A DNA stretch of 64,000 nucleotides, taken from the NCBI GenBank assembly GCA_029975475.1, contig JARKPB010000003.1:186001-250000 (forward strand). Direction: 5' to 3'. Under the pieces are notes generated by a model. That model was given only the letters and a program-made list of their open reading frames with translations. It did not search any database and was not told the DNA's origin. Shown piece by piece: positions 1 through 64,000 of the stretch (the stretch's first letter is position 1; every line of letters begins with the position of its first letter). Position numbers and translations under genes: made by a program. Source of the stretch: Anaerolineaceae bacterium. GTDB lineage: Bacteria; Chloroflexota; Anaerolineae; Anaerolineales; Anaerolineaceae.

Positions 1-171
1 GCCGCTCGAAACAACGTCCCGGCATTAATCCTGCGCGGCGTCACGGATCTGGTCAGTCCTCAGGGAGGGGAATCCTATGATTTGCTGGAGCTTTTCCACC
101 AGCGCACCGATCAGGTGATGCCCCCTATCCTGGCGTCTCTGCCAGCCTGGCTGGAGGCAGCCCGCCTGTGA
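1..171 (+). CDS. C-terminal end of a nucleoside phosphorylase / MTA-SAH nucleosidase-like protein (partial)
   Basis: The window opens inside a reading frame with no start; 56 codons and a TGA stop are visible. The segment contains LILRGVTDLVSPQGGE, which resembles the RGxSDLxDG block near the C terminus of the PNP/UDP phosphorylase superfamily, where the Asp contacts the purine base. The tail is acidic and helical, as is usual for these enzymes. The family cleaves the N-glycosidic bond of nucleosides such as methylthioadenosine. The N-terminal two thirds lie outside the window, so the substrate cannot be assigned. It converges on metG across a strong hairpin. Confidence 0.6.
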   Translation, partial: AARNNVPALILRGVTDLVSPQGGESYDLLELFHQRTDQVMPPILASLPAWLEAARL

Positions 172-180
172 TATTGAAGA

Positions 181-204
181 CGGCTGCCTGATTTCAGACA
201 GCCG
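181..204. terminator. Hairpin between convergent genes
   Basis: CGGCTG and CAGCCG arms enclose an inner CTG/CAG pairing with an ATTT loop and one C-A mismatch. It lies 9 bases after the phosphorylase stop and 9 bases before the metG stop, so it probably serves both strands. There is no long T-run on either side, so efficiency is uncertain. Confidence 0.55.
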
Positions 205-213
205 CCCTGAAGA

Positions 214-2004
214 TCATCCCTGGTTTCCGAGCCGACCGCGTTCAAACTCCACAATCGAAGGATCCAGTTTCTTGAACAGCGGCGCGGGCGGCTCCAACCG
301 CTGACCGGGTTCGAGGCGGCTTGGTTCCCATTTTCCGCTGGCCTGGCTGCCGTCATACATCAGAACGGCGTGTTCGCCAAGCGCATCGCTGCGGTTTTCC
401 ACCACCTGACGGCCAAACAGGGGTTGTTTTCCACCCAGGAAGGTGTGCAGCCGCTCGCTGGTAAACGGCAGGAAGGGGGAGAGCAGGATTTTGAGCGAAT
501 CAATCGCCTTCAGAGCGGTGAAGATCGCTCTGGCAGCGGCCTGCCGGTCGGTCTTGATCGCGCTCCAGGGCGCGGTGACATCCAGATAGCGGTTGACTTC
601 ACCGGCCAGGCGCATCGCCTCAGCCAGCGCAGCGCGCAAATGAACGGCTTCCATCTCCCTGGCGACGCTTTCAAAGCCGTTTTCCACCGCGGTCAGCAGG
701 GCCTGATCGGCGGCTGTCAATTCACCCGGGTCCGGCACAATCCCTTCCCAGTGTTTGTAAGCGAAGGAAAGCACGCGGTTGGCGAGGTTGCCCCAGGTCG
801 CCACCAGTTCGTCATTGTTGCGCCGTAAGAAATCACTCCAGTCCCAGTCGGTGTCCTTGCTTTCCGGCATGTTGACCGTCAGGTAGTAACGCAGCGGGTC
901 AGGATCGTAGCGCGAGAGAAAATCGAGCCCCCAGACGCCCCAGTTGCGGCTGCCAGAAATTTTCTTCCCTTCCATATTCATGAATTCATTGGCGGGCACA
1001 TCATACGGCAGAGCCAGCTTTCCTTTGGTCTGGCTGCCCAGCAGTTCATCCAGCGTTTCGCCAACGCCAATCAGTTCGCCCGGCCAGATGATGGCGTGGA
1101 AAGGAATGTTATCTTTCCCAATGAAATAATAAGAGCGCGAGCCATTGCGGTGCCACCAGTTATGCCAGCCCTCGGGGTCGCCGTGAATGGCATTGTACTC
1201 CACCGCGGCGGAAAGATAACCGATGACTGCTTCAAACCAGACGTACATGCGTTTGTTATCCCATCCATCCACCGGGATAGGAACGCCCCAGTCCAGGTCG
1301 CGGGTAATGGGGCGTCCGCGCAGCGCATCCGCCTCCATCTGTCCAAGCGACTGGCGCAGCACGTTCGGCCGCCAGTAATCCTGACGCTGTTTGAGAAAGT
1401 CAACAATCTGCCTCTGCAGTTTGCTGAGATCAAGAAAATAATGCTCGGTGGTTCGCAGCTCAGGGGTTGACCCGTCAATTTTGGATTTTACGTTCAACAA
1501 CAGCTGGGATTCCAGCACACTGCCGCAGGCGTCGCACTGGTCGCCGCGCGCGCCGTCTGCGCCGCAGATATAACAGGTACCTTCAACATAGCGGTCCGGC
1601 AAAAAGCGGTTCTGGCTGGTTGAATACCACTGCTGCTGGCTCTCAGTGTATAAAAAACCGTTCTTCAAGAGGGCTGAGAAGATAGCCTGAGAAACGCGGA
1701 AATGATTTTCGGTATGGGTGCTGGTAAACAGGTCGTAGCTCAGGCCCAGTTTCTGAAATAACTCCAAAAAACCAGCGTGATAGCGTTTGTACAGTTCCAG
1801 CGGAGTGGTACCGGCCTTATCCGCTGCCACAGTGATCGGCGTGCCGTGGGAATCAGTCCCGGATACCATCAACACCTTGCGGCCGCGCAGGCGGTTATAG
1901 CGGGCAAAGATATCCGCCGGAAGGTAAGAACCGGTCAGATTGCCCACATGAATTTCAGCGTTCGCGTATGGCCAGGCAGCGGCCACCAGGATATATTCCG
2001 TCAT
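214..2004 (-). CDS. metG: Methionyl-tRNA synthetase
   Basis: Class I aminoacyl-tRNA synthetase that charges tRNA-Met in the cytoplasm. The N terminus carries the HIGH-type signature as PYANAEIHVGN, and residues around 340 carry the KMSKS-equivalent KKISGS. The insertion contains CYICG and CDACG, a four-cysteine zinc knuckle. At 596 residues it ends after the anticodon-binding helical domain and lacks the C-terminal EMAP/Trbp111-like dimerisation domain found in many bacterial MetRS. The ATG is preceded by GAGGTG at a normal distance. It is followed closely on the same strand by no other gene, and is separated from the upstream protease by 51 bases, so the two may be cotranscribed. Confidence 0.95.
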   Translation of the reverse strand: MTEYILVAAAWPYANAEIHVGNLTGSYLPADIFARYNRLRGRKVLMVSGTDSHGTPITVAADKAGTTPLELYKRYHAGFLELFQKLGLSYDLFTSTHTENHFRVSQAIFSALLKNGFLYTESQQQWYSTSQNRFLPDRYVEGTCYICGADGARGDQCDACGSVLESQLLLNVKSKIDGSTPELRTTEHYFLDLSKLQRQIVDFLKQRQDYWRPNVLRQSLGQMEADALRGRPITRDLDWGVPIPVDGWDNKRMYVWFEAVIGYLSAAVEYNAIHGDPEGWHNWWHRNGSRSYYFIGKDNIPFHAIIWPGELIGVGETLDELLGSQTKGKLALPYDVPANEFMNMEGKKISGSRNWGVWGLDFLSRYDPDPLRYYLTVNMPESKDTDWDWSDFLRRNNDELVATWGNLANRVLSFAYKHWEGIVPDPGELTAADQALLTAVENGFESVAREMEAVHLRAALAEAMRLAGEVNRYLDVTAPWSAIKTDRQAAARAIFTALKAIDSLKILLSPFLPFTSERLHTFLGGKQPLFGRQVVENRSDALGEHAVLMYDGSQASGKWEPSRLEPGQRLEPPAPLFKKLDPSIVEFERGRLGNQG

Positions 2005-2055
2005 GGGTACACCTCAAAAAGTGTGGATGGTGACCAGATTTTATCACAAACAACC

Positions 2056-3582
2056 TCACGGCTGCGAAAGCAGCCAGGATTGCGCCGCTTCCAGGTCGGG
2101 ATCGCGGCCGTTGAGGATGTCTGCCAGAGTCCATTCCACCGGTACATCGGGCTGGATACCGACGCCTTCAATCAACGCGCCGTTATTGCGGTAGAACGCG
2201 CCGGTTGAAAAGCGCGCCTCACCGCCACCCGGCAGCCGGAAGCTGACCGGATTTCCGCTGGAGCCGGCGCTGACGCGGCCAAAAGTGCGAGCCCGCCCGC
2301 TGTCCGCCAGAGCGGCGATAAACATCTCCGTTGTGCTGGCGCAGCCGGTGTCCATCAACAGCGCGACCGGCCGGGTGTAGATTTCGCCTCGCGGCAGAAC
2401 GCGGTAGGTCATATGGCCGCGAAAGCCGCGCAGCGCCATTCGCTGCCGGTAACGCTCGGTTCCGTATATAAAGCGCTGCTGAAAAAACCTCCCGGCAGCC
2501 GCGTCAGACAGCCGACTGTCGCCGCCGCCATTCCCGCGCAGGTCCAGGATCATCCCCGGCGTGTCGAACAACTCATCAACCGCGCGGTCGAACGCCGCCA
2601 GCACATCTTCACCGTCCCGCGGCCAGAAGCGGCTGATGCGGATGTATCCCAGGCCAGAGTCTAAGCGCTGCCAGGTTACCGAAGGCGCGCGCGTTCCTTG
2701 CTGCGGATCTTCATAGATGATCACCGACCGCACCACCTGCCCATCCGGGTTGCGGAAAACAACCTCGAGCCGTCCGTTCTGCGGAATTGGCAGCAGGGTG
2801 GCGAATTGTTCCATCCGTTTTTGCTGCGGTGAGGAGGTGCCGCTGTAGGGTAAATTGTCTTTGAGAATCTCCGCCGCCGGACGACCTTCAACCTCCAGGA
2901 TCACACTGCCCGGCACCATGCCGGTTTTTTGCGCCGCGCGCCCGGGTTGAATCACCACCGGCAATCCTTCAACTTCCTGCACGCTTGCAAAACAGCAGGA
3001 AGGCGCCAGGTATGGAGTCTGCAGGCCGGTGTGGCCGTCCCCGAGTTCAGCCAGCATGCGTGCGATGAGATCAAAATAAGCCGCGTCATCCCCGGCGGCT
3101 GACACCCGTGGCTGATAGCGCGCGGTAATCTCCTCCCAGTCCAGCTTCTTTTGTTCAAAATAGGGGTAAGCACGCCCAACCGCTCTCGTCAGACGCTCAA
3201 AGGCCGCCGTACGGCTGGGGTTAAGCGGCGGGAAGAAACCGTACTGATGCAGAGAAAGCAGCACGGTCAAAGCGGCACCCAGCAGCAGCGCCCCGTTCGC
3301 GCCCAGCAGCGCCTGCCGCCAGCGCTGCGCCAGATCATTTTGACCGGTCAGCACAAAGCGCCGCTGCCTTACCCACAACGAGAGATGAAGCCCGCCCAGC
3401 AGCAAACCGCAGCCGGCAATCACCCAGGGCGAATCCTGGTCGCCAGGGCCCCAGGCCAGGAAAGCCCCCAGCAGTCCCGCCGCCAGGAACATCAGCAGCA
3501 GCCAGAGCGCCCACCCCCAGGCACGCGGTCGAACCCACGCGAAAAACCTCAAGAGTCCCTCCCAGATCAGGAATAATCCCAT
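2056..3582 (-). CDS. Membrane-anchored S41 family (C-terminal processing-like) peptidase
   Basis: About four hydrophobic segments in the first 125 residues are followed by an extracytoplasmic part. A PDZ-like stretch (TGMVPGSVILEVEGRPAAEIL) precedes an S41 core with LRGNGGGDSR and MDTGCASTTEMFIAALAD; the Ser of CAS is the expected nucleophile. The usual dyad lysine a little downstream is not evident (the matching segment reads RTFGRVSAGSSGN), so the catalytic partner may differ from classic CtpA. Such enzymes trim or degrade envelope proteins. The combination of a multi-span N terminus with S41 is less common than a single signal anchor. Substrate unknown. The 247 bases upstream (3583-3829) hold no gene I can support. 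Confidence 0.85.
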   Translation of the reverse strand: MGLFLIWEGLLRFFAWVRPRAWGWALWLLLMFLAAGLLGAFLAWGPGDQDSPWVIAGCGLLLGGLHLSLWVRQRRFVLTGQNDLAQRWRQALLGANGALLLGAALTVLLSLHQYGFFPPLNPSRTAAFERLTRAVGRAYPYFEQKKLDWEEITARYQPRVSAAGDDAAYFDLIARMLAELGDGHTGLQTPYLAPSCCFASVQEVEGLPVVIQPGRAAQKTGMVPGSVILEVEGRPAAEILKDNLPYSGTSSPQQKRMEQFATLLPIPQNGRLEVVFRNPDGQVVRSVIIYEDPQQGTRAPSVTWQRLDSGLGYIRISRFWPRDGEDVLAAFDRAVDELFDTPGMILDLRGNGGGDSRLSDAAAGRFFQQRFIYGTERYRQRMALRGFRGHMTYRVLPRGEIYTRPVALLMDTGCASTTEMFIAALADSGRARTFGRVSAGSSGNPVSFRLPGGGEARFSTGAFYRNNGALIEGVGIQPDVPVEWTLADILNGRDPDLEAAQSWLLSQP

Positions 3583-3829
3583 TATCCCGGAAACTCGTCA
3601 ACCGGACAAGGATATTAAACCCTCGGGAACGCGGTAGCGTATGAAGCCCTGAAGCGCGTAAGGATGGAGCGTTTTGACCGCCAGACTGGCAGCGGCAAAT
3701 TTCAACCCCGACCGTATTGGTCGAACTGCGTTATGATAGATGCAAAGCAACCACCTGCCTGACAGACGGGCCCGCCGCAGCAATGGATGTAGGCTTTTAT
3801 CCAGACCGCGCCAGAAAAAGGAGAACCCC

Positions 3830-4447
3830 ATGCAAACCCTTGATCTCAAGCAGACCCTCAAGCCGTATTTCACCGCCGCGGTGGGCAAGCCCACCCTGAT
3901 CGAAGTGCCCAGCCTGTCCTACCTCAAAATTGACGGCCGCGGCAACCCCAACACCGCCCCGGAATATGCCGCCGCCGTCCAGGGCTTATACAGCCTGGCT
4001 TACACGGCCAAATTCATGCTCAAGAAGCGCGGCGAGCTGGATTTCAATGTAATGGCCCTGCAAGGGTTGTGGTGGGCGGACGACATGCTCGCTTTCCTCG
4101 AAGGGCGCAAGGACGACTGGCGCTGGACGATGATGATTGTCATGCCGGATGCCCTGACCCAGGCCCACATCGAGGAAGCCCGCGCGCTGGCATCCAAAAA
4201 GACCGACCCGGCAGTGCTGGCGCGCATCCGCCTGGAGCCGTATACCGAGGGTCTGGCCGCCCAGGTGATGCACCTGGGGCCGTATTCCGCCGAAGCCGCC
4301 ACCATCGCCGCTCTGCACGCCTTTATCGCCGCTCAGGGCTGCGAACGCCGCGGCCTGCACCACGAGATCTACCTCGGCGATCCCCGCCGCACCGCGCCGG
4401 AAAAGCTGCGCACCATCATCCGCCAGCCCTGCCAGCGCCGCGCATAA
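3830..4447 (+). CDS. GyrI-like small-molecule-binding domain protein
   Basis: The 205-residue protein begins at an ATG preceded by AAGGAG; the open frame extends further upstream but without a ribosome binding site. The opening VPSLSYLKIDGRGNPN and the later VMHLGPYSAEAATIAALHAFI match the GyrI-like (SOUL/effector-binding) fold, in which two SHS2 modules bind drugs or other small aromatic molecules. The C-terminal HHEIYLGDPRRTAPEKLRTIIRQP is characteristic of the stand-alone subgroup. No DNA-binding domain is fused, so it is probably a ligand-binding or hydrolase-like cytoplasmic protein. It precedes the L,D-transpeptidase by 56 bases, but a -10-like TAAAAT between them suggests a separate transcript. 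Confidence 0.8.
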   Translation: MQTLDLKQTLKPYFTAAVGKPTLIEVPSLSYLKIDGRGNPNTAPEYAAAVQGLYSLAYTAKFMLKKRGELDFNVMALQGLWWADDMLAFLEGRKDDWRWTMMIVMPDALTQAHIEEARALASKKTDPAVLARIRLEPYTEGLAAQVMHLGPYSAEAATIAALHAFIAAQGCERRGLHHEIYLGDPRRTAPEKLRTIIRQPCQRRA

Positions 4448-4503
4448 ACCCAAAACAGCCTTTTAAATGGGGTAAAATTGGTTTTGTGGAAAGCAAAGGT
4501 GAA

Positions 4504-5661
4504 ATGATGAAAAAGTTCTTACCGGTACTCGCCCTCCTACTGTTCCTGCTGCCCGCCGCGCCTGCCCAGGCGCAAAGCACGCTGCCCAGCACCACCCCGG
4601 ATCTGCCGCTCTGTCTGCCGGATGCCGAGATGAACAGCGCGGACTGTCTGATGGCCGGTTCAGCCGCACTGAAGAAGGAGCTGGCAAGCCTGGGCATCAG
4701 CCTGCCGCAAAAACCGCTGCCAGCCGTCCCCCCTGACCCTTCACTGGTGCAGGTCAACATATCCATCGCCAAGATCAACAACGACAAAACCGACCCGGCG
4801 GCGATGTACGCCACGTTTGAAGACGCAAAAGCCGGCCAGAATCCGGTCAACTTTATCCCCGCCGGCGCGAACCGGTATATTTCCTTCGTTAACGTGGCTT
4901 ATTACAATAATAAAGCCTACGTTCAGCTCGAATCAGGCGAGTGGATGCGCGCCTCACCGACGACCTGGTCGCGGTTCCAGGGGCTGCTTTTTACCCGCAA
5001 CCCGTCGACTTCGTTTGGCTGGATTGTCGACCTGACCCGGGCGCGGGTGGCGCCTTCGTTCAAAGCCCAGGAAATTGACCCGGACCTGCCGCGCTACACC
5101 CTGGTGCAGATCTATGAAGTGCGCAGCGCCGAGAATTTTGACTGGTACATGATCGCCCCCAACCGCTGGGTAGACCGGCGCTCCATCCGCCAGGTGCGGG
5201 TTAATTACGAGCGTCCGGAAGGCGTGCCGGCTGAGGTCAACCGCTGGATTGACATCAACCTCTATGACCAGACTCTGACCGTGATCGAAAACGGCAGGCT
5301 GGTCTTTGCCGCCCTGATCACCACCGGCGGCGAACCTTTCTACACCCGGCCGGGCACTTTTCAGATTTATAAAAAGAAACCGCTGGAAACCATGAGCGGC
5401 GCGTTTGAGGCGGATCGTTCAGATTATTATTACTTTGAGGACGTCCCCTGGACGATGTATTTCGATAAAGCCCGCGCGCTGCACGGAGCCTACTGGCGTA
5501 CTTCCTTCGGCTATCCCGGTTCGCACGGCTGCGTCAACCTGTCGATTGGCGACGCCCGCTGGTTGTATGACTGGGCTGTCGAGGGCGATTACGTCCATGT
5601 CTGGGATCCTTCTGGAAAGACCCCGACTGACCCGGCTTATTATTCAGACGGCGGCGCTTAG
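4504..5661 (+). CDS. Secreted L,D-transpeptidase (YkuD domain)
   Basis: A signal peptide (MMKKFLPVLALLLFLLPAAPAQAQ) is followed by about 200 residues of uncharacterised sequence with SH3-like character, then a YkuD catalytic domain. The active-site motif reads YPGSHGCVNLS, with His341 and Cys343 in the 385-residue protein. The family forms 3-3 peptidoglycan cross-links or attaches proteins to peptidoglycan outside the membrane. The start was chosen at the tandem ATG after AAGGTG; the open frame runs far upstream, but that part is out-of-frame shadow of the GyrI gene. A 12-bp hairpin follows the stop. Confidence 0.92.
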   Translation: MMKKFLPVLALLLFLLPAAPAQAQSTLPSTTPDLPLCLPDAEMNSADCLMAGSAALKKELASLGISLPQKPLPAVPPDPSLVQVNISIAKINNDKTDPAAMYATFEDAKAGQNPVNFIPAGANRYISFVNVAYYNNKAYVQLESGEWMRASPTTWSRFQGLLFTRNPSTSFGWIVDLTRARVAPSFKAQEIDPDLPRYTLVQIYEVRSAENFDWYMIAPNRWVDRRSIRQVRVNYERPEGVPAEVNRWIDINLYDQTLTVIENGRLVFAALITTGGEPFYTRPGTFQIYKKKPLETMSGAFEADRSDYYYFEDVPWTMYFDKARALHGAYWRTSFGYPGSHGCVNLSIGDARWLYDWAVEGDYVHVWDPSGKTPTDPAYYSDGGA

Positions 5662-5668
5662 ACATCAA

Positions 5669-5696
5669 CAGCGCGGTGGGCAATCCCACCGCGCTG
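5669..5696. terminator. Hairpin terminator between convergent genes
   Basis: A 12-bp perfect stem (CAGCGCGGTGGG / CCCACCGCGCTG) with a CAAT loop sits between two convergent stops. The rightward strand continues with a mixed T/C run. Probably used by both genes. Confidence 0.65.
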
Positions 5697-5697
5697 C

Positions 5698-6276
5698 TCA
5701 TTCTTCCTGCGGGCGCTCTGCCAGCAGGGCGCGGTAGGTCTCATCCCCCAGCAAATAGCGCAGCTCCTCTTCAAAAGTCAGCAGCAGCGGAATGCGCTTC
5801 GGCGCCGGACGCAGGCAAGAACCTTCTTCCTCCAGCAGGGCGCTGGCTGTATCCAGGGTAATGCGCCCCTCCTCGTCCAAATCCAGCGGGTGAAGAATGC
5901 AGTAAAACGGCTTAAAGCGCCAGGGGTGCAGCCCGGCCGCCTGCCCGGCCACCTGCAGCGCGCATTTGTAATCCGGGCGCAGGAAGCCACAGGCGCTGCC
6001 GCCGTAATGCCAGGCGCTGGGCAGCACCGCCGAATGCACCACCTGACCGGAAGGCAGGAACTCATCCTCTTCCTGACGGTCATCAAACCAGTCGGAAGGA
6101 TCGCGCCGTCCCTCCGGCATGTGCGGCTGGATCAAATCGGCGTGGGCGAGAATATCCGCCGCCTCGCCCGCGTCCAGCCAGACCCCGTAAAGGCAGCAGG
6201 CTGCCTTACACTCATTCAGTTTACAGCGCTGCAGCGGCTCGCTTTCCAGCAATCTTGGATGGACACCTTTGCTCAT
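5698..6276 (-). CDS. DUF3109-like cysteine-cluster protein
   Basis: The protein has a cysteine pattern LQRCKLNECKAACCLYGVWL near the N terminus and later CGFLRPDYKCAL and FYCILHPLDL, matching the DUF3109 family of small metal- or Fe-S-binding proteins of unknown function. The start is placed at the ATG that overlaps the ABC-F stop as ATGA; a longer frame starts 21 bases upstream but lies inside the ABC-F gene. It is therefore translationally coupled to the ABC-F ATPase and should share its leader control. No role in antibiotic response is known for the family. Confidence 0.75.
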   Translation of the reverse strand: MSKGVHPRLLESEPLQRCKLNECKAACCLYGVWLDAGEAADILAHADLIQPHMPEGRRDPSDWFDDRQEEDEFLPSGQVVHSAVLPSAWHYGGSACGFLRPDYKCALQVAGQAAGLHPWRFKPFYCILHPLDLDEEGRITLDTASALLEEEGSCLRPAPKRIPLLLTFEEELRYLLGDETYRALLAERPQEE

Positions 6277-7949
6277 GAGCCAGATTGTATCACGCAATCC
6301 GGCAGCTCTCCTTCCAGCAGCGCCGTGCGCAATAATTTACCCTCACTTAACTGCCAGATCTGGCTGGCAAAGGCGCGGATAAAGTAGCGGTCGTGAGCCG
6401 CCGCCAGAATGGTACCCCCGAAGCGCTCCAGCGCCTGCTCAAAACGCGCCCGACTGGGGATATCCAGATGGTTGAACGGTTCATCCAGCAGCAGGAAGTT
6501 ACAGCCCAGCGCCACCAGGCAGGCCAGATTCAGCCGCGCGCGTTCGCCGTAGGACAGGCTGGCCGCCGGGGTGAAGACCTCGTCACCGGTAAACAGGTAA
6601 TAAGAAAGGAACTGTCGCGCCGCGGTTTCACTAAAGCCGCCCAGGCCGAGCAGTATCTCCACAGGGTTCCCGCCGGGCGGGAGGCTTTCCTGCTCCTGAG
6701 CCAGATACCCGGGGCGGATGGCCGCTCCCAGGCGCAGCTGCCCGCCCAGCGGCGGTAGCGCGCCGGCCAGGGTCTTGATCAGGGTGGACTTGCCGCTGCC
6801 GTTCGGACCGATCAGCGCGATGCGGTCTCCGTGGCGGATGTCAAAATCAAGCCCGGCCAGCACAACCCGGTCACCGTAGCCAACCGCCAGCCCCTCCGCT
6901 GACGCCACGCTGCGGCTGGCCGCCTGAGCAGAAAAATCCATTTTTAACTGCCAGTCGCGCGGCGGCCGCTCCAGCCGTTCTTCACCGGTCAGCCGCTCCA
7001 ACCGCGCCTCGATATGCCTGGCGCGCGCGATGGTGCCCTTGCCGCGGTTGGCAAAGAAACCCCTGGCAAACTTGTCGTCGGTGTCCGACTTGCCGCCCCT
7101 GTGAAAGCGCCCGATCTCGCGGTAATGGCGCGCCGCCGCCTTCAGCCGCGCGATCTCCACCTGCTGGTCGCTGTATTCCTGCGCCTGGCGCTCGCGCTCC
7201 GCGGCTTTTAAGCCCAGGTAGACACTGTAATTTCCGGGATACGCCATCAGCCGTCCGCTGCGCGGGTCAATCTCCAGGATGCCGGTGGCGGTGCGGTCGA
7301 GCAGCGCGCGGTCGTGCGAGACCATCAGCACCCCGCCGCGAAAGCCGAGCAGCCAGTCTTCCAGCCAGGCGAGCATCTCAAAATCAAGGTGGTTGCTGGG
7401 CTCATCCAGAAGCAGCAGCTGCGGCGCGGAGAGCAAGGCTCCGGCAAGGTTCAGGCGGGCCTTTTGCCCGCCGCTTAGAGCCCGCGCGGGCTGATCCAGC
7501 CCCAGCCTGTCCAGACCGAGCGCTGCCAGCACCGCCGTGGCGCGCGCCTCGGCCTCCAGGCTGCGGGTCAACGCCGCCAGCGCTCGATCGTAGGCTGCCG
7601 CAAGGCTCTCGTCAGCCGGGGCAGCCGCCAACGCCTCCGCCAGCCGCTCCACCTTCGCGCCCAGGTCAGCCACGCTGCCGCTCACGCGGGTGAGGAAGGC
7701 ACCGACCGTTTCGCCGCTGGCGAAATCCGCGCCCTGCGGCAGGTAAGCGCGGCGCAGGTCGGGCGGAGTGAACTGCACACTGCCGCGCTGCGGCGCGAGT
7801 TCGCCCGCCAGGATGCGCAGCAGGGTGGTCTTGCCGCAGCCGTTCGGCCCGACCAGGCCGAGGCGCTCCCCGGCCTTGAGGTTGAAGGAAACCTCGACCA
7901 GCAGCGGATCAATGGAATAAGAATGGGTAATTTGATGAACCGACAGCAT
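6273..7949 (-). CDS. ABC-F type ATPase, probable ribosomal protection protein
   Basis: Two ATP-binding cassettes without membrane segments define ABC-F. Cassette 1 has GPNGCGKTT, signature LSGGQ and LLLLDEPSNHLD; cassette 2 has GPNGSGKST, signature LSYGE and LLLDEPFNHLD. The interdomain linker is long, charged and helical (about residues 240-330), as in the Vga/Lsa/Msr-type proteins that enter the E site and dislodge antibiotics. The ATG at 7949 was preferred over an in-frame GTG six bases upstream. The gene lies behind a leader with a short ORF, a terminator and a start-sequestering helix, typical of antibiotic-inducible ABC-F genes. Resistance function is inferred from family and leader, not shown. 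Confidence 0.9.
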   Translation of the reverse strand: MLSVHQITHSYSIDPLLVEVSFNLKAGERLGLVGPNGCGKTTLLRILAGELAPQRGSVQFTPPDLRRAYLPQGADFASGETVGAFLTRVSGSVADLGAKVERLAEALAAAPADESLAAAYDRALAALTRSLEAEARATAVLAALGLDRLGLDQPARALSGGQKARLNLAGALLSAPQLLLLDEPSNHLDFEMLAWLEDWLLGFRGGVLMVSHDRALLDRTATGILEIDPRSGRLMAYPGNYSVYLGLKAAERERQAQEYSDQQVEIARLKAAARHYREIGRFHRGGKSDTDDKFARGFFANRGKGTIARARHIEARLERLTGEERLERPPRDWQLKMDFSAQAASRSVASAEGLAVGYGDRVVLAGLDFDIRHGDRIALIGPNGSGKSTLIKTLAGALPPLGGQLRLGAAIRPGYLAQEQESLPPGGNPVEILLGLGGFSETAARQFLSYYLFTGDEVFTPAASLSYGERARLNLACLVALGCNFLLLDEPFNHLDIPSRARFEQALERFGGTILAAAHDRYFIRAFASQIWQLSEGKLLRTALLEGELPDCVIQSGS

Positions 7950-7950
7950 A

Positions 7951-7963
7951 CACACCAGCCTGT
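7951..7963 (-). promoter_or_regulatory. Start-site sequestering segment pairing with the leader ORF
   Basis: Read on the minus strand, ACAGGCTGGTGTG just upstream of the ABC-F ATG is complementary over 13 bases to the body of the leader ORF at 8055-8067, with one G-U wobble. The only plausible ribosome binding bases (AGG) lie inside the paired segment. A ribosome stalled on the leader ORF would prevent this pairing and expose the start. Confidence 0.75.
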
Positions 7964-7970
7964 GAATAAT

Positions 7971-8000
7971 AAAAAGCCAGGGGCGCGAAAACCCCCGGCC
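7971..8000 (-). terminator. Intrinsic terminator inside the ABC-F leader (attenuator)
   Basis: On the minus strand GCCGGGG pairs with CCCCTGGC around a TTTTCGCG-type loop and is followed by TTTTTATTATT. It lies between the leader ORF and the ABC-F start, so it should end most transcripts unless an alternative structure forms. Confidence 0.75.
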
Positions 8001-8052
8001 GGAGAGATGAATGAGCCGCGACAGGGAATGCTCCCGAAAGGTAGAGGAAAGG

Positions 8053-8070
8053 TTACAGGCTGGTGCGCAT
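8053..8070 (-). CDS. Leader peptide MRTSL upstream of the ABC-F gene
   Basis: A six-codon ORF (ATG CGC ACC AGC CTG TAA) is preceded by a strong ribosome binding site, AGAGGGAG, 8 bases from the ATG. It lies about 30 bases after the predicted transcription start and 104 bases before the ABC-F ATG. Its codons form one arm of the helix that masks the ABC-F start. Short leader ORFs of this kind sense translation inhibitors by ribosome stalling in front of ABC-F, erm and cat genes. Function here is inferred from the architecture. Confidence 0.75.
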   Translation of the reverse strand: MRTSL

Positions 8071-8101
8071 GTCAGAAACTCCCTCTGGTAGAGAGGTGTT
8101 C

Positions 8102-8130
8102 AGTATAACCCGTCCCCCGCTGCAGCGCAA
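8102..8130 (-). promoter_or_regulatory. Sigma-70-type promoter of the ABC-F leader
   Basis: Minus strand: -35 TTGCGC (8125-8130), 17-base spacer, -10 TATACT (8102-8107). Transcription would begin near 8095 and run through the leader ORF. Confidence 0.75.
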
Positions 8131-8278
8131 CTGGTCAGGTGGGTAGGATTGGGGGAAATCACCGATGATCTGATTTGGTTGCGTTTGACTGCCCTCCGTG
8201 CTCTCCGAACCTCCGTGGTAAGTTCCTCCCCCTCCCTGTGCTATGATTCAGTCACCCTGCCCCCGAGGAGCGCCTCGC

Positions 8279-8974
8279 TTGAAACCCACCACCTTCGCCG
8301 CTATCCTCTGCCTTTGCCTGGCCGCCTGCGCCGCGCCAGCCCCCGCCCCCACCGCCGCGCCCACCCAGGCCCCGCTGCCCAGCGCCACCCTGGCGCCGCT
8401 GCCGACCGCCACGACCACCCCGAAACCGCTGCCCGCCTTCATGGACGCGTTCGTCGCCCTTGGCTTGGACAATCAATCCTTCGACGGCCCCTACATCCTG
8501 GCTGTCCTCGACGAGAAGGCCACCACCTTTGTCACCGAGACAACTGGCAAGCCCTTTGGACAGTTGCGCGTCTTCAGTTGGAGCCGGGTATATTTCCTCC
8601 AGGACGGCGCGCTCCAATCCGCTTTCATCCTTAACGATTTCTGCGCCCCCAGTCCTTATGATCAGAATCAATTCTTCTGCTACATTCCCTACGCGGATAA
8701 CATCACGACCGACATCCACACGGTCAGCTATACCCGCGCCACAGTCAATTGGTTTTTTGACAGCTTCGGCGAGGGCGACTATCCCATCGTCAAGCTGGAG
8801 TTTGACAGCGCCTATTTCGACCAGCGCAATGACTTCTCCAACTTCCCCGGCTTTTCCATGTTCGCGGAAATTTACCCGCCCCTGACCGGCGCTTTCGCCA
8901 CCTTCGAAATCCCCGGCATCGGCACTGTCCTGCCGGTCACCCACGTGGATTTTGACCTGCCCGAGACCCCATAA
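8279..8974 (+). CDS. Lipoprotein of unknown function
   Basis: The start is taken as TTG at 8279 because GAGGAG lies 8 bases upstream; the open frame continues 36 bases further without a binding site. The N terminus is a lipoprotein signal with lipobox LAAC, followed by a 45-residue Ala/Pro/Thr linker (APAPAPTAAPTQAP...), a common membrane-tether style in Anaerolineae. The remaining 170 residues have aromatic-rich beta-type sequence with two cysteines (FCAPS, FFCYIP) and match no family I recognise. It is divergent from the ABC-F leader. Confidence 0.75.
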   Translation: MKPTTFAAILCLCLAACAAPAPAPTAAPTQAPLPSATLAPLPTATTTPKPLPAFMDAFVALGLDNQSFDGPYILAVLDEKATTFVTETTGKPFGQLRVFSWSRVYFLQDGALQSAFILNDFCAPSPYDQNQFFCYIPYADNITTDIHTVSYTRATVNWFFDSFGEGDYPIVKLEFDSAYFDQRNDFSNFPGFSMFAEIYPPLTGAFATFEIPGIGTVLPVTHVDFDLPETP

Positions 8975-9263
8975 CCGTCATTTCCCTCCCGATACAGCCC
9001 GAAGCAGACGCCCCAATTCTGCTCGCCCTGATGCTTGAGCTCCTGGGCGCTGATTGGCCCGGATAACAGCCGCCTGCAGCTCGACCGGCACGGCCGCCCC
9101 GCCACCAGCGTCCACAGGGTGGATTGATCGTTGGGCGAATCATGCAGATTCTCCGGCTGCTCTCTTGCCAGCCGGGGATCATAACCCCAGCGAGAGCCTG
9201 ATCCTGTTTGGCCAGGATCGCCGCAATCACTTCGTCCCGCTTTATTGCCACCTGTGCTGCCAT
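8975..9263 (-). pseudogene. Possible frameshifted remnant of a small protein gene
   Basis: The stretch 8975-9447 has no clean gene. On the minus strand three frames each give a protein-like piece in order: IKRDEVIAAILAKQDQALAG, then YDPRLAREQPENLHDSPNDQ and STLWTLVAG, then VPVELQAAVIRANQRPGAQ ending in a stop near 8982. Joined, they look like one small helical protein with two frameshifts. I do not recognise the family, and a chance reading is possible. The rest of the gap up to 9447 holds only a -10-like TATAAT at 9394-9399 for the next gene. Confidence 0.3.
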
Positions 9264-9447
9264 ACGCTGCCGTCCTGAACACCCGGTTTACCAACGCGCT
9301 GTCTGTCCTCTGGTAATGTACCCCAGGGGAAAAAGCGCAAACCTGCCACCCGTGATTCAGTTGGTCGTCACGCAACCCAAGTTCAAGATTTGCTATAATC
9401 CCTGTGGGGCTGTTCGTTTTCCACTTTACCAGGTCGGGTAGGGAAAA

Positions 9448-10071
9448 ATGAAAAAACATCAGGTGATTGGCCTGGGGTTGATGCTTCTCAGCGGAATCTT
9501 CCTTGTTTCGATGTGCGCCTGGCAAGCCTACTTTCCGCCAGGGCTAATGCTTGCGCTTGCGATTGTCTGCTTCCTTGCCGGGCTGGTGGTCTACAACACA
9601 AAAGGTATTCACCTTGCCAAAGCCAGACGCGTGTGCCAGCGACAAGGCCACGACTTCCACCCTATCTGTCATCATCCCGATCCGAAGCACTGCAAGCGTG
9701 ATCTAGCCTGCCTGCGATGCGGAGAAACCAGCAAAGATACCAGTCCGCATGAGATTGCCGAGGATCGGATATCGTATCAACCGGGGGCAAGCGGCTGCCT
9801 GAAAATCGGCATCTGTAAAAATTGCGGCCAGCAGGTGCAACTGGCGACCCAGCCCCACCAGATCATTCAAACCCAGGAAGGCTGCGAGACGCTGGAAAAA
9901 TGCAAAATCTGCGGCTACATCCGCGTGCTTGCGGATACGCATCAATGGAGCATTCTCAAAAAGGAATTTGCCAGCCGCGAGTATATCAGCCTTGACGACT
10001 CCTATGAGACACACCATCACGTGACCTACCGCTGTGAAGGTTGCGGAAAAACCAGGGTGTCCTTCGAATAA
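9448..10071 (+). CDS. Membrane protein with multiple CxxC zinc-ribbon motifs
   Basis: The 207-residue protein has two N-terminal membrane segments (residues about 5-25 and 29-48), followed by a cytoplasmic or external part with CLRCGETS, CKNCGQ, CKICGY and CEGCGK pairs, plus CQRQGHDFHPICHH. These pairs suggest two or three zinc ribbons. TAGGGA precedes the ATG and a TATAAT lies at 9394-9399. It ends before a 14-bp hairpin. No family name is recognised; a structural metal-binding role is inferred only. Confidence 0.75.
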   Translation: MKKHQVIGLGLMLLSGIFLVSMCAWQAYFPPGLMLALAIVCFLAGLVVYNTKGIHLAKARRVCQRQGHDFHPICHHPDPKHCKRDLACLRCGETSKDTSPHEIAEDRISYQPGASGCLKIGICKNCGQQVQLATQPHQIIQTQEGCETLEKCKICGYIRVLADTHQWSILKKEFASREYISLDDSYETHHHVTYRCEGCGKTRVSFE

Positions 10072-10101
10072 GGCGGATCACCAGAAAAATCGCAACCCTT
10101 G

Positions 10102-10133
10102 AGCCAAACCACCGGCTTCCCGGTGGTTTGGCT
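10102..10133 (+). terminator. 14-bp perfect hairpin after the zinc-ribbon gene
   Basis: AGCCAAACCACCGG and its exact complement enclose a CTTC tetraloop. It begins 30 bases after the stop codon. The following sequence is GTATAAT rather than a T-run, so termination is likely but not certain. It also shows that the open frame starting at 10099 is not the true start of the next gene. Confidence 0.6.
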
Positions 10134-10134
10134 G

Positions 10135-10140
10135 TATAAT
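10135..10140 (+). promoter_or_regulatory. -10 box for a probably leaderless permease transcript
   Basis: TATAAT ends 6 bases before the GTG at 10147, so the first transcribed base would be at or next to the start codon. No good -35 hexamer is visible; the position overlaps the hairpin of the preceding gene. Confidence 0.5.
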
Positions 10141-10146
10141 CCAGGC

Positions 10147-11376
<1,230 letters not shown>

Positions 11377-11383
11377 GCCGGGT

Positions 11384-11412
11384 TTGAAAATTCCCCGCGA
11401 TTAAGCGATAAT
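11384..11412 (+). promoter_or_regulatory. Promoter of the zinc-ribbon membrane protein gene
   Basis: -35 TTGAAA (11384-11389), 17-base spacer, -10 GATAAT (11407-11412), followed by a short leader with GGAGGT before the ATG at 11438. Confidence 0.65.
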
Positions 11413-11437
11413 CGTTTCAGCGCGTTTGGAGGTAAAA

Positions 11438-12502
11438 ATGCCCAGAGAAACCCTCGGGGTTGTGCGCCTGATCTGGACCTGCCCGAGCTGCCAGGTGCGT
11501 AATCCCGGCCCCAACCGATTCTGCAGCGGCTGCGGTGCGCCTCAGCCGGCGAACGTCTCTTTTGAAAAGCCGAGCGAGGCGGAATACCTGAAGAACGAAC
11601 AAGACCTGGCAGCTGCCCGCGCCGGGGCCGATTTTCACTGCGGCTACTGCGGCGCGCGCAACCCGGCCGGCAGCAGGTCGTGCAGCCAGTGCAGCGCCGA
11701 TCTGACCGGCAGCCAGGTGCGCGCGGCCGGCCAGGTGATCGGCAGCCCCAATACCGCGCCCGCGGCTGCGGTGAACTGCCCCGCCTGCCACAGCTCCAAC
11801 CCGGCGGATGCCCAGCGCTGCGGCGCCTGCGGCGCCCCCCTGCGCCCGGCGTCCGCGCCACCCCCGCCGGCGCAGACCGCCAGAAGCGGCTTTCCCAAAG
11901 GTTTGATCCTCATCGGTCTGGCCGTTCTGGCCGGGATTATTCTGGTGATCAGCCTGCTCTCTTCCACCGCCAGGGAGCTCAGCGCGGTGGTGCAGTCTGT
12001 CAGCTGGCAGCGGAGTTTGAACATTCAGCAGTACCGCGAGGTTACCCGCGAAGACTGGCGCTCCAGCATCCCCGCCGGGGCGGAGCTGCTTTCCTGCCGT
12101 TCGCGCCTGGCCGGGACCAGCAGCCAGCCCGCCGCCAATTCGGTGAAGGTTTGCGGCACTCCCTACCTGGTGGATATGGGCAACGGTTACGCCGAAGCTG
12201 TCCAGGACTGCTATTACGAGGTCTATGAGGACTACTGCACCTACCGCGGCATGGACTGGGTAACCGTCGACACACTGGTCGTCAGCGGCACCGACCTGAA
12301 CACGTACTGGCCAGACTTCAACCCTTCTGCCTCCTACCGTGAAGGTGGTCGAGCGGAACAATACACGGTGGTCTTTAATGCGGACGGCGGTTTTTACCGT
12401 TATCAGCCTTCATCTTATCAGGAGTTCCTGCGCTTCCAGCCCGGATCGCGCTGGACGCTCGAAATCAACGCATTTGATCAGCTGGTTGGCGTACGGCCTT
12501 AA
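11438..12502 (+). CDS. Triple zinc-ribbon, single-span membrane protein
   Basis: The ATG is set by GGAGGT four bases upstream. Three double-Cys zinc ribbons follow in the first 150 residues: CPSCQ/CSGCG, CGYCG/CSQCS and CPACH/CGACG. A Pro/Ala linker leads to one membrane helix (about 158-180) and a 175-residue C-terminal domain with four cysteines that probably sits outside the membrane. Proteins with this cytoplasmic-ribbon plus external-domain layout are common in Chloroflexota but have no assigned role. Its stop abuts the stop of the convergent peptidase gene with no gap. Confidence 0.8.
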   Translation: MPRETLGVVRLIWTCPSCQVRNPGPNRFCSGCGAPQPANVSFEKPSEAEYLKNEQDLAAARAGADFHCGYCGARNPAGSRSCSQCSADLTGSQVRAAGQVIGSPNTAPAAAVNCPACHSSNPADAQRCGACGAPLRPASAPPPPAQTARSGFPKGLILIGLAVLAGIILVISLLSSTARELSAVVQSVSWQRSLNIQQYREVTREDWRSSIPAGAELLSCRSRLAGTSSQPAANSVKVCGTPYLVDMGNGYAEAVQDCYYEVYEDYCTYRGMDWVTVDTLVVSGTDLNTYWPDFNPSASYREGGRAEQYTVVFNADGGFYRYQPSSYQEFLRFQPGSRWTLEINAFDQLVGVRP

Positions 12503-14002
12503 CTAACGAAAATAACGCTGATAGATATCGCTGTAATCAACCGGTTTGATTTCTTCAAGCAATGCGCGGAAATCCGCACCGGTCGCCCGCCGCCCGTCAA
12601 AGCGGCGGGCGTATTCTTTCAAAAAGCGGAGAAAGTCTTCGTCACCGGCGCGGTAGCGCAGTTCATCCAGAAAATTGACCCCGTTTAAATAGACCGCATT
12701 CACATATTGGCGGAAAGAGCCGTAGGCATTGACCGGCAGGTTCACATAACCCGCCGGGCCAAAATAGTTGACGCGGAACTGCCACCACCAGTTCACCAGG
12801 TCGGGGTACACCCGTTCCATAAAAAGCAATTCACTGAATGTGCACAGGGCTTCATCCATCCAGGGTTCGTTATAAGGGTCGCTGCCCACCCGCGCATACC
12901 ACCACTGATGCGCAGTCTCGTGAACCGTCAGCACCATCAGGTTGTTGGCAATAATCCCCTGCTGGTGATCTTTAAAAAAGCCGCTGCCCAGGAAGAACAT
13001 CCCGTCATATTCCATCCCGTCGTTCATGGTGGTCTCGATCAGGGTGAGCGATGGGTGAGCGTACGGTGTGAACAGGCTGCTAAAGACTTCGATTGCCCGC
13101 GACATGTGGTAAAGCGCCATTTCGCCGGCGTCCGCATGCTCAGCAAAGACAAAGGCTGACAGGGTGATCTCGCCAAACTGCTGCACCAGAGTGACCATTT
13201 CCAACCCGGCGCTCCAGCTAAAGGAACGGGCATTGGTTAATTCAAAACTCCACAGACTGCCCTGCTGGCGGGGGATGGCGCTGCCGGCGAGCTGCCAGCC
13301 GCCTTCCTGGCGCAGGTCCACGCTGACCTTGAAATCGGATAAATCGTTCACGCTGTATTCGCCCAGCGGAGCAGGCGGAAAAGCCAGCCAGGTGCCATCC
13401 GGCGAAATGGCTGCCACAAAAGGATACCAGTCGCCAAAATTTAATTGGCGCGGGGTTGAGCCGAACGCCCCGGCGCTTTCGGGTAAGATAATCTGGTAGT
13501 CTATCTGCAGGCCGACCGTGCTGCCGGTTTCCAGCGGCTGCGGCAGGCTGACCGTCAACAACGGGCCGGAAAGGCGGTAAGGAGGGGGAGCATCCTGACC
13601 GGCCCAGCGGATACCGCGCAGGGAAAAACTGCCCTCGAAGCGGTTCGGCGGCACGACCAGAACCAGCTCGCTCAGCGCGGCGCTGTGACGATTGGTGTAA
13701 ATGATGCGCTCGCTGACTTCCGCCCGCCGTGCGCGGGGGAAGAGCGCAACCTGCAGGTCGTAGCGCGGACGCAAGGGGTCCGGCGGGGTGAGGGTTGCTT
13801 CCTGGGTCGCAGGCAGGGGGGTCGGCAGGGGCGGGAGAGCCGTCTGGCCCGGGCCGGGGGTGAACCCCGTGGCGGTGCGGAGCGGCTGCTCACCCGGGCG
13901 CGCCGGAGGCTCTGCCAGCGTTATCGGAAAATTGCAGCCAGCCACATAGAGCAGGATCAGGCCTGAAAAGAGAAAACAGCGGATCGCTTTCTTCAGGATC
14001 AT
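12503..14002 (-). CDS. Lipoprotein M1-family-like metallopeptidase
   Basis: The 499-residue protein starts with a lipoprotein signal (lipobox VAGC) and a Pro/Thr linker. The middle part has the beta-sandwich typical of M1 aminopeptidases. The catalytic zinc motif is HETAHQWW, with the third ligand in WMDEALCTFSELL, 18 residues on, so HExxH-x18-E is intact. M1 enzymes remove N-terminal residues from peptides; here the enzyme is tethered outside the membrane. The gene is shorter than full M1 proteins and lacks the large C-terminal domain. TATAAT at 14012-14017 lies 9 bases before the ATG with no Shine-Dalgarno sequence, so the mRNA may be nearly leaderless. Confidence 0.88.
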   Translation of the reverse strand: MILKKAIRCFLFSGLILLYVAGCNFPITLAEPPARPGEQPLRTATGFTPGPGQTALPPLPTPLPATQEATLTPPDPLRPRYDLQVALFPRARRAEVSERIIYTNRHSAALSELVLVVPPNRFEGSFSLRGIRWAGQDAPPPYRLSGPLLTVSLPQPLETGSTVGLQIDYQIILPESAGAFGSTPRQLNFGDWYPFVAAISPDGTWLAFPPAPLGEYSVNDLSDFKVSVDLRQEGGWQLAGSAIPRQQGSLWSFELTNARSFSWSAGLEMVTLVQQFGEITLSAFVFAEHADAGEMALYHMSRAIEVFSSLFTPYAHPSLTLIETTMNDGMEYDGMFFLGSGFFKDHQQGIIANNLMVLTVHETAHQWWYARVGSDPYNEPWMDEALCTFSELLFMERVYPDLVNWWWQFRVNYFGPAGYVNLPVNAYGSFRQYVNAVYLNGVNFLDELRYRAGDEDFLRFLKEYARRFDGRRATGADFRALLEEIKPVDYSDIYQRYFR

Positions 14003-14027
14003 ACTGGCCTAATTATATCCATTCCCT

Positions 14028-14056
14028 TTGCGAACGGCCTTCAATCAAGTTATACT
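14028..14056 (+). promoter_or_regulatory. Promoter of the PAP2 phosphatase gene
   Basis: -35 TTGCGA (14028-14033), 17-base spacer, -10 TATACT (14051-14056), about 29 bases before the ATG at 14086. It shares an 83-base divergent intergenic region with the peptidase gene. Confidence 0.7.
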
Positions 14057-14085
14057 ATGGACATCCATACGAATGATGGGGCATC

Positions 14086-14637
14086 ATGAAGCAAAGCATA
14101 AACCGATGGATGGAACGGGATGAGCGCGCTTCCGCCGCGCTGCGCCTAAAAGAGCAGCGCGGATTTTTATGGAAAAGCGCCGCTTTTTTTGCACATTCCG
14201 GCGATTCCTGGTTCTGGATGGCCGGGCTGGTGCTGATCTGGGCGGCTGCCCGCGGCGCCTGGCACACCAGAGCTGCACTGATGGGCCTGGGAGTCGGTTC
14301 GCTGGCTGTCCTGGTCATCCTGATCAAGTTCACCATCCGCCGCCAGCGCCCGGAAGGGGAATGGGGCGCTGTGTACCGCAATACCGATCCGCATTCCTTT
14401 CCTTCCGGCCACGCTGCGCGCGCCGCCATGCTGGCGGTGCTGGCGGCGCTGCTTGGCCCGCCCTGGTTTGGCTGGGCTGTCTGCTTATGGGCTCCGCTGG
14501 TCAGCCTGGCGCGGGTAAGCACCGGCGTTCATTACCTTTCAGACGTGCTGGCCGGCATTGGTCTGGGTTTATTGTACGGGTGGGGCCTTTGGGAGCTGCT
14601 GCCGCTGCTGCAGCGCTTTCTCCCCTGGCTATTTTAA
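14086..14637 (+). CDS. PAP2-family membrane phosphatase
   Basis: A 183-residue membrane protein with the three acid-phosphatase motifs: KFTIRRQRP (KxxxxxxRP type), SFPSGHAARAA (PSGH) and ARVSTGVHYLSD (SRxxxxxHxxxD type). About five hydrophobic segments are present. The family dephosphorylates undecaprenyl diphosphate, phosphatidate or related lipid phosphates at the outer membrane face. The complete triad makes this the most canonical of the three PAP2-type proteins in the window. It is transcribed alone from its own promoter. Confidence 0.9.
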   Translation: MKQSINRWMERDERASAALRLKEQRGFLWKSAAFFAHSGDSWFWMAGLVLIWAAARGAWHTRAALMGLGVGSLAVLVILIKFTIRRQRPEGEWGAVYRNTDPHSFPSGHAARAAMLAVLAALLGPPWFGWAVCLWAPLVSLARVSTGVHYLSDVLAGIGLGLLYGWGLWELLPLLQRFLPWLF

Positions 14638-14642
14638 GCGCA

Positions 14643-14670
14643 GCGCGCCCCGCGAAATCGCGAGGCGCGC
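14643..14670. terminator. GC-rich hairpin after the PAP2 gene
   Basis: GCGCGCC pairs with GGCGCGC, with inner CGCG/CGCG pairing and an AAAT loop. It lies between convergent stops; no T-run follows on either strand, so assignment as terminator is tentative. Confidence 0.5.
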
Positions 14671-14686
14671 AGAGAGTCTTTGATCA

Positions 14687-15868
14687 TCAAACCCGCTGCC
14701 GCGGCATGCGCGCCAGCTGCGGCAGACCGATTCGATTCGGCCCCGGTCGGGGTTCAAGCATTCCGTAGCGGGATGCGCCCAGGTACAGGATTTCCAGAAT
14801 CAGGTCTTGATAGGACATACCGTACGCACCGGCAATCACGCACAGGTCGCTGAATCCGGGGGTCAAACCGGGAAGGGTATTGATTTCCAGCAGGCGGGGC
14901 TTGCCGTCGGCATCCATGCGCATGTCAACGCGCGAAACATCCAGCGCATTGACCGCCAGATGCGCGCGCACCGCCAGGCGGTGTAATTCAGCGTTTAATT
15001 CCGCGCTGACCGGCGCCGGACAGAGGAAACCCGGCACGCCCGCTTCGCCTTCATGCAGGGTTTTGGCGATATGCCCGTACACCCCCGGTGTGACCGAAGC
15101 CTGATTGTCAATTTCCAGTGTCGGGAAATGCACAAACCCGTCCGCGCCGTACAGTTCGGGGCGGCGAGCCACCAAATCGGCGCCCGGACGGCCAAGAACG
15201 CCAATCGTGAACTCGCGGCCGGGTAAAAATTCTTCCACCAGAGCTGGCTGCTGGTAGATGGAGATGACCCACAGAACGCGCCTGCGCAGCTCGTTTTCAT
15301 TGTGAACCACCGAGTCCGCGCCCATGCCCATGCCGGTCCCTTCCCGGGCTGGTTTTACAAACATCGGGAAGGAGAGCTGCGGGTCAAGCGGCTCAAAGCC
15401 GGTGACGAATTCTTGAAAGGCAGCCGTGGGCAGACCGTTCTGGCGCCAGATGCGCTTGGTCATGGTTTTATCCAGCCCGATCGCGTTGGCTGTCACCCGT
15501 GAGGCAGTATAAGGAATGTGCATTAACTCCAGCAGAGCAGGTACCTGAGCCTCACGCCCATCTCCCCCCTCGCCTTCGGCGATATTAAAACAAATATCCG
15601 GGCACTCGTCGCGCAGGGCAAGCGGCAGGTTGGCATTCGCCGGTAAAAATACCGTGCGGTGTCCGTCTGATTCAATTGCTCTTTGAATGGCCTGGATCGT
15701 TTCGATCTTATCAAATTCCGCGCCAGCATCCGATGGTCCATCCTGCGGCAGCGAACTCTCCCCCCGAACATTGGCGATCACCGCCACGCGCCAGGATCTT
15801 GCTGGACGCGGGCTACGGTCGGGAGGTTCGTCTTCCTTCATCAATCCTTCAGTTTCATGAATGTCCAT
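14687..15868 (-). CDS. D-alanine-D-alanine ligase-like ATP-grasp enzyme
   Basis: ATP-grasp fold with the family blocks DICFNIAEGEGGDGREAQVPALLELMHIPYTAS (substrate-binding N domain), GLDKTMTKRIWRQNGLPTAAF, MFVKPAREGTGMGMG (ATP loop), LVEEFLPGREFTIGVLG, and the metal site DVSRVDMRMDADGKPRLLEINTLPGLTPGFSD. The order and spacing match Ddl, but the N terminus has a 25-residue polar extension and the protein is 393 residues, longer than classic Ddl (about 310-350). It may be a true Ddl or a related amino-acid ligase. AGAGGAG sets the ATG. There are no other cell-wall synthesis genes next to it. Confidence 0.85.
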   Translation of the reverse strand: MDIHETEGLMKEDEPPDRSPRPARSWRVAVIANVRGESSLPQDGPSDAGAEFDKIETIQAIQRAIESDGHRTVFLPANANLPLALRDECPDICFNIAEGEGGDGREAQVPALLELMHIPYTASRVTANAIGLDKTMTKRIWRQNGLPTAAFQEFVTGFEPLDPQLSFPMFVKPAREGTGMGMGADSVVHNENELRRRVLWVISIYQQPALVEEFLPGREFTIGVLGRPGADLVARRPELYGADGFVHFPTLEIDNQASVTPGVYGHIAKTLHEGEAGVPGFLCPAPVSAELNAELHRLAVRAHLAVNALDVSRVDMRMDADGKPRLLEINTLPGLTPGFSDLCVIAGAYGMSYQDLILEILYLGASRYGMLEPRPGPNRIGLPQLARMPRQRV

Positions 15869-15904
15869 TCTATCTCCTCTAAAAAAATTACCGCTAAGTC
15901 AGCG

Positions 15905-15932
15905 AGTATATAACGAATCTCGCAGAATACAA
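15905..15932 (-). promoter_or_regulatory. Promoter of the ATP-grasp ligase gene
   Basis: Minus strand: -35 TTGTAT (15927-15932), 16-base spacer, -10 TATACT (15905-15910), about 37 bases ahead of the ATG. Confidence 0.6.
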
Positions 15933-15975
15933 GAGGTGAATTTTCGCCAATAAATTAGAAAATGTTTAAGTTATA

Positions 15976-16003
15976 GGCTCCTCCCGTAAGCACAGGAGGA
16001 GCC
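15976..16003 (-). terminator. Hairpin after the small membrane protein gene
   Basis: A 9-bp stem, GGCTCCTCC / GGAGGAGCC, lies 32 bases downstream of the stop at 16035 in the direction of transcription; only a weak AT-rich tail follows. Confidence 0.5.
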
Positions 16004-16034
16004 GTACAACCCGAAAGCGCTGCCGCCGTCGGGG

Positions 16035-16490
16035 TTAGCGCAGGTTGCCAAGCAGAATCCCCAGGCCAACCAACACCAGCACGAGCGGCCAGAGAATGCC
16101 CCAGCTCAGGCCAAGCAGGAAGACCGCCGCCACCAGGGTCAGGATTAACCCGCTGACCAGCGAGCCGCGCGCCGAGGGCGTCAAGGCATGTTGATCTTTA
16201 TACATGCGGTACGCCGCGCCCAAAGCTGAGAAGGCTGGGATCAGGATGAAAAGCGCCCACCAGTTATGCAGGCGGAAACCGGTTGTGTTTTGCAGCAAAA
16301 AAATAATCCCGATAACGATCAGCACCACCCCGGGCAGCAGCATCCGCTCTGACCGGCTGACCGAAGTACGGTAGGAATACCCGGCCGGTGGAGTGGCCGC
16401 GGCAGGCGCGTTTGCGGCAGAGTTTTCTTCGGACGATTGCGGAGCTGTGTTAAAGCCGTCCGCGGGAATGTTTTGATTTTGTTCAGTCAT
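16035..16490 (-). CDS. Four-helix membrane protein (LiaF/DUF5668-like)
   Basis: About 55 polar Ala/Pro/Glu-rich residues precede four closely spaced membrane segments (SERMLLPGVVLIVIGIIFLLQN, WWALFILIPAFSALGAAY, LVSGLILTLVAAVFLLG, ILWPLVLVLVGLGILL). The pattern PGVVLIVIGIIFLLQN...WW.LFILIPA resembles the N-terminal membrane domain of LiaF and DUF5668 proteins, which are linked to envelope stress sensing. The ATG at 16490 is seven bases from AAGGA and fits better than the one six bases upstream. Function unknown. Confidence 0.7.
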   Translation of the reverse strand: MTEQNQNIPADGFNTAPQSSEENSAANAPAAATPPAGYSYRTSVSRSERMLLPGVVLIVIGIIFLLQNTTGFRLHNWWALFILIPAFSALGAAYRMYKDQHALTPSARGSLVSGLILTLVAAVFLLGLSWGILWPLVLVLVGLGILLGNLR

Positions 16491-16559
16491 TGCCATTTCC
16501 TTATCGAACAGGGTATATCTTCATATACGCAGATTCGAAAAAAAGGTTGTAAAAAAAAA

Positions 16560-16580
16560 ACAGGCGGTTTGACCGCCTGT
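16560..16580. terminator. Strong bidirectional intrinsic terminator
   Basis: ACAGGCGG pairs with CCGCCTGT around TTTGA, with ten or more A on the left and TTTTT on the right. In the leftward direction it ends the PAP2-like operon 13 bases after its last stop. Confidence 0.85.
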
Positions 16581-16593
16581 TTTTGCTGACCAT

Positions 16594-17244
16594 TCAGCGC
16601 AGCGCTGCCCGGCTGGGAGCAGCCTGCCGCCCCGGCAGGATCAACCGGTTAATCCAGCGCGCCAGCGGCAAGGAAATCCAGGCGAGCAGCCCGCCGGCGG
16701 CGACATCCAGCAGATAATGCTGGCGGGTAAACAATGTGGAGAGAACAACAATCCCAAAAATACCCCAGAACAGCCAGGCTTTGCGCGGCATCTGGCGGAC
16801 AAAATGCAGAGTCATCCACATGGTCGTTGAGATGTGCAGGCTGGGCAGCGCATTATACACACTGTCGTTGCCGTAGATAAAGCGCATCAGATCCCAGTCG
16901 AAGCCCACACCGGTCAATTCAGGACGGTTTACATAGGTGGGGAATAGAATAAATGTCGCGGCTGTCAGGCTGAAAATAATCAGGCCGGAAAGGGCAAATT
17001 CGCGGAAGTTTTCATCATTCAGGCACAGCGTCGCCCAAAAATAACCGAAGGTCCACCAGCCGAAGACCAGCAGATACGGCACACCCCAGACGGGCCACAG
17101 CGGAATGTAGGCGTCCAGCCAGAGGGCCGGGGCGATACCGCCGCGGACAATCTGCTTGATGGGAAAATACGAAAATTCCAGCGCCAAAATGGGAATAATC
17201 CACATCAGGCGGCGCAGAAACCGAGAAAAACCTGCCGAAGACAT
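16594..17244 (-). CDS. PAP2-like membrane protein (inositolphosphotransferase/phosphatase group)
   Basis: A 216-residue, six-helix membrane protein with NALPSLHISTTMW and LFTRQHYLLDVAAGGLL, corresponding to the PSxH and RxHxxxD motifs of the PAP2 superfamily, in the lineage related to Aur1/inositol phosphorylceramide synthases rather than to classic PAP2 phosphatases. The first KxxxxxxRP motif is not evident. Members act on lipid phosphates in the membrane. It is the second gene of a leftward pair with a clear paralogue 18 bases upstream. Confidence 0.8.
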   Translation of the reverse strand: MSSAGFSRFLRRLMWIIPILALEFSYFPIKQIVRGGIAPALWLDAYIPLWPVWGVPYLLVFGWWTFGYFWATLCLNDENFREFALSGLIIFSLTAATFILFPTYVNRPELTGVGFDWDLMRFIYGNDSVYNALPSLHISTTMWMTLHFVRQMPRKAWLFWGIFGIVVLSTLFTRQHYLLDVAAGGLLAWISLPLARWINRLILPGRQAAPSRAALR

Positions 17245-17262
17245 CTTAACCTCTTAACCTGT

Positions 17263-17892
17263 TTAGGATGATGATGAGAAATCCGTCCGCCGCACTGCCT
17301 GACGGCGCCAGGCCCACAGGCTGACCAGCGAACCGGCGATGCCCATTCCAAGGCCGCCAACCAGGTCCAGCCAGTAGTGCTGTTTGGTAAATACAGTTGA
17401 ACAAATCACCAGCGCCAGCACCAGGATCTGCAGCCAGCGGCTGCGCGGAAACCAGATTCCCCAGAATAAACTGATGATAAAAGTAATGGAAACATGCAAA
17501 CTGGGAAAGGCGTTGTACGGCCGGTCATTGCTGTAAATCATGCCCAGCCAGAACTCCCAGAAACCGGTTGACCCGAGATGGGGGCGGACAACGTAGGTTG
17601 GGAAGGTGAAGAAGATTACCTGGGAAATCAGCAGAATGAATACGACGCCAGCCACAAATGAACGCAGCAGGCGTTCTTCCATTTTCCAGCCCGCCCAGAG
17701 GTAAGCCGTATACCACCACACCGTAACAGCCGCGTACACCACCACCCAGGCCGGCCATAGAGGAATGCCCGCGTCCAGTGGCAATTGCGGTGCCACACCG
17801 CCGCTCAGCAGGCGGTTAAGTGGAAAATAAAAGGACTGCACAACGATCGGGCAGGCCATCCAGAATAATCTGCGACTGTACTTCATCCCCAC
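17263..17892 (-). CDS. PAP2-like membrane protein, paralogue of the downstream gene
   Basis: The 209-residue protein shares layout and motifs with its neighbour at 16594-17244: similar N terminus (SFYFPLNRLLSGGVAPQLPLDAGIPLWP), NAFPSLHVSITF and VFTKQHYWLDLVGGLG. The two arose by tandem duplication but differ widely. The GTG at 17892 is supported by GGAG eight bases upstream; an ATG two codons later is an alternative. Lipid-phosphate chemistry at the membrane is inferred from the family. Confidence 0.8.
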   Translation of the reverse strand: MGMKYSRRLFWMACPIVVQSFYFPLNRLLSGGVAPQLPLDAGIPLWPAWVVVYAAVTVWWYTAYLWAGWKMEERLLRSFVAGVVFILLISQVIFFTFPTYVVRPHLGSTGFWEFWLGMIYSNDRPYNAFPSLHVSITFIISLFWGIWFPRSRWLQILVLALVICSTVFTKQHYWLDLVGGLGMGIAGSLVSLWAWRRQAVRRTDFSSSS

Positions 17893-18032
17893 GCAAACTG
17901 CTCCTTGCAGACATAATCATATCAAAAAATTCCGCACCCGGACCGGGGAATTGACGCCGTGCGCGGCTGCTTCCGGTCTATTACGCTAAGAACAGGCAAA
18001 AAAGGCGGTTCTATGATATATATACGTTTAAG

Positions 18033-18695
18033 ATGACAGAAAAGTTTCCGGGAGATGCCAACAAAATCCTGCTCTACGGCGGCGGGGGGCACGGAAAAAC
18101 CCTGATTGACCTGATGCGCGCCATGGGCGGCTTTGAGATCGTGGGGGTGGTGGATGATCAGCTCCAGGCTGGCAGCCTGGTGCTGGGCGTGCCGGTGCTG
18201 GGCGGAGCCGAAAGCCTGCCCGGTCTGCGGGAATCGGGGGTGCGCCTGGCAGTGAACGGGGTTGGGGGCATTGGCAACGTCTCCGCGCGGCTGGCGGTTT
18301 TTGACCTGCTGCGGCAGAACGGGTTTGATTTTCCGACCCTGATCCATCCTTCCGCCGTGATTGAACCCAGCGCCAGCCTGGCTCCCGCGGCGCAAATTCT
18401 GGCTCAGACCTATGTATCCAGCGCGGCCGCTGTCGGTTTCGGCACGGTGCTCAACGCCGGGGTGATCATATCGCATGACTGTGTTGTGGGGGAAGTGGTC
18501 AACCTCTCGCCCGGGGCGGCGCTGGCCGGCGGCGTGCGCGTGGAAGACCACGTCCAGATCGGCATGAACGCGACCGTCAACCTCAACCTGACCATCGGGC
18601 GCGGCGCCAGAATCGGCAACGGGGCAACCGTCAAAGCAGATGTCCCCCCCGGCGGTGTGGTTCGCGCCGGGACGATCTGGCCGCCGCGAATTTAG
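18033..18695 (+). CDS. NeuD/PglD-family sugar O- or N-acyltransferase
   Basis: The N-terminal Rossmann-like part binds the sugar nucleotide (ILLYGGGGHGKTLIDLMRAMG...VVDD). The C-terminal half is a left-handed beta helix of hexapeptide repeats, including HPSAVIEPSASLAPAA, GVIISHDCVVGEVVNLSPG and VEDHVQIGMNATVNLNLTIG; the HDC segment holds the catalytic His of this family. Such enzymes acetylate sialic-acid-like sugars or UDP-sugars used in surface glycans. No other glycan gene is adjacent. The upstream region contains a GATATATAT -10-like stretch. Confidence 0.88.
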   Translation: MTEKFPGDANKILLYGGGGHGKTLIDLMRAMGGFEIVGVVDDQLQAGSLVLGVPVLGGAESLPGLRESGVRLAVNGVGGIGNVSARLAVFDLLRQNGFDFPTLIHPSAVIEPSASLAPAAQILAQTYVSSAAAVGFGTVLNAGVIISHDCVVGEVVNLSPGAALAGGVRVEDHVQIGMNATVNLNLTIGRGARIGNGATVKADVPPGGVVRAGTIWPPRI

Positions 18696-18701
18696 CCGGC
18701 T

Positions 18702-20033
18702 TCAGCGCTGGCTCGCAGCGTAGCCGGCGCAATCCAGCGCTTCTTCATTTACATGCCATTCCCCAATACCCTTTATTGTGCAATCAAAGAAAGCCAGGCT
18801 GATGCGGTTGATCTGCGTCAGGATCTCCTGAGCTGACAAACCGGTTTTCTGCCCATCAATCCACCGGGTTAAGATCGGGCTGGTCTGGCCAAAATCGGTC
18901 AGGCTGAGGTGAGTGGCGCCTTGAAGATAAATCTCGGAAGTCAGGGGGGCTTCATCGCGCAGATATTCGAGATTCTGGCCGTACTGAGGCAGCGGCTCCA
19001 TCCTGCCCCACAGGCTGTCGGAATAGATATGCAGCAGCGCGGCCGGATATGGCTGCGGATTGAATGAGAACTGTCCCGCCTGGACAGATTGAATATCGGC
19101 CATAAAAGGCGCTTCCAGCGAGATCACCGCCCGGACCTCGCGGCGAAGCCTACCCAGGCCCAGAACGGCCGAACCGCCCAGGGAATGACCGATCAATCCG
19201 ATCCGCTCGCTGTCAATCAGGCGATAAACCGCGGGCGCCTGGGGGTCAGACTGTCTGGCTTTGATTTCGTCCAAGAGAAAATTCAGATCGCCCACGCGGA
19301 TGCCCATCCATTTTTGATACAGCCTCAGGCTGGTTTCAGGGTCATTTCGCGCGTCCTCGCGGATTAATTCATTGACATAGCCCTGATCAATCCAGATGGG
19401 TTGTCCTTGCGCTCCTCTGGTAAAAAATGCCTGACCGGTGTGATCCGGCGCGGCGATCACATAGCCGTGGCTGGCCAGTTCGGTATACAGCGTTTCGTTG
19501 CTGGTGCGTACCCCCAGGCTGCCGTGAGAAAACAGGACCAGAGGATAGGTCCCCTGACCATCGGCTGGATACCAGAACTCAACCCGCAGTGAACGGTTTT
19601 CACCATCTGGCGCGTAAGGGTCGATCCGGCTGCTGTCGCTGAAGACCTCCTCAAAACGAGCCACAGGATGCGGGCCGGTCGGTAAAAGAGCCGGGTGCGG
19701 CGGAAAGAGAATGACCGGCAGACAGGCGGCGAAGAAAAGCAGGCCGCGCCCGGCCGCCCCCAGCCAGAATCCCGCCCGGCCAGTAGAATGGCCTTTGCTG
19801 GGCCGAAACAGGTTCAGCCCGGCACTGACCAGCATCGCCAGCAAAACCGCGGCGAGCAGGTAATACCGCCAGCCCCACTGAACAGCGCCAATCAGCAGCA
19901 ATAATCCAAAAATAGCGGCTGGGCCAATGAACACAATACTGCGGATTTTTCGCGCAGATCCACTTTTGAGCCGTGCGAAAGCGATCGCCGCGGCTTCAGC
20001 CGCAAGCAGTCCCGCGAAAAGGTACCAACCCAT
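18702..20033 (-). CDS. Membrane-anchored alpha/beta hydrolase, PAF-acetylhydrolase-like
   Basis: Three or four N-terminal hydrophobic segments (to about residue 120) precede an alpha/beta hydrolase domain. The segment LVLFSHGSLGVRTSNETLYTELASHGYVIAAPDHTG carries the oxyanion region, and GLIGHSLGGSAVLG holds the nucleophile Ser; VISLEAPF and GATHLSLTDFG fit the acid and His positions. The pattern is that of class II PAF acetylhydrolases and dienelactone-hydrolase-like enzymes, which cut short acyl esters from lipids. It is the last gene of the six-gene operon starting at 24097; AAGGA lies inside the end of mpg. Confidence 0.8.
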   Translation of the reverse strand: MGWYLFAGLLAAEAAAIAFARLKSGSARKIRSIVFIGPAAIFGLLLLIGAVQWGWRYYLLAAVLLAMLVSAGLNLFRPSKGHSTGRAGFWLGAAGRGLLFFAACLPVILFPPHPALLPTGPHPVARFEEVFSDSSRIDPYAPDGENRSLRVEFWYPADGQGTYPLVLFSHGSLGVRTSNETLYTELASHGYVIAAPDHTGQAFFTRGAQGQPIWIDQGYVNELIREDARNDPETSLRLYQKWMGIRVGDLNFLLDEIKARQSDPQAPAVYRLIDSERIGLIGHSLGGSAVLGLGRLRREVRAVISLEAPFMADIQSVQAGQFSFNPQPYPAALLHIYSDSLWGRMEPLPQYGQNLEYLRDEAPLTSEIYLQGATHLSLTDFGQTSPILTRWIDGQKTGLSAQEILTQINRISLAFFDCTIKGIGEWHVNEEALDCAGYAASQR

Positions 20034-20045
20034 AGTTATTTATCC

Positions 20046-20645
20046 TTATAAAGCTTTATTTGGAACCCGCGGCAGCCAGTACCGCCAGGGCAAACTGCGC
20101 CAGGGCTCGGGAACACTCGAAATGCCCACCCGCGGCCCGCAGCGGATGTCCGTTTCTGCCGGCCGCTCGCCCGCTTCGATCCAGAGCGCGTCAGCGGTCA
20201 GCAGACTGATCCCGTTCAGACGGCCGTCAATCCCAAAAGCGCGGGTTAACCGCCCCGGGCCGCTCAACCAGTCGGGCTCGGCAATTCCCGCCCGGCGGAT
20301 CGCGATGATTTCCCGGCCGATCAGCGGACGAAGGGCGCGAATCAGCACCGCAGCCGGGTATTCTTCGGGGCCGCAGACCGCGTTCAAACACCAGTGCATC
20401 CCGTAAGTGAAATAAATATACGCCCGGCCCGGCGGGCCGTACATCACCGCCGTGCGGGCCGTTCGGCCTGCGCGCGCATGGCAGGCCAGGTCCTGCTCAC
20501 CATCATAAGCCTCGGTCTCGATGATCACCCCGGCCAGAAGATGTTCATCCAGACGCCGAACCAGGCAGCAGCCAAGCAGGCTGCGGGCGACCTGTTGGAC
20601 CGGCTGGCGGTAAAAATCTTCCGGCAGGGGAGCGTATGTGATCAT
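20046..20645 (-). CDS. 3-methyladenine DNA glycosylase (AAG/Mpg type)
   Basis: The 199-residue protein has the AAG blocks LARSLLGCCLVRR, GVIIETEAYDGEQDLACHA (with the catalytic Glu), GPPGRAYIYFTYGMHWCLNAV and GPGRLTRAFGID. It flips out and excises alkylated purines, starting base excision repair. The ATG overlaps the stop of the preceding membrane-protein gene as ATGA, so the longer frame starting 42 bases upstream is rejected. Its place inside an operon of envelope hydrolases is unexpected for a DNA repair gene. Confidence 0.92.
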   Translation of the reverse strand: MITYAPLPEDFYRQPVQQVARSLLGCCLVRRLDEHLLAGVIIETEAYDGEQDLACHARAGRTARTAVMYGPPGRAYIYFTYGMHWCLNAVCGPEEYPAAVLIRALRPLIGREIIAIRRAGIAEPDWLSGPGRLTRAFGIDGRLNGISLLTADALWIEAGERPAETDIRCGPRVGISSVPEPWRSLPWRYWLPRVPNKAL

Positions 20646-21421
20646 CCAACCGCCGTCTGACGAAACACGGCGCGGCCAACCATCCACCAGCCGGCTTCAA
20701 ACCCCAGGTGCGCCAGCACGGCAGCTTCCAGACCGGCCTGCCAGTAAACCCAGCCAAACGCCCAGCCTGCCAGGATTTGCGGCAGCAGTACGCGCGCGAC
20801 CAGAACCGCGTTCAAGCCCAGCCGCAGCCCGGCGGTGAGCAGCTGATTTAACCCCGATCCCAGCGCGGAAAAGGTGATCGCCGCGAGCCAGGCGCCGTCT
20901 GCCGCCGCGCCGCTGGCATCCTGCCAGACCCACCCGAGCAGCCAGACAATCAGCGAACAAAGAAACAGCCGCAGGGTCACCTCTTCCGGCAGGGCAGACA
21001 GCCATGACAGCCCCCGTTGCCAGGCTGGCTGACGGGCTTCCAGCCCGCGCAGCCGCGCATCCGCGCTCGGGAAGACCGCCCTTGAAGCCAGAGCCAGCAG
21101 CCAGCCCAGCAGCAGCCCCCCGGACAGGCCGAGCAGCCCCTCTCGCAGCCAACCTGACGGCAGGGATGTCCCTGTCATCCAGGCTCTCAGCCAGACCGCG
21201 CCTGCCCCTAATCGTGAAGCGGGGAACAGGCCAATTGCCAGAGCCAGCAAAAAGACTCCTTCTGCCTGGATCAGCAACATCCAGGCGACCAGGCGGGGGG
21301 AAAGACGCATTTCGGCCAGACGAGCCCGCCCCGCTTCAATCAGGTTCGGCCACTGCGCCAGAACACCGGCCGTCCCGGCGATTGAAAGAACGATGAATTC
21401 CTGCCAGGGATAATCCGGCAA
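20642..21421 (-). CDS. CPBP-like intramembrane protease-family protein with divergent motifs
   Basis: About eight hydrophobic segments over 259 residues. SALPEEVTLRLFL supplies the EExxxR motif of CPBP (Abi/Rce1) proteases, and LAHLGFEAGW fits the last His-containing motif, but the middle FxxxH motif reads FSALGSG and lacks the His. The protein may therefore be inactive or use another residue. The start is the TTG directly after AGGAGG; the longer open frame would overlap the preceding gene by about 94 bases. Coupled to mpg through ATGA. Confidence 0.65.
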   Translation of the reverse strand: MPDYPWQEFIVLSIAGTAGVLAQWPNLIEAGRARLAEMRLSPRLVAWMLLIQAEGVFLLALAIGLFPASRLGAGAVWLRAWMTGTSLPSGWLREGLLGLSGGLLLGWLLALASRAVFPSADARLRGLEARQPAWQRGLSWLSALPEEVTLRLFLCSLIVWLLGWVWQDASGAAADGAWLAAITFSALGSGLNQLLTAGLRLGLNAVLVARVLLPQILAGWAFGWVYWQAGLEAAVLAHLGFEAGWWMVGRAVFRQTAVG

Positions 21422-21444
21422 CCTTCCTCCTGTCTGAGATAGTT

Positions 21445-22419
21445 TCAAGAGATGAGGTTGGGATCCAGAAGGTATTCCCACCAGTTGGTCGAAACGCGCT
21501 GGATCTGGCCGCTGACCCGCGGCAGATGCTCTAACCACCAGAGATGATGCAGGCGAATATCACCGCTGCCCCAGTCGCGGCAATCCACCTGACGCGGCGC
21601 GCCGGTCAGGTCGGGGAAATGCAGCCAGGTATCACACCGGCTCCAGACCAGCCGCTGATTCCCCCAGTCATAATCCTCTTCGCTGTTCGGGGCATAATGG
21701 ATCGTTCCGACCTCTGCCCTGCCGGGGTGCGTTTTTTCAACCCGGGTGAAGCGTTCCCACAAATTCGCGTCGCCGAGATGGCGGCGGTAAACGCGCTGCA
21801 TGCAGAATTCGACCCGATGGCCAAAGGATTCCAGCATTTCGCCCACCCCGCGCTGGTAATTAAATCCCATGATCACATACCGCCTGCCCGGCTCAGCGGT
21901 CAGAAGCGGTTCGGAATTGCAGAAAAACGCTCCCGGCCCGACCATGCGGGATTCAAAAAATCCGGCGTAAGGGGGGCCAAACAACCAGACTTCGTCAATT
22001 TCGCGGCTGCGCACCCTGGCATTCAAAGCGTATTCGCTGATAATACGCCCGTAATCCGCTTCATCCGGCTGGTGAAAACCAGCGCTGGCGCGCAGACTGG
22101 CCAGAAACCCCTCAACCTCGTAACGAAAGCCGTCTTGTTTGACTGGCAGGCTGTCCAGAGTCTGCGTTTCCACAACCTGAAAGTTGGCGTATCCCCCGCT
22201 GGCTGCCCGCAGGTCGTTGATATACGCCTGCATCAGACGTAGCGGGTTTTGCCAGCCCATGACCTCCGATAAACGCTGACCGCCATGAGCCAGGACGGCT
22301 GGATCATAAATCAACACCGCCACCTTGCGGCTGACTGGCGCCGGGCTTCCACCCGGCTGCGGCGGGGTGGTTTCGCCGCGTAAAACAGAACGTACCCAGT
22401 CTAAAACACCCTGGCTCAT
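21445..22419 (-). CDS. Conserved-looking protein of unknown function
   Basis: A 324-residue soluble protein with no signal peptide or membrane segment. It contains many aromatic residues and acid/His-rich stretches, for example EVWLFGPPYAGFFESRMVGPGAFFCNSEP, VIMGFNYQRGVGEMLESFGHRVEFCMQRVY and CRDWGSGDIRLHHLWWLEHLP. The last parts look like possible metal or catalytic sites, but I recognise no family. It begins with an ATG overlapping the M28 peptidase stop, so it is translationally coupled to that gene. Confidence 0.7.
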   Translation of the reverse strand: MSQGVLDWVRSVLRGETTPPQPGGSPAPVSRKVAVLIYDPAVLAHGGQRLSEVMGWQNPLRLMQAYINDLRAASGGYANFQVVETQTLDSLPVKQDGFRYEVEGFLASLRASAGFHQPDEADYGRIISEYALNARVRSREIDEVWLFGPPYAGFFESRMVGPGAFFCNSEPLLTAEPGRRYVIMGFNYQRGVGEMLESFGHRVEFCMQRVYRRHLGDANLWERFTRVEKTHPGRAEVGTIHYAPNSEEDYDWGNQRLVWSRCDTWLHFPDLTGAPRQVDCRDWGSGDIRLHHLWWLEHLPRVSGQIQRVSTNWWEYLLDPNLIS

Positions 22420-23726
22420 TCTTTCACCTCCACTATCGGGCCGGCCGCCAGACTGGCATCCACCTCGCGAATGTAGGCTTCTGCCAGGTCGGCGGTTTTT
22501 TCGAGAATCTCAGGGCGGATTCCTGCCAGATGGTCATTCTCGGAGTGAATATGGAGCAGTTCCAGCTGGTTCGCGTCAGGAATGCGCAGCAGCCAGGCCA
22601 GAAACCGCGCCGGCGGGCTAAGCCGGGCCTGATTTTCACGCAGCAGAGACACCGCGCGGGTAAAACCGCGGTCGATCCAGGCAGAATGATCTGAAGTGCC
22701 GCCGGACAGGATCGTCTCCCACAGGCGGATGGTTTGAATATCAAACCGGGCTGCCAGGCGCTCAATCCGCGCCAGCGCTTCTTGATCAGCCGGCTTCCGC
22801 CGCAGCAGGCCCTGACCGGTATGCACGGTCAGTTTTTCGCCTACCCCGACACAATCAGCGTTTAGCAGATAGAAACGATCCTTCAGCAACTGTGCGCTAA
22901 ATCGGCGCACAAACTGCCGCGAGCCAAACAGCCCGCGTTCTTCAGCTCCCCACCAGGCGAAATACACTTCCAGATTCGAGGGCGGGTTTGTTTTCAACCT
23001 GCGCGCAACTTCGACTACCAGCGCGGTTCCCGAACCATTGTCATCCGCGCCCGGGCTGTCGCTGCGCGGCCAGAAAAGCGCGCTCAGGTTCATTAACAGC
23101 ATGGCCAGAATAAAAGGCAGGTTCAAAATAAGCGCAGCACGGCCGCTGAAATCCGCGGCCGGTTTCACCCAGTGCCAGCCGATGACATTGAGGAGAACAA
23201 ACAGCAGGTAAAAGCCCAGAAACAGCAGACCGATAATCCCCAGGGGCATGATATAAGCGTACACACCCTGCAGGCGGTGGGCCCAGGGCGGCAGGTTCCG
23301 CGGAGTATCGTAATGCGCGCAGAGCAGCAAGGCGGGACCTTTTTGACTGGCAGCAACATAGTCAGATAACGGCCGTTTCAACCCGGCCAAAATGTTCTGG
23401 CTGAGGGTGCGCGCCAGACGCAGTTCGAGCCATTTTTGGAAGAAAAAAATATTTCCCAGATACAGGCCGAAACCAACCGCCCCCAGAACAGTCTTCCCGC
23501 TCACCGACAGCGCGATCGAACCGATCAACCAGGCCAGCATGAAGAGATTGGACAGCGGGCGGAAATTTTCCGGACCAATAAAGGTGAAGGGATCGCTTTC
23601 CACCGCCAGGCCGAGCTCCCGACAGCGCGCGGTCAGCCACACCTGAGCAGCGCCTTCGCCCGGGCTGCCCGCCCGCCGGGGACCAACCTCCTCCTGCAAA
23701 CGCTGAAGGTAGGCGGTGGCGCTCAT
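22416..23726 (-). CDS. M28-family metallopeptidase with membrane segments
   Basis: The metal-site residues of the M28 (aminopeptidase Y/PgcP-like) family are in place: LLCAHYDTP, SPGADDNGSG, WWGAEERGLFGS, LNADCVGVG and LLHIHSENDH. Between the first His-Tyr-Asp block and the DDN block are three or four membrane helices, an insertion seen in some membrane-bound members. The enzyme would bind two zinc ions and cleave N-terminal residues of peptides. It overlaps the genes on both sides by ATGA. Confidence 0.88.
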   Translation of the reverse strand: MSATAYLQRLQEEVGPRRAGSPGEGAAQVWLTARCRELGLAVESDPFTFIGPENFRPLSNLFMLAWLIGSIALSVSGKTVLGAVGFGLYLGNIFFFQKWLELRLARTLSQNILAGLKRPLSDYVAASQKGPALLLCAHYDTPRNLPPWAHRLQGVYAYIMPLGIIGLLFLGFYLLFVLLNVIGWHWVKPAADFSGRAALILNLPFILAMLLMNLSALFWPRSDSPGADDNGSGTALVVEVARRLKTNPPSNLEVYFAWWGAEERGLFGSRQFVRRFSAQLLKDRFYLLNADCVGVGEKLTVHTGQGLLRRKPADQEALARIERLAARFDIQTIRLWETILSGGTSDHSAWIDRGFTRAVSLLRENQARLSPPARFLAWLLRIPDANQLELLHIHSENDHLAGIRPEILEKTADLAEAYIREVDASLAAGPIVEVKE

Positions 23727-24097
23727 TGTTGGTCAGGCAGCTTATACCAGTAAATTGTTCCCTGCGCGCCGCCGGTGTAGGTATCCTTTAATCCATCTGC
23801 GCCGTTCAGCGTGTAGGTACGGGTCGTGCGAAAGTCATTGGGCGGAAAGTAAAATTCAGCGGTGATTTGATCGAAAGTGATTTCCAGCGGCTTCACCTCA
23901 AAATCCGCCCCAGTTTTCGTATCCCAGGCTTTAATCACCACCTGATCGCCTTCGACAGCGATGCTCATGCGCGCCGTCGTGGCGTCCGATGCCCAGGTGC
24001 CGATAAAACCCGGATCGATGGGCGGCTTTTTTTGACAGCCAGCCGCAGCCAAACAAACCAGGAGGAGCGACAGGAACAAAAAATGCCAGCGTTTCAT
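23723..24097 (-). CDS. Small lipoprotein
   Basis: A 124-residue protein with a lipoprotein signal (lipobox AAGC) and a small beta-barrel-like body (GFIGTWASDATTARMSIAVEGDQVVIKAWD...), resembling lipocalin-like or META-type small domains in pattern only. It is the first gene of the six-gene leftward operon and overlaps the M28 gene by ATGA. Function unknown. Confidence 0.7.
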   Translation of the reverse strand: MKRWHFLFLSLLLVCLAAAGCQKKPPIDPGFIGTWASDATTARMSIAVEGDQVVIKAWDTKTGADFEVKPLEITFDQITAEFYFPPNDFRTTRTYTLNGADGLKDTYTGGAQGTIYWYKLPDQQ

Positions 24098-24132
24098 TGG
24101 TAGACCTCCGCAGCTTTTTCATTGATTGTACA

Positions 24133-25014
24133 TCAACTGCTTTGCGCGGGTTCAACCGGTTTGCGCTGCGCCGCGAGCAGCGGGTATTGAGCCAGCAGAA
24201 TCGCGCCAAAGATTAAGACACAACCCAGCAGCTGGCTCCAGTTCAATGTTTCGGAGAGGATCAGGTAGCCAAAGACAGCAGAAAACACCGCTTCCATGCT
24301 TAAAATGATGGCCGCGTCTGCCGGAGGAGCGTACTTCTGACCGTACGCCTGCAGGGTATAGGCGATCGAAGTTGAAAAGATGCCAATATACAGGATAGCC
24401 GGCCAGGCGTCCACGAATCCTGGAGCGGTGTGCCATTCCAGCGGAATCCCGAATGCGAAATCCAGGGCAGCGGTGACCAGAAATTGTCCGGCCGAAAACT
24501 GAAGCACGTCAACCTGTTCCACCGCCCGGCCAACCACAATCACGTGCAGCGCCCAGAAAAGCGCCCCGATCAGCACCAGCCAGTCGCCAATCACAAAGCG
24601 GATTTCGCCGGTACCGGAAAGCAGATACATTCCAATCACGGTAAGAAACACAGCTGCCCAGACCGGCCAGGGCTGCGCCTGACGCCAGAAGAGCAGCAGC
24701 AGAAGGGGCACAAGAACCACGTAAATACCGGTGATAAACCCGGCGTTGCCCGCCGTGGTGGTGATTAACCCGGCCTGCTGCAGCGCGCTGGCTGCGAAAA
24801 GTAATCCTCCCGCCATCAGCATCCAGCGCAGTTTCGACCAGCGCAAATCCATTTGAAAACGAGCCAGGGCAAGCAGAATCAACCCGCCGAGTAAAAAGCG
24901 CGAACCGTTGATCAGCAATACACCCAGTTGCGAAGCGGCCAGCCGCTGGGCAACAAACGCAGACCCCCAGATTAACGCGGTCAGAAGCAAGATAAGGTTA
25001 GCTTTAAAACGCAA
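24133..25014 (-). CDS. EamA/DMT-family transporter
   Basis: A 293-residue protein with ten predicted membrane helices in two EamA repeats; ALIWGSAFVAQRLA opens the first and GALFWALHVIVVGRAV the second, with the usual SMEAVFSAVFGYLILSE near the end. These drug/metabolite transporters export amino acids, nucleotides or other metabolites. The TTG start is supported by AAGGA nine bases upstream. It lies 35 bases ahead of the lipoprotein gene and may be read together with that operon. Confidence 0.88.
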   Translation of the reverse strand: MRFKANLILLLTALIWGSAFVAQRLAASQLGVLLINGSRFLLGGLILLALARFQMDLRWSKLRWMLMAGGLLFAASALQQAGLITTTAGNAGFITGIYVVLVPLLLLLFWRQAQPWPVWAAVFLTVIGMYLLSGTGEIRFVIGDWLVLIGALFWALHVIVVGRAVEQVDVLQFSAGQFLVTAALDFAFGIPLEWHTAPGFVDAWPAILYIGIFSTSIAYTLQAYGQKYAPPADAAIILSMEAVFSAVFGYLILSETLNWSQLLGCVLIFGAILLAQYPLLAAQRKPVEPAQSS

Positions 25015-25168
25015 GTTTCAAATCCTTTGTGGTTTAGTTCATGATCAGATTATTGGTAATGATTTTACCTGGAAATTGACCGCGCCTGGTAAGAACCTTG
25101 CAACCTGAGTATTTAGAAACTGCCGCAATTATTGGCGGCTCAATGCACTGCAGAACCAGCCATGGCGC

Positions 25169-25197
25169 TTGCCTGCAGAATCAGGTTGTGATAGACT
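25169..25197 (+). promoter_or_regulatory. Promoter giving a leaderless mRNA for the receiver-fusion gene
   Basis: -35 TTGCCT (25169-25174), 17-base spacer, -10 TAGACT (25192-25197). The ATG at 25204 is at the expected first transcribed base and no Shine-Dalgarno sequence exists. The remaining gap 25015-25168 shows no gene. Confidence 0.55.
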
Positions 25198-25203
25198 GAT
25201 AAC

Positions 25204-26922
25204 ATGCCTGTTCAGATTTTGGTGGCTTCACCTCATCCTGCCTTTGGAGAACTGATCCGGATCAGCCTGGAAGACAGCAGCAGTTACCGGGTGCGTCTGG
25301 TGCAAAACGCTGTGGACGCAGCCAATGCTGCGAGCCGCAGCGCGTTTGATCTGGCCATCCTGGACAGCGACCTGCGCGATCAACCGCTGGCCGGGCTGGC
25401 AAGAACCATCCTCGCCCAGCGGCCAGAGACGCGCCTGATTGTCATCCCACCCAATAACGATCCCAATCATCCTTCCCTGGCAGGGATTCCGGTTCAGGGC
25501 TTCCTAAAAAAACCATTCTATTTACCAGAATTGTTAGAAATGGTGGAGAAAATCATCAGCACCAGACCTGAAACCCCTCCTCCAGCGGCACCGCCCGCGG
25601 CTCATCCTCCCGCGAAACGCCCGTCGCCGACCCCGGCCGCTGCCGCGCAGGCCGCTCCCCAGCCGACAGCCCCGGCGGTGACCATGCAGCCCTGGCTGAG
25701 CGACGCTGCCCAGGCAGCCCAATACCTGACTCGCATGCTGCTGGACTCGAACGCTCATGCCGCGTTGATTCTTCAGGAAGGAAAGATTTGGGCTTACGCC
25801 GGTCATCTTGAGCAAAGCGGGGCTCAGGAAGTTGCCGCTGTGATCTCCCGCTACTGGAACAGTCAACAGCGCGGCGACCTGGCCCGGTTTATCCGCCTGG
25901 ATTCGAATTCAACCGATTATCTCCTTTATGCCACCCCGATGGGAGAAACGCTGGCACTGGCAATGGTCTTTGATATCGCCATGCCGCTCACCCGCATCCG
26001 CAATCAGGCCAACCAGCTGGCGCGCACGCTCATCTCAACCCCGCCGCCTCAAAATGCCGAACCCTCTGCCCCGGCTGTCCAGCCCAAACCGGCCAGTCCC
26101 AAAGAACCCGCCGTTCCCGCCGCGCCCCAAGCGCCTGAAAGCGGTGAAAACCTGACAGATGCCTGGGAAGAGTCATCCGAACCTGCAGAAGCCAGCTGGG
26201 AACCGGGTGATGAGGTTAAGCTTTCCAGTTTCCTGGAGAGCGTCCCGCCGCCAGACCCGGATACTACGAAGCAAACGCCCAAGCCTGAAACCGGGGGGCT
26301 GCCCGAGTTCGTCTTCCCGTGGGAAGAGACCATGTCCACACCGGTCAACCCCAGCGCTGCGCCGACCATCCCGCTGCGCGTGCGAGATTTGAATCCCTCT
26401 CAGCCGCCGCAGCCGTCTACCCCACCCCTTTCGATTGAAGCCACGCAGGTCAGCAAGCCGGTTCGATCAAAATCGCCATTCGGAGTACCGGAGAGTCTCA
26501 GCGATCTCGATCCGCTCCAACCCGGACTGGCGCGCCTGACCTACACGTGCGTCCTGGTTCCGCGCATACCCGGCCACGCCCTCAACGGTGAGCTGGCTGA
26601 GAAGTTGAATCAATGGGTGCCTCAGCTCTGCATTGCCTTTGGCTGGCGAATGAGCGATTGCTCCGTCAAATCCAATTACCTGATGTGGACAATCGATGTG
26701 ATTCCTTCGATCTCCCCTGGTTCGCTGGTGCGCACGCTGCGCCAGAAACTGTCTGAGCGCATGTTTGCCACCTTCCCGAAACTGCGCGGGCAAAATCCCT
26801 CCGGCGATTTTTGGGCGCCCGGCTACCTGATCATCAGCGGCAGCATCCCCCCAACCCCGCAACTCATTCAGGATTTCATCCGCCAGACTCGCCAGTGGCA
26901 AGGCGTTCCATCCACCACATAG
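25204..26922 (+). CDS. Receiver - roadblock/LC7 - inactivated IS200-type (Y1) transposase domain fusion
   Basis: Residues 1-120 form a response-regulator receiver (AILDSDLRDQPLAGL with the phospho-acceptor Asp region; LKKPFYLPELLEMVEKI with the conserved Lys). A Pro/Ala linker leads to a roadblock/LC7-like domain at about 160-280 (HAALILQEGKIWAYAG...). After a second disordered Pro/Glu linker, residues 442-562 match the whole IS200/IS605 TnpA fold. The HUH position reads NYLMWTID (Tyr492, Met494 in place of His-x-His), and the catalytic Tyr is Phe558 in DFIRQ. The transposase part is thus catalytically dead and probably reused for DNA binding or dimerisation. There are no IS ends around it. 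Function unknown. Confidence 0.8.
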   Translation: MPVQILVASPHPAFGELIRISLEDSSSYRVRLVQNAVDAANAASRSAFDLAILDSDLRDQPLAGLARTILAQRPETRLIVIPPNNDPNHPSLAGIPVQGFLKKPFYLPELLEMVEKIISTRPETPPPAAPPAAHPPAKRPSPTPAAAAQAAPQPTAPAVTMQPWLSDAAQAAQYLTRMLLDSNAHAALILQEGKIWAYAGHLEQSGAQEVAAVISRYWNSQQRGDLARFIRLDSNSTDYLLYATPMGETLALAMVFDIAMPLTRIRNQANQLARTLISTPPPQNAEPSAPAVQPKPASPKEPAVPAAPQAPESGENLTDAWEESSEPAEASWEPGDEVKLSSFLESVPPPDPDTTKQTPKPETGGLPEFVFPWEETMSTPVNPSAAPTIPLRVRDLNPSQPPQPSTPPLSIEATQVSKPVRSKSPFGVPESLSDLDPLQPGLARLTYTCVLVPRIPGHALNGELAEKLNQWVPQLCIAFGWRMSDCSVKSNYLMWTIDVIPSISPGSLVRTLRQKLSERMFATFPKLRGQNPSGDFWAPGYLIISGSIPPTPQLIQDFIRQTRQWQGVPSTT

Positions 26923-26941
26923 ACAATCCGGATCCAAGAAC

Positions 26942-29737
26942 ATGCCACCCATACTCTATTTAATTGACGGTCATGCCCTGGCATACCGCACTTACTTCGC
27001 ATTAACCGCCGGCGCGGGTTCTGACCGGCTGCAGACTTCAAAAGGGGAGCCAACCGCCGGAATTTACGGTTTTGCCAGCGTTTTGCTGCGCATTCTGGAA
27101 CAGGAAAAACCGGAATATCTGGCGGTCGCCTTTGACACGGGCCGCACCTTTCGCAACGACCTCTTCCCTGATTACAAAGCCACCCGCGCGAAGATGCCGG
27201 ATGACCTGCGGCCGCAGATTGAGCGCATCCGGCAAATGGTGGATGCCTTTAATCTCCCGCGCCTGGAACAGGAAGGGGTTGAAGCCGATGATATCCTCGG
27301 TACCATCGCCCGCCAGGCGGTCGCCAGCGGACTGGGAGTAAAAATTATCACTGGCGACCGCGATCTGCTCCAGCTGGTAGATGAGCGCGTGATCGTCAAC
27401 CTGGCCGGCAGCCGCCTATCTGAAGCCCGAGATTTTCGCGCGGCGGAAGTGAAAGAGACCCTCGGGGTGCGCCCCGATCAGGTCGTTGATTACAAAGCCC
27501 TGGTCGGCGACCACTCGGATAACATCCCGGGCGTGCCGGGTGTGGGAGAAAAAACCGCGCTAACCTTGCTGGAAACCTATGACCACCTGGACGCTGTTTA
27601 CGCCCATCTGGATGAACTCCCGCCGCGCGTCCGCGCCAAACTGGAAGCCGGGCGCGAACTGGCGTATCTCAGCAAAGACCTGGCGACCATCCGCACCGAT
27701 GTCCCGGTCGTGCTCGATCTGGAGCAGGCGCGCACCAGCAACCTGAAACCGCAGCAGGTTGAATCTTTCTTCCGCGAGATGGAATTTCGCACCCTGACCG
27801 AACGGCTGCGGAAGATGACCAGCCTTGCAGAAATGACCCATCAACCTTCCGCGCAGCTCAACCTTTTCGGCGAACAGCTTGAGCTGATTGGTAGGCCGGC
27901 CGAACCGGCTATTCAGGTTGTCACAGTGACCGATCAAAGCGAGCTGGATGCCCTGCGTCAGAAACTGGAAAGCGCAGACTGGATCGCGTTGGATACAGAA
28001 ACGACTTCCACCGACCCGATGCGCTGCATGCTGGTAGGCATTTCGCTGGCGGTTGAACCCGGCCAGGGATTCTATATCCCGATCGGACACCAGCGCTCCC
28101 CCCAGCTGGATTGGCCGCTTGTGCGCAGCGCGCTTCAGCCGGTGCTGGAAGATCCAGCCAAAAAGATCACCGGCCATCACCTGAAATTTGACTGTCTGGT
28201 GTTCTCCCGCTATGGATTAAATCCGGCCAACCTGGCCTTTGACACCATGCTGGCGGAATGGCTGCTGGATTCATCTTCCAGACGGCTCGGGTTGAAAGAA
28301 ATGGCGCTGGCTTATCTCAATGTGGAGATGACCCATATCGAAGAGCTGATTGGGAAAGGGAAAAACCAGATCAGCATGGCAGAAGTGCCGCTGGAAAAAG
28401 CCGCCCTGTACGCAGCCGCGGACGCGGAGGTGACGCTGCGCCTGACGGGCCTGCTGCGCGAAAAACTAACCGCCCAGGGCATGAACAAATTGATGGAAGA
28501 AATGGAAATGCCGCTGGTTCCAGTGCTCATCGCCATGGAACAGGCAGGGATCGGGCTGGATGTTGACTTTTTGCGCGCAATGAGCGCTGAACTCGCCGAA
28601 CGGCAGCGCGAGATCGAAGCGCAGATCCAGCAGGCGGTCGGGATGCCGTTTAACCTCAACTCTACCCAGCAGCTTTCCAATATCCTCTTCAAAAACTTAC
28701 AGCTGGTCCCGCCTGACCGCGGGAAAAAGACCGCCAGCGGCCATTATTCTACCTCGGCTGAAGTCCTTGAAGAACTGCGCGGAAAGCACCCGGTTGTGGA
28801 TCTCATTCTGGAATACCGCGAACTATCCAAGTTGAAATCCACCTACCTGGATGCCCTGCCCGCCCAGATCAACCCCGAAACCGGGCGGGTGCACACCTCT
28901 TATTCACAGACCGGCTCGGTCACCGGCCGCCTGGCGTCCTCCGACCCCAACCTGCAAAACATACCCATCCGCACGGAGCTGGGCCGGCAGGTGCGAAAAG
29001 CGTTTGTTGCCGCGCCGGGACAGGTGCTGCTCTCTGTGGACTATTCGCAGATCGAGCTGCGGATTGTCGCCCACATGGCGCAAGATCAGACCATGATCGC
29101 GGCTTTTCGCGCGGGGCAGGATATTCACGCCGCGACCGCCGCGGCAATTTTCCGCGTGCCGATTGAGCAGGTGAGCAAAGACCAGCGCCGCCAGGCAAAA
29201 GCCGTCAATTTTGGCCTGATTTACGGGATGAGCGCTTTTGGCCTCAGCCGGGGCACAGATCTGACCCTGGCAGAAGCGGAGAACTTTGTTAAAGCCTATT
29301 TTGAACAGTTTCCTGGTGTAAAATCATATCTTGACGGCATACGCCGTCAGGCGGCCCTTCAGGGGTATGTGGAAACCCTGTTCGGCCGAAAGCGGTTCTT
29401 TCCCAATCTGATCACCCCGATCAACCAGATGATGAAGAACCGCGAAGAACGGGAGGCAATTAATGCCCCCATCCAGGGAACGGCCGCTGACTTGCTAAAA
29501 CTGGCCATGATCCGCCTGCCGGGCACATTAAAAGCCCAGGGATTAAACGCCCGAATCCTGCTTCAGGTGCATGATGAACTGGTGCTGGAATGCCCGCAAT
29601 CGGAATTAATGGCTGCCGCGCGCAGCGTGCGCGAAACCATGGAAAATGTTTACCCGCTGTCTGTGCCGCTCAGCACGGAAGCGCGCTGGGGTAAGAACTG
29701 GGGCGAAATGACCGCCCTGGAGAACGAATCCATCTAA
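26942..29737 (+). CDS. polA: DNA polymerase I
   Basis: A 931-residue family A polymerase. Residues 1-300 are the 5'-3' exonuclease (YLIDGHALAYR, GVEADDILGT, GDHSDNIPGVPGVGEKTA). A DnaQ-like 3'-5' exonuclease at about 315-510 keeps the Exo I DTETT, Exo II HHLKFD and Exo III YAAADAEV residues, so proofreading looks intact, unlike many Gram-positive and thermophile PolA proteins. The polymerase domain has motif A LLSVDYSQIELR, motif B RRQAKAVNFGLIYG and motif C LLQVHDELVLE. It fills gaps in repair and removes RNA primers. The next gene starts 6 bases after its stop. Confidence 0.97.
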   Translation: MPPILYLIDGHALAYRTYFALTAGAGSDRLQTSKGEPTAGIYGFASVLLRILEQEKPEYLAVAFDTGRTFRNDLFPDYKATRAKMPDDLRPQIERIRQMVDAFNLPRLEQEGVEADDILGTIARQAVASGLGVKIITGDRDLLQLVDERVIVNLAGSRLSEARDFRAAEVKETLGVRPDQVVDYKALVGDHSDNIPGVPGVGEKTALTLLETYDHLDAVYAHLDELPPRVRAKLEAGRELAYLSKDLATIRTDVPVVLDLEQARTSNLKPQQVESFFREMEFRTLTERLRKMTSLAEMTHQPSAQLNLFGEQLELIGRPAEPAIQVVTVTDQSELDALRQKLESADWIALDTETTSTDPMRCMLVGISLAVEPGQGFYIPIGHQRSPQLDWPLVRSALQPVLEDPAKKITGHHLKFDCLVFSRYGLNPANLAFDTMLAEWLLDSSSRRLGLKEMALAYLNVEMTHIEELIGKGKNQISMAEVPLEKAALYAAADAEVTLRLTGLLREKLTAQGMNKLMEEMEMPLVPVLIAMEQAGIGLDVDFLRAMSAELAERQREIEAQIQQAVGMPFNLNSTQQLSNILFKNLQLVPPDRGKKTASGHYSTSAEVLEELRGKHPVVDLILEYRELSKLKSTYLDALPAQINPETGRVHTSYSQTGSVTGRLASSDPNLQNIPIRTELGRQVRKAFVAAPGQVLLSVDYSQIELRIVAHMAQDQTMIAAFRAGQDIHAATAAAIFRVPIEQVSKDQRRQAKAVNFGLIYGMSAFGLSRGTDLTLAEAENFVKAYFEQFPGVKSYLDGIRRQAALQGYVETLFGRKRFFPNLITPINQMMKNREEREAINAPIQGTAADLLKLAMIRLPGTLKAQGLNARILLQVHDELVLECPQSELMAAARSVRETMENVYPLSVPLSTEARWGKNWGEMTALENESI

Positions 29738-29743
29738 AATCTG

Positions 29744-32074
29744 GTGCCGTCTATGCCGGGAAACAAGCAAGCCTATCAAAAATTCATGGATCAGGGAAAC
29801 TCAGCAGCCTGGGAAAAAAACTGGGACCAGGCGGCTCGCTACTACCACCTGGCGCTGGAAGAAATGCCCGATCAGCCCGCGGCCCTTTCCAGTTTGGGGT
29901 TGGCTTATTACGAAATGAAGGATTTTGATAAGGCGCTTGAGTATTACCGCCAGGCGGTCAAAGCCGCGCCGGATGACCCGGCCCCGTATGATAAAATCGG
30001 TCGAATTCTGGAACAAAATGGGCGGATAGCCGAAGCGGTTAAATCCTGGCTGGCGGCTGCCGATCTTTATCTGAAAAATCGAGACCTGGAGCGGGCGATT
30101 GAGCACTGGAACCGCGCCACCGCGCTGGACCCGGAAAACCTGACCGCTTATACCAAGCTGGCGATGATCTACGAAAAAATCGGCAATAAGGCGGAAGCCG
30201 TGCGGGCTTTTTTAGCCTGCGCCAGTCTGATGCAGCGCAGCGGGGATACCACCAAAGCCTTGCAGGTGACCGAATATGCCCGTCAGATGGCGCCGCAGAG
30301 CGCTGAAGTGCTCAACGCGCTCAATCGGATTAAATCCAACCAGCTGCTGCCCAAACCCACCGGACGGCCCGCGACCGGTGCATTAAAACCGGTCGAACGG
30401 AAAAAAGAACTTTCCGCACCTGCAGAAGAGGCCGGGCAGCCGCCGGTGGTTGAAGCGCGTCAGAAAGCCCTGTCTGAGCTGGCCAGCATGCTCTTTGACG
30501 CGCCGGATGAATCACCGGCCAACAGCGGCCAGGTATCCCGGCGGGGAATCACGACCTTGAGCCGCGGAACCGGCGGGCTCTCGCTGGAAAACGCGGAACG
30601 AACCCGCATCCTGGCTCACCTTGGCCAGGCGATTGAAGCACAAACCAACGAACACCCGGCTCAGGCGATTGAAGAATTAGAGCGGGCGATCGAGCTGGGT
30701 TTGAACCGGTCAGCAGCGTTCTTTGACCTTGGCTATCTTTACGCCAATCGAAATCCTCAGAAAGCGATCAAGTATCTTAAGCAGGCGGTGAAGCACCCCG
30801 ATTACGCCCTGGGCTCATACCTGCTGATCGGCGAACTGCAGGAGGACGCTGAAAATCTGAGCGAGGCTGCCCAGGCTTATATCCAGGCGCTCAGTCTGGC
30901 AGACGCGCAAAGCGTGCCTGAGAAACACAGTGAAACGCTGCGCCAGTTATATGAACCGGTGCTGGAAGCCCAGGCCCGCGAAAACGACCCGGTGACGTTG
31001 AAGAAAATCTGCGAGACGATTGCCGCCCAGCTGCACCGCGCAGACTGGCGCAAACACCTGAAGCATGCCCGCGCCCAGCTCAGCCCGGGCGACGATCAGG
31101 GCACCCCGATTCCGCTGATCGAGATGCTGCTGGAGTCGCGCAGCGGGCAGGTGGTTGAAGCCCTGGCTCAAGTGCAGATGCTGACCCAGGCGGGGAAATA
31201 CCGTTCGGCGATGGAAGAGGCTTATTACGCCCTGCAGTACGCGCCGACGTTCATGCCCTTACACATCATGATGGGCGATCTGCTGGTTAAAGAGAACCAC
31301 CTACAGGAAGCGGTCGAGAAGTACTTGCTGGTCAGTAATTTATACACCCTGCGGGGAGAAAGCAGCCAGGCGATCGCGCTGCTCAGCCGGGTTGTGGATC
31401 TGGTTCCGATGGATCTGGCAATCCGCGGCAAACTGATTGAATTGCTGCTGGCGCAGGGAAAGGTCGAAGAAACCATCCGCCAGTACATCAGCCTGGCAGA
31501 GATCTACTATCAACTCGCTGAACTGGATATGGCGCGCCAGACCTATACCAATGCCCTCAAACTGGCGCAAGAATCGACCCGCCACCGCGCGCTTGCCGCT
31601 GAAATCCTCATGCACATCGCCGATATCGATATGCAGCGCCTGGACATCCGCCAGGCCCTGCGCACCTACGAACAACTGCGCACCTTACAACCGGATGACC
31701 CTGAGCCTCGTTCCATGCTGGTGGATCTCAATTTCCGCATGGGCCTGGACGCGGCGGCTTTACTGGAACTGGATACCTACGTGGCTATGCTCAACAATGC
31801 CGGCAAGCGGGACCAGGCAGTAAAATTTATTGAAAATCTAATCGAATTGCGCCCGGATCGTTGGGAATTGAAAAAACGATTGGCTGATGGGCTGGCTCAC
31901 ACCGGCAAGGTGAAAGAGGCGGTCGAAACCCTGGATACGCTGGCCGATTTGCTTTTATCCCGCGGCGATCAGGAGGGTGCGCTGGCGATGGTCGAAGCCA
32001 TCATCGCCCTCAATCCGCCCAACGTTGGCGATTATCAAAAGGTGCTCGTCCAGATCCGCAGCGGAAAAGTCTAG
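29744..32074 (+). CDS. Large TPR-repeat protein
   Basis: A 776-residue cytoplasmic protein built largely of tetratricopeptide repeats; clear examples are PAALSSLGLAYYEMKDFDKALEYYRQAVKAAPDD near residue 45 and ENLTAYTKLAMIYEKIGNKAEAVRAF near 130, with further degenerate repeats to the C terminus. A low-complexity linker lies at about 200-280. No enzymatic domain is seen, so it is likely a scaffold. GTG at 29744 is used here; an ATG nine bases later is possible and neither has a strong ribosome binding site. Probably cotranscribed with polA. Confidence 0.85.
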   Translation: MPSMPGNKQAYQKFMDQGNSAAWEKNWDQAARYYHLALEEMPDQPAALSSLGLAYYEMKDFDKALEYYRQAVKAAPDDPAPYDKIGRILEQNGRIAEAVKSWLAAADLYLKNRDLERAIEHWNRATALDPENLTAYTKLAMIYEKIGNKAEAVRAFLACASLMQRSGDTTKALQVTEYARQMAPQSAEVLNALNRIKSNQLLPKPTGRPATGALKPVERKKELSAPAEEAGQPPVVEARQKALSELASMLFDAPDESPANSGQVSRRGITTLSRGTGGLSLENAERTRILAHLGQAIEAQTNEHPAQAIEELERAIELGLNRSAAFFDLGYLYANRNPQKAIKYLKQAVKHPDYALGSYLLIGELQEDAENLSEAAQAYIQALSLADAQSVPEKHSETLRQLYEPVLEAQARENDPVTLKKICETIAAQLHRADWRKHLKHARAQLSPGDDQGTPIPLIEMLLESRSGQVVEALAQVQMLTQAGKYRSAMEEAYYALQYAPTFMPLHIMMGDLLVKENHLQEAVEKYLLVSNLYTLRGESSQAIALLSRVVDLVPMDLAIRGKLIELLLAQGKVEETIRQYISLAEIYYQLAELDMARQTYTNALKLAQESTRHRALAAEILMHIADIDMQRLDIRQALRTYEQLRTLQPDDPEPRSMLVDLNFRMGLDAAALLELDTYVAMLNNAGKRDQAVKFIENLIELRPDRWELKKRLADGLAHTGKVKEAVETLDTLADLLLSRGDQEGALAMVEAIIALNPPNVGDYQKVLVQIRSGKV

Positions 32075-32094
32075 CCGGAATCCTCAGGCTGCCT

Positions 32095-33333
32095 TTATCC
32101 CCGCGCAGATTCGCGCATCAGGCGGCGTTTGCGCCAGTCCCACCCGATTAAGCCCAGAAACGCCAGAACGCTGCACAGGCCAATCAATCCCCCGCCAAAC
32201 CAGATCGCGCGGGGCTGAAAGGTGTCATTCAACCAACCGCCCAGAACGGGGCCAATCCCGGTCGCCACACCCCAGGTCAATCCGTAGATGCTCATATAGC
32301 GGCCGCGCATATCCACCGGCGCCAGGTTGGCCACAAAGGTGGTCGACGTTGGAACCAGCACCAGCTCGCCCACCGTCATCACCACCATACACAACCAGAA
32401 CCACCAGAAGCCCGTGCCGAAGGCGATCGCAAAAGTCGCCAGGGCATAAAACGCCGATCCGACCGCCATGACCGGCAGATCGCGGAAGCGCCGGGTAATG
32501 CGCGTTACCAGAATCTGTAAAGCAACCACCATCACCGCGTTGGTGGTCGGGATCAGACCGTACTGGCTTTCAGACAGGTTGAAATTGGTTTTGGTATACA
32601 CCGAGAGCAGCACCCAGATCATCGAAGCGCAAATGCTGGTGAAGATAAAGGCAAACACAAAGGAAATAAACGGCCCGTCTTTTAAGACTTTGTCATATCC
32701 GCCAAAGCGTTCTTGAACCGGCGGGGTTCCGGCAGCGTTCGCCGCCCTAGCCGGCAGGGTTTCTCTGGCGCGGAAGAGCAGCAGCAGGCCGTAGGTAGCC
32801 ATCCCCAGCGCAGCGCAAATAAACGCGATGGTGTAGGAGCGCGAGGCGATGAATCCGCCAATCGCGGGGCCCAACGCCACCCCCAGATTGTTGCTCATGC
32901 GCAGCAGAGAATACGCCTCAACTCTTTGCGGCTGCGGGATCAGATCCGCCATCATGGCGTCTCCGCCTACGCGAAAAAGGGGGTTGACCGCCCCCTGCAA
33001 ACCTAGCAGCACGGCAAATGCCGGCAGCGAATCCGCCCAGATCATCAACGCGTACAGACAGCCGTTGGTCAGCAGACTGAAGACCATGACCCATTTTCGG
33101 CCCAGGCGGTCAATGATCGGGCCGGCGATGAAGGAGGAGATCAACCCCATCACCGCGTTAATGGTCATCAGTGAAGCGGCGGTCGTCAGCGGAAGGCGAA
33201 GGCGGCTGCTGACAATAATCATCAAGAACGGCCAGATCATGCTGGCGCCTACCGTCATGATCAGCATGCCAAAAAACATCAGCCAGAACTGGCCGGGATA
33301 TTGGGTGCGGTAGCGGTTAAGTCGGTTAATCAA
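32095..33333 (-). CDS. MFS transporter
   Basis: Twelve hydrophobic segments with the MFS loop motif GPIIDRLGRKWVM between helices 2 and 3 and a related RFRDLPVMA in the second half. LGVALGPAIGGFIASR resembles the drug-exporter motif C, which favours an efflux role. The start is set at TTG 33333, seven bases from GGAG; the open frame extends 60 bases further but runs through the likely promoter. An inverted repeat (GTCTCC/GGAGAC, 33339-33358) overlaps the ribosome binding site, and a -10-like TACAAT lies at 33361-33366. Confidence 0.87.
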   Translation of the reverse strand: MINRLNRYRTQYPGQFWLMFFGMLIMTVGASMIWPFLMIIVSSRLRLPLTTAASLMTINAVMGLISSFIAGPIIDRLGRKWVMVFSLLTNGCLYALMIWADSLPAFAVLLGLQGAVNPLFRVGGDAMMADLIPQPQRVEAYSLLRMSNNLGVALGPAIGGFIASRSYTIAFICAALGMATYGLLLLFRARETLPARAANAAGTPPVQERFGGYDKVLKDGPFISFVFAFIFTSICASMIWVLLSVYTKTNFNLSESQYGLIPTTNAVMVVALQILVTRITRRFRDLPVMAVGSAFYALATFAIAFGTGFWWFWLCMVVMTVGELVLVPTSTTFVANLAPVDMRGRYMSIYGLTWGVATGIGPVLGGWLNDTFQPRAIWFGGGLIGLCSVLAFLGLIGWDWRKRRLMRESARG

Positions 33334-33338
33334 TGCGC

Positions 33339-33358
33339 GTCTCCAGATTGGCGGAGAC
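33339..33358. promoter_or_regulatory. Inverted repeat at the transcription/translation start of the MFS gene
   Basis: GTCTCC and GGAGAC with an 8-base spacer; one arm contains the GGAG ribosome binding site of the TTG start. It could act as an operator at the transcription start or, if transcription starts further upstream, as an mRNA hairpin hiding the binding site. Confidence 0.4.
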
Positions 33359-33369
33359 ACATTGTAACA

Positions 33370-33392
33370 TGACCGCTTAAAAGCAGCGGTCA
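33370..33392 (-). terminator. Hairpin after the small acidic protein gene
   Basis: TGACCGCT and AGCGGTCA arms with a 7-base loop, 32 bases downstream of the stop at 33424 in the direction of transcription. No T-run follows. Confidence 0.4.
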
Positions 33393-33423
33393 CACAACGC
33401 GAATTTTTGATCGAAAAAGGAAA

Positions 33424-33678
33424 TTAACGCCGAAAATGACGCTTTTGGGAGGCAAAGCGCCACTGCTGCACCACGCGGGCCAGCTCTGCTGTCCAGCGGC
33501 CGCGAACCTCTGGATCATCCATCGCGGTGATTTTGGCTTTGATTTCCTCCGCCAGCTCCTCGCTCATTTCACCGTTCATGATCCGGTCGGAAAATGCCTG
33601 GCGATCTTCCAAAGCCATGGGTAACCTGCCGATTAATTTCGCCAGCTGTTTTTCTTCATTCGTCAAAGTATGAGCCAT
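33424..33678 (-). CDS. Small hypothetical protein
   Basis: An 84-residue, mostly helical, charged protein (MAHTLTNEEKQLAKLIGRLPMALEDRQ...). The ATG is chosen from GGAGG six bases upstream; the longer frame overlaps the preceding gene. It starts one base after the DUF2007-like gene stop, so the two are coupled. No family recognised. Confidence 0.65.
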   Translation of the reverse strand: MAHTLTNEEKQLAKLIGRLPMALEDRQAFSDRIMNGEMSEELAEEIKAKITAMDDPEVRGRWTAELARVVQQWRFASQKRHFRR

Positions 33679-33679
33679 A

Positions 33680-33964
33680 TCAATCCTCCGCCTGATCATC
33701 TGAATGGGCTTCATCCGTTAGCGTTTCGGTCAGCTCAAATTCGCCGTTTTCCAGGGCGGCCAACACCTGCAAGGCTTCCGCCTGCCGGGATTCTGGCACC
33801 AAAATATCCGCGCTGCCCAGCGGTCCAACGGTCAGTCCGTAGGCTGCGCCGGCCGCTTCCTGGGCGGTCACGGCCTGAATTCCCCGCGAGATGAGGAAAT
33901 TTCGCGTCAGTTCAGCCAGCACCAGCCCTTCAACCTGATAGACCTTGACCCATTTCTCGCCCAT
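33680..33964 (-). CDS. DUF2007-like putative signal-transducing protein
   Basis: A 94-residue protein with the ferredoxin-like pattern of DUF2007: WVKVYQVEGLVLAELTRNFLISRGIQAVTAQEAAGAAYGL followed by SADILVPESRQAEALQVLAAL and an acidic tail. The family is compared with GlnB-type regulators but no partner is known. AAGGAG precedes the ATG, and TAAAAT near 33990 is a possible -10 box. Confidence 0.75.
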   Translation of the reverse strand: MGEKWVKVYQVEGLVLAELTRNFLISRGIQAVTAQEAAGAAYGLTVGPLGSADILVPESRQAEALQVLAALENGEFELTETLTDEAHSDDQAED

Positions 33965-34000
33965 AACGACTCCTTCGGCGCATTCTCATTTTAACAGAAA

Positions 34001-34024
34001 ACCGTCCCTTCCAGGCCGGACGGT
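34001..34024 (-). terminator. Intrinsic terminator of the sortase gene
   Basis: ACCGTCC/GGACGGT stem with a 10-base loop followed on the minus strand by TTTTCTGTT; 23 bases after the sortase stop. Confidence 0.7.
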
Positions 34025-34047
34025 TGCGGCAGACAGCCGGACCAGGA

Positions 34048-34776
34048 TTATTTTTCCGGAGCGGCAACAATCACCAGCCGGTGGGTATTGCTGGTCGCCG
34101 GCCAGCAGGTGATTAAAGTCAGGCGTTCATCCGTCGAACGCGCCAGCCAGCGAGCGTTGGTCACCCGCACTGCCAGCGGCGCGTCTTTTTCCATCAAAAC
34201 CATGCGGTTGGTTACGACGTAGTGAAATGCGCGCTCGCCAGCGTAAACGATGATTTTATCTCCCGGAGCGACATCCACAAGATGCTCAAAAACTTTACCC
34301 AAAAAGTTGTGGTGGCCGTTAATCACCGTGTTGCCCACCTGCCCGAGCCTGGCCGAGTTGGGGTGCCAGCCGGCCGCGAAACGGCTGGGAGCCATATACT
34401 GCCCGTAAAGAACGCCGTCCTGATTGACCCGGTAAGAACGCGCCTGCACCACCGGCGCATCCAGGCCGATGCTGGGAATAACAATGCGGGTTGGGATTCC
34501 GGGAAGCCGGCGCGGCTTGAGCAGACCGGCGTCTTCCAGATCTTCCCGCGGTAAAACAGCCCGTTTCACATAAGGCGCCGGCTTGAGCGTCGGCGCGGGT
34601 TGAGCCGCGTACAGCTCCAGATCAACGAAATTCGCCAGGCCGCCGGCCACCGGCGTCCCATCGCCGGTTTGATTGCTTGACTGGCTTAGTTCAGCCACGG
34701 TGCGCAGAGCTCCGAAGAGGATCAGGGCGATGCCCGCTGCCAGGAAAAGCCAGTTGGAAATACGGTTTTTCATCAT
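34048..34776 (-). CDS. Sortase (cysteine transpeptidase)
   Basis: A 242-residue protein with an N-terminal membrane anchor (residues 8-28), a Pro-rich stalk and a sortase beta barrel. The catalytic residues are visible: His155 or His156 in TVINGHHNF, Cys224 in LTLITCWP and Arg233 in THRLVIVA. The TCxP plus NxHR pattern and single N-terminal anchor resemble class D/E/F sortases. It would cleave the IPVTG motif of the two surface proteins encoded just upstream and attach them to the cell wall or a similar acceptor. A terminator separates it from the adjacent surface-protein gene, and no c-di-GMP-type element precedes it directly. Confidence 0.9.
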   Translation of the reverse strand: MMKNRISNWLFLAAGIALILFGALRTVAELSQSSNQTGDGTPVAGGLANFVDLELYAAQPAPTLKPAPYVKRAVLPREDLEDAGLLKPRRLPGIPTRIVIPSIGLDAPVVQARSYRVNQDGVLYGQYMAPSRFAAGWHPNSARLGQVGNTVINGHHNFLGKVFEHLVDVAPGDKIIVYAGERAFHYVVTNRMVLMEKDAPLAVRVTNARWLARSTDERLTLITCWPATSNTHRLVIVAAPEK

Positions 34777-34802
34777 GACAAGTTTACCAGTAAATTCAAA
34801 AC

Positions 34803-34833
34803 AAAAACGGGGGGCGCCGCCAGCGCCCCCCGT
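34803..34833 (-). terminator. Intrinsic terminator of the response-regulator/surface-protein operon
   Basis: An 11-bp GC stem (ACGGGGGGCGC and its complement) is followed on the minus strand by TTTTTGTTTT, 16 bases after the surface protein stop. Confidence 0.85.
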
Positions 34834-34848
34834 CCTCAGAAACCAGGT

Positions 34849-36036
34849 TTAGCTCAGGAATTTCCTGCTGGCACCGTGCAACACCAAACCGACGCCCAGG
34901 AACATCAATCCCAGATTGGTGAAGAGGCCGTCAACCGGTTTCCCACCTTTGCTTTCCAGATCCGCGCCCGTCACCGGGATAAGGATCGGGCCGCCGGCTG
35001 CCGCGGGAGGAGCCAGGGTGGGCTGCTGCTGCGCCTGCGGAGGGTTGCCGGGTTCCTGCGGGTTTCCGGGCACAACCGGTATTTCAGGGTTACCGGGATC
35101 TTCGGTAACAACCGGGACTTCCGTCACAACCGGGGTGTCGGTCACAACCGGTGTTTCCGTCACCAACACGCAGTCCTCATCGCCAGACTGTTTCGAAACC
35201 TTGCTTTCCTCTCCCCAGGCGATTTCCACCAAATGGCTGCCCGGGCTGGTGTACAGGAAAGTCAGCGAGGAATTCCCCGGCACTTCTTCGTTTGTGCCGG
35301 TTTTATCGCCGCTGTCCAAATCCCAGTCGAAGAACACGCTGACGGCATTCGGGTTGTAGACGCTCCAGATGATCGCGGCTTGAGGATCAACCTGACCGCC
35401 CTCGGATTCTGCCGCGGCACAGGCATAGCTCAATTCCAGGTCCAGCAGCGGAGCCGGCGTCTCGGTAACCACGGGCGTTTCGGTGACGACCGGCGTCTCG
35501 GTGACCACAGGGGTATCAGTTACCACGGGCGTGTCCGTCACAACGGGGGTATCGGTCACTACCGGCGTGTCCGTCACAACGGGGGTATCGGTCACCACGG
35601 GTGTGTCCGTCACAACTGGGGTATCGGTAACGACAGGTCCGCAGTTGTAGACGCCGTTGTATTTATCCGGGTTTTTCGCCGAATAGGTAAAGTTATTCCA
35701 GGAGACACTGGCGTAAGTGATTTGAATATTGGTGCCGCTGGGCTGGTAATCGGTGAAGTGCCAGGTGTCACCGGTTAATTTACCCGGACCGATCGATCCG
35801 TAATTGTAGGACAAATTCCCGGGTGTGGGATTGCCCGATTGCACCAGGACGAAATGAATTTCGATCTGGTTGCCCACACATTGCACATGGGACAGCTGCA
35901 GAGCCGTATTATTATTATCCGCAGCCGCCGGTGATGCGACAAAAGAAAGCACCATACCGGCTACCAACAACGCTACTCCCAGCCCGTAGGCCAGGCGCGC
36001 CAAGCGGCGCAAAACAGAAGATAATTTACGATTCAT
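34849..36036 (-). CDS. Cell-wall-anchored (sortase substrate) repeat protein B
   Basis: A 395-residue exported protein. A signal peptide (residues 1-40, ending SPAAA) is followed by a beta-type domain at 41-133 shared with the protein at 37400-38533, eleven VVT(D/E)TP repeats, a second beta domain at about 203-293 (IIWSVYNPNAVSVFFDWDLDSGD), a Pro/Asn-rich stretch, and the sorting signal IPVTG (353-357), membrane helix and basic RK tail. The motif is LPXTG-like with Ile in place of Leu. The first domain carries two cysteines (HVQC, YNCG) that could form a disulfide. It lies 18 bases after the response regulator in the same transcript, so it is under the triple riboswitch. Confidence 0.88.
   Translation of the reverse strand: MNRKLSSVLRRLARLAYGLGVALLVAGMVLSFVASPAAADNNNTALQLSHVQCVGNQIEIHFVLVQSGNPTPGNLSYNYGSIGPGKLTGDTWHFTDYQPSGTNIQITYASVSWNNFTYSAKNPDKYNGVYNCGPVVTDTPVVTDTPVVTDTPVVTDTPVVTDTPVVTDTPVVTDTPVVTETPVVTETPVVTETPAPLLDLELSYACAAAESEGGQVDPQAAIIWSVYNPNAVSVFFDWDLDSGDKTGTNEEVPGNSSLTFLYTSPGSHLVEIAWGEESKVSKQSGDEDCVLVTETPVVTDTPVVTEVPVVTEDPGNPEIPVVPGNPQEPGNPPQAQQQPTLAPPAAAGGPILIPVTGADLESKGGKPVDGLFTNLGLMFLGVGLVLHGASRKFLS
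35452..35640 (-). repeat. 18-bp tandem coding repeats (VVTDTP/VVTETP)
   Basis: About eleven copies of an 18-base unit encode the hexapeptide. The DNA copies differ mainly in third codon positions, alternating between at least two versions. Further single units occur at about 35100-35165. Length could change by slippage or recombination. Confidence 0.85.
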
Positions 36037-36054
36037 CGCTCCCTCCCTTTCAGA

Positions 36055-36819
36055 TTACTGGGTCTGAAGTTTGTATCCCAGCCGGCCTACGTTAATGAAG
36101 ATTTCTTGTCCCGGCAGCAGGGTTTGAAATTTACGCCGCAGCAAGTAAATTAAATACTTGGTGCGCTTGCGCGCTTCCGGCCCGTCCTGTCCCCAGATGG
36201 ACCGGGCAATCACCGGATAACTGACGATCGCTGGCGCCTGTTTGGCCAGGACCGATAGGACCGCAAATTCTTTTCCCGTTAGTTGAATAGTTTTTCCTCC
36301 ACTGGATACTTCCTGCGATGTAAGATCAATGGTTAACCCCAGGCCAGGCAGCACCAGGCGGCTGACCTGTTCTTCCTGACTGGCACGGCGCAGGACAGCC
36401 GTGATGCGGGCGACCACTTCTTCGTTATAAAACGGTTTGGTGATGTAATCGTCCACGCCGTCTTTTAATGCGCGCACCACATATTCCTTGTTCGCCAGAG
36501 CCGAAATGATGATAATCGGCAGATTGGACACCTTGCGCAGGTAAGAGAGGATGCTCCAACCGTCCATCTCGGGGATCATCAGATCAAGCAGCACAAGATC
36601 AGGTTTCAACTCGGCGACTTTTTTCAGCGCTTCCTGACCGCTGCGCGCGCTCATCACGCCAAAACCGGCGCGCATCATAATCTGTTTCAGCAAAAAAATC
36701 GTATCGTCATCATCCTCCACGATGAGGATGCGTTTGCGATCCATTCCCGGATCTTCATCCAGATCGACGCCGCTCATATAGGAGATTGTCGCTGTTCTTG
36801 TTTTCTCTATGAGCTCCAT
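36055..36819 (-). CDS. OmpR/PhoB-type response regulator
   Basis: A 254-residue protein: receiver domain at 29-145 with acidic pocket VEDDDD, phospho-acceptor Asp79 in LVLLDLMIPEMDG, Ser/Thr switch region IIIISAL and Lys in ITKPF; then a winged-helix DNA-binding domain (LTGKEFAVLSVLAKQAPAIVS...GRLGYKLQTQ). The ATG at 36819 has GGAGG five bases upstream; an earlier ATG lies inside the terminator T-run of the last RNA element and is rejected. No histidine kinase gene is nearby, so it is an orphan regulator. Three tandem riboswitch-like elements precede it and a surface-protein gene follows. Confidence 0.92.
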   Translation of the reverse strand: MELIEKTRTATISYMSGVDLDEDPGMDRKRILIVEDDDDTIFLLKQIMMRAGFGVMSARSGQEALKKVAELKPDLVLLDLMIPEMDGWSILSYLRKVSNLPIIIISALANKEYVVRALKDGVDDYITKPFYNEEVVARITAVLRRASQEEQVSRLVLPGLGLTIDLTSQEVSSGGKTIQLTGKEFAVLSVLAKQAPAIVSYPVIARSIWGQDGPEARKRTKYLIYLLRRKFQTLLPGQEIFINVGRLGYKLQTQ

Positions 36820-36840
36820 GCGTTCCTCCGCCATAAAAAC

Positions 36841-36953
36841 AAAAAACCGGCGCAAATCACGGCCGGTTTCGCTACTGGCTCCCCAGGGTCCCCGCCGGGT
36901 TTTCAACCGGACAAGCGACCAAATAAAGGACACTGGATCATCGCTTCCAATCA
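36841..36953 (-). ncRNA. c-di-GMP-II riboswitch-like element 1 with terminator (nearest the gene)
   Basis: Read on the minus strand: UGGAAGCGAUGAUCC, then UUUAUUUGGUCGCUUG, an inner hairpin region with GGGGAGCC, then AGUAGCGAAACCGGCC, then a terminator stem ACCGGC/GCCGGT with a T-run. UCGCU pairs with AGCGA. The blocks UUGG-stem-CUUG and AGUAG-stem-AACCGRCC match those I recall for the c-di-GMP-II class (for example UUGGGCACUUG ... UAGUAGUGCAACCGACC). The terminator 5' arm uses the same AACCGG bases as the aptamer end, which fits an ON switch. It ends just before the response regulator ribosome binding site. Confidence 0.65.
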
Positions 36954-36980
36954 AGTGAACTGTTCAGGTGCAATTAACCA

Positions 36981-37088
36981 AAAAAACCGGCGCAAATGCG
37001 GCCGGTTTCGCTACTGGCTCCCCAGGGTCCCCGCCGGCTTTTCTACCGGACAAGCGACCAAATAAAGGACACTGGATCATCGCTTCCT
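36981..37088 (-). ncRNA. c-di-GMP-II riboswitch-like element 2 with terminator
   Basis: Nearly identical to element 1, including its 5' block and UUUAUUUGGUCGCUUGUCC; only the hairpin loop (UAGAAAAG instead of UUGAAAAC) and the terminator loop differ. It ends with GCCGGTTTTTTTGG on the minus strand. Elements 1 and 2 look like a recent duplication with a period of about 140 bases. Confidence 0.65.
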
Positions 37089-37129
37089 ATCAATACGGAT
37101 GCTGTAAATGTGCAAGGTATTTAAACGAA

Positions 37130-37240
37130 CGAACCGGCTCGACAATTCTGGCCGGTTTCGCTACTGGCTCCCCAGACTCCCGCCGGTTTCATCACCGGAC
37201 AAGCGACCAATTTAAGAAATCTGGTTCAACGCCGCCAAAT
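37130..37240 (-). ncRNA. c-di-GMP-II riboswitch-like element 3 (promoter-proximal)
   Basis: More diverged than elements 1 and 2 but with the same core: CUUAAAUUGGUCGCUUGUCCGG, GGGGAGCCAGUAGCGAAACCGGCC. The terminator stem GAACCGGC.../GAGCCGGTTC is followed by a weaker GTTCG tail, so termination may be less efficient. The first transcribed bases from the consensus promoter lie about 12 bases upstream of this element. Confidence 0.6.
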
Positions 37241-37258
37241 GGTATGTAATGTAAAATC

Positions 37259-37287
37259 ATTATAGAGACGCATATATCAAATGTCAA
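37259..37287 (-). promoter_or_regulatory. Consensus sigma-70 promoter of the triple-riboswitch operon
   Basis: Minus strand: -35 TTGACA (37282-37287), 17-base spacer, -10 TATAAT (37259-37264). Both hexamers are perfect, so initiation should be strong and unregulated, leaving control to the downstream RNA elements. Expected start near 37252, giving a leader of about 430 bases before the response regulator ATG. Confidence 0.85.
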
Positions 37288-37353
37288 TACCTTTTACCAA
37301 CTTTTCCATTACCGTTGTGTTGCAATATTGTTGCAGGGAATTTTAACCAAAAA

Positions 37354-37375
37354 CTCCAGCCCTTGCGGGCTGGAG
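37354..37375 (-). terminator. Intrinsic terminator of surface protein gene A
   Basis: A 9-bp stem, CTCCAGCCC/GGGCTGGAG, with TTGC loop, followed on the minus strand by TTTTTGG; 24 bases after the stop. Confidence 0.85.
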
Positions 37376-37399
37376 TGATATAACATCCTGCTAATCGAT

Positions 37400-38533
37400 T
37401 TACCCTAACCGGCGGTTGATACCGTGCAGGGCCAGGCCAAAACCCATAACCATCAATCCGAGGTTGGTGAAGAGGCTGGCCAGGTTCGAACCGCCGAAAC
37501 CCTCAAAATCAGCACCGGTAACCGGGATCAGAATTGGCCCGCCGGAAGCAGGCGGAGGAGGCAGGGTTGGCTGCCGGCCGCTGGGCGGAGGGGTGACAGT
37601 GCTGCCGGGATCATCGGGCGTTTCGGAAACCTGGGGAGTCTCGGTGACCACCTGGCAGAGCTCCAGTGATGTTTCCAGGGTGGTGGATTGCGCCCCGAGG
37701 ATGTTATGAACCCAGCTGACAACCACTTTATGGCTGCCGCCGCCGGTCTGGGCGAAGTCAATGCTGCTGCCCGGCAGCACGACCAGCGGCCCGCCGACCT
37801 GATCGCCGTCATCAATGTCATAATTGAAGCTGATCGAGAACGAATTTGGGTTGAAGACACTCCAGATGATGAAGTTCGGCTGGGCAAAAGCAGCGGCGAC
37901 TTCACCGTCTACAGGCACCTCCTCGCGCTGATCAGAACAAATCGGGTTGATTTGTAATTGAGCGATCTGCGGCACCTCGGTGGGGGTTTCTGTGACAACT
38001 GGCGTTTCGGTCACCACCGGGGTTTCGGTCACCACCGGCGTTTCAGTCACCACCGGGGTTTCAGTCACCACCGGCGTTTCAGTCACCACCGGCGTCTCGG
38101 TTACGACAGGTGTATTGGTTGGAGTCGGGCTGTTTCCGCAGTCATAATAACCGTTATATTTATCCGGGTTTTTCGCGCTGTATGTGCCCCCGTTCCAGCT
38201 CACGCTGGCTGAGGTGATTTGCACGTTGGTACCGCTGGGTAAATAATCGGTGAAATGCCAGGTCTTCCCGCTCAATTTGCCAGGGCTGATAGAACCGTAA
38301 GTATAAGTCAAATTGCCAGGCGTTGGCTCGCCGGACTGCACCAGGACAAAATGCACCTCGATCTGGTTGCCCACACACTGAACGTGGGAAAGCTGCAGCG
38401 CGGTGTTATCTGCTGCTGCCGCGGCCGGTGTGGCCACGAAGGACAACACCATACCGACTACCAATAATGAAACTCCGAGGATATACGCGCCCCTGGTGAG
38501 CTTTGAAAGGATGGTTTTTCGCATAGTGTTCAT
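37400..38533 (-). CDS. Cell-wall-anchored (sortase substrate) repeat protein A
   Basis: A 377-residue exported protein related to the one at 34849-36036. The ATG at 38533 has AGGGAG eight bases upstream; the longer frame reads through the RNA element and is rejected. Order: signal peptide ending ATPAAA, shared beta domain (ALQLSHVQCVGNQIEVHFVL...NPDKYNGYYDCG), seven VVTETP repeats, second beta domain (FIIWSVFNPNSFSISFNYDIDDGDQ), Pro/Thr linker, sorting signal IPVTG (336-340), membrane helix and short RR tail. It stands in its own transcription unit behind one riboswitch-like element, so both surface proteins should respond to the same signal. Adhesion is a plausible but unproven role. Confidence 0.88.
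   Translation of the reverse strand: MNTMRKTILSKLTRGAYILGVSLLVVGMVLSFVATPAAAAADNTALQLSHVQCVGNQIEVHFVLVQSGEPTPGNLTYTYGSISPGKLSGKTWHFTDYLPSGTNVQITSASVSWNGGTYSAKNPDKYNGYYDCGNSPTPTNTPVVTETPVVTETPVVTETPVVTETPVVTETPVVTETPVVTETPTEVPQIAQLQINPICSDQREEVPVDGEVAAAFAQPNFIIWSVFNPNSFSISFNYDIDDGDQVGGPLVVLPGSSIDFAQTGGGSHKVVVSWVHNILGAQSTTLETSLELCQVVTETPQVSETPDDPGSTVTPPPSGRQPTLPPPPASGGPILIPVTGADFEGFGGSNLASLFTNLGLMVMGFGLALHGINRRLG
37984..38112 (-). repeat. 18-bp tandem coding repeats (VVTETP x7)
   Basis: Seven copies of an 18-base unit encoding VVTETP, several of them identical in DNA sequence, which suggests recent expansion. Same unit as in the neighbouring surface-protein gene. Confidence 0.85.
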
Positions 38534-38551
38534 ACTTGTTTCTCCCTGAAC

Positions 38552-38662
38552 AAAAAAAAGAACCGGCCTTTGTATTTGGCCGGTTTCGCTGCTTGCTCCC
38601 CTGCTACCCGTCCCGTTCCGGGACAAGCGACCAAATTAAGTAGCCGGATCATTGCTCCAATT
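38552..38662 (-). ncRNA. c-di-GMP-II riboswitch-like element 4 with terminator
   Basis: Minus strand: UUGGAGCAAUGAUCC, CUUAAUUUGGUCGCUUGUCC, hairpin CCCGGAACGGG, GGGGAGCAAGCAGCGAAACCGGCC, then AACCGGCC/GGCCGGTT terminator stem with a run of T. The inner hairpin differs from elements 1-3 while the flanking blocks and the UCGCUUG/CAAGC-AGCGA pairing are kept, as expected for a conserved RNA structure. It lies 19 bases ahead of the ATG of surface protein A. Confidence 0.65.
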
Positions 38663-38775
38663 GTTTGCGTTAGGCTGTTAAGGAGGATCGTTCACCGCCG
38701 GTTCCACGGCTGGTCCAAAACTGATGGACACTTTTTAACTTGTAATTAGATATAAATTATCTTATTACAGTTTTT

Positions 38776-38803
38776 ATTATACAGGCTGGGTTAATTTTGT
38801 CAA
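38776..38803 (-). promoter_or_regulatory. Consensus sigma-70 promoter of surface protein A
   Basis: Minus strand: -35 TTGACA (38798-38803), 16-base spacer, -10 TATAAT (38776-38781). The leader of about 235 bases includes 100 bases of hairpin-rich sequence ahead of element 4 (38663-38765) with no recognisable gene. Confidence 0.8.
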
Positions 38804-38854
38804 TACACAAATTCCACTTTTTTCATACCAGAGTGTTGCGGTTTTATTAAAAAA

Positions 38855-38883
38855 CCCTCCGCGGGGTGGTCAGCCGCGGAGGG
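38855..38883 (-). terminator. Intrinsic terminator of the MFS gene
   Basis: A 10-bp stem CCCTCCGCGG/CCGCGGAGGG followed on the minus strand by TTTTTTAATAAAA, 19 bases after the stop. Confidence 0.85.
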
Positions 38884-38902
38884 GCGGAGAAAAGAAGCGC
38901 GC

Positions 38903-40168
38903 TCAGACAGATGCGGGTTCAACCAGCGGGTCTTGCTGCGCTTCCAGCTGAACAATATCCGGCACGCCAAATCCAGCCAGGCCAATGAGGATGCATAACC
39001 CGCCGCCCAGCAGGAACCAGGCGCGCACGCCCATTAACTCGGCGATTGGCGCTGCTACCAGCATACTCAACGGCATCATCGCGGCTGCCAGCGACCCGAC
39101 CGTTGAAAACACCCTTCCCTGCATCTCAGCCGGGATGCGCGACTGGAACAAAGCCATAATGGGCGCGTTCGTGATCGGGGTCATAATACCGGTTATCGCC
39201 CAGCCAACCACGGCCGCCGCGAACCAGCCCGCCGGCACCAGGCCGGCGATCAACACGCCCACTCCAAGCCCGGCCATGCCCGCCAGCGTGGTCAGGACCT
39301 TTTTCTTAAACCCGCCCCAGACCCCCATGACCAGACCGCCAATCACAATTCCAATCCCCATCGCCGACTCGATCAGGCTGAGGTGCCAGACCCCGCCGGA
39401 AAAATACCGCGTGATGAGCAGCGGCATCAGGGTCCCGGAAGGAGAGAGGACAAAATTCAACAGGGTCGCCATCCCGATCAAATAATAAGCGCCTTTCCAT
39501 TTTCCCAGATAGCGAAACCCAAAGCGCACATCAGCCAGGATCGCCCGAGGTGTAACCGGGTCGCTGGAGACTGTCCTGGGCTGCGGAACCGCGATGAACA
39601 GCAGAGGGATGACCGCAAAGCAGGCCGTGACCACGTCAACGGCAATCACGCCGTACAGCGGTAATACCGTCATCAACAGCGCGCCCAAAGGCGGCGCGAT
39701 GATGTTTAATGCCCCGCGCAGCCCCTGGTTCAACCCGGCGATCCGCGAAAGATGGCGCTCCGGCACCATCAGAGAGGTCGAAGCCTGCATGGCTGGCCAG
39801 TGGAATATTCCGCCCAGAGCGCGCAGAAAAAGTACAGCATAGATATGCCATAACTGCACAGCATCAAAGAAAAACAGAACCGCCAGGCTAAAGGTAACCA
39901 GCGCGATCGCTGAATCTGCCAGGACCATTACCCAGCGGCGGTTCCAGCGGTCCACCAGCGCGCCGGCAAAAGGCAGGATAAACACCTCTGGCAGCAGCGC
40001 CACCAGGGTGGCCGTGGTCAGCACCACTGCCGAACCGGTTTTCTGGGTTAAATACCACACCAGAGCGAACTGCACCAGCCCGCTACCGAGCAAAGAAATC
40101 AACTGACCGCCCCAGATGGGCAGAAATTTGCGCATCCAACCCGCTTCAATGACACCATGATCCGCCAT
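38903..40168 (-). CDS. MFS transporter (macrolide-efflux/exporter-like)
   Basis: A 421-residue protein with twelve membrane helices. GALVDRWNRRWVMVLAD is the MFS loop 2-3 motif in the form seen in Mef-type and enterobactin-exporter-like MFS proteins. The ATG at 40168 has GGAGG four bases upstream; an open frame continues 126 bases further without support. It is 76 bases downstream of the SHOCT-like gene with no terminator between them, so it probably belongs to the operon controlled by the palindrome at 41354-41389. Confidence 0.85.
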   Translation of the reverse strand: MADHGVIEAGWMRKFLPIWGGQLISLLGSGLVQFALVWYLTQKTGSAVVLTTATLVALLPEVFILPFAGALVDRWNRRWVMVLADSAIALVTFSLAVLFFFDAVQLWHIYAVLFLRALGGIFHWPAMQASTSLMVPERHLSRIAGLNQGLRGALNIIAPPLGALLMTVLPLYGVIAVDVVTACFAVIPLLFIAVPQPRTVSSDPVTPRAILADVRFGFRYLGKWKGAYYLIGMATLLNFVLSPSGTLMPLLITRYFSGGVWHLSLIESAMGIGIVIGGLVMGVWGGFKKKVLTTLAGMAGLGVGVLIAGLVPAGWFAAAVVGWAITGIMTPITNAPIMALFQSRIPAEMQGRVFSTVGSLAAAMMPLSMLVAAPIAELMGVRAWFLLGGGLCILIGLAGFGVPDIVQLEAQQDPLVEPASV

Positions 40169-40244
40169 GCTTCCTCCAGCAAGGAGATACCGCCGGCCGG
40201 GTTTCGGCCGTTGGAATCCCCTTTTCTTGTTTTTATCTTCAGGA

Positions 40245-40640
40245 TTATTCGATATACACTTCGACGTGCTCGCCGTCTTCCTCGTCGTAGACATCCACGA
40301 TCTGGCCCAGCTCGCCGCTGTTAATCAGTGAAATCAGCTGCTCCGGCTCCACGCCGTCCACTTCGGGGGCAAATTTCATCCCCATCTTCAAGCCGGCGTT
40401 GACCACGCTGATCGGCATGCGCAGGTTAACCCGCGTCTTCCCGCTGTTCGTATCGGTAACCCGGACGCGAAACCAACGCCCCTGCCCGCGGGTTGTGAAC
40501 CGCTGGCTCGTTTCCGCGCCGCCGGCCGCCGCAACGGACGGGCCATCCAGCGCGCTCAAAATTTCAGCCGCCTGATCCGCGGATAGTTTCCCTTCCTGCA
40601 CCATTTTTAAGACCCGCATTCTTTCTTCACTGGTAGCCAT
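40245..40640 (-). CDS. SHOCT-like domain protein
   Basis: A 131-residue protein. The N terminus, MATSEERMRVLKMVQEGKLSADQAAEILSAL, is the short helical SHOCT-like module seen in YvlB and similar proteins; the rest (WFRVRVTDTNSGKTRVNLRMPISVVNAGLKMG...) matches the common partner domain with an acidic C terminus. These proteins are often encoded with DUF2089 or PadR regulators and transporters and are thought to be regulatory partners. It starts 5 bases after the DUF2089-like gene. Confidence 0.78.
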   Translation of the reverse strand: MATSEERMRVLKMVQEGKLSADQAAEILSALDGPSVAAAGGAETSQRFTTRGQGRWFRVRVTDTNSGKTRVNLRMPISVVNAGLKMGMKFAPEVDGVEPEQLISLINSGELGQIVDVYDEEDGEHVEVYIE

Positions 40641-40645
40641 ACTTG

Positions 40646-41065
40646 TTACTCCTTCTCAGCAGCGTCTTCTTCGCCGCTTTTCTTGCCCCTTAGCCGCGCC
40701 TGCGCTTCTTCAGATGTGATCCGACCGGCGCTTAAATCCTCCAGAATCCGCAGCCGCTCTTCAGCCGACAGGCGCGGAGATTGTTCTTCCCGGCCCGGTT
40801 CAAAACCCAGCGCGCGAATAATTTCGAGCAAACGGCTGCGCAGGGTAGGATAGGACAGCCGCAGTTCCTCTTCCATGCGGTTCAGACGCCCTTCGCAGCG
40901 CACAAACGTCAAAACAAACTGCACCTGTTCCGGGGATAAACGGCCAAAAGCGTTGCTGGCGGCGCTGAAATGCCCTTCAATGGAAGTGTCGCAATCGGGG
41001 CAATACAGCCGGGTGACCAGCAGTTTGCTGTCGCATACAGGACATTTTTCCAACATCGGTCTCAT
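40646..41065 (-). CDS. DUF2089-like zinc-finger/HTH protein
   Basis: The N terminus has CPVCDSKLLVTRLYCPDCDTSIEGHF, a four-Cys zinc ribbon, followed by a helix-turn-helix-like stretch (LSPEQVQFVLTFVRCEGRLNRMEEELRLSYPTLRSRLLEII) and a C-terminal SHOCT-like segment (SAEERLRILEDLSAGRITSEEAQARL). This is the DUF2089 layout, a likely DNA-binding regulator. The start is ambiguous: ATG at 41065 is used, but a TTG at 41092 overlaps the upstream stop as TTGA and could be a coupled start. It is a candidate to bind the palindrome upstream of the operon. Confidence 0.78.
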   Translation of the reverse strand: MRPMLEKCPVCDSKLLVTRLYCPDCDTSIEGHFSAASNAFGRLSPEQVQFVLTFVRCEGRLNRMEEELRLSYPTLRSRLLEIIRALGFEPGREEQSPRLSAEERLRILEDLSAGRITSEEAQARLRGKKSGEEDAAEKE

Positions 41066-41088
41066 CTTTTTGCCTGCCTTTACGAAAA

Positions 41089-41298
41089 TCAATAAGAATG
41101 ACCCGTCTGCCGCCTGAGCGCGCTTTTTTTCAGCGCCCAGCCCAGGTTAATCAGGCGTTCTCCCAGCCAGAGAGCCAGTCCGCCAGGAAACATAGTCTGG
41201 CCGTTCCGAGCCTGTCTGGCCAGCCGGCATCGTTTTGCTTCTTCCAGCCGCTCGCAGTGATAGGCTTTTTCCGCCTGCAGCATCCAGTGTACGTTCAT
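41089..41298 (-). CDS. Small hypothetical protein, first gene of the operon
   Basis: A 69-residue basic protein (LQAEKAYHCERLEEAKRCRLARQARNG... then WLGERLINLGWALKKSALRRQ). The C-terminal half could form an amphipathic helix. It lies about 40 bases after the predicted transcription start and overlaps the possible TTG start of the DUF2089-like gene. No family recognised, and it could be non-coding leader. Confidence 0.5.
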   Translation of the reverse strand: MNVHWMLQAEKAYHCERLEEAKRCRLARQARNGQTMFPGGLALWLGERLINLGWALKKSALRRQTGHSY

Positions 41299-41339
41299 TC
41301 CAGTTCCAATCTTAATAAATGTTTTAGATTTCTAAAGAT

Positions 41340-41367
41340 ATTTTATCACTTTATTCAATATTGTCAA
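41340..41367 (-). promoter_or_regulatory. Promoter of the DUF2089/SHOCT/MFS operon
   Basis: Minus strand: -35 TTGACA (41362-41367), 16-base spacer, -10 TAAAAT (41340-41345). The -35 hexamer lies inside the palindrome at 41354-41389. Confidence 0.75.
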
Positions 41368-41389
41368 TAGTTATATTGATAATATTGAA
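41354..41389. promoter_or_regulatory. 36-bp palindromic operator candidate
   Basis: Arms of 16 bases (TTCAATATTGTCAATA and TATTGATAATATTGAA) differ at one position and flank a GTTA centre. The palindrome covers the -35 box, so a bound dimer would block transcription. AT-rich in an otherwise GC-rich region. Confidence 0.7.
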
Positions 41390-41422
41390 ATGAAGTTGAA
41401 TATATTTAACCCCCGTAAAAAA

Positions 41423-41439
41423 CCGCCCGTTGCGGGCGG
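41423..41439 (-). terminator. Intrinsic terminator of the DUF6504-like gene
   Basis: CCGCCCG/CGGGCGG stem with a TTG-sized loop and TTTTTT after it on the minus strand. Confidence 0.8.
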
Positions 41440-41443
41440 CAGG

Positions 41444-41809
41444 TCAATCGTTTGAAAAGCGTTCGCCTTTCAATATCCACTGCCCCTTTCGCAGGAGCGC
41501 GTTTTGCGGCCTGCGGTCATAGTACAAATCAAAGATCCGTCCGCCTTCCACTTTTACGCGAAAATTAAACTGGCCCACGCCCCAGGAACCAACCCTGGCA
41601 GCCCGCGCAGCGTGCTCCGGGCGCATATTGCGGGCGCGGCTACCGCGGCGCTGATGATCACGCCAGGCTTCCAGCAGTTCAACAATTACATAACTTTCAC
41701 CCCGCCAGATCAGTCCGTCCGGGCAGGATGGTGTTTTCTCCAGTAACGGCGGGGTTTGATACCAGACTTCGACAGGCTCGTCAATTAAGTGGACAGCGAG
41801 TTTACTCAT
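41444..41809 (-). CDS. DUF6504-like protein
   Basis: A 121-residue protein starting MSKLAVHLIDEPVEVWYQTPP. The pattern PVEVW...P..LIWRGESYVIVELLEAWRD...GSWGVGQFNFRVKVEGGRIFDLYYDRRP matches small DUF6504-type proteins, in which the C-terminal part is replaced or fused in actinobacteria. Function unknown. The ATG at 41809 has TATAAT ten bases upstream and no ribosome binding site, pointing to a very short leader; an ATG 32 bases earlier is an alternative. Confidence 0.65.
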   Translation of the reverse strand: MSKLAVHLIDEPVEVWYQTPPLLEKTPSCPDGLIWRGESYVIVELLEAWRDHQRRGSRARNMRPEHAARAARVGSWGVGQFNFRVKVEGGRIFDLYYDRRPQNALLRKGQWILKGERFSND

Positions 41810-41900
41810 TGGTACAATAATTATACGGGAAGTTTTTTTCATTTTTTGTATATCCACCAGGCCAGCCTCTGCCTGTGCTCTTTTTTTGAGGAAATTTTTT

Positions 41901-42392
41901 ATGAAAACACTCCTTCTCATGCGACATGCCAAATCAAGCTGGAAGCAGCCTGATCTGCAAGATTTTGACCGTCCGCTGGCGAAGCGGGGACGCAAAGACG
42001 TGCCCCGCATGGCTGAACTGCTGCTGAAAGCCGAACTGGTTCCAGAAGTGATCCTCGCGTCTCCTGCGCTGCGCGCCCAACTGACAGCCGAAATGCTGGC
42101 CGCTCAGATCAACCGGCTGGATCATGTGGAATATCTGCATGAGTTCTACATGGCCGAACCGCAAACCTACCTGGAAGCCCTGAAAGCCCTGCCGGATACC
42201 CTGGAACGGGTGATGATCATCGGCCATAACCCCGGGCTGGAAGGTCTGCTGCAGATCTTGAGCGGCCATGTGGAAACGCTGCCAACTGCTGCCATTGCAT
42301 ATATCAGTCTGCCGATAAAAAAGTGGTCCGAGCTCACAGAACAATCCGAAGGCAGTCTGATTGAACTCTGGCGGCCCAAGGACCTCAAATAA
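41901..42392 (+). CDS. sixA: SixA-type phosphohistidine phosphatase
   Basis: A 163-residue histidine phosphatase. The N terminus LLLMRHAKSSWKQPDLQDFDRPLAKRGRKDVPRMAELL holds the RHAKS motif with the catalytic His, and VMIIGHNPGLEGLL supplies the second His. Short size and the RHAKS-SW-D-RPL pattern mark the SixA group, which removes phosphate from histidine on phosphotransfer domains. GAGGAAA lies six bases before the ATG. No histidine kinase is adjacent. Confidence 0.9.
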   Translation: MKTLLLMRHAKSSWKQPDLQDFDRPLAKRGRKDVPRMAELLLKAELVPEVILASPALRAQLTAEMLAAQINRLDHVEYLHEFYMAEPQTYLEALKALPDTLERVMIIGHNPGLEGLLQILSGHVETLPTAAIAYISLPIKKWSELTEQSEGSLIELWRPKDLK

Positions 42393-42400
42393 TTTTAATT

Positions 42401-44236
42401 GTGGCCGCAGACCAGTTCTCACCGTTTCCGCCCAGCGCGCGTCAGATCGGCAGCGCTGGGCGGTTTGATTCTCTGGCCTGGGACGGCGCGGATTTACTCT
42501 GGTGCCTGACGCGCAGCGGCCAGGGCGCGCTCTACCGCGCGCCTTCCGGCCAAAACGGCAGCGTGATCAGCCAGGGTTTGAACATCGGCGGGCGGGTTCA
42601 TTACGGCGGAGGGGAGTTCAGCGCCCGCGCCGGCAGGGCGGCGGCTGCCGCCCGCGACGGCGGCCTGTATGTACTGGAAGCGGATGCTCCGCCAGAGCGC
42701 ATCCCCGCGCCGCCCGGGGCATGTGCCGCGCCGGTCATTTCTCCATCCGGCCAGCAGATCGCCTTTGTCCACAGCGACGGCCGTCAGGACAGCCTGATGC
42801 TCTGGACAGCCGGCCAGCCGATCGCGGCTGTCGTGGATGACGCTTCTGATTTTTACACGCAGCCCGCCTGGAATCCCACCGAAGACCGTCTGGCCTGGGT
42901 GGAATGGCGCTACCCTAACCTGCCCTGGATTCATACCCGCCTGGTCATGAAGCGTTTTCACCCTCACGATTCCCCTCAGCCGGTCATTCTTCGAGATGAA
43001 GCGGACAGCGTCTTTCAACAACCTGAATTTTCCCCGGACGGCCGCTGGCTGGCCTGCCTGCGCAGCCATCCTAACGGCGATTCGATTGAATTGCTTGATC
43101 TCTCAAACGAACGCTGGCGAACCCTGACCGGCGGACCGGGGTTGGTTCTGGCCCTACCCGCCTGGCTGCAGGGACAGCGCACGCTGGTCTGGTCAGCGGA
43201 CAGCCAGAGCCTGGTTTATTTGCGGTTTCAGCAGACGCGGGCGGAGATCTGGCAGGTATGGATTGCCAGCGGCTCGACCCGCATGATTCCGGACGGCGGG
43301 TATACCTGGTTCCAGCAGCCCTGCATCAATCCGGAAGGAAGGCTGGCCGTCCTGGCTTCCGCGGCGGATACCCCAGCGGTGATCTTGCTCCGCGGCGCTC
43401 AAACCTGGCAGGTGGCTGCCAGGGCAGATCCCCCGCCCCCGCCGGGTATCTTTCCCCAACCGCGCCCGTTGAACTTTCCCGGCAGCCATGGTGAAACCGT
43501 TTACGCGACCTATTATCCGCCCGTCCCTGGCAGGGGTGACGGACCGCCGCCAGCAATCGTTCACCTGCATTCCGGACCCACCCGTCTTGCCGGGCTGGAA
43601 TACGACCCGGAGATTCTTTTCTTTACCAGCCGCGGATTTGGCTGGTTGAGCGTCAATTACCGCGGCAGCGCCGGTTTTGGCCGGGCTTATCAGCAGGCGC
43701 TGCACGGCCGCTGGGGGGTCGCGGACGTCGCTGACGCCGCCGCGGCGGTGGCGGCGCTTTGCCGGTCCGGACTGGCAGATCCGCAGCGCCTGGCGCTCTA
43801 CGGCAGCAGCGCGGGCGGATTCACGGTCTTAAACACGTTAATTGAGCATCCCCATCTGGTCAGAGCCGCGGTTTGCAAATATCCGGTCAGCGACCTGCTG
43901 CGCCTGAATGAAACCACGCATAAGTTTGAACAGCATTACAACGACTGGCTGCTGGGCAGGCTGCCGGAAGCCGAAGACCTCTACCGGCAGCGCTCGCCGC
44001 TATTCCGCGCCGCGGCAATTCGCACTCCGCTGGCGCTCTTCCACGGTGAAGCGGATCCTGTGGTGCCGCCCGCCCAGAGTCAGCAAATCGCGGAAGCCGT
44101 CCGGGCCGCGGGTGGGATCTGCGAATTAACCATATACCCGGCGGAAGGCCACGGATTCCGCCAGGCGGGCACGCTCGAAAATTTTTATGACCAGATGCTG
44201 GGTTTTTTACGCCGTCAGGGAGTCATGGAAGGTTGA
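42401..44236 (+). CDS. S9-family prolyl oligopeptidase-like peptidase
   Basis: The first 340 residues form a beta-propeller with TolB/WD-type repeats (QQPEFSPDGRWLACLRSHPNGDSIELLD, LVWSADSQSLVYLRF). The C-terminal alpha/beta hydrolase domain has the nucleophile in LALYGSSAGGFTVLN, the Asp in FHGEADPVVPPAQ and the His in PAEGHGFRQ. The family cleaves short peptides after Pro or other residues, or acylated amino acids, in the cytoplasm. The GTG start lies 8 bases after the sixA stop and has no clear binding site. Its stop overlaps the convergent hydrolase gene by 14 bases. Confidence 0.9.
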   Translation: MAADQFSPFPPSARQIGSAGRFDSLAWDGADLLWCLTRSGQGALYRAPSGQNGSVISQGLNIGGRVHYGGGEFSARAGRAAAAARDGGLYVLEADAPPERIPAPPGACAAPVISPSGQQIAFVHSDGRQDSLMLWTAGQPIAAVVDDASDFYTQPAWNPTEDRLAWVEWRYPNLPWIHTRLVMKRFHPHDSPQPVILRDEADSVFQQPEFSPDGRWLACLRSHPNGDSIELLDLSNERWRTLTGGPGLVLALPAWLQGQRTLVWSADSQSLVYLRFQQTRAEIWQVWIASGSTRMIPDGGYTWFQQPCINPEGRLAVLASAADTPAVILLRGAQTWQVAARADPPPPPGIFPQPRPLNFPGSHGETVYATYYPPVPGRGDGPPPAIVHLHSGPTRLAGLEYDPEILFFTSRGFGWLSVNYRGSAGFGRAYQQALHGRWGVADVADAAAAVAALCRSGLADPQRLALYGSSAGGFTVLNTLIEHPHLVRAAVCKYPVSDLLRLNETTHKFEQHYNDWLLGRLPEAEDLYRQRSPLFRAAAIRTPLALFHGEADPVVPPAQSQQIAEAVRAAGGICELTIYPAEGHGFRQAGTLENFYDQMLGFLRRQGVMEG

Positions 44237-45134
44237 TCCGTCCATCCCGTCCGCGAGCCTGATCAAAAAACGAAATGATCCGCCGGGTATATTCCTCGGG
44301 AAAGGCCTGAAGATAACCGCCGTGGCCCACCCCTGGAACCAGCCAGAAATCCTTCGGTTCACCGGCTGCCTGGTACTGTTCCATCCCGCGCGCATTCTGC
44401 GCTTCCAACTCGCCAAAAATAAACAGGACCGGCCGCGGGCTGATCCTAGAAACCGCGTCGACAGGACTGAGATCGCCCGGCCAGATCCCGGTGCGCAGCC
44501 AGAAGTACAGCGCGACTTCATGATTGATCCACCATTCCCACGAGAGCGGCGGTGGCTGCGAATTGGTGAACTCGTCCAGAAGGTTGGCGTAATTCCCCTG
44601 GGCAACCACCGCCCGGATGCGCCCGTCTTGCGCGGCTGCCATCAAGAGGGCGGCCGAGCCGGCGGAAAAACCCAGACCGCCGACCCATTGCACTCCCGGT
44701 TGGGACAGCGCAAATTCCAGTCCGGCGATCACATCCTGCGCCTCTCTCCCGCCCAGGGTGAGCAGCGCGCCGGCGCAATTCCGCCCTTCCAGGCTCAGCG
44801 CTCCGTAACCGCGAGCGGTTAAACGCTCCATCACCGCCAGCAGATCATCCCGTCCGCCGCCAGCGCCGGGCATCAGGATAATCACCGCGCCATTTTCAGG
44901 CGGGCTCCACCATCCCCGCAGCACAATCCCGTCCGAACTGGTGATCGAGACGGGCTGATACAGCGGATGGGCTGGCATTCCCTCCGCGCAGGGGAGGTGC
45001 AGCAAAACCTCCACATAGGTAACAGACAGCGCCGCTGGCAGCAGCAGGTACAGGCTAATCCCGGCCGCTAAAATCAGGCGCAGCCACCGCTGCCAGGCGG
45101 GGCGGGCGGCAGGTCCAGGAGGAGGCGCTTTCAT
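44223..45134 (-). CDS. Membrane-anchored alpha/beta hydrolase
   Basis: A single N-terminal membrane helix (about residues 18-42) leads to an alpha/beta hydrolase domain with LMPGAGGGRDD (oxyanion), GGLGFSAGSAALLMAAA (nucleophile Ser), FIFGELEAQNARGM and GVGHGGYLQ (catalytic His). It resembles BEM46/FrsA-like hydrolases whose substrate is unknown. The ATG follows AAGGCGGGG. Convergent overlap of 14 bases with the S9 peptidase gene. Confidence 0.8.
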   Translation of the reverse strand: MKAPPPGPAARPAWQRWLRLILAAGISLYLLLPAALSVTYVEVLLHLPCAEGMPAHPLYQPVSITSSDGIVLRGWWSPPENGAVIILMPGAGGGRDDLLAVMERLTARGYGALSLEGRNCAGALLTLGGREAQDVIAGLEFALSQPGVQWVGGLGFSAGSAALLMAAAQDGRIRAVVAQGNYANLLDEFTNSQPPPLSWEWWINHEVALYFWLRTGIWPGDLSPVDAVSRISPRPVLFIFGELEAQNARGMEQYQAAGEPKDFWLVPGVGHGGYLQAFPEEYTRRIISFFDQARGRDGRINLP

Positions 45135-45152
45135 CACCCCGCCTTGAATATA

Positions 45153-46052
45153 TCAATCTTCCCAGTCGTGAGGTTCAATATGCACATAAGCCCGATCCAC
45201 TTCGGGCAGATCTTCCAGCCGGCCAATGACCTCATCGGCGATGCGGTGAGCCTCATTCAAGGTCATCTCGCCGTTAACATTAATGTGCAGGTCAACAATC
45301 AACCCCGGCCCGGCGTAATCCGTCATGGTGTGGTGAACCCGCTGGACGCCGGGCACGCCTTCGGCAACAGCCACAATCTGCTCGCGCAGCGCGCTGGAAG
45401 CGCCCGCGCCGGTTAAAAATCCCAGGTTCTCTTTTCCAGCCAGAAAAGCCGCGCGAAAGATCCAGATGGATACCAGCACGCCTGCGATGGGATCGGCCAG
45501 CGGATGAATAAAGGTCGCCCCGGCTGTGCCGACCGCGGCTGCCGCGCTGGTGAGAACGTCGCTGAGGTTGTCCTGCGCTGTCGTATTGAGGGTCGGACTG
45601 CTTAACCGAAACGCGATGCGCCGAATGACCAAAAACATACCGACTTTGACGCAGGCCGCCAGAAATAGAACCGCCAGCGGGAAGCCGATTTCAAACTGGC
45701 TGCCGCCGGAGAGGAAGCGTTCGATGGCGTTGCGAATCGCCAGGTAACCCGCCAGAGCCATGGATGCGGTGACCATCAGGCCGACCAGGGGTTCAAAGCG
45801 CCGGTGACCTTGCGGGTGCGAAAGGTCCGGTGGACGCTGTGCCATCCAAAGCCCAACCACCATAAAAAGCGAGTAGACCACGTCCGAACTGGAATTTGCC
45901 GCGTCGGCAAACAGCGCGGCCGAACCGCTGACGCTGGCCGCCACAATTTTCATCGCGGCAAGAAAAAGGTTTCCCCCCAGGGTGACAAATAAAGCCTTGC
46001 GATACAGCCGGCTGATCTCGGGTTGGGGCGTAAACTCGCGGACCCAGCGCAT
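45153..46052 (-). CDS. Cation diffusion facilitator, manganese-type signature
   Basis: A 299-residue CDF protein with six membrane helices and a C-terminal cytoplasmic metal-binding domain (VPGVQRVHHTMTDYAGPGLIVDLHINVNGEMTLNEAHRIADEVIGRL). The transport site residues read NSSSD in helix 2 (ADAANSSSDVVYS) and DNLSD in helix 5 (TAQDNLSDVLTS). N-x3-D plus D-x3-D is the arrangement reported for Mn-CDF exporters such as MntE, rather than the His-containing site of zinc CDFs. It lies 10 bases after the epimerase gene and is probably cotranscribed. Confidence 0.9.
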   Translation of the reverse strand: MRWVREFTPQPEISRLYRKALFVTLGGNLFLAAMKIVAASVSGSAALFADAANSSSDVVYSLFMVVGLWMAQRPPDLSHPQGHRRFEPLVGLMVTASMALAGYLAIRNAIERFLSGGSQFEIGFPLAVLFLAACVKVGMFLVIRRIAFRLSSPTLNTTAQDNLSDVLTSAAAAVGTAGATFIHPLADPIAGVLVSIWIFRAAFLAGKENLGFLTGAGASSALREQIVAVAEGVPGVQRVHHTMTDYAGPGLIVDLHINVNGEMTLNEAHRIADEVIGRLEDLPEVDRAYVHIEPHDWED

Positions 46053-46062
46053 AATGATGATC

Positions 46063-46998
46063 TCAAACTGCGCGCTGGTTCAGCGCTTCGCTTTGTTCAA
46101 GGGTCAAGCGCAGCCCGGTTTCAAGCGGCACTTTGGGCTCATAGCCAAGCAATTCCTGCGCCAGGGTAATATCCGCGCACAGCCGTGAGGGTCCGCCGTC
46201 ATTGCGCGGGTTGTAAACCACTTCCGGCGATCCGCCGCTGACCTTCAAGACCAGGCGGATCAAATCCCGCACGCTGGTATCCGTGCCGCTGCCAACGTTG
46301 ATCACCGTCTGATTGACCTTTTCAGCCGTGGCAGCCGCCACCATCGCGCTGACGACGTCATCCACGTACACATAATCGCGGGTCTGATTTCCATCCCCGT
46401 GAACCACAATCGTGCCGTTTTGCTGCGCCTGGCGTAAAAAATTGGGGATCACCGGCGCGTGAACAGGCGGCAGGTGCTGGCCGGGACCGTAGGCATTGAA
46501 GACCCGTAAAATCACGGCCTCGATTCCCCACAGGCGGCCAATGGTGCGCACGTAATATTCAGCCGCCAGTTTAGAGACAGCGTAAGGGGAGCGCGGGTTC
46601 GGCAGCGCGGCCTCGTTTACCGGTTGGGCGGACTGATTGCCGTACACCGCGCCGGATGAGATAAACACGACCCGCTTAACGCCGACATCGCGCATCGCCT
46701 CCATCAGGGTAACGGTTCCGCCCACATTGACATTGTTGTACTCGCGCGGGTACAGCACCGACTCGGGTACCAGCACGCGTGCTGCCAGATGGTACACACA
46801 GTCGACGTCCTGCAGCAGCGTCCACAATTTTGGGCGGTCGTTTACATCCCCGCGGGTTAAATGCACGTCCGGCGTTAGCGCTTCCGGGTTGCCCGCCGAA
46901 AGGTCGTCCAGCCCGCGCACCGCGTGGCCCTCGCGCGCCAGCCGGTTGGCCAGCGCAGAGCCCAAAAAGCCTGCTGCTCCAGTAATTAAGATATTCAT
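46063..46998 (-). CDS. NAD-dependent sugar-nucleotide epimerase (GalE-like SDR)
   Basis: A 311-residue extended SDR with the NAD site ITGAAGFLGSALANRL, catalytic SSGAVYG and YAVSK (Tyr/Lys), and the usual RVFNAYGPGQ and VYVDDV blocks. Such enzymes interconvert UDP-glucose/UDP-galactose or related sugars for surface polysaccharides; exact specificity cannot be read. A TATAAT at 47031-47036 on the minus strand gives its own transcript starting near 47024, and GGAAA precedes the ATG. Confidence 0.9.
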   Translation of the reverse strand: MNILITGAAGFLGSALANRLAREGHAVRGLDDLSAGNPEALTPDVHLTRGDVNDRPKLWTLLQDVDCVYHLAARVLVPESVLYPREYNNVNVGGTVTLMEAMRDVGVKRVVFISSGAVYGNQSAQPVNEAALPNPRSPYAVSKLAAEYYVRTIGRLWGIEAVILRVFNAYGPGQHLPPVHAPVIPNFLRQAQQNGTIVVHGDGNQTRDYVYVDDVVSAMVAAATAEKVNQTVINVGSGTDTSVRDLIRLVLKVSGGSPEVVYNPRNDGGPSRLCADITLAQELLGYEPKVPLETGLRLTLEQSEALNQRAV

Positions 46999-47030
46999 AC
47001 GACGATTTCCGATATTCCTAAGGGATTCGG

Positions 47031-47036
47031 ATTATA
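47031..47036 (-). promoter_or_regulatory. -10 box of the epimerase/CDF unit
   Basis: TATAAT on the minus strand, 32 bases ahead of the ATG, just after the adenosine deaminase stop. No clear -35 hexamer is seen. Confidence 0.45.
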
Positions 47037-47043
47037 GCACGAA

Positions 47044-48057
47044 TCACCCGTGCGGTTGCCCCGCCGCCCGGCGCTCCAGCAGGTGCTGCTTCTCATCCGC
47101 GGAAAGAAACGCCGTTTCCAGAGCGTTGATCTGTGCCTGGCGGATATCTGCCTGAGTCAGGCCAGCCGCCGGCGCGGCAACTTCGTATTCATATCGCAGG
47201 GTAATATTGCTGATTCCGGGATCATCGGTGTTTATACTGGCCAGCAATCCGCGTTCCAGGAAGCGCCGCAAAGGGTGCTGGGGATAATCCGGAACGGAAC
47301 TGGTCTGAACATTGCTGGTCAGGTTCGCCTCAATCCCAATCCGCTCTCGGGCGAGCAAATCCATCAACGCTTCATCTTCCACCGCGCGGATGGCGTGGCC
47401 AATGCGCTCCGCGCCCAGTTCCTCAACCGCCTGGCGCACCGATTCAGGCCCGGCCGCCTCGCCGGCGTGGATGGTGATGCGCAGCCCGGCATCGCGCGCC
47501 TTGCGGATATGCTCTACGAACAGGCTGCCCGGGTAATTAGCCTCATCCCCGGCCAGGTCCAGGGCGGTCACCAGATCGCGGCATTCCAGGATGGCCTGCA
47601 GTTCGCCCCAGGCCGCCTGCGGCCCATAGGTGCGGCTGATAATCCCGATCAAATTGGCGCGCACGCCGGTGGCGCGCGCCGCGGCGGCGGCGCCATCAGC
47701 CACGGCTTCCACGACCCCGCGAGGGTTCAATCCAAAAGGCTCGGCCATAAAGACCGGACTGAAGCGCAGCTCGATATAGTCCAGCCCTTCTCGAGCAGCG
47801 TCCTCAACATTTTCATAAGCCACCCGCCGGCAGGCATCCAGATCGGCCAGCACGCCGGTCATCCACTTAAATTTTTCGATAAAAGCCATCACCCCCGGCT
47901 GTTTCTCGCTGACCTGGACATGCGGGCGCAGCCCTTCCAGGTCCCAGGCGGGCAGCGGCAGGTTGTGCTGGCGGCCCAGGTCGAGGATGGTCTCCAGGCG
48001 CAGGCTGCCGTCCAGGTGGTGGTGCAGATCAATCAGCGGTAAAGTTGGATCAATCAT
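47044..48057 (-). CDS. add: Adenosine deaminase family protein
   Basis: A 337-residue amidohydrolase. Metal ligands and catalytic residues appear in order: [31 protein letters not shown] and [10 protein letters not shown]. The HAGE and TDDP blocks are typical of adenosine/adenine deaminases, which turn adenosine into inosine. The ATG at 48057 has GAGGAG close by and overlaps the HIT gene end by 8 bases; an upstream extension of the frame lies wholly inside that gene. It is the last of four overlapping genes starting at 49256. Confidence 0.9.
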
Positions 48058-48418
48058 GGCGCTCCTCGGGCAATTCAGCCAACAGATGAAAATGCAGGTG
48101 AGGGAAGGTTTGATAGTTACCGGCGTTGACCAGCAGGCGGTAACCGCCGCGGTCCAGCCCATCCTGACGGACGCGCTGCTGGACCGTGGTAATCAGTTCA
48201 CTTAACAATACGGTGTCGTGCGCATCCAGTTCGGCCAGGGTGGCGGTTCGGCGGCGCGGCAGCAGCACCAGATGATACGGCGCCTCCGCTTGAGGATGGA
48301 AAAAGCTGACCCAGTGGTCACCAACCTGCCTGCCCCAGCCGGGGACATAAATCAACAGCGTGCCGGTCAGCCACCGTCCGGGGCGCGATGCGAGCAGCCG
48401 CATGAGCCAGGCTTTCAT
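48050..48418 (-). CDS. HIT-family protein
   Basis: A 122-residue protein ending with the histidine triad PHLHFHLLA. The residues [22 protein letters not shown] are typical of Hint-type nucleotide hydrolases/transferases that act on AMP-linked phosphoramidates. It overlaps the GNAT gene upstream by ATGA and adenosine deaminase downstream, so the set may have to do with purine nucleotide salvage. Confidence 0.88.
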
Positions 48419-48972
48419 GGGTTGAACTCCAGTTGAACCACCGGTCGGCGCGGATCCGCATGGATCATAACAAAACCGGCCGCTTTATACAGCGCTTCCG
48501 GGCCCGTCCACACATCGCCGTCCCCCAAATCAGCCCCGCAGTGCGGGAAGGCTTGCACACGCGCAAAACCGCGCGCACGAAGGTCAGCCAGCACTAGGCG
48601 CAGCAAACCGGCGGACAACCCCCGGCGGCGCAGCCCGGGGGGAATTAAAAAGCAGGTCACTGCGGCGGTCTGCGCGTCCGGTTCAAGGTCGTATGCACGC
48701 AGCAGCTTGGGGAAGGTGTCGCGGGCTCCCGCCTGACACCAACCCGCCGGCTGACTATCCAGATAAAGAATGTAACCGTCGCTCCGGTCGGCGGCGGCAA
48801 CCGCTTCTCGCACCGCGCGGTTTTGTTCCGCGCTGCGTTCGCCCCAGCCGTTCCAGTCCGGAAGCCACCAGGCAGCGCAGAAACACCAGCCAGCGCCGTT
48901 GGTCTGGCTGTGAACAGCGTAAAAATCGCCCAGGGTCTCTTTGGCGAATGGACGAATGGAGAGATGCGTCAA
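48415..48972 (-). CDS. GNAT-family N-acetyltransferase
   Basis: A 185-residue protein with a GNAT fold: TCFLIPPGLRRRGLSAGLLRLVLADLRARGFARV carries the acetyl-CoA loop (RRxGL/S) and GPEALYKAAGFVMIHAD the C-terminal strand pattern. The front part has aromatic and Cys residues (GAGWCFCAAWWLPDWNGWG) as in the group often named after uncharacterised GNATs of actinobacteria and Firmicutes. Substrate unknown. Coupled by ATGA to the genes on both sides. Confidence 0.8.
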   Translation of the reverse strand: MTHLSIRPFAKETLGDFYAVHSQTNGAGWCFCAAWWLPDWNGWGERSAEQNRAVREAVAAADRSDGYILYLDSQPAGWCQAGARDTFPKLLRAYDLEPDAQTAAVTCFLIPPGLRRRGLSAGLLRLVLADLRARGFARVQAFPHCGADLGDGDVWTGPEALYKAAGFVMIHADPRRPVVQLEFNP

Positions 48973-49256
48973 GGCTGTTTTTTCTCTGTCCGTTTCTGGC
49001 GCGCGCTTTCAACCAGTTCGATAATTCCAAACCAGAGCAAGATCGCCGCCAGGCCGTCATCCAGGTTGCCGACAATGGGCAGGTTGTCCGGTATAAATTC
49101 GAAGATGCCCATGGTCGGATTCAGGATATACAGCAGACCCAGGGCAGCCAGCAAAAAAACCAGCCAGCGCGGAAAACCGCGCGAAGACAGCGGCCGGGTA
49201 TAGCGGCCAACCTGTTCGCTGTCAAATGGATCGTGATTTGGGGACGATTGATTCAT
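48969..49256 (-). CDS. DUF1232-like small membrane protein
   Basis: A 95-residue protein with two hydrophobic segments. FIPDNLPIVGNLDDGLAAILLWFGIIEL is the DUF1232 core (usually D-x-IPD-xxPxxG-xxDD). The family is membrane associated and uncharacterised. GGGAG lies ahead of the ATG. First gene of the four-gene overlapping set ending with adenosine deaminase. Confidence 0.8.
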   Translation of the reverse strand: MNQSSPNHDPFDSEQVGRYTRPLSSRGFPRWLVFLLAALGLLYILNPTMGIFEFIPDNLPIVGNLDDGLAAILLWFGIIELVESARQKRTEKKQP

Positions 49257-49337
49257 CAGGTACTCCCGGGGAATTCCGGCGGAAGCCGCCGTCTACTTAT
49301 GGATGCTATCACCGCTGTTTGAAAATGACAAGCGGGA

Positions 49338-49598
49338 TTAAACCGGGTTTCCGGCAGCCCGCCGGCCGCGCTCGGTCAAAACCCAGACCTTCTGGCGCGC
49401 GGTGAGCAGACAGGCTCCCGCTGCTTCACAACCCTCGCAGGAAGCCGCGCAGTGAGTTATTTCTTCCAAATACCCCAGGTTGGTCAGCTGCAGCGCCATC
49501 TGTTCAACCAGAGCCGGGCTGATCCCCATGGCTGACGCCAGATCGCGGGGCGTGCGCTGATTGCCCCGGGCAATTAATGCCAGCAACTCCTGCAGCAT
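49338..49598 (-). CDS. feoC: FeoC-like winged-helix protein with a cysteine cluster
   Basis: An 86-residue protein with an N-terminal winged helix (LLALIARGNQRTPRDLASAMGISPALVEQMALQLTNLGYL) followed by CAASCEGCEAAGAC, a four-Cys cluster suited to an oxygen-sensitive Fe-S site, and a short C-terminal part. This is the FeoC layout. The ATG shares a base with the FeoB stop (TGATG), so it is translated with FeoB. FeoC proteins stabilise FeoB or regulate the operon. Confidence 0.85.
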   Translation of the reverse strand: MLQELLALIARGNQRTPRDLASAMGISPALVEQMALQLTNLGYLEEITHCAASCEGCEAAGACLLTARQKVWVLTERGRRAAGNPV

Positions 49599-51826
49599 CA
49601 GAACAGCCTCCCGAGCTGATACACGGCCACCGCCAGACCAAATGAGAGCGCCAGCATGACCGTCAGGCTAAACAGGGTCCACCGCCAGGAGCGGGTTTCT
49701 GCCTTGAGCGCCGCAATCGTCCCAACGCAGGGGATAAACAGCATCTGGAAGACCAGCATGGCGAGCGCAGCCGGCAGACCCAGCAGGCCGGGCAGACTGG
49801 CGCTCAAATCGCCGTAAAGGACGCCAATGGTGGCGATGGTGTTCTCTTTGGCAGCCACGCTGGTCAGCAGGGCGATGAGCATCTGCCAGGGCAGGCCCAT
49901 CAGCCGGCCAACCGGCTCGAGCCAGCGGCCAAAGACCCCCAGAAATGAGGTTGAAATCTCGCCGGTCGGGAAATAAGACAGACTCCATACCACCAACGAC
50001 GCCAGCAGAATCACCGTCCCGGCTTTTTGCAAGAAACCAATCAGATTATGCCAGACATACAGGCCGATGGTTTTAAAGTTGGGCAGGTGATAAAGGGGGA
50101 GTTCCATGATAAAGGCAACGTGTTCATCTTTAAAAGCAAAACGATGCAGCAGCAGCCCCAACCCGGCCAGCAGCAAGATGTTTCCGACGACCAGGCCCCA
50201 GGTCACCAGGACCGCCGCCGAACCGAAGAAGAGCGGTGCCAGCACGGCTACCACCGCCATGCGGGCCGTGCAGGGCACAAAAGGCACCAGCAGGGTGGTT
50301 AACAACCGCGCGCGTTTCGATTCAATAATTCGGGTGCCCAGCACCGCCGGCACATTGCAGCCAAAGCCCAGCAGGATCGGCAAAAAGCTCTTACCGTGCA
50401 GGCCCATCGAGTGCATCCAGCGGTCCGTCAAATACGCGGCGCGGGCCATGTAACCGGTATCCTCAAGAAAGCCCAGGACAAAGTAAAAAATCGCCAAAAT
50501 GGGCAAAAAGGTTAATACCATGCCCAGTCCGCCAAACACGCCGTCCACCAGCAGGGCAGACAGCCAGGCAGGCGCCGCCGCCAGGCTGACGCGGACGCTC
50601 TCGCCCAGCGCGCTTAACCAGTCGCTCAGCCACTTCTGCACGGGAGTACCGACGGCGTAGGTCAACCAGAAGGCCGCGCCCAGCGCCAGCGCCAGTGCCA
50701 GCGTGCCCAGCAGCGGGTGGGTCAGGACGCGGTCAAGGCGCGCGGTTAACCCCACCCGGCTGGCTGGCGGCTCCACCACCGCCGCGCGGATCATCCTTCC
50801 AATCCATTGATAACGCGCGCCGGCGATATCCAGCACCGCGTCTTCATGTTGATACATGAGGGCATCCACCTTCTTCCACTCGGCCGGGGACATCGCCGCC
50901 TGCATTTTTGCCGATAGGTCTTCATCGCCCTCCAGCAGTTTGATCGCCACCCAGTCGGAAGGGTACCCATCCGGGACAAAAGGCTGGATCATGGCTTCCA
51001 GCTCTTTCAGGACATCCAGATGCGCCGGCAGGATGGTCGGCCGCTTAGGTTCATAGGGCAATTGGCGGTCAAGCTGCTTTTCAATCACGTCCAGCAGCTG
51101 CTGCATTCCCTGGTTGCGCGCCGCAGCCATTGGCACAACCGGAATTCCCAGCGCAGATGCCAGAACCTGCGGTTCAACCGCCACACCCTCGGCTTCAGCC
51201 ACATCCATCATATTTAAGGCGACCACCACAGGAACCGGAAGCTGAAGCAGTTCAGCCACCAGATAGAGGTTGCGCTCCAGGGTGGCCGCATCCACCACCG
51301 CCACAACCAGATCGGGGCGCTGGCGGAGAATAAATTCGCGCGCGATCAGCTCTTCTTCTGAATTGGCCGTCAGGCTGTATGTGCCCGGCAAATCTACCAG
51401 TTCATAGCGCCTTCCGTTATATGAGAAAAAGCCGATCTTCTGCTCAACTGTCTTGCCCGTCCAGTTGCCCACATGTTGATTCAAGCCGGTCAGCATATTA
51501 AACACCGTCGATTTGCCCACATTGGGCTGACCGGCCAGAGCGATTGAATACGTGACCGCTGGCATATTCTGGCCGCTTCCCGCGATTTGGTTTTCTTCCT
51601 CAGCCGGACTGACCAGAATGCGCTCGGCCTCCCCGTGTCCAAGCGCGACCTGCACGCCGCGAATATTGACCAGCAGAGGACCGTGCGCGCCGTTGCGAAC
51701 CACTTTAACCGGCACCCCCACCGTAAAACCCAGAGTCGCCAGGCGCGAAATTAAGTTGCGCTGACCATCCAGGCGGCGGACCAGCCCTGTTTTACCTTCC
51801 TCTAAATCAACCAGGCGGCGTTCCAA
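49598..51826 (-). CDS. feoB: FeoA-FeoB fusion, ferrous iron transporter
   Basis: The 742-residue protein begins with a FeoA SH3-like domain (residues 1-75: LRRLDGQRNLISRLATLGFTVGVPVKVVRNG), here fused to FeoB. The G domain follows with G1 LAGQPNVGKSTVFN, G3 DLPGT and G4 NMMD, then the GDI region and the transmembrane permease with the Gate motifs (LPILLGFGCNVPAVLGTR, PCTARMAV, PCVGTIAAL). It imports Fe2+ at low oxygen. The start is TTG with AGGAG nine bases upstream. The promoter and palindrome at 51859-51905 suggest iron control. Confidence 0.95.
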   Translation of the reverse strand: MERRLVDLEEGKTGLVRRLDGQRNLISRLATLGFTVGVPVKVVRNGAHGPLLVNIRGVQVALGHGEAERILVSPAEEENQIAGSGQNMPAVTYSIALAGQPNVGKSTVFNMLTGLNQHVGNWTGKTVEQKIGFFSYNGRRYELVDLPGTYSLTANSEEELIAREFILRQRPDLVVAVVDAATLERNLYLVAELLQLPVPVVVALNMMDVAEAEGVAVEPQVLASALGIPVVPMAAARNQGMQQLLDVIEKQLDRQLPYEPKRPTILPAHLDVLKELEAMIQPFVPDGYPSDWVAIKLLEGDEDLSAKMQAAMSPAEWKKVDALMYQHEDAVLDIAGARYQWIGRMIRAAVVEPPASRVGLTARLDRVLTHPLLGTLALALALGAAFWLTYAVGTPVQKWLSDWLSALGESVRVSLAAAPAWLSALLVDGVFGGLGMVLTFLPILAIFYFVLGFLEDTGYMARAAYLTDRWMHSMGLHGKSFLPILLGFGCNVPAVLGTRIIESKRARLLTTLLVPFVPCTARMAVVAVLAPLFFGSAAVLVTWGLVVGNILLLAGLGLLLHRFAFKDEHVAFIMELPLYHLPNFKTIGLYVWHNLIGFLQKAGTVILLASLVVWSLSYFPTGEISTSFLGVFGRWLEPVGRLMGLPWQMLIALLTSVAAKENTIATIGVLYGDLSASLPGLLGLPAALAMLVFQMLFIPCVGTIAALKAETRSWRWTLFSLTVMLALSFGLAVAVYQLGRLF

Positions 51827-51858
51827 TCGTCACAGCTCCTGCAGCAAGTTATATGCGC

Positions 51859-51887
51859 ATTATACCGGATAAGCGAATATTTATCAA
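51859..51887 (-). promoter_or_regulatory. Promoter of the feoAB-feoC operon
   Basis: Minus strand: -35 TTGATA (51882-51887), 17-base spacer, -10 TATAAT (51859-51864), about 33 bases ahead of the TTG start. Confidence 0.8.
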
Positions 51888-51905
51888 TTTACTGATAAAT
51901 ATTCG
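51874..51905. promoter_or_regulatory. 32-bp perfect palindrome overlapping the feo promoter
   Basis: Arms of 13 bases (CGAATATTTATCA and TGATAAATATTCG) flank ATTTAC. It covers the -35 box of feoAB and includes the last codons and stop of the MFS gene upstream. It could be an operator for an iron-responsive repressor, and in RNA it could also act as a hairpin after the MFS gene, although no T-run follows. Confidence 0.65.
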
Positions 51906-53239
51906 GGGGACGCAGGCCCTTCGGCAGCCAGCGCTTCGGGCAATTCGCTTTCCAGATGGCGAATATGCGGATTGGCCCAGGCCAGCAGACTGCTGAAAAT
52001 CACCAGCAGCCCGGCCAGCAGGAACATCACCCCGATACCCCGTCCCGCGCCGGTGCCCAGCCAGGCGCCCAGCAATGTCCCGGCCAGCCCGCCGCCCGGA
52101 CGCATTAATGGTTCAAAAACGCGGTCCGCCAGCGGACCGGAAATCAAGAACGCCAGCGGCATCATGGATGTTGAAATCAGCGAACGGATGGAAAATACCC
52201 GCCCCTGGACTTCCGGAGGAACCCGGCTCTGAAAGATGACCGCTGCCGATGCCGAGGCAACGGGGATAAACAGCATCAGAAAAAACAAACCAGCGCCAAT
52301 CACCCAGGCTGAGAGCCTCGAGGCCGTGATCAAAAAACCCAGCCCCGTCATACAAATACCGCCCACCACCGTCAGGACGCGGCGCCTGCTCCCGCCCCAG
52401 ACGCTCATTAACAGGCTGCCAGCCAGCATGCCGGCCCCCATCGCCACCTGCACCGCTCCCAGGGTGGCTGGATTGCCAAAAGAAAGCACCAGGGGTGTGG
52501 TCAGCACCGCCGCGAAGTTAAGGAAAAAATTGACCTGCGCGAAATAAACCAGCAAACCAATTAATCCGGGACGTCCGCGCAGCCAGTCAAAGCCAAAACG
52601 CATATCCTTCCAGAGCGCTTGCAGAGACGGCCGGCCGCTTCCTGATGGGGCTGGCTGTGGGATGTTCACCAGCAGCAGGGTCCCCACCGCAAAAAAGAAG
52701 GTCAGAAAATCAATCAAAACCACCCCGTGAAAGCCGATCGCCACCAGCAGAAATCCGGCCAGCAAGGGGGAGACCAGCATTTCAAGCGACTGCGCCAGCG
52801 AGATAAAGCCGTTGGCCCGTCCAAGCTGGTCTTTCGGCACCAGCATCGCAACCGAGGCGGAATACGCCGGGTCTTGGAATCCTGAACAGAGCGAAAAAAT
52901 GGCCGCGGAAAGATAAACCATCCACAACTGCAAGGCATCCGCGGCCACTACCAGGACGAGCCCCAGCGTGACCAGGGCGTTGAGGCTGTCGGTCAGGATC
53001 ATGATCCGGCGGCGGTTCCAGCGGTCGGCGGCCGCTCCGGCCAGCGGGGCTACCAGAATGCGCGGCAGATTGCCCATCAACACAGTGATGGAAAATGGGG
53101 TGGCCGCGCCAGTTTTCTGGAAGATCCACACCCCCAGGGCAAAGCTGGTCAGCCCCGAGCCGATGATGGAAATCATTTGACCAAACCAGAGGACAAAAAA
53201 GGTGCGCATTGAACGCGGCGCGGGCTGGATGAAGGTCAT
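51884..53239 (-). CDS. MFS transporter, probable drug exporter
   Basis: A 451-residue protein with twelve membrane helices and loop motif GAAADRWNRRRIMILTD; overall pattern as in the other Mef-like MFS at 38903-40168, with which it shares FQKTGAATPF-type helix 1-2 sequence. The ATG follows the regulator gene stop directly (TAA-ATG), so it is controlled together with the HTH protein. Efflux of a compound sensed by that regulator is the natural reading. Confidence 0.87.
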   Translation of the reverse strand: MTFIQPAPRSMRTFFVLWFGQMISIIGSGLTSFALGVWIFQKTGAATPFSITVLMGNLPRILVAPLAGAAADRWNRRRIMILTDSLNALVTLGLVLVVAADALQLWMVYLSAAIFSLCSGFQDPAYSASVAMLVPKDQLGRANGFISLAQSLEMLVSPLLAGFLLVAIGFHGVVLIDFLTFFFAVGTLLLVNIPQPAPSGSGRPSLQALWKDMRFGFDWLRGRPGLIGLLVYFAQVNFFLNFAAVLTTPLVLSFGNPATLGAVQVAMGAGMLAGSLLMSVWGGSRRRVLTVVGGICMTGLGFLITASRLSAWVIGAGLFFLMLFIPVASASAAVIFQSRVPPEVQGRVFSIRSLISTSMMPLAFLISGPLADRVFEPLMRPGGGLAGTLLGAWLGTGAGRGIGVMFLLAGLLVIFSSLLAWANPHIRHLESELPEALAAEGPASPEYLSVN

Positions 53240-53866
53240 TTATTTCTCGGCTGGAAATTCGGGGTAATAGAAATTGGGATAAAACGCAATGGTCAGGCCG
53301 TACGTCTGACCCCGGGAATCATTCAGGTCAGGATCAGAACCCGTCTGCGCGAACGCTTCAATCAATTGATTCAAACGCTGATGAAATTCAGCCGCCTGTT
53401 CCTCGCTGATCTGGCGCAGTTCCCGGTGGATCAATACCTGCCGCGGGCGGGCCGCTTCTCCCTGTTCCAGGGTAATCAACCTGGCGCGGATCGAGCGCAG
53501 CAGGTCCTCGCGGGTGGTGTCCATGGTGGAGGCGATATACTCCAGCAGCGGTTCGCGATTAACCTGATCATCAAAGGTCAACAGGCTGGGATGCACCTCC
53601 AGGCGCGCGGCCGCAGCCTGATAGGTTTTTTCCAGCAAATTTGCCACCTGGCGGGTTTCAACCGTGCGGATGAGCTGCTGGCTTTCCAGAAGACCAAAAT
53701 GGTAGTAAAGCCGGGCCGGCGCTTCACCCAGTTTATCTGCAACCTGGCGGACGGTTTGGGGCTGATCGACCAGCAGCTCGTAAATTTGCGCGCGGAGTGG
53801 ATCGGCGATCACCCGCAGCGCTTCGAGGCTCTGGATGGTAAAAACTGGCGGAATTTGTTTGTTCAT
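53240..53866 (-). CDS. ArsR-type HTH regulator with C-terminal effector domain
   Basis: The N-terminal 80 residues are a winged helix of the ArsR type (LEALRVIADPLRAQIYELLVDQPQTVRQVADKLGEAPARLYYHFGLLESQQLI); the YYHFG-LE-Q pattern matches HTH_20-like regulators. No metal-binding Cys pair is present. The remaining 120 residues are helical and may bind an organic ligand. It shares an operon with an MFS exporter and likely controls it through the inverted repeat at 53873-53896. Confidence 0.85.
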   Translation of the reverse strand: MNKQIPPVFTIQSLEALRVIADPLRAQIYELLVDQPQTVRQVADKLGEAPARLYYHFGLLESQQLIRTVETRQVANLLEKTYQAAAARLEVHPSLLTFDDQVNREPLLEYIASTMDTTREDLLRSIRARLITLEQGEAARPRQVLIHRELRQISEEQAAEFHQRLNQLIEAFAQTGSDPDLNDSRGQTYGLTIAFYPNFYYPEFPAEK

Positions 53867-53872
53867 TTTTTT

Positions 53873-53896
53873 ATCGCTTAAATTTATTTTAACGAT
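53873..53896. promoter_or_regulatory. Inverted repeat in the leader of the regulator/MFS operon
   Basis: ATCGCTTAAA and TTTAACGAT arms with a 5-base spacer (one extra base in one arm), located just after the predicted transcription start and before the ATG. A likely autoregulatory operator. Confidence 0.5.
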
Positions 53897-53905
53897 TGAT
53901 TGAAT

Positions 53906-53933
53906 TTTATACTATGATCTGGTCGGCTGTCAA
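53906..53933 (-). promoter_or_regulatory. Promoter of the regulator/MFS operon
   Basis: Minus strand: -35 TTGACA (53928-53933), 16-base spacer, -10 TATAAA (53906-53911). Confidence 0.7.
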
Positions 53934-53946
53934 GTAAGCCGAAAGG

Positions 53947-53952
53947 TATAAT
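53947..53952 (+). promoter_or_regulatory. -10 box of the methyltransferase gene (leaderless candidate)
   Basis: TATAAT ends 8 bases before the ATG at 53961, without any Shine-Dalgarno sequence. Confidence 0.5.
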
Positions 53953-53960
53953 CAAAACGT

Positions 53961-54989
53961 ATGAATGACCCCCTTTCTCTGGCCGAGCGGCTGCAGCTCG
54001 CTGCGGCAGCCCGTTCTGCCAGCCTGACCGAGAATCCAGAAGGCGCATTTCGCCTTTTCAACGGATTCGCCGAGGGAATACCCGACCTGGTCGTGGACTG
54101 GATGGCCGGGTGCGCCGTCATTTTCAATCTGGCCCGCCCGCCCGAAACCCTGGAGAATCTGACCGCGGAACTCCTCCCCTGGCTGCGCAGCCACCTGCCC
54201 GGATTAAAAGCCATCCTGCTGAAAACCCGCCACGCGGCCAACCCGGAGGCGCGGCGGGGCGAATTGCTCTGGGGTGATCGACTGCCGGAGAAATTAACGG
54301 AGAACGGGATTCACTACGCGCTTGACCTGCGCCTCAACCAGGACGCCTCCTTTTATCTGGATACCCGTCCGCTGCGTTCCTGGCTCGTCAGCCAGTCCGC
54401 CGGAAAACGCGTCCTGAACACCTTTGCCTATACCGGCAGTCTGGGAATCGCCGCATTGGCCGGCGGCGCGCTTAAGGTAGATCAAACAGACCGCAGCGCG
54501 CGATTTTTACAGCTGGCCTGGCGTTCCAGCACGTTGAACTGCTTCAATCCTTCGCAGATGCGCTGCCTGAGCGGTGATTTTTTTAACATCACCGCCAGCT
54601 TACGCCGCCAGGGCGCGCTGTACGATCTGATCCTCCTGGACCCGCCTTTCTTTTCCGAATCATCCCGCGGCAGGGTGGATCTGGCGCGCAACCTCCCCGC
54701 TTTAATCAACAAAGTGCGGCCGCTGGGCGCTCACGAAAGCAGTCTGGTGGTGGTAAACAACGCCCTGTTCGTCAGCGGCCAGGCGTTTATGGCCGGTCTG
54801 CGCGCCTTATGCCAGGATGGATACATGCGCATCGAAACCTGCCTGGACATCCCGGAGGATATCACCGGCAGCCCGGTGCTGCGCAGCCCCAACCAGCCGG
54901 TCAACCCCGCGCCGTTTAACCATTCGACCAAAATCGCCGTCCTGCGCATAACAAGGAAAGACCGGGCAGCAGCCCGCGAAGCGGCTTAA
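53961..54989 (+). CDS. Class I SAM-dependent methyltransferase, RlmI/RlmK-like
   Basis: A 342-residue protein. LTENPEGAFRLFNGFAEGIPDLVVDWMAG is a PUA-like/RlmI N-terminal feature; NQDASFYLDTRPLRSWLVSQSAGKRVLNTFAYTGSLGIAALAGGA gives the SAM-binding motif I, and LILLDPPFF is the DPPF catalytic motif. FNHSTKIAVLRI is a frequent C-terminal block in the family. The enzymes methylate C5 of cytidine or another base in rRNA. The specific target is not determined. Confidence 0.83.
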   Translation: MNDPLSLAERLQLAAAARSASLTENPEGAFRLFNGFAEGIPDLVVDWMAGCAVIFNLARPPETLENLTAELLPWLRSHLPGLKAILLKTRHAANPEARRGELLWGDRLPEKLTENGIHYALDLRLNQDASFYLDTRPLRSWLVSQSAGKRVLNTFAYTGSLGIAALAGGALKVDQTDRSARFLQLAWRSSTLNCFNPSQMRCLSGDFFNITASLRRQGALYDLILLDPPFFSESSRGRVDLARNLPALINKVRPLGAHESSLVVVNNALFVSGQAFMAGLRALCQDGYMRIETCLDIPEDITGSPVLRSPNQPVNPAPFNHSTKIAVLRITRKDRAAAREAA

Positions 54990-55075
54990 CAGATTTGACA
55001 GGTTGGATAAAATCGCCCCAGGAAAGCGTACAATACAAGTGAATGAAGGGGTTAATCTTTGCCCGCTGATATACC

Positions 55076-57091
55076 ATGTACTGGGAACAGGCGCTTTCCA
55101 CCATCGCGATCATCATTTCCACCCTGCTGACCTTCGGGCTGGCGGTGTACACCTTCCGCCGCCGGCACGCCGTCGGCGCGCTGTATTTCTCATTGGTCAT
55201 GCTGCTGGTGTCGTTCTGGGCGCTGATCAAAACCATCGTCCTCCTCTACGATAACCCCCTCCTGACGGGGTGGATTGACCGTTTTCACTACATCAGCCTG
55301 GCCTTAATCCCGCCTGTCTGGCTGGCTTTTACGCTGGTATACAGCGGCCGCGGACACCTGGTCCGACGCTGGTACTGGCTCACCTCGCTGATCATTCCCG
55401 CGGCGACCATCGTAATCGCTCTGTTCAATCCCGGCCAGCTGATGTTTCAGGCTAATTCTGGCTGGGGACCCTGGGGCTGGGTGCATCTATCCTATTCTTA
55501 CTTACTCATGTTTTCCGGGCTTATCCTGCTGACGATTCTGGTGATTCGCTCCCGGAATCTATACCGCAGCCAGGGAATCCTGATTCTCTTTGGGGCGTTT
55601 GTGCCTCTGATCTTCAACCTGCTCTTCACCTTGCGGGTTTTACCCTCCTCCCGTCAGGATTACATGCCCGCGGCTTTTGCCATTTCCGGGCTGGCGCTTG
55701 CCGGGGGGCTGTTTCGTTTTCGCCTGTTTGATCTGGCACCGATAGCGCGCGATTCAATCGTAGAAGGCCTGGATGACAGCATCGTAGTGATCGACCGCCA
55801 GGGTTTCGTCGTGGATGTCAACGCTTCCGCCACAAATCTGCTGGGGAAACCCGCCCATCAGGTTGTGGGCATGCATTATAACGAGGTCTTTGCCGGGTTC
55901 AAAGAACTGGTTGACCGGTTCAAGCACGCCACTTCGGCCATCGCGGAGGTCAAGCTTCCGATAAAAGATACCGAACGTTGGTATGAATTAAATATTTCTC
56001 CGCTGGCCAGTAAGTCAGGCAGCAGCCTGCAGCCAGTGGGGCGTTTGATCCTGCTGCATGATATCAGCGAACGAAAATATCTTGAAGAACTGGACAGCCG
56101 CCGGCTGCGCGAACTGGAAGTTCTGCGCGCGGCCATCGGGGATATCAGCAGCCTGCTCGATCTGGGAAAACTGGAAGATATTATCGTCGCCCGCGGGGTT
56201 GAACTGCTCTCGGCTTCTTTCGGCCGTCTGGCACTTCTGGATGAAAGCACCCAGGATTTGGAGATTGTTTCCTGCCATAACGAACCGGTCGCTACCTGCG
56301 GCGACCGCATCAAACCTGGCGAAGGCAGCATCGGTCTGGTGGCGCTCAACCACCAGTCCCTGCTGGTAGAGCAGGAAGAGCTCTGGCATGGAACCGCGCC
56401 CGGCGGGGAAAGTTTTTCCGGGCACGCGTCCGTCATCTACACCCCCCTGCTGATGCAGTCCAAATTACTGGGGGTCCTGGCAATCGGCGGCAACCCGGAA
56501 AAGCGCCCCTTCAGCACGCATGACATTCACCTGGCAGAGATGTTTGCCCAGCAAGCGGCCATCGCCCTGCAGAATGCGCTGCTCTTCTCGGCGATGGAAC
56601 GTATGGCCACCACCGACACGGTGACCGGCGTTTGCAACCGCCGCAGCTTTATGGAACGCGCCCAGATGGAGTACGAACGCTCGCGCCGCCACCGCAAACC
56701 GCTTTCGGTGATCCTGTTTGATATTGACTGGTTCAAACAAATTAATGACGAACACGGCCATTCAGTGGGCGACCTGGTGCTCAAGCGCATCATCGCCATT
56801 ACTCAGGAAGTCTTCCGCATCTACGATATCATCGGGCGCTACGGCGGAGATGAATTTGTCGTACTGCTGCCCGAAACGCAGCTGGAACAGGCGCGCATGG
56901 CGGCTGAACGCCTGCGTTCGCGGATTGAAGCGGCAGAGATGCCGTACGAAGGCGGAGGGATTCGCGTGACCATCAGCGCCGGGGTCGCCGAACTCGGCGA
57001 CCTCTCAGCCCGGTTAGATATGTTCATCAGCAAAGCCGATGAAGCCATGTACCGGGCAAAAGCCAGCGGACGCAACTGCGTGGCGTTGTAA
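55076..57091 (+). CDS. Diguanylate cyclase: 7TM sensor - PAS - GAF - GGDEF
   Basis: Seven membrane helices in the first 215 residues form a histidine-kinase-type 7TM sensor. A PAS domain follows (DSIVVIDRQGFVVDVNASATNLLGKPAHQVVGMHY, about 225-340), then a GAF domain (about 355-505), then a GGDEF domain. The active site reads YGGDEF (GGDEF 590-594), so synthesis of c-di-GMP is expected. RIYD at 581-584, five residues before GGDEF, is an intact inhibitory I-site for product feedback. No EAL domain is fused. It could provide the ligand for the riboswitch-like elements at 36.8-38.7 kb, which is an inference. Confidence 0.92.
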   Translation: MYWEQALSTIAIIISTLLTFGLAVYTFRRRHAVGALYFSLVMLLVSFWALIKTIVLLYDNPLLTGWIDRFHYISLALIPPVWLAFTLVYSGRGHLVRRWYWLTSLIIPAATIVIALFNPGQLMFQANSGWGPWGWVHLSYSYLLMFSGLILLTILVIRSRNLYRSQGILILFGAFVPLIFNLLFTLRVLPSSRQDYMPAAFAISGLALAGGLFRFRLFDLAPIARDSIVEGLDDSIVVIDRQGFVVDVNASATNLLGKPAHQVVGMHYNEVFAGFKELVDRFKHATSAIAEVKLPIKDTERWYELNISPLASKSGSSLQPVGRLILLHDISERKYLEELDSRRLRELEVLRAAIGDISSLLDLGKLEDIIVARGVELLSASFGRLALLDESTQDLEIVSCHNEPVATCGDRIKPGEGSIGLVALNHQSLLVEQEELWHGTAPGGESFSGHASVIYTPLLMQSKLLGVLAIGGNPEKRPFSTHDIHLAEMFAQQAAIALQNALLFSAMERMATTDTVTGVCNRRSFMERAQMEYERSRRHRKPLSVILFDIDWFKQINDEHGHSVGDLVLKRIIAITQEVFRIYDIIGRYGGDEFVVLLPETQLEQARMAAERLRSRIEAAEMPYEGGGIRVTISAGVAELGDLSARLDMFISKADEAMYRAKASGRNCVAL

Positions 57092-57095
57092 AACC

Positions 57096-57121
57096 GGCAG
57101 CCGGTGTTCAACCCGGCTGCC
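57096..57121. terminator. Terminator between convergent genes
   Basis: GGCAGCCGG pairs with CCGGCTGCC around TGTTCAAC; ATTTTT follows four bases later on the plus strand. Confidence 0.65.
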
Positions 57122-57152
57122 GCGCATTTTTCACCCAGCGTCGATCGAAGCG

Positions 57153-58316
57153 TCAGTTCACAATGATGCAAGAGCAGGTCGGCTGCCACCATTCCGCGGC
57201 AGGATCTTTGAGGAGATCTCTACACTGCTGAGGTGTTTTAGGAACACAGGTGGTATCTTTGTTCCCCGGCACGGCGGTTGGCTGGCAAATTGGCGCGCTG
57301 TCCGACTTGCAGAAAATGAGTTTTCCGGTGCTCTCATCCATCAAGCGGATAACCAGGCGGGTATTCTGTTTCCCCGGCCCGTAACAGTAATACCGGTTGG
57401 GGAACTTGGGCAGCACCTCGCACACATACGGTTCATTGTTTACCTTGAGTTGATAACTCCCGCTGACAGGCGCGTCAAATTCGAATGAAATCGTCAATTT
57501 GGTTTCAGAACGGCAGGCTATGCCGAGGAGCTTTGGCTGGCCCGCAAACGGCTTGAGCGGACATTCGGCGGCTTCTTCGGTCGCGGCGGCGCAGTCCGTC
57601 CCAAAGCGGGTGGTGAACTGCACCGGAGCGGCAAACGGACCGATTTGTCCGTCCTTCCAGGGCGCGACCCGCCAGTAATAATTTTTACAATCCTGCAAAT
57701 ACGAAAGCCCGGTTAAAAATCTCGGTTCTGGTCCCCCCTGCCCGAACAAAGCCAGCGCGGAAAAATCTTCGCTTTCAGAGACTTCAAAGCGAGACTCGGC
57801 GGTTAAACAACCGTCCGAAGCGTACTGCCAGCGCAATTCTGGAGAAGCGGTGGTGACTGCCTCTCCCTGCGCCGGCGAAATCAACTCCGGCGCCTGCCAT
57901 TCAGCGCTTTCACACAGCGGCCCGGTCCAGAACGCGGTCCAACCGCTGTAAGGGCCAACCGTGCCGCCCTGTACTGCCGCGACGCGCCAGCGGTAGATCG
58001 AGGCTGGCTGCAAGGGGGTCGTTGTATCCCAGGAGGACTGGCTGCCCGGCAAATCCTGGTCATACAGCGTGCTTTCCTCATAATCCTGCACCTCTACCCG
58101 AAACGTCTCGGGAACGCAGCCGTCCGGGTATGCCCAGGTGAGCGTGGGCAGCAGCGAGGAAATAATTTCATTTGCGGGGGAAGAAATCAGCGGACGAACC
58201 AGCTGATCGGCAAGGCATGCCTCCGGCCCGGCTTCCGGATTGGCGGCAGGCGCAGGCTCGACGCAGCCGCTGGCTGCCAGCGTAAAAAGGAGAAGCCATC
58301 CAATGATGCGTTTCAT
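57153..58316 (-). CDS. Lipoprotein with fibronectin-III-like repeats
   Basis: A lipoprotein signal (lipobox AASGC) is followed by two fibronectin-like repeats of about 90 residues (residues 40-135 and 140-235), each with the pattern LxSPAxxExxSxxLPTLxW...YRWRVAAVQGGTVGPYS. Then comes a 140-residue Cys-rich domain with ten or more cysteines (KLLGIACRSE, YVCEVLP, YYCYGPG, KLIFCKSD, TCSCI), probably disulfide bonded. Exposed on the cell surface; a binding role is plausible. Confidence 0.75.
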   Translation of the reverse strand: MKRIIGWLLLFTLAASGCVEPAPAANPEAGPEACLADQLVRPLISSPANEIISSLLPTLTWAYPDGCVPETFRVEVQDYEESTLYDQDLPGSQSSWDTTTPLQPASIYRWRVAAVQGGTVGPYSGWTAFWTGPLCESAEWQAPELISPAQGEAVTTASPELRWQYASDGCLTAESRFEVSESEDFSALALFGQGGPEPRFLTGLSYLQDCKNYYWRVAPWKDGQIGPFAAPVQFTTRFGTDCAAATEEAAECPLKPFAGQPKLLGIACRSETKLTISFEFDAPVSGSYQLKVNNEPYVCEVLPKFPNRYYCYGPGKQNTRLVIRLMDESTGKLIFCKSDSAPICQPTAVPGNKDTTCVPKTPQQCRDLLKDPAAEWWQPTCSCIIVN

Positions 58317-58328
58317 CTCAACCTCCAG

Positions 58329-58553
58329 TTAATCAATGATTTTTGGTTTTTGTTCCGCGGCCAGGCTGTCAGCGTTGGACACCCCCGCGATCACCGCAGA
58401 CTGCTGTTCAAGATACTGCGCCAGTTCAACCGCGCTGACAAAGTTCACCACATTGTGCGAGCGCAAGTCTTCGAGGGAGCAGCGCCAGCCGCCGCCCGGT
58501 TGTTCCGCCCCAAACCAGACCCTCAACAGGTAAGCGCGATACTGGATACTCAT
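58329..58553 (-). CDS. Small conserved-looking protein
   Basis: A 74-residue protein, MSIQYRAYLLRVWFGAEQPGG then WRCSLEDLRSHNVVNFVSAVELAQYLEQQ. The pattern YRAYLLRxW...G-WRxSLED...F.S...L...L occurs in other small proteins that I associate with Chloroflexota, but it has no name I can give. It lies 12 bases ahead of the lipoprotein gene and is likely cotranscribed with it. Confidence 0.6.
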   Translation of the reverse strand: MSIQYRAYLLRVWFGAEQPGGGWRCSLEDLRSHNVVNFVSAVELAQYLEQQSAVIAGVSNADSLAAEQKPKIID

Positions 58554-58655
58554 GGGGTGCTCCTGTATTTAAATTGGCAATTGCGCTGAAACAGCGCCCA
58601 GCCTGTATTCATCATAAAAAATGCGTGTCAAGTCAGCGTCAAAGATTAAAAAAAA

Positions 58656-58674
58656 TCGCCCGGAAACCGGGCGA
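58656..58674 (-). terminator. Intrinsic terminator of the BTAD regulator gene
   Basis: TCGCCCGG/CCGGGCGA stem with a three-base loop, followed on the minus strand by TTTTTTTT; 19 bases after the stop. Confidence 0.85.
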
Positions 58675-58693
58675 AAAACAGGGCTGCTCGAAG

Positions 58694-61600
58694 CTATCTG
58701 GCTTCACAAAAGGCGATCCCCATCGTATTCATTATTACCGGAATACTCTTCTTTCCGTCGGCAGGTACCTGAACACCCCATCGGTCTAAAAGCGACACCG
58801 CCAGGTTTTCATAATACTGTTCAACCGCCGGATCATCCAGCAAGGCGGCGCAATATTCGGCCGCGCGGTCAACCCGGCCAGCGGCAGCCTCGATTTGCGC
58901 CAGGGTGACAAACAGGCGGGCGGCTGAAGCCGCTGAACCCAGACCGCCCGCCAGCGCCAGTCCCTGCAGGCATGTCTGGTGGGCTTCGGCGTGCGAATCT
59001 GCGGCCGCCAGAGCTTCGGCCAGACTGCAGTAGCAGGAAAGCTGTTCCCAGCGGGAATCCGCGGCCTCGCTGATCGCCAGTCCGCGCCGCGCGACCCCCT
59101 GTCCTTCATCGAAACGTTCCTGGGCGACCAGCGCTTCCGCCAGGTTGCTCAAAGCCATTGCCTGCCCGGGCGGGTCGCCAATCTGCTCGCAAATCGCCAG
59201 GCTTTCCCGATAGGCAGCTTCAGCGCCGGGGATATCTCCGCTGGTATAAAGCACGGTCCCAATGTTGTTTAGCTGAATGGCTGCCTTAAAGAGATCGCCC
59301 AGTTCACGGCTAAGTTCCAGACTCTGCCGAAAGACGGAGAGGGATTCGGCATCCTGGCCAAGATGCGCCTGAATATCCCCGAGCTGATTGAGCACCGTAA
59401 TCATTGCCCGCCGGTCGCCGCTTTTTTCCGCCAGCTTTAAAGCCTCTTCGGTGATCGCGCGCGCTTCTTCTACCCTTCCAGCGCGGTAAACCAGGTCCGC
59501 CTGACGGCAGCGCGCGTCCGCCCTGCCAAGGCTGTGGTCCAATTCATCAAACAGCGCCTGGCTGGCGAGATTCATCTCCTGCGCCTGGCTGACTTCGCCT
59601 TTACGCAGCCAGTAATAGGCGTATAGACCGTAACAGGTCGCCAGCTCTTCCTTACAGCCGCAATTTTCTAATAGCTGCCGGCTTTCAATCAGCGCCTGTT
59701 CCATGCCAGGCATATCCCCGATGCGGTAGGCAAACAGCGCCTGACGGTTCAACACCGCCGCGCGCACGCAGGCAACATCGAGCCCGCTTAAAACCCGCGC
59801 CGCGTGGGAAAAAACATCCAGCGCTTCGCCAAACCAGGCTGAAGAATCATAAAAGCGCGCCAGAGCGTCCAGGCACTGGCTGAGTTCCGCTCCCATTCCC
59901 TGGTTTACCAGGGTCAGCCAGGCTGCGCGGATATTTTCAATTTCCAGTTGAATCCACTGGATGGCAGCCAGATGACGCGGGCTGCCGATTTCATAGCGCA
60001 ATTGTGCCAGTTTTTCACCGTAATAGCGCGCGTGTTTTTCGGCGATCTGCGCCTGGTAGCCTTCCCTGGCAGACAGGCGGGCGCCGAGAAAGCAATGATG
60101 AAGAGTGTGAATATTCCAGCGGCCGTCGCTAAAGGAGAGAAAGCTGGAATCCACCAGCAAAGCCAGGCTGGCCGCGTCCACCCCGCTGATCTGCTCAGCC
60201 GCAGCGGCGTCAAACCCGCCGCGAAACAGTGCCAAACGAACTAATTGGTCCTGCAGGGTTGGTGTTAAAAGATTCCAGGAATATTCAAAACTGGCTTCCA
60301 GCCCTCTCTGACGCTCGGGGATGTTCACATGGTCGCTGACCAGCCGGGCCAGGTTTGCTTTGATCCCGGCCGCGACCGGCTGGGCTCCCTGGTTGGCTGC
60401 CGCCGCGGCGGCCATCTCGATCCCGAGCGGAAAGCCGTCAACCAGTTTACAGATCTCCCAGACCGCCTGGCGATCCACATCGTCGAATACCGCCGCCGGG
60501 TTGCGCTGGCGGCAGCGTTCCGCGAACAGGGCCATCGCGGAATACTCCAGCCAATCAGGATCGCCGGAAACCGAGAACGGGTACTCCAGCCCGCTGACAG
60601 GGAAGATTCTTTCTTCCACCAAACCCAGCCTCTGGCGCGTGGTTACCAGCAGACAGACATCCGGCCCGGCCTGAAGCAGCGCTTCCAGCCATCCGGTTTG
60701 AGGAAGAAAGTGCTCGTAATTATCCAGAACCAGGAGGACCTGCCGGCCGCGCAGGTACTCAATCAGTTGTTCGCGGGGCGAACTGCCGCTGCGCAGCCGC
60801 AGGCCAAGCACAGCCGCCAGGCCGAGCATCGCCTGATCTTCGTTTTCCAGACCGGCCAGAGACAAAGCCCAGACTCCATCTGGAAACACGCCCACCAGTT
60901 CTCGGGCAGCTTCCATGGCCAGACGGGTCTTGCCGCTACCGCCCGCACCGAGCAGGCTCACCAACCGGCAGCGGGGATCACAGAGCAGACGGGGCAGCTC
61001 CTCCAGCTCTCGAGCGCGGCCCACAAAAACGGTGCTGGATGAAGGTAGATTGTGCAGCGCGGCCGCAAGCGCCGGGCGGTCATTACTGACTGCCCGCCGC
61101 CGCAGGTCTTCATACAAAGCGCTGGATTCTTCAACCGGACGGAGGTCCAGCTCAACCTGGAGATAGCGCTGCAAGGAATGGTATTCCGCCAGCGCAGCGC
61201 TCCACTGACCTTCGGCAGCCAGCAAACGCATTACCCGGCGGCGCGGCTCCTCATCCCACGGAGCCAGCTGAGCCAGGCGGCTGGCGGCTTTACGCGCCAG
61301 CCAGAGTTCACCGCGCTTCTCATGGTAGGTGGAAAGAAAAGATAAAGCGCTGATAGCCAGTTGGACGGCTTCTTCCCGCCGGATGATCCGCCATTCCTCA
61401 AAGGGCATCGAACTGTCCATTTTCTGACTTTCCAGAAAACCGCCGCGGTAGAGCGAAACAGCCCGTTTCAACGCCCGGGGATTGGGCCGCGGGCGAGCCC
61501 CCATGGACAGATCGCTAGTGCCCAGCCCCTGTTCGACCAAACCCTTAAAGTCGTGCCAGTCCAGCTCCACCCGGATCAGCGGGTTTATCCGCACCCGGTC

Positions 61601-61891
61601 TTGCTCGGCGACCAGCCCTTCCAAATCGGCGTTCACCGTGGGGGATGAAAGCGCTTTTCTCAGACCGGTCAGCAGTTGGCGAAGATTATGCAAGGCGTTA
61701 TCGGTCGGCTGATCCGGCCAGATTAAACAGGCCAGCTCCTCACGCGGCACTGCCCGTGGGGCTTCTACCGCCAGATAGCAGAGCACGGCGCGCGCCTTTC
61801 CCGCGACCGCCGCCGTGATGTCCTGACCCGCGAAGGTTAGCCGCAGGGGTCCTAACAGTTCAATTTTCAGAACCGGGGCAGCAGAAGACAT
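58694..61891 (-). CDS. BTAD/AfsR-type regulator with NB-ARC-like ATPase and TPR repeats
   Basis: A 1065-residue protein. Residues 1-95 resemble the OmpR-like DNA-binding domain of SARP regulators (LKIELLGPLRLTFAGQDI...RAVLCYLAVEAPRAVPREELACLIWPD). The bacterial transcriptional activator domain follows to about 265. A STAND-type ATPase has its P-loop at 314-321 (GAGGSGKT) and Walker B-like VLLVLDNYEHF. The C-terminal 400 residues are TPR-like repeats. The layout is that of AfsR-like signal-integrating activators, working as oligomers once a signal binds the TPR part. An inverted repeat sits at its 5' end. Target genes are unknown; it is monocistronic. Confidence 0.87.
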   Translation of the reverse strand: MSSAAPVLKIELLGPLRLTFAGQDITAAVAGKARAVLCYLAVEAPRAVPREELACLIWPDQPTDNALHNLRQLLTGLRKALSSPTVNADLEGLVAEQDRVRINPLIRVELDWHDFKGLVEQGLGTSDLSMGARPRPNPRALKRAVSLYRGGFLESQKMDSSMPFEEWRIIRREEAVQLAISALSFLSTYHEKRGELWLARKAASRLAQLAPWDEEPRRRVMRLLAAEGQWSAALAEYHSLQRYLQVELDLRPVEESSALYEDLRRRAVSNDRPALAAALHNLPSSSTVFVGRARELEELPRLLCDPRCRLVSLLGAGGSGKTRLAMEAARELVGVFPDGVWALSLAGLENEDQAMLGLAAVLGLRLRSGSSPREQLIEYLRGRQVLLVLDNYEHFLPQTGWLEALLQAGPDVCLLVTTRQRLGLVEERIFPVSGLEYPFSVSGDPDWLEYSAMALFAERCRQRNPAAVFDDVDRQAVWEICKLVDGFPLGIEMAAAAAANQGAQPVAAGIKANLARLVSDHVNIPERQRGLEASFEYSWNLLTPTLQDQLVRLALFRGGFDAAAAEQISGVDAASLALLVDSSFLSFSDGRWNIHTLHHCFLGARLSAREGYQAQIAEKHARYYGEKLAQLRYEIGSPRHLAAIQWIQLEIENIRAAWLTLVNQGMGAELSQCLDALARFYDSSAWFGEALDVFSHAARVLSGLDVACVRAAVLNRQALFAYRIGDMPGMEQALIESRQLLENCGCKEELATCYGLYAYYWLRKGEVSQAQEMNLASQALFDELDHSLGRADARCRQADLVYRAGRVEEARAITEEALKLAEKSGDRRAMITVLNQLGDIQAHLGQDAESLSVFRQSLELSRELGDLFKAAIQLNNIGTVLYTSGDIPGAEAAYRESLAICEQIGDPPGQAMALSNLAEALVAQERFDEGQGVARRGLAISEAADSRWEQLSCYCSLAEALAAADSHAEAHQTCLQGLALAGGLGSAASAARLFVTLAQIEAAAGRVDRAAEYCAALLDDPAVEQYYENLAVSLLDRWGVQVPADGKKSIPVIMNTMGIAFCEAR

Positions 61892-61901
61892 TTTGATGCA
61901 C

Positions 61902-61933
61902 CTGTAAGATAAATCCAGTGAATATTCTTACAG
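61902..61933. promoter_or_regulatory. Inverted repeat just after the BTAD gene transcription start
   Basis: CTGTAAGA and TCTTACAG arms with a 16-base spacer, between a -10-like TATAAT (61937-61942, minus strand) and the ATG. A candidate operator; a hairpin is less likely because of the long loop. The gap 61892-62018 also carries TATAAT (61985-61990, plus strand) for the HAD gene. Confidence 0.5.
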
Positions 61934-62018
61934 ATGATTATAGCGAGTTTCTCCAGACCAAACACCACAGCAAGACCAAAAAGGTATAATCGGGGAAGGA
62001 TTTCTTATGAGGTAACGT

Positions 62019-62645
62019 ATGAAACCCATTAAGGCTGTGATTTTTGATTTCGGTAATGTGCTCTACAACCAACCCGATGTCAGCTGGGTGCGCCGCTGGC
62101 GCAAATTCTTCCGCTGGCAGGATAACGGCTCGGCTGAAGCCCTGATGGCCCGCCCGGAAAACTCGGAATTTATCATGAATGTGATGCTGGGCAAGGTCCC
62201 TGAAAGCGAGCTGTGGAATGAACTGGCGCGCCGCTGGAAAATGGGCCCTTTTACCGTTCGGCTGCTGCAAAAAAGCGCGGTCAACCGCTTTCGATTGAAT
62301 CGGCCGCTGATTGCCTTTGCCCGCAGCCTGCGCCCTGACCGGCTGGTGTCAATCTTAAGCAATGCCGGTTCTGATCTGCGCAAAACCTATATCCAGCCCT
62401 ACGGGTTTGAGGACTGGATGGATGATATCGTGATTTCCGCTGAAGTGGGAATGGTGAAACCAGATCCGGCGATTTACCGTCTGGCAGTCGAACGATTGAA
62501 GGTTCCTGCCGGGCAGGCGGTCTTTGTGGATGATCTGGCGGAAAATGTTCAGGCCGCGATTCAGGCCGGCCTGCATGCCGTGCACCACACCGGCAACCGT
62601 TCCACCCTGTCAGCCCTGAGGTCGCTGTTCGCTCAGACCGGTTGA
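62019..62645 (+). CDS. HAD-superfamily hydrolase
   Basis: A 208-residue protein with motif I VIFDFGNVLYN, motif II LVSILSNAG, motif III VGMVKPDPAIY and motif IV AVFVDDLAENV, as in subfamily IA phosphatases of the YihX type. The second Asp of motif I is replaced (DFGN), which is normal in that subgroup. Likely removes phosphate from a small sugar phosphate. A TATAAT and a GAGGTAAC ribosome site precede the ATG. It overlaps the convergent plsC-like gene by 13 bases. Confidence 0.88.
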   Translation: MKPIKAVIFDFGNVLYNQPDVSWVRRWRKFFRWQDNGSAEALMARPENSEFIMNVMLGKVPESELWNELARRWKMGPFTVRLLQKSAVNRFRLNRPLIAFARSLRPDRLVSILSNAGSDLRKTYIQPYGFEDWMDDIVISAEVGMVKPDPAIYRLAVERLKVPAGQAVFVDDLAENVQAAIQAGLHAVHHTGNRSTLSALRSLFAQTG

Positions 62646-63367
62646 GCCTCTGCCCTGAGCGCTTCGCCGCAGGCGGACAGGTTCGACCGGGCCGGGTGTT
62701 GAAACACCAGATAGTCTTCCGTTGCTTTGCTTAAATCGGAATATACCCCGCGATATTGCGGCGGCAGCAGCGCTGCCATCTGGTACATCACCTCATCCAC
62801 CATCTGCTTCCGCACTTCACGGGTCAGCCCGCCTTCGGGCTGGCGAATGGTAAAGGGTTGCCCGACCAGGACTTTAAACGGCGTGCGTTTCAAACGTTTC
62901 AGGTTGGGCTTCAGATTTTCCACCCCGTAATGCACCAGGGGAATGATCGGCGCATTGCTGCGCAGCGCTAACAGCAAGATTCCCGGGTTGCCCGGTCCCA
63001 ACCTGCCGGTGCCGCTGCGCGTGCCTTCTGGAGCGATGGCGAGCATTTTCCCCTGAGCCAGCTGCTCGCGGGCCTGCTCAAATGCGCCCAGGTCAGCGTC
63101 GTTGCGGCGCAAAGGGATCGCCCCCCAGATGGTAAACATTTTTCCGATGATCGGGTTGTCCCAGGTTTCTGTCTTGGCAAAAGCAGTAATTGGCAGATGG
63201 CTAAGGTGGGAGTAGAACACCGGCGCATCGCTGAAGTTAATGTGATTAAACAATAAGATCGCCGGGCCCTGGCGCGGCAGTTTGTCCGTTTCGCTCAGGT
63301 CAACATCAATAAAAAGGCGAACCGCCCCGCGGACAAAGCCGTTTAACAGACGCCTGGAAAGGCTCAT
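62633..63367 (-). CDS. plsC: 1-acyl-sn-glycerol-3-phosphate acyltransferase-like protein
   Basis: A 244-residue PlsC-type acyltransferase with motif 1 NHINFSD (H-x4-D) and motif 3 IAPEGTRS, plus a C-terminal extension. It transfers a fatty acyl group to the sn-2 position of lysophosphatidate at the membrane. The ATG overlaps the stop of the upstream lipid-kinase-like gene (ATGA), so two successive lipid enzymes are made together. Confidence 0.88.
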   Translation of the reverse strand: MSLSRRLLNGFVRGAVRLFIDVDLSETDKLPRQGPAILLFNHINFSDAPVFYSHLSHLPITAFAKTETWDNPIIGKMFTIWGAIPLRRNDADLGAFEQAREQLAQGKMLAIAPEGTRSGTGRLGPGNPGILLLALRSNAPIIPLVHYGVENLKPNLKRLKRTPFKVLVGQPFTIRQPEGGLTREVRKQMVDEVMYQMAALLPPQYRGVYSDLSKATEDYLVFQHPARSNLSACGEALRAEAQPV

Positions 63368-64000
63368 GCCGCCTCCGCGGAAATGATTAATTCGATTTGC
63401 GCTGGCAGCATCTCGAGCTTCAGGCTTTGACCGGCTTCGCAGATGGTCTCGCCGTCCGCATGCACAGGCAGACTGCCCTCCAGGGCTTCAATCTCCAGGG
63501 TACGGCTGCGGAAATGGCGCACCGCCGGATGCCCGAACTGACCGCCGTTAAAAAATCGCGGGATTAAAGCCAGCGCTCCCAGGCGCGGCAGATAACGGAC
63601 GTGGCAAAGGTCAAACAGGCCGTCATCCTGCCGGGATTCCGGCGCCATCAGAAAAGTTCCGCCCATGCGCCTGCCGTTCATGATGCTGAGCATCAGGGTG
63701 GGCTCGACGATCTCACCGTCATCCATGCGAATCCGCAGGCGCGGAGCGCGGTAATACAGCGCCAGGGTTTTAAGCGCGGAGTACAGGTACGCCGTCATCC
63801 CGCGCAGCCTGGTTTTCGCAGCCACAAAACCTACCACGGTATCAAAACCAATGCCCACCCCGTTCCCGACAAAACGCCCCTCGGGATAGTCTCCTCCGGC
63901 TACCCAGCCAACATCCATGACCCGGCGGCGGTTGGCCGCCAGAGCGCGGCATCCTTCTTGCCAGGTCGTGGGCGCGCCAAATCCAAAAGCGAAGTCATTT
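63364..64000 (-). CDS. Diacylglycerol/lipid kinase family protein (C-terminal part; runs off the window)
   Basis: The frame is open to the window edge at 64000, so the N terminus is missing. The visible part begins with NDFAFGFGAP, the end of the GTGNDFA motif, followed by VMDVGWVAGG and GRFVGNGVGIGFDTVVGF, and later LSIMNGRRMGGTFLMAPESRQDDGLFDL, all typical of the DgkB/YegS/sphingosine-kinase family. These enzymes phosphorylate diacylglycerol or related lipids with ATP. Coupled to plsC downstream, so it fits phosphatidate recycling. A start at 63918 would remove the GNDFA motif and is rejected. Confidence 0.88.
   Translation of the reverse strand, partial: NDFAFGFGAPTTWQEGCRALAANRRRVMDVGWVAGGDYPEGRFVGNGVGIGFDTVVGFVAAKTRLRGMTAYLYSALKTLALYYRAPRLRIRMDDGEIVEPTLMLSIMNGRRMGGTFLMAPESRQDDGLFDLCHVRYLPRLGALALIPRFFNGGQFGHPAVRHFRSRTLEIEALEGSLPVHADGETICEAGQSLKLEMLPAQIELIISAEAA

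Follow-up and report, generated by a model that had tools for sequence, protein, structure and literature searches.

The window, a stretch of 64,000 nucleotides from an Anaerolineaceae bacterium (Chloroflexota), carries directly ahead of polA (the gene for DNA polymerase I, Pol I) a gene for a protein whose C-terminus is a genuine IS200/IS605 Y1 (HUH) transposase fold with an emptied active site. At the level of compared sequences and predicted structures, the fold, the family-wide catalytic loss, a single supported split from the transposases, purifying selection, and the polA linkage are established. As to the biochemical role, we infer, at about even confidence, that the domain is a domesticated, non-catalytic module that would bind single-stranded DNA (ssDNA) or forks on a dimeric scaffold and would work with Pol I. 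The polA linkage, which went unnoticed in an earlier sequence-only reading of this DNA, is the main clue and makes the finding worth testing, as a dead transposase domain kept beside polA hints at service in DNA replication or repair. The features of the locus are collected in Table 1.

Table 1. Features of the dead-Y1 gene and its two downstream neighbours, in positions of the window.
Feature	Position	Strand	Basis or remark
Whole gene, 572 aa (pseudo-receiver, Roadblock, Pro-rich linker, pseudo-Y1)	25204..26922	+	Full-length homologues exist
Receiver-like domain, residues 5-115	25216..25548	+	Pfam Response_reg, 30.7 bits
Roadblock/LC7 domain, residues 158-282	25675..26049	+	AF2 model and Foldseek
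Proline-rich linker, variable length	26050..26526	+	Sequence; length variation among homologues
Catalytically dead Y1/IS200 transposase fold, residues 442-562	26527..26889	+	Pfam, family profile, AF2, Foldseek, VIA-align
Former HUH motif, residues 492-494, now Tyr-Leu-Met	26677..26685	+	Family column comparison
Former nucleophile Tyr, now Phe558	26875..26877	+	Family column comparison
Third metal ligand place (Gln in TnpA), now Thr562	26887..26889	+	Column counts; ligand role from PMC6006769 (partial text)
polA, DNA polymerase I with 5'-3' and 3'-5' exonuclease domains	26942..29737	+	Pfam
TPR protein, 776 aa, third gene of the conserved set	29744..32074	+	Pfam

Only 19 nt separate the dead-Y1 gene from polA and 6 nt separate polA from the TPR gene. 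Elsewhere in the window, two tandem c-di-GMP-II-GAG riboswitch aptamers are found on the minus strand (36853-36957 and 37142-37245), both above the gathering score.

The Y1 fold, which the sequence-only reading had assigned to residues 442-562, was confirmed. In Pfam, Y1_Tnp covers residues 444-557 with E 4.5e-9 and 36.9 bits, above its cut-off of 23, and the NCBIfam transpos_IS200 equivalog gives 42.3 bits, which is under its cut-off of 55. When a 67-row family profile was compared with PDB sequences, the 8 matches at E ≤ 1 were all named transposases (best 2ec2, E 2.2e-21), and the alignments placed the family's Tyr-Leu-Gln on the HUH histidines and its Phe column on the Tyr of the solved enzymes. 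For the AF2 model of the 143-aa Y1 region (pLDDT 92.1, pTM 0.84), Foldseek gave 30 matches at E ≤ 0.001, 29 of them TnpA-type structures and the remaining one elongation factor 2. In VIA-align, the model is closest to 2ec2_E (Z 18.4, rmsd 2.0, 109 aligned), and the first 15 rows are all of the TnpA type with Z from 15.9 to 18.4, followed by the RAYT 4er8 at Z 8.4; the fold is thus nearer to TnpA than to this RAYT. A structure prediction compared with TnpA had been suggested as a check, with a fold unlike Y1 as the outcome that would speak against the assignment, and the predicted fold is Y1. Among the solved structures, the "putative transposase" 2fyx_A (Deinococcus DR_0177) has Tyr-Val-His at the HUH site in the profile alignment and matches the Y1 model including the C-terminal helix (Z 16.0, 128 aligned).

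For the comparison of catalytic residues, 232 ORF matches were reduced to 171 distinct Y1 rows, consisting of 148 family rows and 23 stand-alone TnpAs of the same order (the latter from 30 loci, L143-L172, of which the other 7 yielded no distinct row when searched with the family profile at E ≤ 1e-4). The window copy has Tyr492-Leu-Met494 at the HUH site, Phe558 at the nucleophile, and Thr562 at the third metal ligand (Y+4), a place held in IS608 TnpA by Q131 according to the available part of PMC6006769; the first three replacements are those that the sequence-only reading had named. A complete set of HUH and Tyr is found in none of the 140 family rows (out of 148) that are at least 300 aa long. 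The stand-alone TnpAs of the order served as control and have the complete set in 17 of 23 rows, with one of the six incomplete rows running into a contig end and another interrupted by an in-frame stop. Both histidines of HxH are retained in one of the 148 family rows, and there Phe stands at the Tyr place (His-Leu-His; L131:924-2480, which is L060, genome G392). The metal-ligand Gln is present in 11 of 148. The earlier claim that all catalytic residues are lost therefore holds for the window copy and does not hold family-wide, since the Tyr place taken alone is still Tyr in 72 of the 148 rows (Phe in 68, Leu in 5, His in 2, and one gap). At least 10 changes between Tyr and Phe at position 558 were counted on a tree of 80 rows, so that the aromatic ring appears to be kept while the hydroxyl is dispensable.

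The vacated positions have acquired family-conserved residues of their own, namely Tyr492 (80%), Gln494 (73%), and Thr562 (70%), and next to them Arg563 (93%), Gln566 (87%), and Gly567 (86%), at which TnpA differs (all percentages from unweighted rows). Judged by these columns, the emptied active site is a case of remodelling, not decay. Close homologues that keep HUH and Tyr and have mobile-element ends had been named as an observation that would speak against exaptation: none of the 140 long homologues keeps HUH and Tyr, and a search around the window's Y1 domain (26350-27050) for IS or REP ends or inverted repeats returned only a 12-nt palindrome at 26524-26541.

On a 108-row tree, the 21 stand-alone TnpAs form one side of a branch with 100/100 support. 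As the tree is midpoint-rooted, one separation of the family from TnpA is supported and its direction is not. Across 84 close pairs, dN/dS has a median of 0.078 and a maximum of 0.207 (with many dS values near saturation), by which measure the dead-Y1 family is under purifying selection. The view of the sequence-only reading, that a Y1 domain without catalysis was exapted into a receiver-Roadblock protein, is supported by the fold, the 0 of 140 complete triads, the selection, and the tree split, and these comparisons bring a domestication of the dead domain, as opposed to a recent wreck, close to shown. Between the fused and the unfused receiver-Roadblock forms, 2 changes are counted on a tree that is unrooted and has many long branches.

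The same architecture had been proposed for a search in Chloroflexota. Of 91 genomes in the order, 56 have the dead family in a long or a short form, as judged by score and frame length (the catalytic residues come from the 148-row family set), and together with 4 genomes that have only stand-alone TnpAs they make up the 60 that match the profile. Since 35 of the 91 genomes are without the family, it is not required by Pol I. At the species level, scanning with a 12-row alignment yielded 148 relatives, of which 80 were retained, whereas the window protein as sole query found none. The names on these records are Anaerolineales, Anaerolineaceae, Anaerolinea, Longilinea, Brevefilum, and unspecified "Chloroflexi", with single bins labelled Chloroflexus and Herpetosiphon; named relatives include Longilinea arvoryzae KOME-1 and Anaerolinea thermolimosa IMO-1. 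A few genomes of the class that lie outside the order also have dead relatives in long frames (G034, G232, G270, G252, G019, G279, and G163). A search for fused homologues elsewhere in the phylum (301 genomes, E ≤ 1e-10, at most 13 candidates scored per genome), with a cut-off that misses known class relatives such as G019, gave out-of-order rows below 300 aa except for three of 518-580 aa, all interrupted by an in-frame stop. Short frames of 182-194 aa that lack the receiver-Roadblock part and score high to the dead family were seen at L034:4615-5199 (G027), G479:C16:30846-31250, and G486:C105:3465-3878. The one in G027 has Tyr-Leu-Gln and Phe and lies near a gene for an Mrr-type restriction endonuclease.

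The link to Pol I is a genomic association. Neighbours were analysed for 137 loci, 3 of 140 anchors having been missed by the gene caller and left out. Directly after the dead-Y1 gene, and on its strand, polA follows in 117 of the 135 loci with a gene at that place, against no more than 25 of 128 loci for any gene family at -1 and 20 of 105 at +3, and polA lies at most three genes away in 126 of 137; in the 3 left-out anchors it follows directly, which brings the count to 129 of 140. Of the 137 loci, 89 have the TPR protein gene, and 28 have a COX15/CtaA gene (cytochrome oxidase assembly) downstream at +3 to +6. Linked loci from whole genomes come from 13 families, one of which (f22) is outside the order. 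No polA was found anywhere in the locus DNA examined for 11 of the 137 loci, 2 of which end within 330 nt of a contig end. In genome G192 the dead-Y1 gene and polA are on different contigs, and polA is there still beside its TPR neighbour; three class-level relatives (L032, L033, and L036) are without the link.

One reading of this association is that it is frozen ancestral gene order with no functional meaning. Such a reading can draw on the 11 loci with a broken link and on 14 genomes of the same family that have polA and lack the dead-Y1 gene; nothing like it precedes polA there, and the TPR gene is beside polA in 4 of the 14. It is made improbable by the opposite, upstream side of the same loci, which is scrambled (the commonest gene family at -1 is shared by no more than 25 of 128 loci), and by the recurrence of the link in four f22 genomes outside the order (L027, L030, L037, and L038) as well as for some unfused receiver-Roadblock genes. 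The latter precede polA outside the order in 3 of 28 class loci, plus one fragment (the 28 loci come from the best 30 of 59 matching genomes), and also in further genomes that were chosen for carrying such a gene (in the 30-genome polA-context set, 10 were chosen for a receiver-Roadblock match and 5 more for the Y1 form). A receiver-Roadblock protein can thus accompany polA without a Y1 domain.

The N-terminal part of the protein had been read as a receiver that would control the C-terminal domain. The domain itself stands, with a Pfam Response_reg match barely above its cut-off (30.7 against 30.2 bits) and the phospho-accepting Asp54 kept in 103 of 105 family members, along with Lys103 in 90 of 106. 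Across the family, on the other hand, the acidic pair is gone: 11 of 105 members have an acidic residue at position 9, and 70 of 105 have Pro at position 10. The window copy keeps Asp54 and Lys103, has Ser9-Pro10 in place of the acidic pair, and has Pro82, so it lacks the full set of a phosphorylated response regulator (acidic pair, Asp, Ser/Thr, and Lys). By the definition given in the available part of PMC12632262, loss of the acidic pair makes it a pseudo-receiver, and from its residues phosphorylation-based control appears doubtful. The proposed Roadblock domain was confirmed by its predicted fold (pLDDT 91.0), for which Foldseek returned MglB as best match (6izw_B, E 8.8e-7) and also MP1/p14 and other Roadblock-type chains. 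Pfam gives no Roadblock match in the window protein, and Robl_LC7 matches 1 of 51 family members. At E ≤ 0.001, Robl_LC7 matches the genome of the window just once, at another locus (L313, C18:274404-274676), which adjoins a protein with a below-cut-off V4R match.

In the role that we prefer, a descendant of the IS200/IS605 TnpA fold, without catalysis, would have been fixed C-terminal to a pseudo-receiver-Roadblock scaffold, its gene being kept before polA. The Roadblock part would dimerize the protein and so pair two Y1 folds, and the basic Y1 fold may still hold ssDNA or fork and hairpin structures without cutting them. The module might then load, position, or restrain Pol I at lagging-strand gaps or repair patches, a use that would draw on TnpA's prior habit of working with the lagging-strand template, fork structures, and the sliding clamp. 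The available part of PMC5371812 names the lagging-strand template as the target of IS200/IS605 transposases and reports for IS608 TnpA an affinity for fork-like structures and, from a two-hybrid assay, binding to the beta clamp. The polA linkage, this ancestry, and the basic character of the domain favour the preferred role. In its most specific form, the proposal is that a dead HUH transposase has become a stable Pol I accessory factor that recognizes lagging-strand ssDNA or forks and, without cutting, delivers or regulates Pol I through the Roadblock scaffold; this form we put forward tentatively, as somewhat more apt to fail than to hold. A beta-clamp motif was also considered and rejected, as QL[SD]LF occurs in 0 of 110 full-length proteins and relaxed forms are near the shuffle level (1 against 2.1; 14 against 11.2). 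This lack of a clamp motif counts against the preferred role, as do a net charge below that of TnpA, the loss of basic columns, the loci and class relatives without the polA link, and the 35 genomes of the order that lack the family. An anti-phage reading was likewise rejected, given no PADLOC match for the protein and a match of the TPR neighbour only to the generic TPR model. The viral fold library gave no match at E ≤ 0.001.

The main rival to a nucleic-acid-binding role is a Y1 fold that now serves protein contacts, whether with Pol I, with the TPR protein, or within its own dimer, and has lost nucleic acid binding. The family's median net charge (+3, against +5.5 for stand-alone TnpA), the loss of the basic TnpA columns 446, 456, 457, 530, 539, and 557, the new family-conserved motifs such as SGDFWAPGYL and TRxRQG, and the conserved TPR neighbour all point in this direction. 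We nevertheless regard it as unlikely, because the domain is still basic (median pI 9.05 in the family, 9.7 in the window), the TnpA basic columns 454 (90%) and 513 (87%) are kept, and new basic columns have appeared at 482, 489, 510, 519, 563, and 565. The frozen gene order discussed above ranks after this rival. It would also be conceivable that the protein is an autoregulator that controls polA expression by binding a hairpin, of RNA or DNA, in its own operon, as its gene is the first of three closely packed genes and solved Y1 transposases are bound to hairpins according to their structure titles. This we consider distinctly improbable: the span 26350-27050 (the operon's 5' leader lies outside it) holds no inverted repeat beyond the palindrome already mentioned, and the promoter/terminator scan was uninformative, with fewer sites (1 and 9) than in shuffled sequence (2.9 and 11.5). 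An IS200 element that is still mobile, or was freshly broken, within a signalling gene would explain why the domain scores with transposase models, and it deserves practically no credence in view of the 0 of 140 triads, the purifying selection, the one supported split from the transposases, and the absence of a second Y1_Tnp match in the genome.

A family without catalytic motifs that is nonetheless selected beside polA would demonstrate that a transposase's ssDNA-recognition half can persist alone. If the preferred role is true, these Chloroflexota would have a replication or repair accessory factor for which our literature searches found no counterpart; likewise, no earlier description of the dead-Y1 family was found in the PMC literature, whose coverage leaves out most subscription journals. 

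Several known systems share parts of this protein. With MglB and other Roadblock/LC7 proteins it has the fold of the middle domain in common. MglB acts on the small GTPase MglA, as stated in a partly available source, whereas Pfam finds no GTPase among the three genes here, nor is a GTPase family present among 9 annotated representatives of neighbour clusters. RAYTs (TnpA-REP) have the Y1 fold and have been proposed as a domestication of a mobile element; in the available part of PMC6006769 they are described with HuH and Y motifs (Y---NP) and with REP sequences as partners, and the window protein has neither motif. The same part of that study describes an analysis of 722 of 924 TnpA-Y1 sequences that encode both motifs, with unexpectedly long proteins set aside, a selection by which a family of the dead-Y1 type would be excluded. 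The fold match of the window domain to RAYT 4er8 is also the weaker one (Z 8.4). The IS200/IS605 TnpAs (IS608, ISDra2; Pfam Y1_Tnp) have the same fold (Z up to 18.4) and belong to the same sequence family. Unlike them, the dead family lacks the HUH motif and the metal ligand, treats Tyr as optional, is fused to a pseudo-receiver and a Roadblock domain, is linked to polA, and, judged by the span 26350-27050 and by the Y1_Tnp matches of the window's genome, bears no sign of mobility. From the TnpB side of the same elements, TldR proteins have descended with loss of nuclease activity. They are RNA-guided regulators and, as far as the available part of PMC13418256 describes them, share with the dead-Y1 family the principle of an element protein kept as a host regulator, while being a different protein, guided by RNA, and put to another use.
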